This document shows positions 1-37,772 of a stretch of 37,772 nt of DNA, in pieces. Position numbers and translations under genes: made by a program. The notes under the pieces were generated by a model that was not told the DNA's origin, searched no databases, and saw only the letters and a program-made list of their open reading frames with translations. Numbering within the stretch: the first letter of the stretch is position 1; every line of letters starts with the position of its first letter. This DNA comes from Spirochaetia bacterium. GTDB lineage: Bacteria; Spirochaetota; Spirochaetia; Treponematales; Treponemataceae. The stretch is taken from NCBI GenBank assembly GCA_022768685.1, contig JALEPQ010000175.1, forward strand, positions 1-37,772, in the 5' to 3' direction.

Positions 1-1139
1 CCAAAAATTACTGGACCTGTTACATAGTCAATTTTTTCTCCAAAGCGGTTTACAGATTTTCCGTTAGATTCCATATCAAGCTGCTGCAAGTGAGCTGGGA
101 AACGGCTGAGAGCCTGAGAATATGGAAGAATTGCAGTTGCAGGATATTCCTGAACATTTCTTTCATAAACACCAATCAAAGCATCCATTAAAGCTGGATT
201 TTCACAGATATTTTTGTTCAAAGAAAGTTTATCTTCCTCTGCAGCACCATCCAAAAATTCCTGGAATACTTTTGGACCAAATGCAAGGCTCAAAATAGCT
301 CCACCTACACCAGAAGTTGAAGAATATCGGCCTCCAATGTAATCATCCATATAGAAAGCAGCCATATAATCAGGGTTGTGTGCCAATGGAGAAGTTTCTG
401 ATGTAACAGCAATCATGTGTTTAGAAGCATCACAACCAGCAGCTTTGATAAATTCTTTTACAAAAGATTCATTTGTAAGAGTTTCAAGAGTAGTTCCAGA
501 TTTTGAAACCAAGATGAAGATTGTTTTAGAAATATCAAGTGATTTACAAACTGAAGCAGCATCATCCGGGTCAACATTAGAAATAAAGTGAGCTTCCATT
601 TTGAAAGTATTATTTTTCTTTGCCCAGTTTTCCAATGCAAGATACATAGCCCGTGGACCTAAGTCAGAACCACCAATACCAATCTGACAAACAGTAGTAT
701 ATTTTTCACCCTTTTCGTTTACAAGTTTTCCAGAATGAACATCATTTGCAAAATCAGCAATACGTTTTACTTCGTTAATATAAAATTCACGTTTATTTAC
801 ACCATCAGCCATAACATCTTTTCCAAGCTGACCACGAGTAAGCTGATGAAGAACCATACGATTTTCACCAGTATTGATTACAGAGCCATTCAATAAATCC
901 TGATATTTTTCAACAAGCTGCTGTTCTTCAGCCAATTCAGCCAAAGTTTTTAAAATCTGATCATTAACCTGTTTAGCAGCATAATTGTAAGTAAGATTTC
1001 CACCCATTGGGATTGAATAAGATGCAATACGTTTTTCTGCACCGCTTCCACTAAGTTCGTCGGCTACAGAAACCATTCCTTTAAGTGACATTAACTTTTT
1101 CCATGAAGAAAGTTTGTCAGCATTAGACCATGTAATCAT
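1..1139 (-). CDS. pgi: Glucose-6-phosphate isomerase, partial (C-terminal end outside the window)
   Basis: Minus-strand reading from ATG at 1139 gives MITWSNADKLSSWKKLMSLKGMVSVADELSG...VCQIGIGGSDLGPRAMYLALENWA...VSKSGTTLETLTNESFV..., typical Pgi motifs (GIGGSDLGPR, SKSGTTxET). Open to the window edge; not in the ORF track. Confidence 0.95.
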   Translation of the reverse strand, partial: MITWSNADKLSSWKKLMSLKGMVSVADELSGSGAEKRIASYSIPMGGNLTYNYAAKQVNDQILKTLAELAEEQQLVEKYQDLLNGSVINTGENRMVLHQLTRGQLGKDVMADGVNKREFYINEVKRIADFANDVHSGKLVNEKGEKYTTVCQIGIGGSDLGPRAMYLALENWAKKNNTFKMEAHFISNVDPDDAASVCKSLDISKTIFILVSKSGTTLETLTNESFVKEFIKAAGCDASKHMIAVTSETSPLAHNPDYMAAFYMDDYIGGRYSSTSGVGGAILSLAFGPKVFQEFLDGAAEEDKLSLNKNICENPALMDALIGVYERNVQEYPATAILPYSQALSRFPAHLQQLDMESNGKSVNRFGEKIDYVTGPVIF

Positions 1140-1249
1140 TTATAATCTCCTGTGAATTATCGCATTCCGCAATAAGTCTCTTTATTTCTTTGCAAGAATT
1201 ATAGTGATTTTTAAACATTTAGGGAATATAAACATTTTTTCTGACAAAA

Positions 1250-1505
1250 GGGACAGAGTAAATTGTATGCCTACAAAAGGGACAGAGTAAATTGTGTTTT
1301 TAGCCCAGTCACATCACCAACTCGCATTTCGCAGTTCCCTAACGGTCAGTGCTGCGCACTCGCTTTCAGCGCCTGCTCAATTCTCGGGGCAAGCATACAA
1401 AAGGGACAGAGTAAAATGGAATTCCAATGGGGACAGAGTAAATTGTATGGAGTAAATTAAAATGCCTACTGGGTAAATTGTATGGATTAAATTAAAATGC
1501 CTACT
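1250..1505 (+). repeat. Family A repeat cluster (GGGACAGAGTAAA core, 4 copies, plus a degenerate 35-bp tandem duplication)
   Basis: GGGACAGAGTAAA at 1250-1262, 1279-1291, 1403-1415 and (with an extra G) 1429-1442; then 35-bp-period duplication aaattgtatgga[g/t]taaattaaaatgcctact. Confidence 0.85.
1303..1393 (-). repeat. Family B structured repeat, copy B1 (short form, inverted relative to B2/B3)
   Basis: Reverse complement gccccgagaattgagcag...gttagggaactgcgaaatgcgagttggt...gactgggc aligns with 6759-6887 and 33674-33800. Confidence 0.75.
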
Positions 1506-1515
1506 TACCTAAAAA

Positions 1516-1558
1516 AAAGGCTGTCCCCAAGTTGAATTTCAACTAAAGGACAGCCTTT
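1516..1558 (-). terminator. Intrinsic terminator of the 6489-1580 minus-strand operon
   Basis: AAAGGCTGTCC (1516-1526) pairs with GGACAGCCTTT (1548-1558), with an inner AGTTGA/TCAACT stem; A-run at 1511-1518 is a T-run on the minus strand. Confidence 0.85.
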
Positions 1559-1579
1559 ATAAAAAATCAAAAAACTACA

Positions 1580-3301
1580 TTAATTTGCTTCTTCAATTTT
1601 TACCCAAACGTTACCAGTACTACCTGAACTGTAAGGTTTTATTACCAAAGTAATATCATAGTCATATCCGGTTGCAGTAATTTTTTTATCTTCAGGAGAA
1701 TCTACGCTGTCCCAATATGAACCACTATTACCATTATATGAATATAAAAGAGACCATTTTGCATCTAGTAAACCTGGTTCATAATGTGCTGAACCAGAAT
1801 AACCATCTCCTGCTTTTACAACAGCAGAGTAACCTGCAGGAATAGTAAAATTAATTTCTGTTCCATTATCATCGGCTACATAAATATATTTTCCATTTAT
1901 ATATTCCTTCAATAAGTTTTTGAATCTTTTGCTTGTATCTTTTAATGCTAATACATATCCCTTAGTTTTTGGATTAAGAATATTTTCAGCATCATAACCA
2001 ATCTTATACTCTTTTACAGATCCACCTTCACCAACTTTAATAGCTAAGTCTGGATCTGCATATAAATAACAGTCATCTGTTGTATAGACAGGTGAATTAA
2101 AAATAAGTTTTACATTATTTTCAAAACCTTGCCCATCATCAAAACGAACTACTGTAAATTCTGGCAATGTTACTTCTTCTAGTGCGCTGTTAAATAAATG
2201 GAATTTACCTTTTAAATCATCAGAAATGCCGCATATATTTGTAATATCATTAATTGTTAAATCAATTGAAATAATTCCACCGGTTGAATCATAATTTAAA
2301 TCTACTGATGTAAAGAAATCCTGTGTAGAAGCCTGATTTTCAACCTTAGAATAGCCAGCAGGTTCAGTAATAACCATTAAAGTTTCTCTTGCATTTATAG
2401 AAAGCCTTCTCTTATAACCTTCATAATCATTTACAGTTTTAATTTCATTTGGATTTTCTGCAATTACACGGAACATAGCATTATTTATTTCAGCTGTCCA
2501 AGTAAGAGTAAATTTATAACCTAAAAGATTATTTACAGAAGACGCTGTAGTAGAAACATCTGTCCAGGAACCATCTGCAGTACAAGACTGAACTTTTATT
2601 TTACCGTCAAAAATAGCTTTAGGATCTTCATCATACAAATCTACATTACAAGTCCATGTTTTATTTGCAAAATCAAAGACACCATTTGTAATTTTCATTG
2701 CATTACGAGGATTTTTTTCAGCAGGTCCTGAAGGTAAAGTTCCCTGAGTTGTTGAACATAAATAAATGGCATAAAAATCGTCTTCTGATTCACCTTGAGC
2801 ATAGTCTTCATCAGCATCAAGTTTCTGCCCATTTACAGCTTTAAGAACTGCTGGATCTACATCAATTTCAACAGCATCTTTGCCTTCCAATTCAACAAAC
2901 AAAGAAACTTCTTTTTTGTATACTTCAACACCTTTAATTTCCACAGAACCTTTTGTTTTATACACTTTTTCTGTTGTAGCAGAACAGTCAATTTCATATA
3001 CCTTAAAGGCACCAGCAGCAGATTCTTCATCAACATTCAAGGTAAATGGAATAGTAATTCTAGATTCTGTTTTAAGAGAATTATCAAAACTATCATTACC
3101 ATTAACTTTTACACCAGTAGCAGTATTCAATTTAAAAATTGTGGTTACATCTTTTCCATCTGCTACAGCAGCTTCTACCTGTGTTTTTGCAGAATAATCT
3201 TTATCTAATTCTGCTTTATTATTTAAACTGATGGCATTTGAACAACCTGTAACAGCAAGTAAAGTTGCAAATGCAAAAACTATATTTAATATTTTTTTCA
3301 T
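1580..3301 (-). CDS. Predicted lipoprotein, paralogue of the adjacent gene; function unknown
   Basis: 573 aa ORF, signal peptide with lipobox (MKKILNIVFAFATLLAVTGC); shares VADG, NGQKLD.D, IKTVN.Y.GY.R and TEPAxYS..QDFF blocks with the 503 aa protein. Confidence 0.8.
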   Translation of the reverse strand: MKKILNIVFAFATLLAVTGCSNAISLNNKAELDKDYSAKTQVEAAVADGKDVTTIFKLNTATGVKVNGNDSFDNSLKTESRITIPFTLNVDEESAAGAFKVYEIDCSATTEKVYKTKGSVEIKGVEVYKKEVSLFVELEGKDAVEIDVDPAVLKAVNGQKLDADEDYAQGESEDDFYAIYLCSTTQGTLPSGPAEKNPRNAMKITNGVFDFANKTWTCNVDLYDEDPKAIFDGKIKVQSCTADGSWTDVSTTASSVNNLLGYKFTLTWTAEINNAMFRVIAENPNEIKTVNDYEGYKRRLSINARETLMVITEPAGYSKVENQASTQDFFTSVDLNYDSTGGIISIDLTINDITNICGISDDLKGKFHLFNSALEEVTLPEFTVVRFDDGQGFENNVKLIFNSPVYTTDDCYLYADPDLAIKVGEGGSVKEYKIGYDAENILNPKTKGYVLALKDTSKRFKNLLKEYINGKYIYVADDNGTEINFTIPAGYSAVVKAGDGYSGSAHYEPGLLDAKWSLLYSYNGNSGSYWDSVDSPEDKKITATGYDYDITLVIKPYSSGSTGNVWVKIEEAN

Positions 3302-3319
3302 TATTCTTTTCTCCTGTTA

Positions 3320-4816
3320 TTAGTAATTAATTGTTTTTTTATTCAATTTCTTACGGCCTTCAGTAACATCAAGCAATGCATCTTCTGCATCATAAGAAGT
3401 TCCCATTTTGTATTCAAATTCACCCTTTTCTGTCGAGCCAGAATATGTATAGAACTTAATAGTTAAATCTTTATCTGCATAAATATATAAACTTTCATTA
3501 CCAGTATTATATTTAGGAAGAGTTACAGGCTTCTTAAAGTAATATGTAACTTTTTTATAACCTGTTTTGTCGCCGCTCACACCGTATGTAAATTCATCAG
3601 AATATAAAGTTCTTACATTATCAGCACTAACTGTAACTGGATTAAGGTTTGTGTCATTAAACTTAACATGATTAATAACATCCATATCCTGAACACCTGT
3701 TACTGTATAATAATCAGTATTTCCTTTATCGTTACTAAAGCTGGCGTTAGATGTTTTAATGGAAAATGTAATACTATTAATTTCAATAGATTTTTTTTCA
3801 TTCATATTTGTTATTGAACTATCCACAGAAATTGAATCAAAGAAATCCTGATCTACAGTAGCTGCTGTAGAATATTCTGCCGGTTCAAGTATTTCAAACT
3901 GAACTTTACAATCTGTTGTATAAACTCTTTCATATCCCTGATATTTGTTTACAGTTTTTATCTTGCCGGCATCTTTTGTCACCAGACGGCAAAATGAGCC
4001 TTCAGGAATTGCAGTAAACTTAAGAATATGTGTATCTTCTCCAGCACTGTATACAGCGTCTGTATATGCAACATCAGTCCATGTTTTTGAAGAAGCATCA
4101 AATTTCTGAACAACTGTATTTTCTTTTAGCATGGAACTCAAATCTTCGCTAATCCCCAGTTTAACAGTTACTTCATCTACAAGACCTTTTGCAGTACTTT
4201 TTCCAAAAATTACATCAAAATCCTGAGCCAGAGTATTATCTCGCTGAAATTTTCTCTGTTTTGAAGAATCAAAACTAAATAGTGATTTTGCAAAGTATTT
4301 AGAATAAGAATCTTCTACTTCTGCACCTGTTTTATCTCCGTCCATATCCAGTTTCTGACCATTTTTTGCAGTTACTTTTGCAGCATCTACAAAAATTTCA
4401 ATGGCATCAACATTTTTAAGGTTTACACCAATACAAACATTATCGTTTAAAACAACAGAAGAAAAATCTAAAGTTTTAGAAACCTTATATATTCCTGCAG
4501 CTGATTCTGTTTCATCTTTTAATTCATAAACAGTAATTCCAGAAACTGATTCTTTTGCTACATCTGCATTAAAACTGATATTAAAATATGTAGTTGAATC
4601 ACTATTTTCATTAAATTCTGTAGAACCATTTTCTAACCGAATGTCAGACACCTTAAAAGGTTCTTGAGCTGTATTTCCGTCGGCAACGTTGGCAGTAAGA
4701 TCTTCTTTATAAGATTCCTTTACATCTGCCTTATTATTGCCTGCAATTAACATTGAACAGCCTGTAACACAAAGCATACAAACTGAAACAATAATTGCAT
4801 TAATAATTTTCTTCAT
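3320..4816 (-). CDS. Predicted lipoprotein, C-terminally shorter paralogue of the 1580-3301 product
   Basis: ORF track starts at 4831 (MEILFMKK...), but that ATG overlaps a GGAG Shine-Dalgarno; ATG at 4816 gives MKKIINAIIVSVCMLCVTGC, a lipoprotein signal. Confidence 0.8.
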   Translation of the reverse strand: MKKIINAIIVSVCMLCVTGCSMLIAGNNKADVKESYKEDLTANVADGNTAQEPFKVSDIRLENGSTEFNENSDSTTYFNISFNADVAKESVSGITVYELKDETESAAGIYKVSKTLDFSSVVLNDNVCIGVNLKNVDAIEIFVDAAKVTAKNGQKLDMDGDKTGAEVEDSYSKYFAKSLFSFDSSKQRKFQRDNTLAQDFDVIFGKSTAKGLVDEVTVKLGISEDLSSMLKENTVVQKFDASSKTWTDVAYTDAVYSAGEDTHILKFTAIPEGSFCRLVTKDAGKIKTVNKYQGYERVYTTDCKVQFEILEPAEYSTAATVDQDFFDSISVDSSITNMNEKKSIEINSITFSIKTSNASFSNDKGNTDYYTVTGVQDMDVINHVKFNDTNLNPVTVSADNVRTLYSDEFTYGVSGDKTGYKKVTYYFKKPVTLPKYNTGNESLYIYADKDLTIKFYTYSGSTEKGEFEYKMGTSYDAEDALLDVTEGRKKLNKKTINY

Positions 4817-4833
4817 AAATAAAATCTCCAAAA

Positions 4834-6489
4834 TTAGAATTTAAGAGTACATCCAGCACCAATGTTGCCACTAAATACACCGTAAGTTCCGTTTAATCTA
4901 AGTGATGTATCAATAATAAAGTTATCTGCTAAGAACCAAGAGAAACCTGTATAAATTCCTGCACTCATAGAATTCCAGCGAGAAGTTACAGCTTTATTTG
5001 CAGTTGATGTACCAGTATATGTAACAGCAGTTGAATCTGTAGTTACGTTATTATTTTCAGTAACTTTTGTTGTAGTTTTTGCTAAATCTGGAGCAGAAGT
5101 TTTTGTTGATGAATATGAATAATTTGGTAAAGATACTGTAACACCACCGTTTACTGCAAATTTTCCAGGTTTTACAAAATATTCAAATCCTCCGGCAACT
5201 GTAGGAACAACAGTAACTGCAAAAACTTTTGAAAGAGCAGAAGCACTTGTTGTTGTTGATTCAGTAGTTCTAACATCACCTGTTACTGTAGTAACTGTAG
5301 TTTTAGCTGAATTTACAGTAGCAAATGATTTATTAGAATTGTAGTTTACAGTTCCAGAAATAACAGCTCTTCCTGCAAGAGTAAGATTTTCTGTAATTGG
5401 AGCAACAGCTTTATAAGCAAAATTATAACCATTATTTAATAGGAATTTATCAGAAAGTGAACCTGCTACTGCTGTATGTTCTGTAACTGTTCCATCAACA
5501 TCAGTTGTTTTACTTGTAGTAACAGTACCTGTATAATTATCAACACCTTTAGTCTGTTTAGTTCCAAAAGCATCATTATAAGAAGCTCCATATACATTGA
5601 ACTGACCATTATAGTTAGCACTGAATACATGTTTTACTTTTTCTGTTGGAAGGACCATTGCACAACCAAAATTTGGTTTAATTGCAAATACATTATTTCT
5701 ATAATTCTTTTCAACAACTGTATTGCTTAATGAAGCAGGTTCTGTAGTAGTCTCACTTACAGCAGTTATTCCTTTTGAAGAAATATCTACGCCAATACCA
5801 GCAACAGGTTTAAGTGTAAACTTTTCTTTTGCAATAACCATACCAAACTGGAAGTCTGGTGTATATGCATTATTAAGAATCTTACCTTTCTTATATTCTG
5901 TTGTTGAAGAAGAAACTTTATTACCATCTTCATCATATATTACGGTTGTAGAATTTGTTCCAGTTGAAGATGTTGTTGATTCAGTAGTAGTAGAAGGATT
6001 AAAAGTACCAAATTTATTTGATCCTGCATAATCAAAACTAAATTTAAATCCCATATCTTTAAAACCAACAAGAACTCCAGGTTTATCTCTTGCAGATGCA
6101 CTGCCATAAGAACATAATGTATCGTTTGTTGTATAAGCATCTGAATTATGAGAATTTGCAGTAACATCATCATAACGATTAGAAACTGCAGTTGAGCTGA
6201 AATTTTCAGAAAAAATATTACCATAATAATAAGGAACAATTGTTAAATCTTTTACTTTAAATGCCCCAGTAATATCCAGGTAAGATGCAGAATAATTAGC
6301 TGTTAAGAAAAGTTTATCAAAATTTACTGTAGACCATTCTGTAACATTTGTAATATTGTCTGCATCATTGTAAAAACAATCTGAAGTACTTGTCTTTACA
6401 GGAGAAGCAAATGCTCCAGCTGCAAAAGCACCCATCACCATAGCTCCGGCAACAAATTTTTTGCCCGAATTTAAAGAAACTTTTTTCAT
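4834..6489 (-). CDS. Predicted outer-membrane beta-barrel protein with Thr/Ser-rich segments
   Basis: 551 aa, signal peptide MKKVSLNSGKKFVAGAMVMGAFAAGAFA; alternating beta-like segments, terminal Phe (GAGCTLKF); Thr/Ser-rich stretches spaced along the chain. Confidence 0.7.
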   Translation of the reverse strand: MKKVSLNSGKKFVAGAMVMGAFAAGAFASPVKTSTSDCFYNDADNITNVTEWSTVNFDKLFLTANYSASYLDITGAFKVKDLTIVPYYYGNIFSENFSSTAVSNRYDDVTANSHNSDAYTTNDTLCSYGSASARDKPGVLVGFKDMGFKFSFDYAGSNKFGTFNPSTTTESTTSSTGTNSTTVIYDEDGNKVSSSTTEYKKGKILNNAYTPDFQFGMVIAKEKFTLKPVAGIGVDISSKGITAVSETTTEPASLSNTVVEKNYRNNVFAIKPNFGCAMVLPTEKVKHVFSANYNGQFNVYGASYNDAFGTKQTKGVDNYTGTVTTSKTTDVDGTVTEHTAVAGSLSDKFLLNNGYNFAYKAVAPITENLTLAGRAVISGTVNYNSNKSFATVNSAKTTVTTVTGDVRTTESTTTSASALSKVFAVTVVPTVAGGFEYFVKPGKFAVNGGVTVSLPNYSYSSTKTSAPDLAKTTTKVTENNNVTTDSTAVTYTGTSTANKAVTSRWNSMSAGIYTGFSWFLADNFIIDTSLRLNGTYGVFSGNIGAGCTLKF

Positions 6490-6540
6490 ACCTTGTTAAC
6501 TCCTTTTGTTAAATACACTTTTGTATGAATAATATATTTT

Positions 6541-6552
6541 GGACACAGTAAA
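6541..6552 (+). repeat. Degenerate family A core
   Basis: GGACACAGTAAA, one mismatch to GGACAGAGTAAA, ~200 bp from copy B2. Confidence 0.5.
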
Positions 6553-6758
6553 TTTCCACTTTTTAAGCAGGAATTTACCCAACTACAAAAAAGTAGACAG
6601 TAACCCCACAGTTACTATCTGCTCTCCTTTTTGTAGAATAACATATAAAATATTGTTATTAAATAGTGCATAAATATCAAACAGGTAGAAAAACTCCTGA
6701 TATTGCCCATTTTTAAGAAAAAAAAATGACATTTTTAATTTTTTTGTCAAAGAAAACT

Positions 6759-6887
6759 TGCCCCGAGAAATGAACTGGCTGCGAAGCAGAGTGCGCCAGT
6801 TTTGAAAAAACTGGATAGCAGCTTGCTGCGTAAAGCACCGCGCGTTAGCAAGCAGTGAATTGCGAGTTGGTATTTTGACTGGGCCCA
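6759..6887 (+). repeat. Family B structured repeat, copy B2 (long form)
   Basis: gccccgagaaatga...ccagttttgaaaaaactgg...gcagcttgctgc...gttagcaagcagtgaattgcgagttggt...actgggc; matches B3 along most of its length. Confidence 0.85.
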
Positions 6888-7003
6888 TATAAAACTAATA
6901 TAATTGAAAACTATTGGATAAGACCATTTGAAAGGCAGATTTGTACAAAATATAATATTTTCCACCTTGACAATTTTTCTAACTAGAATAAAATTAAATT
7001 ACT

Positions 7004-7450
7004 ATGGATTTGAGAACAGTATTAACAACCGACACAGTTAACCTTCATTTGAAAGGTACAACTAAAGAAGAAATTGTAGACGAAATGCTTGATGTTTTAT
7101 ATAAAGCTGGCAAGTTATCTGACAAAGAAGCTGCTCGCGAATGTGTATTAGACCGCGAACGCAAGATGTCAACTGGTATGAAACACGGTATTGCAATTCC
7201 TCATGGAAAAACTGACACAGTTACAGATTTAGTAGCTTGTATTGGTATTTCTGACAATCCTGTAGATTTCGACTCTTTGGATCAGGAACCTTGCAGAATT
7301 TTCATTATGACTTTGTCTCCTGTAAACAAGACAGGTCCTCACTTACAGTTCCTGGCTGAAGTAAGTTTACTTTTCAAGAGCCCAGAAAAGCGTCAGGAAA
7401 TCTTGAATACTCAGGATAAAGCAGAAGTTATTCGTATTCTTACTGAATAG
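7004..7450 (+). CDS. PTS EIIA domain protein (fructose/nitrogen type)
   Basis: 148 aa; MSTGMKHGIAIPHGKT is the EIIA active-site His motif; PtsN/FruA-like fold pattern. Confidence 0.9.
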   Translation: MDLRTVLTTDTVNLHLKGTTKEEIVDEMLDVLYKAGKLSDKEAARECVLDRERKMSTGMKHGIAIPHGKTDTVTDLVACIGISDNPVDFDSLDQEPCRIFIMTLSPVNKTGPHLQFLAEVSLLFKSPEKRQEILNTQDKAEVIRILTE

Positions 7451-7471
7451 TTAGCTTTTCTGATTAGAAAG

Positions 7472-7501
7472 GACGCGGTAATTGAATCGCGTCTTTTTTT
7501 G
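7472..7501 (+). terminator. Intrinsic terminator
   Basis: GACGCG ... CGCGTC followed by a T-run. Confidence 0.85.
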
Positions 7502-7558
7502 TTTTAAATAATATTGTTCCATATTCTTAATAAATTTATAAACACAGGATAATATAAA

Positions 7559-8038
7559 ATGAAACTTGATCCATTATTTTACGTAAAAGAAAACAACCTT
7601 TATAAAATCAGCGATAATTCTGCAGTTGATATTCAATCCATGAAAAAAATTCAGATAAAATGGTCTGAAATTGAATTAGAACCAGAATCGTATAATGAAG
7701 AATATCTGGCAAATTTAAGAGATGAACTTAAAAAAATTGATGATTTAAATCAGTTTGCAATTTTAATTCCTGTTGTAGACAAGGAACTGAAATCAGAAGA
7801 AGATCAGGAACTTTTTATTAATGCATATAATCATACTGCAAGAAGAATCAAAGATTGTGTAAGTGTTGCAGGTTACGAACTTCCAGCAGAACTTCTCGGA
7901 AATTCAAATTTCACACAGAATTTCATTGATACGCTTGCCAAAAAACATGCTCAATATATTTATTTTGCTTCAAAATCTGATGCAGAAAAAAATATTCAAC
8001 TTAATGATTCTCAATTAAGTTCTATTGCGATGTATTAA
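7559..8038 (+). CDS. Hypothetical protein, 159 aa
   Basis: Long ORF with lineage-like codon use; no family recognised. Confidence 0.75.
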   Translation: MKLDPLFYVKENNLYKISDNSAVDIQSMKKIQIKWSEIELEPESYNEEYLANLRDELKKIDDLNQFAILIPVVDKELKSEEDQELFINAYNHTARRIKDCVSVAGYELPAELLGNSNFTQNFIDTLAKKHAQYIYFASKSDAEKNIQLNDSQLSSIAMY

Positions 8039-8190
8039 ATCGCATTATTTGCGAAATACTGCACTATTTGCAAAATATTTTCATTTTTTTCACATTTTTT
8101 CGCAAAATTTCTTCAAAAATCTATTGCACTTTTTTCTTCATTATGTCATTATGCAGACATTCGGAAAGGAAAGAGAGGTAAATCTAGAGA

Positions 8191-8970
8191 GTGAAAGAAA
8201 CAAACAACATTTCTAATGCAACGTTTTTAGCTATGTTCTTTGCTGTACTTCTTCTGGTTGCTAGTTTACTTATTTACTTCCTGCTTCCCTCTTCAAATCA
8301 GATTGATGCAAATGTTCCAACACTTACAATAACTGATTTGACTGAAGAAACAGAGGAAGAATTATCTCAGGCTTTTCAAGACTACTTTACAGAAGTTGCT
8401 GCAAGTAAAATCAACAACTCTATTGATGATGGACTGACACTTTACCGCCAGCCACTTTCAAGAGCAGCTGTTGAATGGTTCTATTTTCAGATTACTGGAA
8501 ATAAAGATGTAACTCAGGCAATTCTTACAGAAGCTGAAAAGAACAATATTCCACTTTCCCTGGCTTTTGCGTTGGCTCACACAGAAAGTAACTACAACAT
8601 AAAAGCAGTTAATAAGAACACAAACTCTTCTATTGATAGAGGTTTGTTTCAGTTAAACAGTAATTCGTTTACAGAACTTACTGAAGAAGATTTTTTTGAT
8701 CCTTATGTAAGTTCAAAATATGGTATGTCGCATCTTAAGTTTTGCTTAAATACCGCTGGCAATGAAGTTTCTGCTCTTGCAATGTATAACGCAGGAACAA
8801 CAAAAGTACGCCAGAATAGAACCCCACAGATAACATTGAACTATGTGGGTAAGATTATGACATATCAAAAAATGCTGGACCAGCTGTTCAGTGAGCAGGT
8901 TGTTGCCTACTATGATACACAGATGGTTCCTGGAATCTCGGTTGCATATACCGGCAATTCTAAGCATTAA
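8191..8970 (+). CDS. Membrane-anchored lytic transglycosylase (SLT domain)
   Basis: GTG start; N-terminal TM segment; LALAFALAHTESNYNIKAVNKNTNSSIDRGLFQLNSNSF matches the SLT catalytic E / GLFQL pattern. Confidence 0.85.
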   Translation: MKETNNISNATFLAMFFAVLLLVASLLIYFLLPSSNQIDANVPTLTITDLTEETEEELSQAFQDYFTEVAASKINNSIDDGLTLYRQPLSRAAVEWFYFQITGNKDVTQAILTEAEKNNIPLSLAFALAHTESNYNIKAVNKNTNSSIDRGLFQLNSNSFTELTEEDFFDPYVSSKYGMSHLKFCLNTAGNEVSALAMYNAGTTKVRQNRTPQITLNYVGKIMTYQKMLDQLFSEQVVAYYDTQMVPGISVAYTGNSKH

Positions 8971-8995
8971 TAAATCAGCCTCCTAATTTTTTTGA

Positions 8996-9037
8996 GCGGA
9001 CCCGTTTTTTTAGTTTTTCGGGTTCGCTTTTTTTTTA
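8996..9037 (+). terminator. Intrinsic terminator
   Basis: GCGGACCCG (8996-9004) pairs with CGGGTTCGC (9019-9027), followed by a T-run. Confidence 0.85.
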
Positions 9038-9049
9038 ATTAAATTCCAC

Positions 9050-9107
9050 TTTACTCTGTCCCTTTTGTAACAAATATTTCTTACACTTTACTCTGTCCCC
9101 TTTGTAA
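9050..9107 (-). repeat. Family A repeat, 2 copies
   Basis: TTTACTCTGTCCC at 9050-9062 and TTTACTCTGTCCCC at 9087-9100, each followed by TTTTGTAAC or TTTGTAAC. Confidence 0.85.
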
Positions 9108-9138
9108 CACCGGCGCCTCTGGCCGGGCGCCTTACACA

Positions 9139-9154
9139 TGTTAAAAAATTAACA
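9139..9154. promoter_or_regulatory. Candidate Rex operator (TGTTAA-AAAA-TTAACA)
   Basis: Perfect 6-4-6 dyad TGTTAAAAAATTAACA matching the core of the TTGTTAANNNNTTAACAA-type Rex box, ~97 bp upstream of a Rex-like CDS. Confidence 0.65.
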
Positions 9155-9159
9155 GTAAA

Positions 9160-9188
9160 TTGAAAATTTTATCAATTTTTGCTATTTT
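9160..9188 (+). promoter_or_regulatory. Possible sigma-70-type promoter for the rex-serCA operon
   Basis: TTGAAA (9160-9165), 17-bp spacer, TATTTT (9183-9188). Confidence 0.35.
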
Positions 9189-9250
9189 TAACCTAAATTA
9201 AGCATTTCTTTTCCTCTTATTAATTGAATTTGTAAATGGAGATTCCTATA

Positions 9251-9928
9251 ATGACCACAGTTGAAATACCTAATCCAACTAAAAGACGATTTGTTCAACT
9301 AATCCAGTTATTAGATAATTGGTCTGAGCAGAAAATTACATCATCGGATATAAGTGAGATTACTGGTTGGTCAACCTCACTTATAAGACATGATTTCTGG
9401 TTAATAGGTTTTTCAAAAGGCGTTTCAAATGGTTATTTTGTTTCTGAGTTATCAGAGGCAATTAAGTTAGCCTTAGGAATTGAAACTTCTGAAAGTCATT
9501 ATATAGAAAAAGGCAATGTTGCTGACGAAAATAGATTTTCGGATTCTAATGACTCAAGAAGTTTTTTCAAAAACATTTGCATTGCAGGTCTTGGTCGATT
9601 AGGTTCCGCCCTCCTGGATGAAAGCTTTTTTGAGAATTCTAATTTCAAAATAAAAGCTGGATTTGATTCCAATGTAAACCGAGTAGAAATCTTAAGATCT
9701 ACTTTTCCTCTATACCCAGCAAACGAAATGCAGTTTATTATCAAACAACAGAAAATTGAATATGCAATTCTTACTGTTCAAGATAAAGATGCACAAAATA
9801 TGACTGATCGCCTTATAAAAACAGGAATAAAAGGCATTATCAATATGACAAACGTCATTTTGAAAGTTCCTGATAATATAAAGGTTGAAAATCTTTCTAT
9901 TATAAATGCCCTTAATTTAGTTATCTAA
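9251..9928 (+). CDS. rex: Rex-like redox-sensing transcriptional repressor
   Basis: N-terminal winged-helix-like segment (ITSSDISEITGWSTSLIRHDFWLIG...NGYFVSEL) plus Rossmann domain (CIAGLGRLGSALLDE...FKIKAGFDSN...GIKGIINMTNVILKVPDNIKVENLSI). ORF-track ATG at 9236 overlaps GGAG; ATG at 9251 is the likelier start. Confidence 0.75.
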   Translation: MTTVEIPNPTKRRFVQLIQLLDNWSEQKITSSDISEITGWSTSLIRHDFWLIGFSKGVSNGYFVSELSEAIKLALGIETSESHYIEKGNVADENRFSDSNDSRSFFKNICIAGLGRLGSALLDESFFENSNFKIKAGFDSNVNRVEILRSTFPLYPANEMQFIIKQQKIEYAILTVQDKDAQNMTDRLIKTGIKGIINMTNVILKVPDNIKVENLSIINALNLVI

Positions 9929-9946
9929 TTTAAAAGAGGTTTTAAT

Positions 9947-11068
9947 ATGAGTCGTGTTTACAACTTTTCAGCTGGTCCATCTTGTTTACCAGAAGATGTT
10001 TTAAAAGAATGCGCAGCAGAAATGCTTGATTACAATGGAACTGGACAGTCAGTTATGGAAATGAGTCATCGTTCCGCTGCTTTTGAACCAATCATTGCTG
10101 ATGCTGAAGCTATGGTTCGAAAATTGATGAATGTACCAGAAAACTATAAGATTCTTTTCTTACAGGGTGGTGGTTCAACTCAGTTTGCCATGGTTGCTGA
10201 AAACTTAGGCATTCATACAGGAAAAGCTGCTTATATTGAAACTGGTGTATGGGCTAAAAAAGCTGCACAGGAAGCTGCTAAACTTGGTATTGAAGTTACA
10301 ACTATTGCTTCATCAAAAGATAAAAACTATTCTTATATCCCTCGTGTTGAAAAAATTGAAGGCGATTATGATTATGCCTACATCTGTTTCAACAACACAA
10401 TTATGGGTACTCACTACGAATATATTCCAGAAACAGGAAACATTCCTTTAGTAGCTGATATTTCATCTTGTGTTCTTTCTGAAGAATTAGATGTTTCTAA
10501 ATTTGGTTTACTTTTTGCCGGTGCACAGAAAAACCTTGCTCCTGCCGGTGTAACTCTTGTTATAATCCGTGAAGATCTGATTACAGATACACCTCGTGCC
10601 GGAACACCTACAATGCTTACTTACAAAACTCATGCTGAAGCAGATTCTATGTACAATACTCCACCATGTTATACAATCTACGTTTTAGACAAAGTTCTTC
10701 ATTGGATTGAAAAGAACGGTGGTGCAAAAGGAATCAACAAATTAAATGTTGAAAAGGCAGAATATCTTTACAACTATCTTGATAACTCAGATTTCTATCA
10801 TGCAACTGCAGAAAAAGGAAGCCGATCTTTAATGAATGTGCCTTTCCTTACAAAATATTCAACAGGAGCAACAGACGAAGAAAGCTTAGCTAAAGAAAAA
10901 GCAATCAACTCTAAATTTGTAAAAGAAGCTGAAGCAGCAGGCCTTATGAACCTTAAAGGACACCGCTTAGTTGGTGGTATGCGTGCTTCAATCTATAATG
11001 CTATGACATTAGACGGTGTAAAAACATTAGTAGCATTCATGGAAAAATTTGCTAAAGAAAACAAATAA
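9947..11068 (+). CDS. serC: Phosphoserine aminotransferase
   Basis: 373 aa; MSRVYNFSAGPSCLPEDVLKECAAEML, FAGAQKNLAPAGVTLVIIREDL (PLP Lys motif). Confidence 0.97.
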   Translation: MSRVYNFSAGPSCLPEDVLKECAAEMLDYNGTGQSVMEMSHRSAAFEPIIADAEAMVRKLMNVPENYKILFLQGGGSTQFAMVAENLGIHTGKAAYIETGVWAKKAAQEAAKLGIEVTTIASSKDKNYSYIPRVEKIEGDYDYAYICFNNTIMGTHYEYIPETGNIPLVADISSCVLSEELDVSKFGLLFAGAQKNLAPAGVTLVIIREDLITDTPRAGTPTMLTYKTHAEADSMYNTPPCYTIYVLDKVLHWIEKNGGAKGINKLNVEKAEYLYNYLDNSDFYHATAEKGSRSLMNVPFLTKYSTGATDEESLAKEKAINSKFVKEAEAAGLMNLKGHRLVGGMRASIYNAMTLDGVKTLVAFMEKFAKENK

Positions 11069-11145
11069 TTCGCAATGCTCAATGCGTAATGCGCAATTTG
11101 AAATATAACATAATCAATTGCGCATTGCGAATTACGAATTGCGTA
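11069..11145. repeat. Family D: imperfect inverted repeat of GCAAT(T/G)CG units between serC and serA
   Basis: Arms 11069-11099 and 11115-11145 are ~24/31 complementary, with a perfect 11-bp core AATGCGCAATT/AATTGCGCATT. Confidence 0.75.
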
Positions 11146-11164
11146 TTTAAACTAGAGGTTATAT

Positions 11165-12346
11165 ATGTCATTTAAAATTCAAACATTAAATAAAATTGCT
11201 GCCTGCGGATTAAATATTTTAGACCGCGATAATTATGAAATTGCATCAGACATGAACAATCCTGATGCTTATTTAGTACGTTCTGCTGATATGCACGAAA
11301 TGACTATTTCTGATTCAGTTTTAGCTGTAGCTCGTGCCGGAGCAGGAACAAATAATATTCCTATCCCAGAAATGACAGAAAAAGGTATTGTTGTATTCAA
11401 CACACCAGGTGCAAATGCAAATGCCGTAAAAGAACTTGTAATGCTTTCTCTTTTGCTTTCAAGCCGTCCTGTTATTGATGCAAACAAATGGGCAAATAAT
11501 CTTGCTGGTAAAGGCGATGAAATTCCTGATTTAGCAGAAAAAGGAAAAAGTCAGTTTGTTGGTCCAGAACTTAAAGGAAAAACTCTTGGTGTAATCGGTC
11601 TGGGAGCTATTGGTGCAATGGTTGCAAACCTTGCCCTTAAATTTGGTATGGATGTTATTGGTTATGATCCATTCCTCTCAGTTAAAGCAGCTCTTTCTCT
11701 TGATCATAATGTAAAGATTGCTGAAACTTTAGATACTGTATATGCAAAAGCAGATTACATTACTATTCACGTTCCACAGACAAATGATACAAAGGGAATG
11801 ATTAATGCTTCTACTATAAAGACAATGAAAGATGGAGTGAGAATCATCAACATTGCACGTGGTGGACTTGTAAATAACGCAGATATTCTTGCTGCCTTAG
11901 AAAGTGGAAAAGTAGGCTGTTTGATTACAGACTTTGCAGCAGAAGAATTATTAAATAATCCTAAAGTAATCGTAATGCCACATTTAGGAGCATCTACTCC
12001 AGAAGCAGAAGACAACTGTGCTATTATGGCAGCTGACCAGCTCAAAGACTTCCTTGAAAAGGGAAATATTATTAATTCTGTAAATTTCCCTAAAACAACA
12101 ACAGATAATCCAATTCCAGCAGGCGGAAGTCGTCTTTGTATCAGTCATAAAAATATCCCTGATACAATTTCTAAGTTTACAACAATTCTCGGTGAAGCTA
12201 AATTAAATATTTCTTCATTCATCAACCAGGCTCGCGGTGATGTTGCTTACAATATTATTGATGTTGACGGTGTTGTTCCTGAAGATATTATTGCTAAACT
12301 GGCAGCTTGTGACACTGTAACAAGAGTTCGTCCAATTTATAACTAA
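11165..12346 (+). CDS. serA: D-3-phosphoglycerate dehydrogenase with ACT-like C-terminus
   Basis: 393 aa; GKTLGVIGLGAIGAMVANLALKFGMDVIGYDP, INIARGGLVN, MPHLGASTPEAEDN; C-terminal ACT-like segment. Confidence 0.95.
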   Translation: MSFKIQTLNKIAACGLNILDRDNYEIASDMNNPDAYLVRSADMHEMTISDSVLAVARAGAGTNNIPIPEMTEKGIVVFNTPGANANAVKELVMLSLLLSSRPVIDANKWANNLAGKGDEIPDLAEKGKSQFVGPELKGKTLGVIGLGAIGAMVANLALKFGMDVIGYDPFLSVKAALSLDHNVKIAETLDTVYAKADYITIHVPQTNDTKGMINASTIKTMKDGVRIINIARGGLVNNADILAALESGKVGCLITDFAAEELLNNPKVIVMPHLGASTPEAEDNCAIMAADQLKDFLEKGNIINSVNFPKTTTDNPIPAGGSRLCISHKNIPDTISKFTTILGEAKLNISSFINQARGDVAYNIIDVDGVVPEDIIAKLAACDTVTRVRPIYN

Positions 12347-12359
12347 ATTACTCTGGTGC

Positions 12360-12387
12360 GGGCAGTTTAACTCATATTAAATTGCCC
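12360..12387 (+). terminator. Hairpin downstream of serA
   Basis: GGGCAGTTTAA / TTAAATTGCCC (one G-T mismatch). Confidence 0.5.
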
Positions 12388-12411
12388 TATTTAAATCCAT
12401 TAAAAACAGTT

Positions 12412-12445
12412 AAGGGCTGTCATTATTCTGGCAGTCCTTTTATTT
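12412..12445 (+). terminator. Intrinsic terminator between serA and the convergent rhomboid-like gene
   Basis: AAGGGCTGTC / GGCAGTCCTT (G-U pairs) followed by a T-rich tract. Confidence 0.6.
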
Positions 12446-12451
12446 TAGTAA

Positions 12452-13213
12452 TTAAAACTTCAAAGTGCCCACAACGGTAGTATCATCATCTTCCATTTTC
12501 TTATTTTTCAATCTTGGACTTTGGGAATCAATTTCTTCTGCCCTATTTATCTGCTCAGCTTTAGATAATAAACCTGAACCTTTTTTTGCAGTCTTTCTTG
12601 CAGATTTAGCTTTAGGCGATGCAAGAAAAGCAAACAGACTTCCGCACAATCCGCCAGCAATATTTATAAAAAACTGCAGGGCATTCATTTTTGGCTCTGT
12701 ATAAATCTGACTTAAAATAAAAAGGACAAATACTGTTATAAAACTTAATGGAACTTTTTTATTTGTAAAGGATGTAAAAGAATTTAGAAAAATAAGCATA
12801 AAAACCATTGAAACACATCCCTTTAAAGGAGTTGTTCCAAAACAAGAATTCAAGACTCCTGCAAATAGCGAAGAAAACATCATCATAATTCCAATAACAA
12901 CAGATCCGTATTTTTCCTCAATTCCCGGTCCCAGCAAAAGAACAAAAATAAGATTGTAGATTAACACCGGAGTTGTACCACCGAATCCATAAAGAAGAAT
13001 TCTAAAATATGAAAGAGCATTATTCAGCTCAACGGGTAAACTGCCCTTTGCAGATGTAGGAGAAGAAAGAATCAATAATGATAAATCAACTTTTTTTAGA
13101 ATCAAATCAATTACAAATAATATTATGCTTATAAAAGCAAAACTTAAAGTTACAGGTGCATCGTATGCAAATTTTAATGAAAATTTTGTTTTTTTATTCC
13201 ACATGCGTAACAT
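12452..13213 (-). CDS. Rhomboid-like membrane protein, possibly inactive
   Basis: Multiple TM segments; NLIFVLLLGPGIEEKYGS, KGCVSMVF and INIAGGLCGSLFA occupy rhomboid-like positions. Confidence 0.55.
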   Translation of the reverse strand: MLRMWNKKTKFSLKFAYDAPVTLSFAFISIILFVIDLILKKVDLSLLILSSPTSAKGSLPVELNNALSYFRILLYGFGGTTPVLIYNLIFVLLLGPGIEEKYGSVVIGIMMMFSSLFAGVLNSCFGTTPLKGCVSMVFMLIFLNSFTSFTNKKVPLSFITVFVLFILSQIYTEPKMNALQFFINIAGGLCGSLFAFLASPKAKSARKTAKKGSGLLSKAEQINRAEEIDSQSPRLKNKKMEDDDTTVVGTLKF

Positions 13214-13244
13214 TATACACCATCCTTTGAAAATATGTTATATT

Positions 13245-13562
13245 ATGGGTATGAGTGATTTGTTTAATAAGTCAGAAGATACATCTGCTGGAATAGCAGA
13301 AGATACAGGCTTAAAAGAACCTGATCAAGTTAAGGTCATTTTTTATAACGATGATTTTACAACTATGGAATTTGTAGTTGATATTTTAGTTTCAATTTTC
13401 AATAAAGTTCCAGGAGAAGCTGAAATATTAATGCAACACATACATAAAAATGGAAGTTGTGTAATTGGAACATATACTTACGATATAGCTGTTTCAAGAG
13501 CTAATCTTACAAAATCTATTGCCCGTAAAAACGGATTTCCATTGAAGGTAGAAGTTGAGTAA
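13245..13562 (+). CDS. clpS: ATP-dependent Clp protease adaptor ClpS
   Basis: VKVIFYNDDFTTMEFVVDILVSIF...A..LM..IH..G.CVIGTYTYDIA. ORF track starts at 13125 in frame; 13245 or 13251 fits ClpS length. Confidence 0.93.
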   Translation: MGMSDLFNKSEDTSAGIAEDTGLKEPDQVKVIFYNDDFTTMEFVVDILVSIFNKVPGEAEILMQHIHKNGSCVIGTYTYDIAVSRANLTKSIARKNGFPLKVEVE

Positions 13563-15882
13563 TAAAGAACCAAAAGAAATTGCAAAACAGGTTAAAGTAA
13601 CACCTGTATTAACTAAAATTCTCACCAAAGCTTTTCTTGTTGCAAAAGAATCTAATCATCAATTTGTAACACCAGAACATGTTTTGTGTTCCGCTATAGA
13701 AGAAAAAGAAGTTGAAAAACTTCTTGTAGACTGCGGAGTTGATACTTCATCTTTAAAAGATGATTTAACAAATTACATCGCCACAAAAATGCCTGTTATT
13801 TCCGCTCAGGGAATGACCTATTTTTCTAAAGGTCCTGTTGAATCAGCTGGATTTCAGTCATTAATGAATAAAGCCGTATTCAAAACTATATCTGCAGACA
13901 ATGATATTCTGGATATAACAGACGTACTTGTAAGCATGATTGAAGAAGAACAGAATTATTGTTCATTTTTCTTAAAATCAAATGGCATTAATAAATTAAA
14001 ACTTCTTGAAAACATTTCCCACAATCGTTTTCGTTCAAAAAAATCTAAGAACAGCATTTTTGGGGATGGACAGTATCCTGCTGATATGATGTCAAATAAC
14101 ACAGGTGGATTAAAGCGTTTTACTGTAAATATGACAGAAATGGCAAAAAAAGGCGCTTATGACACTTTAATTGGTCGTGAAGAAGAAATAGAACGCACTA
14201 TTCAGGTTCTTTGCAGACGTACAAAAAATAATCCGCTTCATGTAGGTGATGCCGGAGTTGGAAAAACAGCCATAACTCAGGGACTTGCACAAAGAATTGT
14301 TAATAATCAAGTTCCTGATTCCTTAAAAGATTTTGAGATTTTTTCTCTGGATCTAGGACTTTTAGTTGCAGGATCAAAATTTCGTGGTGATTTTGAAGAA
14401 AGATTGAATTCAATCATCAATGAACTAAAAGAAAAGAAAAAAGCAATTTTGTTTATTGATGAAATTCATATGATTATGGGTGCAGGAACAAACGGAAACA
14501 CCCAGATGGATGCTGCAAATCTTTTAAAACCAGTTTTAGGAACTGGTGAAGTAAAATTTATTGGCTCTACTACTTTCGAAGAATATTCAAAAAACTTTGA
14601 AAAAGATCATGCACTTGCAAGGCGTTTTCAGAAAATTGACATTCTTGAACCTACTCAAGATGAGACAATAAAGATTTTAAATGGTCTTTTACCAAAGTAT
14701 GAAGAACATCACAATGTAAAGTTCACAAAATCTGCAATAGAAGATGCTGTAAAACTTTCTATTCAATTTATGCCTGAAAAAAGACTTCCAGATAAAGCTA
14801 TAGACTTAATAGATGAAGCTGGTTCTTATCTGCATATTATTAAATCAGGTGGTTTTAAAGGTAAAGCAAAATCTATAGAATCAATTCCTACTGTTACATC
14901 TCAAATAATAAAAGCTGTAACTTCAAGAATTGCAAAAATTCCTCTTACAAATCTTGAAGGAACAGAAAAAGAAACTTTACAGCAAATAGAAAATAATATG
15001 CGAAAATCTATTTTTGGACAGGATAAAGCAATTATTTCATTAGGAAAGGCTGTAAAAAGAGCCAGAGTTGGGTTCAAAAATCCTGATAAACCAGAAGCCT
15101 GCTATCTGTTTGTAGGTCCTACTGGTTGTGGTAAAACAGAGCTGGCAAAAACTCTTGCTGAACTTTTGAATGAACCATTGCTTCGTTATGATATGAGTGA
15201 ATATCAGGAAAAGCATTCCGTTTCAAGACTGGTTGGTTCTCCTCCAGGATACGTTGGCTTTGAGGAAGGTGGACAATTAATAAAGGATGTCCGCAAAAAT
15301 TCCCGTTCTGTTATCCTTTTTGATGAAATTGAAAAAGCTCATGAAGACATTTACAATATTCTTCTCCAGGTTATGGATTATGGTAGTTTAACTGATTCAA
15401 CTGGTCGAAAAGCTGACTTTAGAAACTGTATTATAATTATGACAAGTAATGCAGGTGCCAGAGATATGGAAAAACCAGGAATTGGATTTGGAACTGAAAG
15501 TGATAAGGATGTAGAAGCTACATTAAACGAAGCTGTAGGAAAAACATTCCCTCCAGAATTCAGAAACAGACTTGATGCTGTTATTCCTTTCAACTATTTG
15601 GATAAAGAAGTCGCAAAGCAAATCTGTAAAAAAGAAATATTTAAGCTTTCACAGCGGATGAAACAGAAAAAAATCACTCTTTCTGTAACAGATTCCTGTG
15701 TTGATTTTATTACTGCAAAAGGTTATTCCCGTGAATTTGGAGCAAGAAACATCACCCGTACAATCGAAGATATGATAGCAAATGCTCTGGTTGATGAAGT
15801 TCTCTTTGGAAAACTTGAGAACGGCGGAAATGTTACTGCAGATACTGATAATAAAATCATTATCTTTAATTATGATAACTAG
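13555..15882 (+). CDS. clpA: ATP-dependent Clp protease ATP-binding subunit ClpA
   Basis: 775 aa; two AAA+ modules (VGDAGVGKTAITQGLA; FVGPTGCGKTELAKTLAELL), GIGF loop. TTG start overlapping the clpS stop. Confidence 0.96.
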   Translation: MSNKEPKEIAKQVKVTPVLTKILTKAFLVAKESNHQFVTPEHVLCSAIEEKEVEKLLVDCGVDTSSLKDDLTNYIATKMPVISAQGMTYFSKGPVESAGFQSLMNKAVFKTISADNDILDITDVLVSMIEEEQNYCSFFLKSNGINKLKLLENISHNRFRSKKSKNSIFGDGQYPADMMSNNTGGLKRFTVNMTEMAKKGAYDTLIGREEEIERTIQVLCRRTKNNPLHVGDAGVGKTAITQGLAQRIVNNQVPDSLKDFEIFSLDLGLLVAGSKFRGDFEERLNSIINELKEKKKAILFIDEIHMIMGAGTNGNTQMDAANLLKPVLGTGEVKFIGSTTFEEYSKNFEKDHALARRFQKIDILEPTQDETIKILNGLLPKYEEHHNVKFTKSAIEDAVKLSIQFMPEKRLPDKAIDLIDEAGSYLHIIKSGGFKGKAKSIESIPTVTSQIIKAVTSRIAKIPLTNLEGTEKETLQQIENNMRKSIFGQDKAIISLGKAVKRARVGFKNPDKPEACYLFVGPTGCGKTELAKTLAELLNEPLLRYDMSEYQEKHSVSRLVGSPPGYVGFEEGGQLIKDVRKNSRSVILFDEIEKAHEDIYNILLQVMDYGSLTDSTGRKADFRNCIIIMTSNAGARDMEKPGIGFGTESDKDVEATLNEAVGKTFPPEFRNRLDAVIPFNYLDKEVAKQICKKEIFKLSQRMKQKKITLSVTDSCVDFITAKGYSREFGARNITRTIEDMIANALVDEVLFGKLENGGNVTADTDNKIIIFNYDN

Positions 15883-15900
15883 TCAGGTATAATGTAGAAA

Positions 15901-16698
15901 ATGAATAAAGAACAATACTTTAATGAACTTTATAAACGGTATGGTGCTGTAACAAGGACCAGAAACTGTTTTTTTTATACTAAAAAAGGAATCAGAATAA
16001 CTGATTTATTTCAAGAAAATGGAAGAGCCATTCTAGGTTGGGAGGGTGGAAACGCTTTTACCCACCTAAAAAACACCTTATGTCGTGGTCTTACAGGAAG
16101 TTTTATTACAGAAGATTTTTCAAGAGTCGAAAAAGCAGTAAGCACACTCTTTGATTCTCCAAGAAAAATTTTCTATTTTTCTGATAAAGAAAGTGCAGTA
16201 AAAGCAGGACTTCTTTTATCCGAAAATAAAACATTCATTTATAAACCATGGGCTCCTCAGAAGTTAAACTGTAAAGATTTAGATTGTATTGTTCTTGCAC
16301 CACCTTTACCCTGGTGTGAAACTATTTTTATACTGGCAGTAAATCCTGAGATATATGTTTCTTCACCAGACAAAGAACTTTTATTACCAAAGTCAATAAA
16401 ACAGCCTTACGCACTAGAAGCTGCAATTGCCAGAGCAATATATAACCTGATTGATGCACTAAAAGTAAGACAGGAAAAAGACTGGTTTATATATGATCCG
16501 GTATTAACTAAATACTGGGAACGTAAAGGGCCTTATTTATTTCCTAAAATCCCACAAGATAAATACGATTCTTTTATTTTACATTGTCTTGATTTAGGAA
16601 TTGCAATAAATCCTTGTTACAATAATCCTTCAATTATTCCCTTTGGTGCCGATAAAGGAGTATTCACTAAATTAAAAAATACACCATTTTTGTATTAA
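15901..16698 (+). CDS. Conserved-looking hypothetical, weak resemblance to class III aminotransferase fold
   Basis: 265 aa; GIRITDLFQENGRAILGWEGGNAFTHLKNTL resembles the N-terminal region of fold-type I aminotransferases; no clear PLP-Lys motif seen. Confidence 0.6.
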   Translation: MNKEQYFNELYKRYGAVTRTRNCFFYTKKGIRITDLFQENGRAILGWEGGNAFTHLKNTLCRGLTGSFITEDFSRVEKAVSTLFDSPRKIFYFSDKESAVKAGLLLSENKTFIYKPWAPQKLNCKDLDCIVLAPPLPWCETIFILAVNPEIYVSSPDKELLLPKSIKQPYALEAAIARAIYNLIDALKVRQEKDWFIYDPVLTKYWERKGPYLFPKIPQDKYDSFILHCLDLGIAINPCYNNPSIIPFGADKGVFTKLKNTPFLY

Positions 16699-16711
16699 AC
16701 TGGAGAATTAT

Positions 16712-17005
16712 ATGAATCCTGAAATTCTGCTATATATCATAAGACTTGTCCTCGATGGAATTATTGCTTTTCTTGCCATTTTGCTCATGTCAAAAAACAG
16801 AGACAGTTCCTGGATGTGTCTTGTTGCAGGATTTTTACTTTCTTATGCTGCTCTGGTTTTTAATTTGATGATAAAATTAGGAATTTTTACAGCCTCTTCA
16901 ATCTGTTTATTTGGAATTCCATTGTCAACTTTACTTTGTGAAGCTTTACCAAGCCTCCTTTTTATACTTGCATTTATTTTGATGCTTATTAAAAGTAATA
17001 GATAA
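16712..17005 (+). CDS. Small membrane protein, 97 aa
   Basis: Three hydrophobic segments; close spacing to flanking genes and ggagaa upstream. Confidence 0.7.
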   Translation: MNPEILLYIIRLVLDGIIAFLAILLMSKNRDSSWMCLVAGFLLSYAALVFNLMIKLGIFTASSICLFGIPLSTLLCEALPSLLFILAFILMLIKSNR

Positions 17006-17028
17006 CATAAAATATTTTAGGAGATTTA

Positions 17029-17481
17029 ATGACTCAACTGGATGAATATTGGATTAAGTTTTTAAAGGATACTGGTCGTTCCGAAGATGAAAAATGCTCC
17101 GGAGATTTATGCTTTGATGCCTATGGTTTTGTAGGAGATGAATTAGTATCTTTAATTCTCGCAGGAAAAAAAACAGCCTTCTTTTCAAGTTTTCCTTCTT
17201 TTGAAATCGATATGGAACCGCTTCCATTGTCTGGCGAACTTTACATAGTTGTAGATCGTTCAAATAATCCTGTCTGCGTAATTGAGATAGATAATGTATC
17301 TTTAATTACATTTAGAGAAGTAACATGGGGAATGGCGCAGAAAGAAGGAGAAGATGAAAATCTTGATCAATGGCGGGAAAAACATAAAGAATATCTTGAA
17401 GATGAAGGTGCTGTTTTGGGATTTGAATTTTCTCCAGATATTAAACTTGTATTTCAGGTTTTCCATGTTGTTTACAGGTAG
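17029..17481 (+). CDS. ASCH-domain protein
   Basis: 150 aa; VSLILAGKKTAFFSSFPSFE...V.EIDNVSLITFREVTWGMAQKEGEDENLDQWREKHKEYL is typical ASCH (YqfB-like) pattern. Confidence 0.8.
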   Translation: MTQLDEYWIKFLKDTGRSEDEKCSGDLCFDAYGFVGDELVSLILAGKKTAFFSSFPSFEIDMEPLPLSGELYIVVDRSNNPVCVIEIDNVSLITFREVTWGMAQKEGEDENLDQWREKHKEYLEDEGAVLGFEFSPDIKLVFQVFHVVYR

Positions 17482-17485
17482 ATAT

Positions 17486-18055
17486 ATGAAAAAAAAGATT
17501 TTTGTATTAATATTTTCTCTAATTTCCTCTTTCTGTTTTTGTCAAAAAAAACTCATCTCTTTTTCTGCCGGAGTTATTAGTGGTGTTCCTGTTTACAGTT
17601 CAGAAACACTTAAAGAAATTAATTCTACTTTAACAGGGGGAGTGAGAATCATTTGTGGAACAGATGTTTATATAAATCTTAATCCTAATGAATTTACTAC
17701 TTTTTTTGCTGGTCTAGATTTACTTAGTGATTTTAATAATCTAACTCCATACTATTCTAATCATCTTTCACTGGATTTCCCTTTTGGAATAAAGATTTAT
17801 CCTAAACTTGCAGGACTTTGTTTTGGATTAGGATATAACCTTGGTTTCAGAACAGATTATTATAATACTGAAGAATGTGGAAAATATACTGAGCAAGCGG
17901 CATGGGGAAATGGTTTTAAATTCTTAGTTGAATATGATTTTTCTCACAGTGGAAAACGTTTTTTACCTGCTATTGGACTTTACTGGAAATATATGCCACG
18001 AGGAAATAATACATACGATAACCAGATTTGTGCATATATAAATACAAATATTTAA
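17486..18055 (+). CDS. Predicted secreted/outer-membrane protein
   Basis: ATG at 17486 gives MKKKIFVLIFSLISSFCFCQ signal peptide; ORF-track start 17354 overlaps the ASCH gene. Aromatic/Gly-rich beta-like sequence. Confidence 0.65.
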   Translation: MKKKIFVLIFSLISSFCFCQKKLISFSAGVISGVPVYSSETLKEINSTLTGGVRIICGTDVYINLNPNEFTTFFAGLDLLSDFNNLTPYYSNHLSLDFPFGIKIYPKLAGLCFGLGYNLGFRTDYYNTEECGKYTEQAAWGNGFKFLVEYDFSHSGKRFLPAIGLYWKYMPRGNNTYDNQICAYINTNI

Positions 18056-18131
18056 ATACGTCAAATTAAGACACTAGTGCTTAAAGTCTTGACTTCTAAA
18101 ATTTTAAGATTTTCATAAACTAAAAAAAATA

Positions 18132-18155
18132 AGGACATCTCTTTCGAGATGTCCT
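18132..18155 (-). terminator. Intrinsic terminator of rny
   Basis: AGGACATCTC-TTTC-GAGATGTCCT; A-run on the plus strand just before it is a T-run after the minus-strand hairpin. Confidence 0.9.
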
Positions 18156-18176
18156 CCCCCTAATTTTTAAGCTACA

Positions 18177-19709
18177 CTATCTAGCATATTCTACAATTCT
18201 AGTTTCACGAATCATTGTTAATCTGATTCTTCCTGGATAACGTAAATCTGATTCAATCTGCTTAGCAATACTTCTTGCTAATTCTCTTACATCTCCATCA
18301 GGAATTTTTTCATTGTTTACTAAGATTCGTAATTCACGACCAGCCTGAATAGCATAAGCCTTCTCTACACCAGGGAATGCTTCTGCAATAGCTTCAAGAT
18401 TTTCCAGACGTTTTACATAATTATCCATTGTTTCACGTCTTGCTCCTGGACGAGCTGCAGAAATTGCATCTGCAATCTGTACAATCACAGCTTCTACAGT
18501 TTCTGTTGGAACATCATTATGGTGAGCAGCAATAGCATTTACCACTCTTGCATCTTCCCCCATTTTGCGAGCCATTTCAGCACCAACTTCTGCGTGGTTC
18601 TGGTCACTATCGTTTTCTGCACCTTTACCAATATCATGTAAGATTGCAGCACGTTTTGCTAATTCTCTGTCAGCACCAATTTCAGCAGCAAGCATAGAAG
18701 CTGCTAATGCAACTTCTTTTGAATGTGTTAAAACGTTCTGACCATAACTTGTTCTGAAGTAAAGTCTACCAAGAGCTCTTACACCATCTGTATTCATGTT
18801 ATGAATACCAAGATCAAATAAAGCCTTTTCACCTTCTTCATAAATCTTGTTTTGAATTTCGTGTGTAACTTTCTGAACAACTTCTTCAATTCTTGCAGGA
18901 TGAATACGTCCATCTGAAATAAGTCGTTCCAAAGACTGTTTTGCAATTTCCTTACGAACAGGATCAAAACAAGAAATTACAACTGCTTCAGGTGTATCAT
19001 CAATAATAATATCTACACCAGTAAGTGTCTCCAATGCACGAATATTACGACCTTCACGACCAATAATACGACCCTTCATTTCATCGCTTGGTAAAGAAAC
19101 AGTTGTAACTGTAATATCACTAGTTGTTTCTGGTGCAATACGCTGAATTGTTGTAATAAGCACTTCTTTAGCTTTTTTTTCAGCTGTTAACTGTGCTTCC
19201 TGCTCGATTTTATTAATCAAAGCCTGTGCATCATGTTTTGCTTCATTTTCAAGATTTTTAATGATAAGATCTTTAGCTTCCTGAGCAGATAAACCAGAAA
19301 TATGTTCAAGTTCTGTTCTATAAAGCTCTTCCTGTTTTGTAAGAGCTTCTTCTCTTTTTGCTAATGCCGCTTTACTGTCGGCAAGTTCTTTTTCACTTTT
19401 TTCAAAATCTGCTGCACGCTGTTCTAGCAATTCTTCTTTTTTAGTAACTTTTGCTTCAAAGCGTTGAATTTCAGCACGTCTCTCTCTATTCTCTCTTTCC
19501 TGCTGATTTCTTTCCCGAATGAGCTCATCTTTTGCATTTAACAAAATTTCTTTTTTTTGTGCTTCAGCTTCACGAATTGCATCCTGTTTTACACGTTCTG
19601 CTTTCTGTTCTGACGCTGTTAACTGAAATCTGGCATAAATCCAGCGAATAATCCATCCAAGAACAATTCCAACAACAGGAAGAAGAATATACAATATAAT
19701 ATTAAGCAT
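18177..19709 (-). CDS. rny: Ribonuclease Y
   Basis: 510 aa; N-terminal TM, coiled coil, KH (GRIIGREGRNIRALETLTGVDIIIDDTP), HD (AAILHDIGKG). Confidence 0.97.
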   Translation of the reverse strand: MLNIILYILLPVVGIVLGWIIRWIYARFQLTASEQKAERVKQDAIREAEAQKKEILLNAKDELIRERNQQERENRERRAEIQRFEAKVTKKEELLEQRAADFEKSEKELADSKAALAKREEALTKQEELYRTELEHISGLSAQEAKDLIIKNLENEAKHDAQALINKIEQEAQLTAEKKAKEVLITTIQRIAPETTSDITVTTVSLPSDEMKGRIIGREGRNIRALETLTGVDIIIDDTPEAVVISCFDPVRKEIAKQSLERLISDGRIHPARIEEVVQKVTHEIQNKIYEEGEKALFDLGIHNMNTDGVRALGRLYFRTSYGQNVLTHSKEVALAASMLAAEIGADRELAKRAAILHDIGKGAENDSDQNHAEVGAEMARKMGEDARVVNAIAAHHNDVPTETVEAVIVQIADAISAARPGARRETMDNYVKRLENLEAIAEAFPGVEKAYAIQAGRELRILVNNEKIPDGDVRELARSIAKQIESDLRYPGRIRLTMIRETRIVEYAR

Positions 19710-19791
19710 ATTTTCACTCCCATTTTAAAATATTAGAAAGGTTCCCTTAAATAATAACGTATGTATATGTATTTTGTCAAATTAGAGTTCA

Positions 19792-19903
19792 CAGGGCAAA
19801 CGCATTATAAACAAAAATCCGATTTTTTGGCTCCCAGTCACGGTTGCGTGATTCAAAACCGCGCAATAATGCGCTACACGCTTTTTGTGGTATAGAAACT
19901 ATT
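19792..19903 (+). repeat. Family C repeat, copy C1 (3' half missing)
   Basis: 112 bp matching 37425-37536 with 2 mismatches counted by eye; the 3' stem arm present in C2 and C3 is absent. Confidence 0.9.
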
Positions 19904-19912
19904 CTGGCTTTT

Positions 19913-20076
19913 CTCAGGTTTGTAAAGCTAAAAAATGCTCTCGCATTTTTTTTAACGCTTTGCTATTTATCACAAGCCAGCACAGCTGGCTTCTCTCAGG
20001 TTTGTAAAGCTAAAAAATGCTCTCGCATTTTTTTTAACGCTTTGCTATTTATCACAAGCCAGCACAGCTGGCTTCT
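19913..20076. repeat. Two tandem copies of an 82-bp unit containing a terminator-like hairpin
   Basis: ctcaggtttgtaaagctaaaaaatgctctcgcattttttttaacgctttgctatttatcacaagccagcacagctggcttct at 19913-19994 and 19995-20076. Confidence 0.95.
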
Positions 20077-20077
20077 C

Positions 20078-20896
20078 TCACATGCTGAAATCTTTTCCTA
20101 AATAGATTTCTCTTGCTACCTGGCTGTTTAGGATTTCTTCTTTTGAACCCTGAATCATAATTGTCCCCTGATTTACAATTATGGCGCGGTCTGTAATTTC
20201 CAGGGTATCTCTTACGTTATGATCTGTAATCAAAATACCAATTCCACGTTTGGAAAGAAGACGAATCATACTTTTTATATCCGCAACAGCAATAGGGTCA
20301 ATTCCAGCAAAGGGTTCATCCAGCAGAAGAAATTTTGGTTCCATTGCTAATGATCTTGCTATTTCTGTACGTCTGCGTTCACCACCAGAAAGTGTATATG
20401 CCTTCTGTTTTCTGATTCTGCCAATAGAAAATTCTTCAATTAAATCTTCAAGCCGCTGTTTTTTCTCATGATATGAAAGATCCTTTCTTGTTTCCAGAAT
20501 TGACCAGATATTTTCTTCAACTGTAAATTTTCTGAAAACAGACGGTTCCTGTGGAAGATATGCAATTCCTAATCGGGCTCTTTTATACATAGGAAGTTTA
20601 GTAATACACTGTTCATCAAGAAATACATCACCTTGTGTTGGCTTATAAAAACCTACAACCATATAAAATGTAGTGGTTTTTCCAGCTCCATTTGGCCCCA
20701 ACAGACCAAGCACTTCTCCCACTTGCATTGAAAATTCAACACCACGTACTACTTTTTTATGGCCAAACTGTTTATAAAGGCTGGAAACCCTGAGAATATG
20801 ATTATCAGGTGTTATGATTTTATTTTGTTCTGTTCCTGATTCTGAGGTAACTACCGTTGTTTCTTCAATAATTTCATCACTCATTGCTATTCTCAC
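20078..20896 (-). CDS. lptB: LPS-export-type ABC transporter ATP-binding protein
   Basis: 272 aa; LLGPNGAGKTTTFYMVVGFYKPTQGDVFLD, YLPQEPSVFRKFTVEENI, LSGGERRRTEIARSLA, LLDEPFAGIDPIAVADIK. Start may be MSDEII (20884). Confidence 0.92.
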   Translation of the reverse strand: MRIAMSDEIIEETTVVTSESGTEQNKIITPDNHILRVSSLYKQFGHKKVVRGVEFSMQVGEVLGLLGPNGAGKTTTFYMVVGFYKPTQGDVFLDEQCITKLPMYKRARLGIAYLPQEPSVFRKFTVEENIWSILETRKDLSYHEKKQRLEDLIEEFSIGRIRKQKAYTLSGGERRRTEIARSLAMEPKFLLLDEPFAGIDPIAVADIKSMIRLLSKRGIGILITDHNVRDTLEITDRAIIVNQGTIMIQGSKEEILNSQVAREIYLGKDFSM

Positions 20897-21566
20897 TTTT
20901 TTCTTCAGATTCTTTTACTTCTTCTTTGTTCTCTAATTCTTTTTCCTGATTATCTTTTGTATCTTTTACAGAACCTCTGACATTTCCACCTAAAGTAATA
21001 TCCTGAGTTTCCATATTTAAGGTAATATATTGAGCTCTGAAAGTATCATCACCTTTTTTTACCTGTGCATTACCTGAAAGTTCCAGAAGCTGCTGTGCTT
21101 TATGATAAACTGCAAAAGCCCCGGAACAAATATTATCTTCCTGTGTAAGATTAATCTGAATTTGAAGTGTTGCAACATCCAGTTCCTGATTATATTCAAT
21201 AATCTGAGCTTTAGCATTAACATCATTATCTTTATCTACAAGAGAGACATTTCCTTCCAGACGGGCAATTTTTGTAACCCGGTCAAATTTTAAGGTATTA
21301 CAATTAAAGTCCATGTGGCTTTCCTGATTAATACCCTGAACATTTCCTAAGGCAGTTATGTATCTGTATTCTTCACCAGAAAGCTCAATTGTATCAGCCT
21401 TAATTTCCATAGAGTCAGTTTTTATAAATGCATTTCCAGCTAAACTTGTTGTCCCAGATTCTCCGCCAGTTTTTCCACTCATGGAATCAGCTGAAAATTC
21501 AATTTTTTCTGCAAAAGAAAGTGAAGAAAGAGAAATTAACACCAGGAACAAAAATACTTTTTTCAT
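20877..21566 (-). CDS. LptA/OstA-like periplasmic protein
   Basis: 229 aa, signal peptide; repeated beta strands (SADSMSG, LSGEEYRYITALGNVQG, ARLEGNVSLVD, LELSGNAQVKKGDDTFRAQYITL); directly upstream of lptB. Confidence 0.8.
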   Translation of the reverse strand: MKKVFLFLVLISLSSLSFAEKIEFSADSMSGKTGGESGTTSLAGNAFIKTDSMEIKADTIELSGEEYRYITALGNVQGINQESHMDFNCNTLKFDRVTKIARLEGNVSLVDKDNDVNAKAQIIEYNQELDVATLQIQINLTQEDNICSGAFAVYHKAQQLLELSGNAQVKKGDDTFRAQYITLNMETQDITLGGNVRGSVKDTKDNQEKELENKEEVKESEEKSENSNE

Positions 21567-22096
21567 TTAGTTTCAATATCCCCTGTAACAGTACCAGAAA
21601 ATGTAAATCTTTTTGTAATTCCACTGGCAGAAAATCCACTTCCAAAAATTATTGTCCCGTCTTTTTCTATACGGACAACATCCGATTTACTGCCGGTCAA
21701 CTGTTCAGTTTTTTCATTATATTTTAATGCATCAGCATAAAATTTTGTATCATCATCATGATTTACAACTTCAATATTATCGTAAAGTTCATATAATTTT
21801 TTTTCTGTATCTGAAAAAAGTAAACCACATTTTCCTTCAGAAGTTACTTCATCATTATCATTTAATATCTTGAAGTTCATGTTTTTTGCGTAAGTTTCAG
21901 AAGTTCCTTTATATTGCTCAAGACGTTCGGCTTCCATCTGCATAGAAGAATTTCCGTTTTTATATTGTGTCATATTTACATTAGAAAGAATAAATTCAGG
22001 AACAAATCCATCTGCTTCAACTGCAGTATCATATTTTAGAGAACAGGATGTAAATACAACTAAAATCAGAGTGACTATAAAAAAATAATTCTTCAT
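21563..22096 (-). CDS. LptC-like lipoprotein
   Basis: 177 aa; MKNYFFIVTLILVVFTSC lipobox; operonic with LptA/LptB-like genes. Confidence 0.7.
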   Translation of the reverse strand: MKNYFFIVTLILVVFTSCSLKYDTAVEADGFVPEFILSNVNMTQYKNGNSSMQMEAERLEQYKGTSETYAKNMNFKILNDNDEVTSEGKCGLLFSDTEKKLYELYDNIEVVNHDDDTKFYADALKYNEKTEQLTGSKSDVVRIEKDGTIIFGSGFSASGITKRFTFSGTVTGDIETK

Positions 22097-22097
22097 A

Positions 22098-22778
22098 TTA
22101 AAATTCTGGAACTTCCTTTAATTTACTATATTTATCATCATAACTATGAGAATTTGGACGAATTCCTAAAATCCGTTCATTTTCTGCAGTCAGTTGAAAC
22201 TTTATCATTTCTTTAAAAACATTCATAAGTGGTTCAGGATCAAGCCGACTATCAACCATTTTAACAGATTGAAGCTCTTTTATTAAATAGTAACATGATT
22301 CAATTGTAGAGATGTATTCCGGTTTAGGTTCATGTTTAAACGTAAAAATTGACCGATAATCTCCATAAAAAGAAAAACGTGGCAATTCCAGTAAAAAAGG
22401 ATTATGTTCTATCATTTTTTTTGCACAGAACCATGTTGCATCAAGAATCAAAACAAGAAGAGTTTTACTACCAACAGTTTCCTTAAAGCCTTCTTTTTTT
22501 GCATTCCAGGCTTCTTCTCCCGGGTACATCATAACAGGGTAATATTTTGAATCTGATAATAATTGCTGCAATCTGACATTTTTTTCAAAATTCAAGCCTA
22601 CAATTATTTCAGAATCTTTTAATGAAATATGAGATAAATTTCCTGTTCCTGTTCTCTGACGTTTTGCCTCTTTAGGATGCATCAAAAATACAAACTTTAC
22701 GCCTGTATCAAGTTCTTTTGTATATTTACAAAGACAACTGTTCGTAGGTTTGAAACATTTAAAACAACGGTCACTCAT
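22098..22778 (-). CDS. DTW-domain protein (tRNA-uridine aminocarboxypropyltransferase family)
   Basis: Zn-finger-like CFKCFKPTNSCLC, HPKEAKRQRTGT, LDATW motif. Confidence 0.88.
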   Translation of the reverse strand: MSDRCFKCFKPTNSCLCKYTKELDTGVKFVFLMHPKEAKRQRTGTGNLSHISLKDSEIIVGLNFEKNVRLQQLLSDSKYYPVMMYPGEEAWNAKKEGFKETVGSKTLLVLILDATWFCAKKMIEHNPFLLELPRFSFYGDYRSIFTFKHEPKPEYISTIESCYYLIKELQSVKMVDSRLDPEPLMNVFKEMIKFQLTAENERILGIRPNSHSYDDKYSKLKEVPEF

Positions 22779-22790
22779 TTTTTTTCCTTT

Positions 22791-24470
22791 TTATTCTGTA
22801 TATGGCAGAACACCTTTAGGTTCATAATCTCCAGCAAGGGCACTTACCATTGCTTTAAGTGAATATTCACAGCGCCAGCTGTATCCAAGCAAAATTGAAT
22901 CTACCCAGTTCATGTTTTCTACAATTATTGGAGACATTGTAGAAAGAATGATTACCTTTTTATTTGTATTTTTAAATATTTCAGCTATTCGCTTATGATT
23001 TTCGTTTGAAACACACAAAACTATTGTATCATAACCAGCTGCTGTTTTTGGCAGATTATCAATTACCCATTGAGTTTCATTTGGTCCTATATCGTAATTG
23101 AATCTGAATTCTCCTGCTTCAGGATAATGGGCTTTACCAGTCTCAAAAAAACCTGGAAGTGAACCTGCCAGCAGTATTCTTCCACCATTTGACTTAGTTA
23201 ATGGGAAAGTGCCTTTTTTGGTTGCGGTTACTGAACGACAGGCCTGCTCTATAAAGAATTTTTCTCCATCTTTATCTGGAACAAAATTATCAATCTGATT
23301 TGCATCTGGATACAAAGGTGCTATAGGATTTCCGCTTTTATAATAATCAAGTTTTACCTTAATTACTCTGTATGCAGCGTCTTTTACTTTTTTCCGAAAT
23401 TCAGGATCAGTTGACATTAAATCAAGATTTTTAGTCCATAAACTTTCATTTAATAAAGCCGTAGTTGAAGATAAAATAATATCATTTCCTGCCTCAACAG
23501 CCATTCTGAAAGCATTTGAAAGGGAACCTGCATAACTTGTAGCTCCCACCATTGTCATATCATCTGTAATTATAAGTCCCTTATAACCAAGCTGATTTCT
23601 TAGTAAATCTGTTAAAAAATATCTTGAAAGAGAAGCCGGACATCCGCTTGGTTCTATCTGAGGAAAACTTAAATGCCCTGACATTACGGCAGGTACATTC
23701 TCTTTAATAAGATATTCGTATGGAATCAGCTCTCTGTTTTTTAATGTTTCAAGATCAATGTTTATAACAGGAAGACGACCATGACTGTCAATACTTGTAT
23801 CTCCGTGTCCAGGAAAATGCTTTACTGTAGGAATTACACCGGCTGCCAGACTTCCTGATACAAATGCACTTCCAAGTATTCCCGCCTTTTCAGGATCATC
23901 ACCAAAGGAGCGGGTACCAATAATCGTAGAATTGTGATCTGTAAAAAGATCTACAGTTGGCGCAAAGTTCATGTTAATTCCAAGAGCTTTTATTTCCATA
24001 CTGATATAGTACGCACTGTACCATGAATCAATTGGATAACCGGAAGCCCCAATCGCCATATTGCCAGGAGTTATAGAAGTATCTCCTTTTACATGTCTAA
24101 TCCAACCACCTTCCTGATCAGTTGCAACAAAGAGAGGAATCTTAAAACGTGTTGAGTATGCAGATTTTTGAACTGAAGAAATTGATTTTGCAACCTGATA
24201 AATGTTATCTGTATTCCATCCAAAAACTTTTACACTGCCTAATCCTCTGTTTACCCATTGAACTAAAAGTTCACTTGGCTCTGCTCCAGCCCACCCAAAC
24301 ATCAGTATTTGGGAAAATAATTCTGCATCTGTCATCTGTTCTGTTATTTCATAAGCCAGCTGATCATTAGGAAGATCAGACCAGAAATCAAGTCCGTTTA
24401 CATTAAAGGCAGCAAAAATAAAAATAAAAGCTGCAAAACTTTTTTTCATATTATAAAAATTATTTTTCAT
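22791..24470 (-). CDS. nagZ: Secreted glycoside hydrolase family 3 beta-N-acetylhexosaminidase
   Basis: 559 aa; signal peptide; VKHFPGHGDTSIDSHGRLP signature; FKIPLFVATDQEGGWIRHV. Confidence 0.9.
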   Translation of the reverse strand: MKNNFYNMKKSFAAFIFIFAAFNVNGLDFWSDLPNDQLAYEITEQMTDAELFSQILMFGWAGAEPSELLVQWVNRGLGSVKVFGWNTDNIYQVAKSISSVQKSAYSTRFKIPLFVATDQEGGWIRHVKGDTSITPGNMAIGASGYPIDSWYSAYYISMEIKALGINMNFAPTVDLFTDHNSTIIGTRSFGDDPEKAGILGSAFVSGSLAAGVIPTVKHFPGHGDTSIDSHGRLPVINIDLETLKNRELIPYEYLIKENVPAVMSGHLSFPQIEPSGCPASLSRYFLTDLLRNQLGYKGLIITDDMTMVGATSYAGSLSNAFRMAVEAGNDIILSSTTALLNESLWTKNLDLMSTDPEFRKKVKDAAYRVIKVKLDYYKSGNPIAPLYPDANQIDNFVPDKDGEKFFIEQACRSVTATKKGTFPLTKSNGGRILLAGSLPGFFETGKAHYPEAGEFRFNYDIGPNETQWVIDNLPKTAAGYDTIVLCVSNENHKRIAEIFKNTNKKVIILSTMSPIIVENMNWVDSILLGYSWRCEYSLKAMVSALAGDYEPKGVLPYTE

Positions 24471-25374
24471 TTTTTAATTCCACAACTTTGTGAGCCGCAA
24501 CAGCACCATCAGAAACAGCTGTTACAACCTGTCTGAAAGATTTTGAACGAACATCACCTATTACAAATAAACCTGGTATTGCAGTCTGCATTTCTTCATC
24601 GGTAAGAAGATATCCTGAATCATCTTTAGGAAGCATTTCAACCAGATCTGTCTGAGGTACCATTCCTGTAAAAATAAAAACACCATCACAAATTAATTCT
24701 GTTTCTTCTTCAGTGATTACATTCTTTAAAGTTACTGATTCTACTTTTGAAGTTCCATTTATTGATTTTACAACACTGTTATAAACAGGCTCAATTCCTT
24801 TTGACAGCATCTTATCAACTACAGCTTTTTGAGCCCTGAATTTATCTCTTCTATGAACTATTTTTACATTTGAGGAGATTGTTGACAGGTAGATTGCTTC
24901 TGAACAGGCAGAATCACCACCGCCAATTACTACTATTCTTTTATCCGCAAAAAATGGACCATCACAGGTAGCACAATAAGAAACTCCTTTTCCTATTAAT
25001 TCAGATTCTCCAGGAACATTAAGTTTACTATGGACAGCTCCTGTAGCAATACATAAATAAGGAGATTCATATACATTTTTTTCTGCAGTTACTCTAAATG
25101 TATCACCAGATTTATCAATGGAAGAAACTATTGCAACTTTTACTTCTGCTCCAAATTCTTCTGCCTGGTTATGCATAGTTTCCATAAAATCATATCCATT
25201 TGCTGCAGGATAAACTCCAGGATAATTTTCCAGCTCTGTAATTTGAGTTACCTGTCCGCCTACAAGACCAGATTCCAGCACCAGAGTTTTTAATCCACCT
25301 CTGGCAGCATACTGAGCTGATGCTAAACCCGCAGGTCCGGCACCAATAATTATATAATCATACTTTTCAGCCAT
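24460..25374 (-). CDS. trxB: Thioredoxin reductase
   Basis: 304 aa; YIIIGAGPAGLASAQYAARGG, YCATCDGPFF, VVIGGGDSACSEA. Confidence 0.95.
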   Translation of the reverse strand: MAEKYDYIIIGAGPAGLASAQYAARGGLKTLVLESGLVGGQVTQITELENYPGVYPAANGYDFMETMHNQAEEFGAEVKVAIVSSIDKSGDTFRVTAEKNVYESPYLCIATGAVHSKLNVPGESELIGKGVSYCATCDGPFFADKRIVVIGGGDSACSEAIYLSTISSNVKIVHRRDKFRAQKAVVDKMLSKGIEPVYNSVVKSINGTSKVESVTLKNVITEEETELICDGVFIFTGMVPQTDLVEMLPKDDSGYLLTDEEMQTAIPGLFVIGDVRSKSFRQVVTAVSDGAVAAHKVVELKNEK

Positions 25375-25376
25375 TC

Positions 25377-27593
25377 TCAGTCTCCTACCCTTGTAAGCTT
25401 GTTACGCTGATATTTAGGAAGAAATTTTTTAGTCAGTCCATTAAAAGCAACTTCAATAATTACTTCTCCATCAGAAATATAACTTTTTCGGACTTCACCA
25501 TTTCCATAATCATCATGGTAAACTACAGTTCCTTTTTTCCATTCATGCAACAGTTCCTGAAGTTCATCATCCTCTTCTTCACTAAAAACAGACTGACTGT
25601 TCATAAAATTAAATGGAACCTGACCAATTACTTTAAAGGCATCTCTGGCTTCTTTTAAGAAACCACTTGGCCGCATTGTCTGAATTGTTCCAAAGACAAC
25701 TCTGGCATTTGAAGAAGTTACATAAAGTTCATTTCTTGCACGTGTAATGCCAACATAAAAAAGACGACGTTCTTCTTCCAGATCTGCTCCAATTTTGTCT
25801 GTTCTTGGAAATACACCTTCTTCAAGACCTGTAATGATTACTTTATTATATTCAAGACCTTTTGTATTATGCAGTGTAATTAAAGTTACAGCATCTGTAT
25901 CATTTTCATCAGATGCCAGTTCAAGAGAGCGGTCAAGATTTATATCAGAAAGAAATTTTTCAAGACCTTCTTCTGAATAAGAATATTCTGCAGCACTGTT
26001 TACAAGTTCCTGCAGATATTCAGTTTTATTAGTATCATCTTTTTCATCTTTTACTTCATAGTGATTTGTAAGTCCAGATTCATCAATTATGTATTTTACA
26101 AAATCCGAAAGCTTTTTATTTTCATCTATTCCAGTAAACTTTAAAGAAAATAATTTACTTACCTGCTCAATTCCTTCTTTTGCTTTTTTCCCAAGTCCTT
26201 CACTTAAATTTCTGGCAGTTTCAAGAAAATCATCAAAAACTACAGTCTGACCTTCATCAGTTTCTACAACTGAAGAAGCTGCATTAATGATTAAATCCTG
26301 CTTTTTATCTGAAATTCCACGGGCTGGTTTGTTTATAATTCTTCTGAAGGCAACTTCATCACGATGATTTGAATACAGCGAAAGATATGAAATTGCATCT
26401 TTTACTTCTTCACGTTGATAAAACTTCAGGGAACCTACAACCCGGTAAGGAATATTCTGATGCAAAAATTCCTTTTCAAAATTCAAAGACTGGGCATTTG
26501 TTCTATAAAGAATTGCCCAATCTGAATATTTTCCTGCAGCAGAAATAGATTTCTGAATCAAACTGGCACAGAATTTAGTCTCATCTCTGTAATCTCCTGG
26601 GAAAGCCAACACAGGCTGTTTTCCATCGCCACGTTCTGCAATTAGAGTTTTACCAAGTCTGCTCATATTATTTTTTACAACAAGATCTGCTGCATGGAGA
26701 ATTTTTGCAGTTGAACGGTAATTTGTTTCCAGACGAATAATCTGAGTGCCTGGAAATTTATCCGGAAATGAAAGAATATTCTGAACTTCAGCTCCACGGA
26801 AATGATAAATAGACTGATCATCATCACCTACCACACATACGTAATTTCCGCTGTTTTCATTTACTCCAGAAAGAGTCTGTAAAAGCCTATATTGGGCAAT
26901 ATTTGAGTCCTGATATTCATCAACCATAATAATTTCAAAACGATTACGGATATAATTCTTAATTGCCTGATTTTCTTCCATTATTTTTGCAGGAAGCATA
27001 ATCAAATCTCCAAAGTCAGCATTTCCAGTGGCCTGCAGTCTGTTTTGATACTTTTTATAAACAGTGTTTAAATCAAAATCTACATCACGACTTCTACTTT
27101 CTGTAATAAAAGATAAATCATCTTCAGGGAATAAAAAATAATCTTTAGCCAAAGAGATTTCACGGGCAGCAACAGTCAAAGACTTCTTATCCAGTTCAGG
27201 GGCAGCTTCTTTTAATAGATTTACAGCATCATCGTCATCGTACACAGTAAAAGAAGACGCTAATCCAGCTTCAGCAGAATATCTGCGTAAAAACCATGAA
27301 CCAAATGAGTGAAATGTTCTGATCTGTGATTTTTCTGCTTCAGGTTCAATTCTTATTGCACGTTCCTTCATTTCATTAGCAGCTTTCTTTGTAAAAGTTA
27401 CTGAAAGAATGGAAAGAGGATTTACGTTTTTTTGATTTATCAAATAGGCAATTTTTGTAGTAATTACTCTGGTTTTTCCAGAACCTGCACCAGCCAGAAT
27501 TAATAATGGAGACCCCACATGCTCAACTGCCTGACGCTGTTCATCATTTAAAACAGATAAATATTGTTCAAAATCAGACAATTTGTCCTCCAA
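25377..27593 (-). CDS. UvrD/PcrA-type superfamily I DNA helicase
   Basis: 738 aa; LNDEQRQAVEH, LAGAGSGKTRVI, VDEYQDSN, VGDDDQSIYHFRGA, LETNYRST. Confidence 0.93.
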   Translation of the reverse strand: MEDKLSDFEQYLSVLNDEQRQAVEHVGSPLLILAGAGSGKTRVITTKIAYLINQKNVNPLSILSVTFTKKAANEMKERAIRIEPEAEKSQIRTFHSFGSWFLRRYSAEAGLASSFTVYDDDDAVNLLKEAAPELDKKSLTVAAREISLAKDYFLFPEDDLSFITESRSRDVDFDLNTVYKKYQNRLQATGNADFGDLIMLPAKIMEENQAIKNYIRNRFEIIMVDEYQDSNIAQYRLLQTLSGVNENSGNYVCVVGDDDQSIYHFRGAEVQNILSFPDKFPGTQIIRLETNYRSTAKILHAADLVVKNNMSRLGKTLIAERGDGKQPVLAFPGDYRDETKFCASLIQKSISAAGKYSDWAILYRTNAQSLNFEKEFLHQNIPYRVVGSLKFYQREEVKDAISYLSLYSNHRDEVAFRRIINKPARGISDKKQDLIINAASSVVETDEGQTVVFDDFLETARNLSEGLGKKAKEGIEQVSKLFSLKFTGIDENKKLSDFVKYIIDESGLTNHYEVKDEKDDTNKTEYLQELVNSAAEYSYSEEGLEKFLSDINLDRSLELASDENDTDAVTLITLHNTKGLEYNKVIITGLEEGVFPRTDKIGADLEEERRLFYVGITRARNELYVTSSNARVVFGTIQTMRPSGFLKEARDAFKVIGQVPFNFMNSQSVFSEEEDDELQELLHEWKKGTVVYHDDYGNGEVRKSYISDGEVIIEVAFNGLTKKFLPKYQRNKLTRVGD

Positions 27594-27603
27594 ATTTTAT
27601 AAT

Positions 27604-29004
27604 TTATTCTGAAATAAAAGTTAAATCTGTGTTTTCTGGGAATTTCTTAATCATTTTTACAAAACGCCCATCAAGATCAACTCCTGTAGTTGCAAGAATA
27701 TTAACACTTACAACATTTCCAACTTTTACAGCTGATTTTTCATCTGAGGAATCTCTGTCATACCTGATTACAATACAACCATCAACTTCAGGAGCCTGGA
27801 ACCAGCCTCTGCCAATAGCAAGTCCTTCAGATGTATCTTCTGCAACATTTTCATCAACTTCTATTATTTCTTCAATGAGAACATTTACAGTTTTACCAAC
27901 AAATCGTTTAAGACGTTCTTCTGTAATTGAAGTTTGAATTTCTTCCAGAACTGTCGCACGTCTCTCAGCAGTCTTTTTTGGAACTCTAGGTTTCATATCA
28001 TAAGCAGGAGTATCTTCTTCTCGTGAATAAGGGAAACATCCAGACCAGTCAGGTGTAATTGCTTTTAAGAAATTACAGGTATTTTCAGCACATTCTTCTG
28101 TTTCTCCAGGAAATCCTGTAAGAAAAGTAGTACGAATCATACAATCTGGCAATTCTGAACGAATATAACTTACCAGATTAATGTACTGCTGCTGACTTCC
28201 GGTTCTATTCATTGCACGAATAATTTTATCATCACCACTCTGGAAAGGTATGTCAAAATAATGAAGAAAACGCTTATCTTTCTGCATTACAGGAATAATA
28301 TCTTTTTTAAAATGATCCGGATGAATGTAAAGAAGACGAACAACAAAATCACCTTCAAGAGCAGAAATTCTTTCAAGCAAAACAGCAAGTGATGGCTGAT
28401 AGACAGCAAGATCCTGTCCAATAAGATTTATTTCGTAAACACCACCTGCAATTAAATCTTTAATTTCATTAATCACTTCTTCAATATCTCTGCTGCGTAC
28501 TTCACCACGAATAAGTGGAATTGCACAGAAAGAACAATGATTTGAACAGCCTTCCGTAATTTTTACAAAAGCTGAACCTTTAAAATTAAACAGTTTTTTA
28601 CGTTCTCCACCACAAACACCTTCCTGAGGACTGGTAAGAATTGTACGTTTTTCCGTTTTCACAGACTTCATCAACTCAGCAATTTTCGACAAATCCCCAT
28701 TACCAAAAACACCATCAAGTTCTGGCATAGAATCTAAAAGCATCTGAGCATAACGTTGAGCCAGACAACCAGTAAGAATGATTTTTACTTCAGGATATGC
28801 ACTTTTTACGGAATAAATTGCATCTATGGATTCTTTTTTTGCAGATTCAATAAATCCACATGAATTAATCAATATAAAATCAGCTTCATCAGCGTTAAAA
28901 GTATGAGAGAATCCTTCTTTCTCAAGATAACTTACAAGTAATTCACCATCAGTCTGGTTTTTAGCACAGCCGTGCTGGTCAATATAAAATTTATTCAAGA
29001 TCAA
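27604..29004 (-). CDS. rimO: MiaB/RimO-type methylthiotransferase, most likely RimO
   Basis: 466 aa; FYIDQHGCAKNQTDGE, EGCSNHCSFCAIPLIRGEVRSR (radical SAM CxxxCxxC), C-terminal TRAM-like part. Confidence 0.85.
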   Translation of the reverse strand: MILNKFYIDQHGCAKNQTDGELLVSYLEKEGFSHTFNADEADFILINSCGFIESAKKESIDAIYSVKSAYPEVKIILTGCLAQRYAQMLLDSMPELDGVFGNGDLSKIAELMKSVKTEKRTILTSPQEGVCGGERKKLFNFKGSAFVKITEGCSNHCSFCAIPLIRGEVRSRDIEEVINEIKDLIAGGVYEINLIGQDLAVYQPSLAVLLERISALEGDFVVRLLYIHPDHFKKDIIPVMQKDKRFLHYFDIPFQSGDDKIIRAMNRTGSQQQYINLVSYIRSELPDCMIRTTFLTGFPGETEECAENTCNFLKAITPDWSGCFPYSREEDTPAYDMKPRVPKKTAERRATVLEEIQTSITEERLKRFVGKTVNVLIEEIIEVDENVAEDTSEGLAIGRGWFQAPEVDGCIVIRYDRDSSDEKSAVKVGNVVSVNILATTGVDLDGRFVKMIKKFPENTDLTFISE

Positions 29005-30082
29005 TTACCACCAGTTTATAACGTCCGTCAGTATCTTTTATCCATTTAATATCTTCAACAAGAACTTCTCCGGCACTACCCATTCCCAAATCAAATGTTT
29101 TTCCATCTGCAACAACTGTAAAGTTCACAGCATTTGCATTAGAAATCCACAATCTGATTCCATTATGAGGAGTTGCAGTAAACAATTCACCTTTAGAGAA
29201 ATAAGCTTCTACAGATTTTTCACGGTCAACTTTATCTCTGAATAAACATGGACCACGGAAACTTGCTTTAATTGTAAATGGATAAGCTCTGTTATCTTCA
29301 AGAATAACTTTCTGAACTTGTTTTGCTTTGAAATCTGTTGCAAGAGGAATACTGTCCACATCAACTTCAGCATAAGCTGATACTGGAGATCCTTTTCTTA
29401 AAAGCATACTGATTTCAGCACCACATTCTTCATTAATAGAGGAAATATCAGAAACATAAACAATCATATCACTGATTGTATCACCATCAATATCTACTTC
29501 TGCTTCTTCAGAAAGCTCAACATAAAAAATTCCGGCTGGTGTATCAAGAACAAGGGAACCTAATGTATCTCTAACAGTAAGAATAATCTTTCCCTTTTCT
29601 GTAGGAATAATAAACTGATCACCTTTATAAACTCGCTTTGCTAGTTTTTTATCAGTCATTTCATACTGTGCATTTTTCTTTGAATAAGAAATTACAACAC
29701 CTTCTTCAGGCTTCTTTTTATGAGTAAGACCAAATACTAGTGCAAAAATTCCTCCAGCGAGTAAAAGTGCCACAATAGGAATTATAATTACAGGCAAAAT
29801 TATTCTGCCTCTTGGTTTCTGAATTAATCCTTCTGGCACAGGAGATTCCTGAACCTGTTTGTTATGATAAAGCCTGAGGATATATTCAGAATCTATTTCA
29901 AGATAATTAGCATAATTACGCAAATATCCTGTAAGGTAGGCTTCACCAGGGAAAACTCCGCTGTCTTCTTCTTCCAGACCTACAAGATATTTTTTATCTA
30001 CAGTAATTTCTCTTGAGACTCTCTCTATATCCAGATTTTTTGCTTCTCGTGTTTTACGAAGCAAATCTCCATAACTTTCCAT
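28991..30082 (-). CDS. RodZ-like protein (HTH + TM + periplasmic C-terminus)
   Basis: YGDLLRKTREAKNLDIERVSREITVDKKYLVGLEEE...VFPGEAYLTGYLRNYANYLEID followed by one TM. Confidence 0.75.
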   Translation of the reverse strand: MESYGDLLRKTREAKNLDIERVSREITVDKKYLVGLEEEDSGVFPGEAYLTGYLRNYANYLEIDSEYILRLYHNKQVQESPVPEGLIQKPRGRIILPVIIIPIVALLLAGGIFALVFGLTHKKKPEEGVVISYSKKNAQYEMTDKKLAKRVYKGDQFIIPTEKGKIILTVRDTLGSLVLDTPAGIFYVELSEEAEVDIDGDTISDMIVYVSDISSINEECGAEISMLLRKGSPVSAYAEVDVDSIPLATDFKAKQVQKVILEDNRAYPFTIKASFRGPCLFRDKVDREKSVEAYFSKGELFTATPHNGIRLWISNANAVNFTVVADGKTFDLGMGSAGEVLVEDIKWIKDTDGRYKLVVIDLE

Positions 30083-30085
30083 ACA

Positions 30086-30757
30086 TTACTCCGAGAATAA
30101 GAAGTTATTGTAGTTATTCGCATCAGAAGGAGCATCGTAAATAAATCGCTGATCTGAAATACCCTGATTTAATTTATAATCATAGAAATTGAAAAGAAAG
30201 TTTTCCCCTTTTGGAGTTACAGCTTCAACTCTTCTGATAAGTTTTGTCTGTTCATTAACAGCAACTTTGATATATTTAAATGCTTCTGCAGCAGATTTTC
30301 TTGTAAGTACAAATTTTACAACCATTTCATTTGAATCTGAATCCAAAGGCTCAGCATTCTGACCAGACTCATATGCAATTGTATAATAGCGGCTCATTAA
30401 AGAAAGTCCCTGTGGAGTAGAAAGAGATGCTGCACCATTATTTCCGCCCGGACTAACTTGCTGCTGTAAAACGGCAGAGGATTTAGGAATGTAAATAGTA
30501 AGCATATCTCCATTAAAGACAATTACCTGCTGTTCAGGATTTGTATAATCCATTCTCAATAAATCTGGAGCTTTATAAGATATTGTACCAGCTGATTCAG
30601 TTCTATCAACTTTTATTTCAAAATCAACTTCATAATCTTTTATAGTTCCGTAATATTCCGAAATAGATTTAAAATATGCACTTGCAGTTGTAATGTTCTG
30701 TGCAAACAAAATAGAAGTCATAAAAAAAGCACAGATTGAAATAAGTATTTTTTTCAT
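30086..30757 (-). CDS. LolA-like outer-membrane lipoprotein carrier
   Basis: MKKILISICAFFMTSILFAQ signal; DYEVDFEIKVDRTESAGTISYKAPDLLRMDYTNPEQQVIVFNGDMLTIYIP typical LolA-like. ORF track starts at 30793. Confidence 0.8.
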   Translation of the reverse strand: MKKILISICAFFMTSILFAQNITTASAYFKSISEYYGTIKDYEVDFEIKVDRTESAGTISYKAPDLLRMDYTNPEQQVIVFNGDMLTIYIPKSSAVLQQQVSPGGNNGAASLSTPQGLSLMSRYYTIAYESGQNAEPLDSDSNEMVVKFVLTRKSAAEAFKYIKVAVNEQTKLIRRVEAVTPKGENFLFNFYDYKLNQGISDQRFIYDAPSDANNYNNFLFSE

Positions 30758-30818
30758 AGAGTGTATTATACTACAAAACAAACCATTAGTCATTATGGTA
30801 GAAAAGATTAAGGATATA

Positions 30819-30866
30819 AAAAAAGTGTACTTTTAAAGCCTATAGACTCTTAAAGTACACTTTTTT
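30819..30866 (-). terminator. Intrinsic terminator of ftsH
   Basis: AAAAAAGTGTACTTT pairs with AAAGTACACTTTTTT. Confidence 0.85.
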
Positions 30867-30898
30867 TTATGATTTATAACCTGAAATAATCAGGAATA

Positions 30899-33001
30899 TT
30901 ATTCAGGTTTTACTTCCTCTGAAGATTCTGGTTCATCAGTTTTTTCTTCGGAAGATTCAGCTGTTTTTTCAGCAACTTCTATTGCAGCTTGATTTGATTG
31001 ATCTGCAAGTTCTTTACAGTGCATTTCGCCTTTAACAATTTCATAAAATTCTTTTCCGTCCATTGTTTCAATTTCTAAAAGACGATTAGCAATATAATCA
31101 AGCAGATCTTTATGTTCTGAAAGAAGATTCAAAACATAATTGTAACGTTCTTCCATAATTCTGGCGATTTCATCATCAACATAGTTTTGAGTTACTTCAG
31201 AGAATTCTCGTACAAGGTTAGGTTCACCTCCACGGTTTCCTAAAACACCTTTTCCTAAAGTCATATTCCTGAACTTATCACTCATACCAAAGTCAACAAT
31301 CATACTCTTCAATATTTCTGTTGCTCTGGCAATATCATTTGAAGCTCCGGTTGAAATGTCACCAAGAATAATCTGTTCTGCAGCACGACCTCCCAGTAAT
31401 GAATCAACTTCATTAATCATATCCTGACGTGTCTTAAAATTCTTTTCTTCCTCTTCCCTATATTGAGTAAATCCACCTACACCATGAGAGCGAGGAACTA
31501 CAGTAATCTTATTTACAGGTTCATGGCCAGGAGTAAATGCCCCAACCAATGCATGACCAGTTTCATGTACCGAAACAAGGCGCATTTCCTTTTTGTTATC
31601 TTTTCTGGACTTCTTTTTAAGACCAATGCTGACTTTATCAATGGCTTCATTTAAGTCTTCCATTGTTACTTTCTTACGGCCATTTCTGACAGCAAGTAAA
31701 GCTGCTTCATTTACAACGTTTGCAAGATCAGCACCGGCAAATCCTGTTGTACCATGGGCAATAGATTCAAAATCAACATCACTGTCAAGTTTTACATTCT
31801 TTGAATGAATGCGAAGAATTGCCTCACGACCTTTTACATCTGGAAGTTCAACTGGAACATGACGGTCAAAACGTCCAGGACGCAAAATTGCAGGATCAAG
31901 AATATCTGCACGGTTTGTTGCTGCAAGAATAATTAAACCTTTTTCGTTATCAAAACCATCCATTTCAACAAGAAGCTGATTTAATGTCTGTTCACGTTCA
32001 TCATTTCCACCGCCAAAGCCATTTACACGACTTTTTGCAAGAGCATCTATTTCATCAATGAAGACAATACAAGGAGCTTTTTCACGAGCTTGCTTGAACA
32101 GGTCACGAACACGGGATGCACCAACACCAACAAACATTTCTACAAAGTCTGAACCGGAAATACTGAAGTATGGAACACCTGCTTCACCAGCAACAGCACG
32201 GGCAAGTAAAGTTTTACCAGTTCCTGGAGGTCCAACAAGAAGAACACCTTTAGGTATTTTACCACCGATATCTGTATATTTTTTAGGCTCTTTTAAGAAG
32301 TCAACAACTTCCACCAGTTCTTCTTTAGCTTCATCTACACCAGCAACATCTGAAAAGCGGGTTTTTATTTTACCTTCTTCAACAACTTTAGCTCTGGAAC
32401 CGCCTGCATTAAAAATGCTGCCCATTCCACCACCTGAGCCTCCGCCCATTTTCTTAAAGATAAAGAAATACATTAAGAAAATTAAAGCCAGTGGAATTAT
32501 CCAGGAAAGCACAAGCTGAAGAATATAATTATTCTGTTTCTGAACAAATTTATACTGCACACCTTTTTCATCAAGAAGAGTTATAAAACTCTGCATTAAA
32601 ACTGAACTTGTTTTAAACTGCTGTCCGCCGCGACGTTCCTGAACAGAAAAAAGCTGTAATCCTTTTCCGTTAGAATCAGATTCTTTTACAACTGAAGGAC
32701 CATATCCGACACAATAGTTTTCTCCAATTTCTACGTAGGTAATCTGACCGCTTTCTATTCTGGCTTTAAACTCTGAATAATCAATTAAATTGTCAGGACG
32801 CTGAGTTACAAATAAATCAACTACAATTATAACTGCCAAAGTAATCAGAAGAATTGGCCACAAAGGAAACTTCTTTTTCTTAGGATCTTTTTTCTTTTTA
32901 TCATTATCATTATTTTCTGATGGACCTGCAAATTTAAAAAATTTGTAAGGATCGTTTTCATCATCGTTGTTTTCAGGTTTGTTGTTCTGATCTTCTGCCA
33001 T
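30899..33001 (-). CDS. ftsH: ATP-dependent zinc metalloprotease FtsH
   Basis: 700 aa; [58 protein letters not shown] zinc site. Confidence 0.98.
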
Positions 33002-33099
33002 AAATTTTTCCTTATGATGTAATAAATATAATGATTATACCATAAAAATCAAAGAAAAAAATCAGTTAAAACAACTGTTTATCTTTTTGCAAATTTCAT

Positions 33100-33221
33100 T
33101 TTACTCTGTCCCTTTTGTCAGAAATCGCACACACTTTACTCTGTCCCTTTTGTAATTTGTAAGTAGTTTTATGTTTTACTCTGTCCCCTTTGTAAGAAAT
33201 CGTACACTTTACTCTGTCCCC
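33100..33221 (-). repeat. Family A repeat cluster, 4 copies
   Basis: TTTACTCTGTCCC(C) at 33100, 33135, 33175 and 33208. Confidence 0.9.
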
Positions 33222-33400
33222 TTTGTAAGCACAATGCACAGTTCGCAATGCGCAATTCGCAATTATCATCCACTTTCCGAAAACACTGCCAGTCATTCTG
33301 AATCTTCTTAAGGGGTCTGTCCCCTTTGTAAGAACAATGCACAATTCGCAATGGCAATTATTATCACCATTACGAAAACACTACCAGTCATTCTGAGTCT
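33221..33400. repeat. Two diverged ~80-bp direct copies (period ~103 bp) containing family D units and GTCATTCTGARTCT
   Basis: ctttgtaagcacaatgcacagttcgcaatg...cgaaaacactgccagtcattctgaatct and ctttgtaagaacaatgcacaattcgcaatg...cgaaaacactaccagtcattctgagtct. Confidence 0.85.
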
Positions 33401-33401
33401 G

Positions 33402-33476
33402 TCAAAACCGCGAACTAGTTCGCTACACGCGCAGAACGGCAGTGAAACTATATTCCGTCCTGCGAGTGTTTTTGCC
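33402..33476 (+). repeat. Family C structured repeat, copy C3 (divergent)
   Basis: tcaaaaccgcgaactagttcgctacacgcgcagaacggcagtgaaactatattccgtcctgcgagtgtttttg; same skeleton as 37486-37577 with different stem arms. Confidence 0.75.
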
Positions 33477-33519
33477 ATCCTCTGCATTCCTTCCCGTGTT
33501 TTCAATAGAATCTTCTTAA

Positions 33520-33646
33520 GGGGTCTGTCCCTTTTGTAATTTGTAAGTAGTTTATTATTTTACTCTGTCCCCTTTGTAATTTGTAAGTAGTTTAATATTT
33601 TACTCTGTCCCCTTTGTCAGAAATCGCACACACTTTACTCTGTCCC
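33520..33646 (-). repeat. Family A repeat cluster, 3 full copies plus one GGGGTCTGTCCC variant
   Basis: GGGGTCTGTCCC at 33520; TTTACTCTGTCCC(C) at 33559, 33599 and 33634. Confidence 0.9.
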
Positions 33647-33673
33647 TTTTGTAAGTAGTTTAAATAAAGTGCC

Positions 33674-33800
33674 CGCAGCCCGAGAAATGAATAGTTGCGT
33701 CAGCAAGTGCGCCAGTTTTGAAAAAACTGGATAGCAGCTTTGCTGCGTAGAGCACCGCGCGTCAGCAAGCTATGAATTGCGAGTTGGTAATAAAACTGGC
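33674..33800 (+). repeat. Family B structured repeat, copy B3 (long form)
   Basis: agcccgagaaatga...ccagttttgaaaaaactgg...gcagctttgctgc...gtcagcaagctatgaattgcgagttggt...actggct. Confidence 0.85.
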
Positions 33801-33891
33801 TTAAAATATTTTTTATTTTTTTCTAAAGTAAATTTTCTGCCGGTCGACAATCTATAAAGAGTATTGCCATTAATCTGGAGGTAAAGGAAAA

Positions 33892-34332
33892 ATGGGTTAT
33901 CAGAATGCTTATAATGCTTATCAGAAAACTAACGTTAGTACTGCCAGTCAGGGACGATTAGTTGTTCTTCTTTATGAAGGTGCAGTAAAAAATCTGACTG
34001 GAGCTATTAACTTATTTGATGAAAATGAAAAAATAAAACCTAATAATATTGAACAATATGGAATCTATATCCAGAAAACTCAGGCAATTATTACTGAACT
34101 ACAGGTTTCTCTTGATATGGAAAAAGGCGGCGAAATTGCAAAAAATCTTATGTCGCTATACATCTTTTTTAATGAACAGCTTATGAGTGCCACAATTAAT
34201 CATGATAAAAAAATCTTGCAGTCTGTTCAGAAAATGATGAATGATCTGGCAGATTCATGGCGCACTATTGCAAACAGTACAGCAAACGCTCCTGCAGCAA
34301 AAGTTAATGGTGCATTAAATATTGTAGGATAA
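33892..34332 (+). CDS. fliS: Flagellar export chaperone FliS
   Basis: 146 aa; MGYQNAYNAYQKTNVSTASQGRLVVLLYEGAVKNL; strong GGAGG upstream. Confidence 0.95.
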   Translation: MGYQNAYNAYQKTNVSTASQGRLVVLLYEGAVKNLTGAINLFDENEKIKPNNIEQYGIYIQKTQAIITELQVSLDMEKGGEIAKNLMSLYIFFNEQLMSATINHDKKILQSVQKMMNDLADSWRTIANSTANAPAAKVNGALNIVG

Positions 34333-34353
34333 ACCATAACAGGGAGGATTTTT

Positions 34354-34830
34354 ATGGAACTTACACAGGAAGAATTAAATGAAAGAGTTGCTCTGCTTAA
34401 AAAATTCAGAGGCCTGCTAGAACAGCAGAGAGCTAAATTTCAGGAATATTTGACTGTTCTTGAAAAACAGCAGGATTCAATTTCCACAGAAAATCCTGAT
34501 GCACTTTTAGCTCATACTGAACTTGAACAGCAGATTGTAAAAAATCTTACTAACTTGCAGAAAGTTATTGTTCCTATGTCAAAGATGTACAATGCTGTTT
34601 CACCTGTTTCTAAAGAAAGTGATGATATTGCAATTGCTAAACTTCAAAACGATCTTTCTGATTTACAGGATAAAGTTCTTAAGCAGAATGAAATAAACAG
34701 AGACCTTTTAAGAGTCCACATTGACCACTTAAAAGGCCAGATTAATAACTTTAAAAATCCTTACAGAAATCTTTCCAGTGTTTATGCTCAGAAAGCTCCT
34801 GTAGCAACTATGGTTGCAGTGGAAGTTTAA
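34354..34830 (+). CDS. FlgN-like flagellar protein (tentative)
   Basis: 158 aa alpha-helical/coiled-coil, directly downstream of fliS. Confidence 0.55.
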   Translation: MELTQEELNERVALLKKFRGLLEQQRAKFQEYLTVLEKQQDSISTENPDALLAHTELEQQIVKNLTNLQKVIVPMSKMYNAVSPVSKESDDIAIAKLQNDLSDLQDKVLKQNEINRDLLRVHIDHLKGQINNFKNPYRNLSSVYAQKAPVATMVAVEV

Positions 34831-34841
34831 TTTACTTTTGC

Positions 34842-36008
34842 TCAGACGTAAGGGCTGTCTATAGTAATTGCACAGAAAACATCCGGATATTTTGAGTTGA
34901 CGAGATTTTGAATTTCAGTTTTCAAGCTCTCGTCATTTTTTTTATAGAAAAAAGGTTTTACAACATCAAAAATCAAATTAGTGTGTGTTATTCCGGGAAC
35001 CATCCTTACATCATGGCAGGATAATTCAGGATTTATCTTTGCTAAAATTTCTTTTAATTCTTTCTTTAATTCTGCAAGTCTGTTGTTTTTTGTATCAATA
35101 GGATCAAGGTGAATAGTGGCACTACAATTTAATTTCTTAGCTAAAGAAACTTCAGTTACATCAATTACATCATGAAGTTCAAAAATATCCATATCACCTG
35201 GAACTTCTGCATGCAAAGAAATCATAACACGGCCAGGACCATAATCGTGAACTACAAGATCATGCATTCCCACAATTGGAGGATGGGCCATAACCTCTTT
35301 TTCTATTTCTTCAACAAATTCTTTTGAAGGAGGCTGGCCAAGAAGTGGTCTTATAGTTTCTTTTGCAGAATCATAACCAGTGTAAAGGATAAATAAGGCA
35401 ACTATAATTCCTGCAATTCCATCAACAGGAAATGAAGTAAATCTTCCTGCAATAATAGAAATTATTACTACAAAAGTTGAAATTGTATCACTTAAAGAAT
35501 CTTTTGCTGTTGCTTCCATTGAAACAGAATTAATTTTTTTTGCGATAGTGTGATTATAAAAAAACATATAAAATTTTATAAGAATACCAATGGCCATAAT
35601 TACAATAGAAATAACAGAGCTTTGAGTTTTTTCAGGATGAATTAAAGATTTTACAGAGGAAGTAAGCAATTCAAATCCCATCAAAAGAATAAGGAAGGAA
35701 ATAATCAGTCCCGAAATATATTCAATTCGTCCATGTCCAAAAGGATGCTGTGGATCAGGTTTTTTAGAAGCAAGTTTAAAACCCAGTATAGAAACTATAG
35801 AAGATGCTGCATCAGAAAGATTATTAAATGCATCTGCAATCATAGCTACAGAAGCAGCTATTGTTCCAAATATAAATTTAAGTGCAAAAAGAATTATATT
35901 CAGAAAAATTCCAAATCCACCGCATAAAATTCCATATTGACGGCGGACATTTACGTCTGAGTAATTTTTAGAATCTTTAATAAAAATTCTAGACAGCAAT
36001 TTAATCAT
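34842..36008 (-). CDS. Cation diffusion facilitator family transporter
   Basis: 388 aa; VAMIADAFNNLSDAASSIVSILG, ATAKDSLSDTIST, C-terminal cytoplasmic domain. Confidence 0.92.
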   Translation of the reverse strand: MIKLLSRIFIKDSKNYSDVNVRRQYGILCGGFGIFLNIILFALKFIFGTIAASVAMIADAFNNLSDAASSIVSILGFKLASKKPDPQHPFGHGRIEYISGLIISFLILLMGFELLTSSVKSLIHPEKTQSSVISIVIMAIGILIKFYMFFYNHTIAKKINSVSMEATAKDSLSDTISTFVVIISIIAGRFTSFPVDGIAGIIVALFILYTGYDSAKETIRPLLGQPPSKEFVEEIEKEVMAHPPIVGMHDLVVHDYGPGRVMISLHAEVPGDMDIFELHDVIDVTEVSLAKKLNCSATIHLDPIDTKNNRLAELKKELKEILAKINPELSCHDVRMVPGITHTNLIFDVVKPFFYKKNDESLKTEIQNLVNSKYPDVFCAITIDSPYV

Positions 36009-36870
36009 AAATAGATTCCTCCAAAACTTCTTCTATTTTATCATCAATCAGCTCAAAAAAATCAAATCCTGTAAGTTTTTCTATTTCGTTCACTGAAGTT
36101 TTATATTGTTCCCAACTTCCACCATACTGACACCCCTGAATGTTCGGTACAAGAACTGCCATTACAGAAGTTTCAGCATTTATACGACTTATATCATTTT
36201 CTCCTTCTGGCAGACATAAAATAATTTTCCATGTATAAGCCGGTACACATATATTTACTAAAGTTCCATCTGTCATAGTAACAGGAATTTCATCAAACTG
36301 CCCTTTCTGACCAGTTCCACCTTTTCCGTAGGGACCTGCAAAAATATACAGTTCATTTCCTGCTAAAGCAAGTTCCCTTTCATGGGCTTCAAGGGAAACC
36401 CAAACTATTCTATTGTTATCTGGAGCCTGAGGAACCATATTTGTCATTAAAAAAGTAGTTTCATTATCCTCAGAATTTGAAGTTCTATCTGCAGAAGGAC
36501 ATACATGCCCCCTGTCAAAACCATACATACTAAATTTGTAATCAGATTGATTCACATGGTACCAGTTTTCAGGAAGTTGATTATCTGCTTTAAATTTATT
36601 GGAACGTCCAGACTCACCTAAATCTGAGACAGATAGATGCCACCCAACCCAATTAGGACATAAAGTATGATTATTGTAGGAAACAACAAATTGAGATTTT
36701 TCTAAAAGATAATTTTCCTCATAAGAAACATCACAAATGGAATCAGAAGGATTTCCAAAATAAAGGGGAGAGTTTTCCGGATGATTATAATCAATCTCAG
36801 AACTTTGAGCAAAAATCATCCGGAGAGTAAAAACAACTAACAGAACAGCAAGCGGTGTTTTTTTTACCAT
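36001..36870 (-). CDS. Secreted DNA/RNA non-specific endonuclease (NUC family)
   Basis: 289 aa; signal peptide; YGFDRGHVCPSADRTSNSEDNETTFLMTNMVPQAPDNNRIVWVSLE (DRGH catalytic motif). Confidence 0.93.
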   Translation of the reverse strand: MVKKTPLAVLLVVFTLRMIFAQSSEIDYNHPENSPLYFGNPSDSICDVSYEENYLLEKSQFVVSYNNHTLCPNWVGWHLSVSDLGESGRSNKFKADNQLPENWYHVNQSDYKFSMYGFDRGHVCPSADRTSNSEDNETTFLMTNMVPQAPDNNRIVWVSLEAHERELALAGNELYIFAGPYGKGGTGQKGQFDEIPVTMTDGTLVNICVPAYTWKIILCLPEGENDISRINAETSVMAVLVPNIQGCQYGGSWEQYKTSVNEIEKLTGFDFFELIDDKIEEVLEESIYD

Positions 36871-36873
36871 AAA

Positions 36874-37368
36874 CTAGAATTGAACATCCAGCCCTGTAGC
36901 TGCCGCATCAGCTGCTAATTTTTCTCTAAAAGCCTTAAGTTTTTCTTTTAGTTCAGGATACTTTATGGAAAGAATCTGCACAGCAAGATAACCTGCATTT
37001 TTAGCACTGTTGATTCCTACTGTTGCAACAGGAATCTGAGGTGGCATCTGCACAATTGAAAGGAGAGCATCCATTCCACCAAGTCCGTTAGATTTTTCTG
37101 TACAGCATTCAAGAGGAACCCCAATTACTGGTAAAGTTGTGGCACCAGCAATTACACCAGGAAGTGCTGCAGCAAGTCCAGCTCCTGCAATGATAACTTC
37201 ACAACCATCAGCTTCTACCTGTTTTACAGTTTCATGAAGTAATGCTCCTGCACGGTGAGCACTTAAAATATAAGCTTTGTAATCCACGCCAAATTCTGTA
37301 AGAATATCAGCGGCCTTCTTCATTGTATCTTTATCAGATTTACTACCAAAAAAAATTGCTACTTTCAT
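36874..37368 (-). CDS. purE: N5-carboxyaminoimidazole ribonucleotide mutase / AIR carboxylase
   Basis: From ATG at 37368: MKVAIFFGSKSDKDTMKKAADIL...ILSAHRAGALL...VIIAGAGLAAALPGVIAG. ORF-track start 37407 is longer. Confidence 0.93.
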   Translation of the reverse strand: MKVAIFFGSKSDKDTMKKAADILTEFGVDYKAYILSAHRAGALLHETVKQVEADGCEVIIAGAGLAAALPGVIAGATTLPVIGVPLECCTEKSNGLGGMDALLSIVQMPPQIPVATVGINSAKNAGYLAVQILSIKYPELKEKLKAFREKLAADAAATGLDVQF

Positions 37369-37424
37369 AAAGACAGTTATAACACAAAGGAAATAAAGTT
37401 GCCACACATCTGGCCAGACTTATC

Positions 37425-37580
37425 CAGGGCAAACGCATTATAAACAAATATTCGATTTTTTGGCTCCCAGTCACGGTTGCGTGATTCAAAACCGCGCAAT
37501 AATGCGCTACACGCTTTTTGTGGTATAGAAACTATTGAACTGCCGCTTCGCAGCAGCCACAAAAAGAGTGTTTTTGAACC
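37425..37580 (+). repeat. Family C structured repeat, copy C2 (complete)
   Basis: First 112 bp match C1; then continues through the second stem arm ccacaaaaagagtgt and closing gtttttgaacc. Confidence 0.9.
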
Positions 37581-37645
37581 ACGCCCCGATCCTTCGCACC
37601 AACATTACGGAAAAGCCTTTATAATGCGGAAGCCCTGCAGACTTA

Positions 37646-37772
37646 TCAGTTTGATTTATTAAATTCAGCAGCTATGTATGGAGGGAGATTTTCAGAAGAA
37701 AACAGGGCTTTTTTATTACTCTTAAACATTTCTGGATTTTTTTCTACAAATTCTAAAGCTTTTTTTACACTG
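37646..37772 (-). CDS. 3' end of an unidentified CDS, partial
   Basis: Minus-strand frame reads ...SVKKALEFVEKNPEMFKSNKKALFSSENLPPYIAAEFNKSN* with stop at 37646-37648; open to the window edge. Confidence 0.5.
   Translation of the reverse strand, partial: SVKKALEFVEKNPEMFKSNKKALFSSENLPPYIAAEFNKSN

Follow-up and report, generated by a model that had tools for sequence, protein, structure and literature searches.

A covarying, RNA-like structured module associated with a MITE in the genus Treponema

ERIC/IRU, NEMIS/Correia, RUP, YPAL, RPE, and CIR are intergenic repeats of 100 to 200 bp that have inverted ends and occur in many copies. ERIC is co-transcribed and appears to destabilize upstream mRNA depending on its orientation, and the transcript folds of ERIC-type MITEs are very stable (PMC2229807). 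A review of MITEs, which makes no mention of Treponema or ISAs1, describes riboswitch- or terminator-like roles suggested for MITE transcripts (PMC10969869).

The element described here is nearest in kind to ERIC and related bacterial MITEs, with no sequence homology claimed. It shares with them an intergenic location, TIRs, and a stable fold, which in this case is predicted, and an orientation bias was also seen. It differs in having a longer TIR, a 10-bp ISAs1-type TSD rather than TA, and a multi-branched core with a conserved internal loop, a three-way junction, a GNRA hairpin, and strong covariation, and it belongs to another phylum. Most descriptions of bacterial MITE transcripts are of long stem-loops, whereas the core here is branched and has conserved unpaired positions. 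No description of the element was found in literature searches of open-licence papers.

The window (the whole stretch of DNA that was analyzed, 37,772 nucleotides) contains three copies. Two of them, C2 and C3, had been pointed out in a sequence-only reading of the window, and both are present at the coordinates given there. The third, C1, is truncated. The features are as follows.

37425..37637, minus strand: C2 MITE, complete, non-autonomous, 213 bp, with 20-bp TIRs and a perfect 10-bp TSD
37415..37424, no strand: C2 left TSD, cagacttatc, same letters as 37638-37647
37638..37647, no strand: C2 right TSD, cagacttatc, same letters as the left TSD
37425..37444, no strand: C2 left TIR, CAGGGCAAACGCATTATAAA, from an inverted-repeat search; outer 14 bp as in the TIR of the G145 IS
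37618..37637, no strand: C2 right TIR, TTTATAATGCGGAAGCCCTG, from an inverted-repeat search
37458..37604, minus strand: C2 structured module, full length, 148 model positions (covariance model R1)
37494..37507, minus strand: C2 P2 hairpin of the three-way junction, GCGCAATAATGCGC (folding and covariation)
37509..37523, minus strand: C2 P3 arm, ACACGCTTTTTGTGG on the plus strand, pairs with 37556-37570
37556..37570, minus strand: C2 P3 second arm, pairs with 37509-37523
36874..37407, minus strand: purE (AIR carboxylase), downstream of C2 on the folded strand (PF00731, E = 8e-57)
33375..33502, minus strand: C3 module, short subtype, without the P4 hairpin (covariance model R1)
33410-33423: C3 P2 hairpin, GCGAACTAGTTCGC (folding)
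19792..19903, minus strand: C1, truncated MITE copy, left TIR through GAAACTATT (pattern match)

Against model R1, the C2 module scores 130.3 bits (E = 1e-31) and the C3 module 107.8 bits (E = 1e-25), both copies being part of the training set. C3 lies upstream of ftsH (minus strand) and divergent from fliS, and C1 lies upstream of the RNase Y gene (minus strand). Downstream of the folded strand, each of the three copies in the window has a gene on the minus strand (the RNase Y gene, ftsH, or purE).

C2 and C3 belong to one repeat family spread across the genus Treponema. Their likeness had been open to explanation by chance, but the degenerate skeleton has three matches in the window, with none expected and none in shuffled sequence. 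The hairpin pattern has 99 matches in the 2.28-Mb genome to which the window belongs, and its reversed control has none. A looser skeleton is found in 42 of 146 same-genus genomes (reversed control, 0), with the most copies, 54, in the window's own genome. The sequence-only reading had suggested that more copies be collected and a covariance model built. The model recovers the family in the same genus, with matches in at least 17 of the 29 sampled genomes. It has no match in 267 genomes of the phylum's other genera. These counts are lower bounds, with no more than 10 candidates scored per genome. Among complete chromosomes, G145 has 43 matches, G076 has 13, and G119 has none. Copy number reaches approximately 100 per gut Treponema genome. 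Among named records, those with full-length copies are Treponema from the rumen and gut, the isolates C6A8 and JC4 among them. In other phyla, a few records match the loose pattern alone, and none of the viral contigs searched contains the element. The copies of the window's own genome are nearly identical and recent, as are those of G145. Many MITE copies of the window's own genome lie at contig ends; with so large a share there, the element breaks the assembly and its true copy number may differ.

The sequence-only reading knew of no matching family, and Rfam (4227 families) agrees with it. Neither gathering nor relaxed thresholds gave a match at the element in the window, and none of 20 loci gave one above threshold at the element. 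A sub-threshold RsmY match overlaps one copy, L146 (18.2 bits; threshold, 57).

In both C2 and C3, the proposed folding holds for the P2 hairpins, for the long ACAC.../...GTGT stems, in which one mismatch is conserved, and for the outer CAAAA/TTTTG stem. Folding z-scores for C2 and C3 are −4.4 and −2.6 on the plus strand, and −4.4 and −2.9 on the minus strand. The limits first drawn for the element were too narrow. The structured unit extends approximately 28 nucleotides further on each side, for a total of about 150 nucleotides, and alignment of 67 copies adds two stems, the outer Pa and the variable Pb, as well as a conserved internal loop. There are two subtypes, a long one with the P4 hairpin (C2) and a short one without it (C3). 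Unpaired positions of the loop and junction are conserved across the subtypes. RNAalifold alone missed P2 and P4; the structure was finished by hand and then tested.

Covariation was measured over the 53-pair structure in 47 non-redundant diverse copies, against shuffled and slid-partner controls, and is strong. The score is 0.470, compared with 0.150 in shuffles and at most 0.126 when the partner is slid one to three columns. Paired cells make up 90.5% (71.1% in shuffles), double changes occur in 42 of the 53 pairs (shuffled mean 31.6), and there are 470 double-change cells against 155 shuffled. The apparent invariance of P1 and of the ACAC/GTGT part of P3 is an effect of the search pattern, in which both were fixed. 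In G076, P1 reads TAAAA/TTTTA in one copy, and this part of P3 reads AGAC/GTCT in most copies. The proposal that selection on a folded RNA or single-stranded DNA lies behind the C2/C3 pattern is thus supported by covariation in 47 copies. That part of the sequence-only reading stands; it missed the dispersal of the repeat by a MITE, the 150-nucleotide unit, and the strand that folds, which is the opposite of the one it drew.

The minus strand is identified by its excess of G·U over A·C and by its GNRA apical loops. On the strand drawn earlier, the non-Watson-Crick cells of paired columns include 81 A·C and 22 G·T, an A·C excess that corresponds to a G·U excess on the opposite strand. The minus-strand alignment A3 has 74 G·U and 31 A·C, with a single badly aligned pair accounting for nine of the A·C. 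In 56 deduplicated copies there are 82 G·U against 24 A·C and 102 G·A against 20 C·T, with 31 pairs favoring G·U and two favoring A·C; this alignment was fitted to the model, and unfitted alignments agree on the G·U excess. The P4 loop on the minus strand reads GUGA, GAAA, GAGA, GUAA, GCAA, and similar, and is GNRA in 36 of 61 tetraloops scored. Wobble pairs are few, at approximately 3% of cells, which is below many RNAs. The strand asymmetry is compatible with RNA and single-stranded DNA alike. Single-stranded DNA also tolerates G·T better than A·C, and GNA/GNRA and apical GAA loops are stable in DNA too.

Some 30 further intact copies in the same genome match the C2 MITE in approximate length and in their ends, including the 20-bp TIRs, and many copies have a 10-bp TSD. 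In the relative G145 there are MITEs of 215 bp that share this TIR and have 10-bp TSDs, as well as a 1279-bp IS with TIR CAGGGCAAACGCATGTAAAA and 10-bp TSDs of its own. The outer 14 bp of that TIR are identical to those of the MITE. This IS encodes a 388-amino-acid transposase with PF13808 (DDE_Tnp_1_assoc) and PF01609 (DDE_Tnp_1) domains, an architecture that we take to be ISAs1-type. The TIRs, the TSD length, and the ends held in common with the autonomous IS of G145 are those of an ISAs1-derived MITE, and because of the shared ends an ISAs1-type transposase almost certainly moves it. Such a transposase was not found in the fragmented assembly of the window's own genome. The MITE resembles ISAs1-family IS (H-repeat type transposases) in the outer 14 bp of the TIR and the TSD length, but it has no transposase gene, and the G145 IS has no structured module (no covariance-model match).

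In other lineages, the module lies within units with different or no recognizable TIRs. Outer inverted repeats surround about one-third of the copies examined outside the window's own genome, and several are locus-specific. At four loci (L275, L273, L123, and L230), short-type copies lie between locus-specific inverted repeats of approximately 17 to 32 bp that are perfect or nearly so, with no recognizable target duplication.

Nearly all copies are intergenic, and MITE-borne copies lie mostly upstream of genes. By gene pair, 32 MITE-borne copies are between divergent, 28 between tandem, and four between convergent genes. Of the tandem copies, 24 have the folded strand in sense orientation and four have it in antisense (p = 2e-4), with gene contexts taken from ORF length rather than annotation and copies that share ancestry and are not fully independent. 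This bias rules out random orientation of the MITE copies. Copies outside the MITE class have no significant orientation bias (19:14). Those of G062 that lack TIRs lie between convergent genes in eight of 14 cases (p = 5e-5 against MITE copies). In several of them the ends of both genes are 35 to 60 nucleotides from the core. The outer stems of these TIR-less copies bear an A-tract and a T-tract.

At one such gene pair, the insert is absent from G052. Because the outer stems are locus-specific, one candidate explanation was that the element had inserted into the loop of an existing terminator. G052 speaks against this, since it lacks the whole insert including the outer arms, with approximately 14 nucleotides left. 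The outer stem thus probably comes with the element. The absence from G052 may be a loss of the insert.

Two pairs of orthologous copies show the fate of the module in place. In L295 and L384, with flanks 82% and 92% identical, GGGG/CCCC is replaced by GGAG/CTCC and GCTG/CAGC by GTTG/CAAC. In L245 and L385, the flanks are 85% and 76% identical and the module is without any difference. The paired replacements of the one pair and the unchanged module of the other, though from few loci, favor maintenance after insertion over mere recent amplification.

The TIR-less copies of G062 and similar genomes resemble Rho-independent terminators in that A-tract/stem/T-tract ends adjoin gene ends, with a T tract in 35 of 65 TIR-less long copies against two of 64 MITE copies. 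They differ in a conserved interior of about 120 nucleotides that is unnecessary for termination. Integron attC sites are likewise conserved in structure above sequence and fold as single strands, but the present element has a three-way junction, no R-box pair, and no cassette arrays seen. Identity with attC was rejected, as paired RYYYAAC/GTTRRRY core sites occur in 0 of 224 strand readings. REP/BIME with RAYT are also dispersed intergenic hairpins, whereas this element is a much larger multi-helix unit that moved inside a TIR/TSD MITE. The four nucleotides preceding the P2 hairpin are GTGT in 76 copies, compared with a GTAG-type tetranucleotide in REP.

A covariation-supported, RNA-like structure is here tied to a mobile element with known ends. 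The reading that we favor, with some reserve, is that the non-autonomous element carries a structured RNA module of approximately 150 nucleotides, ERIC-like in kind, that acts in transcripts. Its carrier in several lineages, that of the window included, is the 213- to 215-bp MITE, with an ISAs1-type transposase almost certainly as the mover. From the outside inward, the predicted minus-strand fold is composed of Pa, a purine-rich 4x4 internal loop, two base pairs with tandem G·A/A·G, and Pb, followed by the three-way junction of P1, P2, and P3, with P3 bearing the GNRA-capped P4. Intergenic insertion would lead to co-transcription with neighboring genes, and the module would then work as RNA. 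Upstream of a gene it could form a structured leader segment that alters transcript processing or stability, as in ERIC. Between convergent genes, where the outer stem has A and T tracts, it may have a role in the 3' end or terminator region. More tentatively, the module may be a new class of functional RNA that binds a protein or ligand or cleaves itself. It would travel as cargo of the MITE and would have been domesticated repeatedly across the genus as a leader or 3'-end regulator, with the conserved purine loop and three-way junction as its site of action. The isolates Treponema sp. C6A8 and JC4 allow testing whether transposon cargo became regulatory RNA.

The strand asymmetry would equally fit one exposed DNA strand, and an unlikely alternative is that it is in single-stranded DNA that the fold is important. 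In that case the minus strand would be exposed on the lagging strand or at excision and bound by a protein such as a transposase, recombinase, or replication protein, and mobility rather than a host function would be conserved. The mobility and many copies of the element, its few wobble pairs, and apical GAA and GNRA loops that are very stable in DNA are in keeping with this. The ISAs1-type IS of G145 does without the module, however, the orientation of MITE copies tracks neighboring genes, and in orthologous copies the fold was kept and repaired in place after insertion.

The orthologous copies speak also against an ordinary MITE palindrome without function, which we regard as improbable. Recent amplification of a few source copies would then account for the similarity of copies, and palindrome correction (gene conversion or template switching) for the paired changes. 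The copies of the window's own genome and G145 are indeed recent, and MITE transcripts usually fold (PMC2229807). Strand-neutral correction would not give G·U in excess of A·C or GNRA loops, however, nor does it suit unpaired positions conserved across subtypes or a module that is identical despite flank differences of 15 to 24%. A double-stranded DNA cruciform or protein-binding palindrome would suit the long imperfect palindromes and the outer inverted repeats, but extrusion of both strands predicts equal G·T and A·C. The asymmetry in the deduplicated copies (82 to 24, and 31 to two by pair) makes it very improbable.

Variants of the MITE and neighboring repeats were also observed. Two G145 copies (L337 and L351) are 335-bp versions with extra internal sequence and 10-bp TSDs. 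Two others (L336 and L338) measure 149 and 101 bp. They keep the TIRs and 10-bp TSDs and have a reduced or missing core; they are a natural control for the necessity of the core in transposition. In the window, C3 is surrounded at 33078-33670 by densely arrayed repeats of a different family (TTTACTCTGTCCCCTTTGTAA, GGGGTCTGTCCCC), and a related repeat, GGGACAGAGTAAAGTG, interrupts one MITE copy (L083). A partial left arm of a second C3-type element (GAAAACACTGCCAGTCATTCTGAATCT) is located at 33275-33305, approximately 95 nucleotides before C3. At 19904-20080, a block of repeats (CTGGCTTTTCTCAGGTTTGTAAAGC...) truncates C1.
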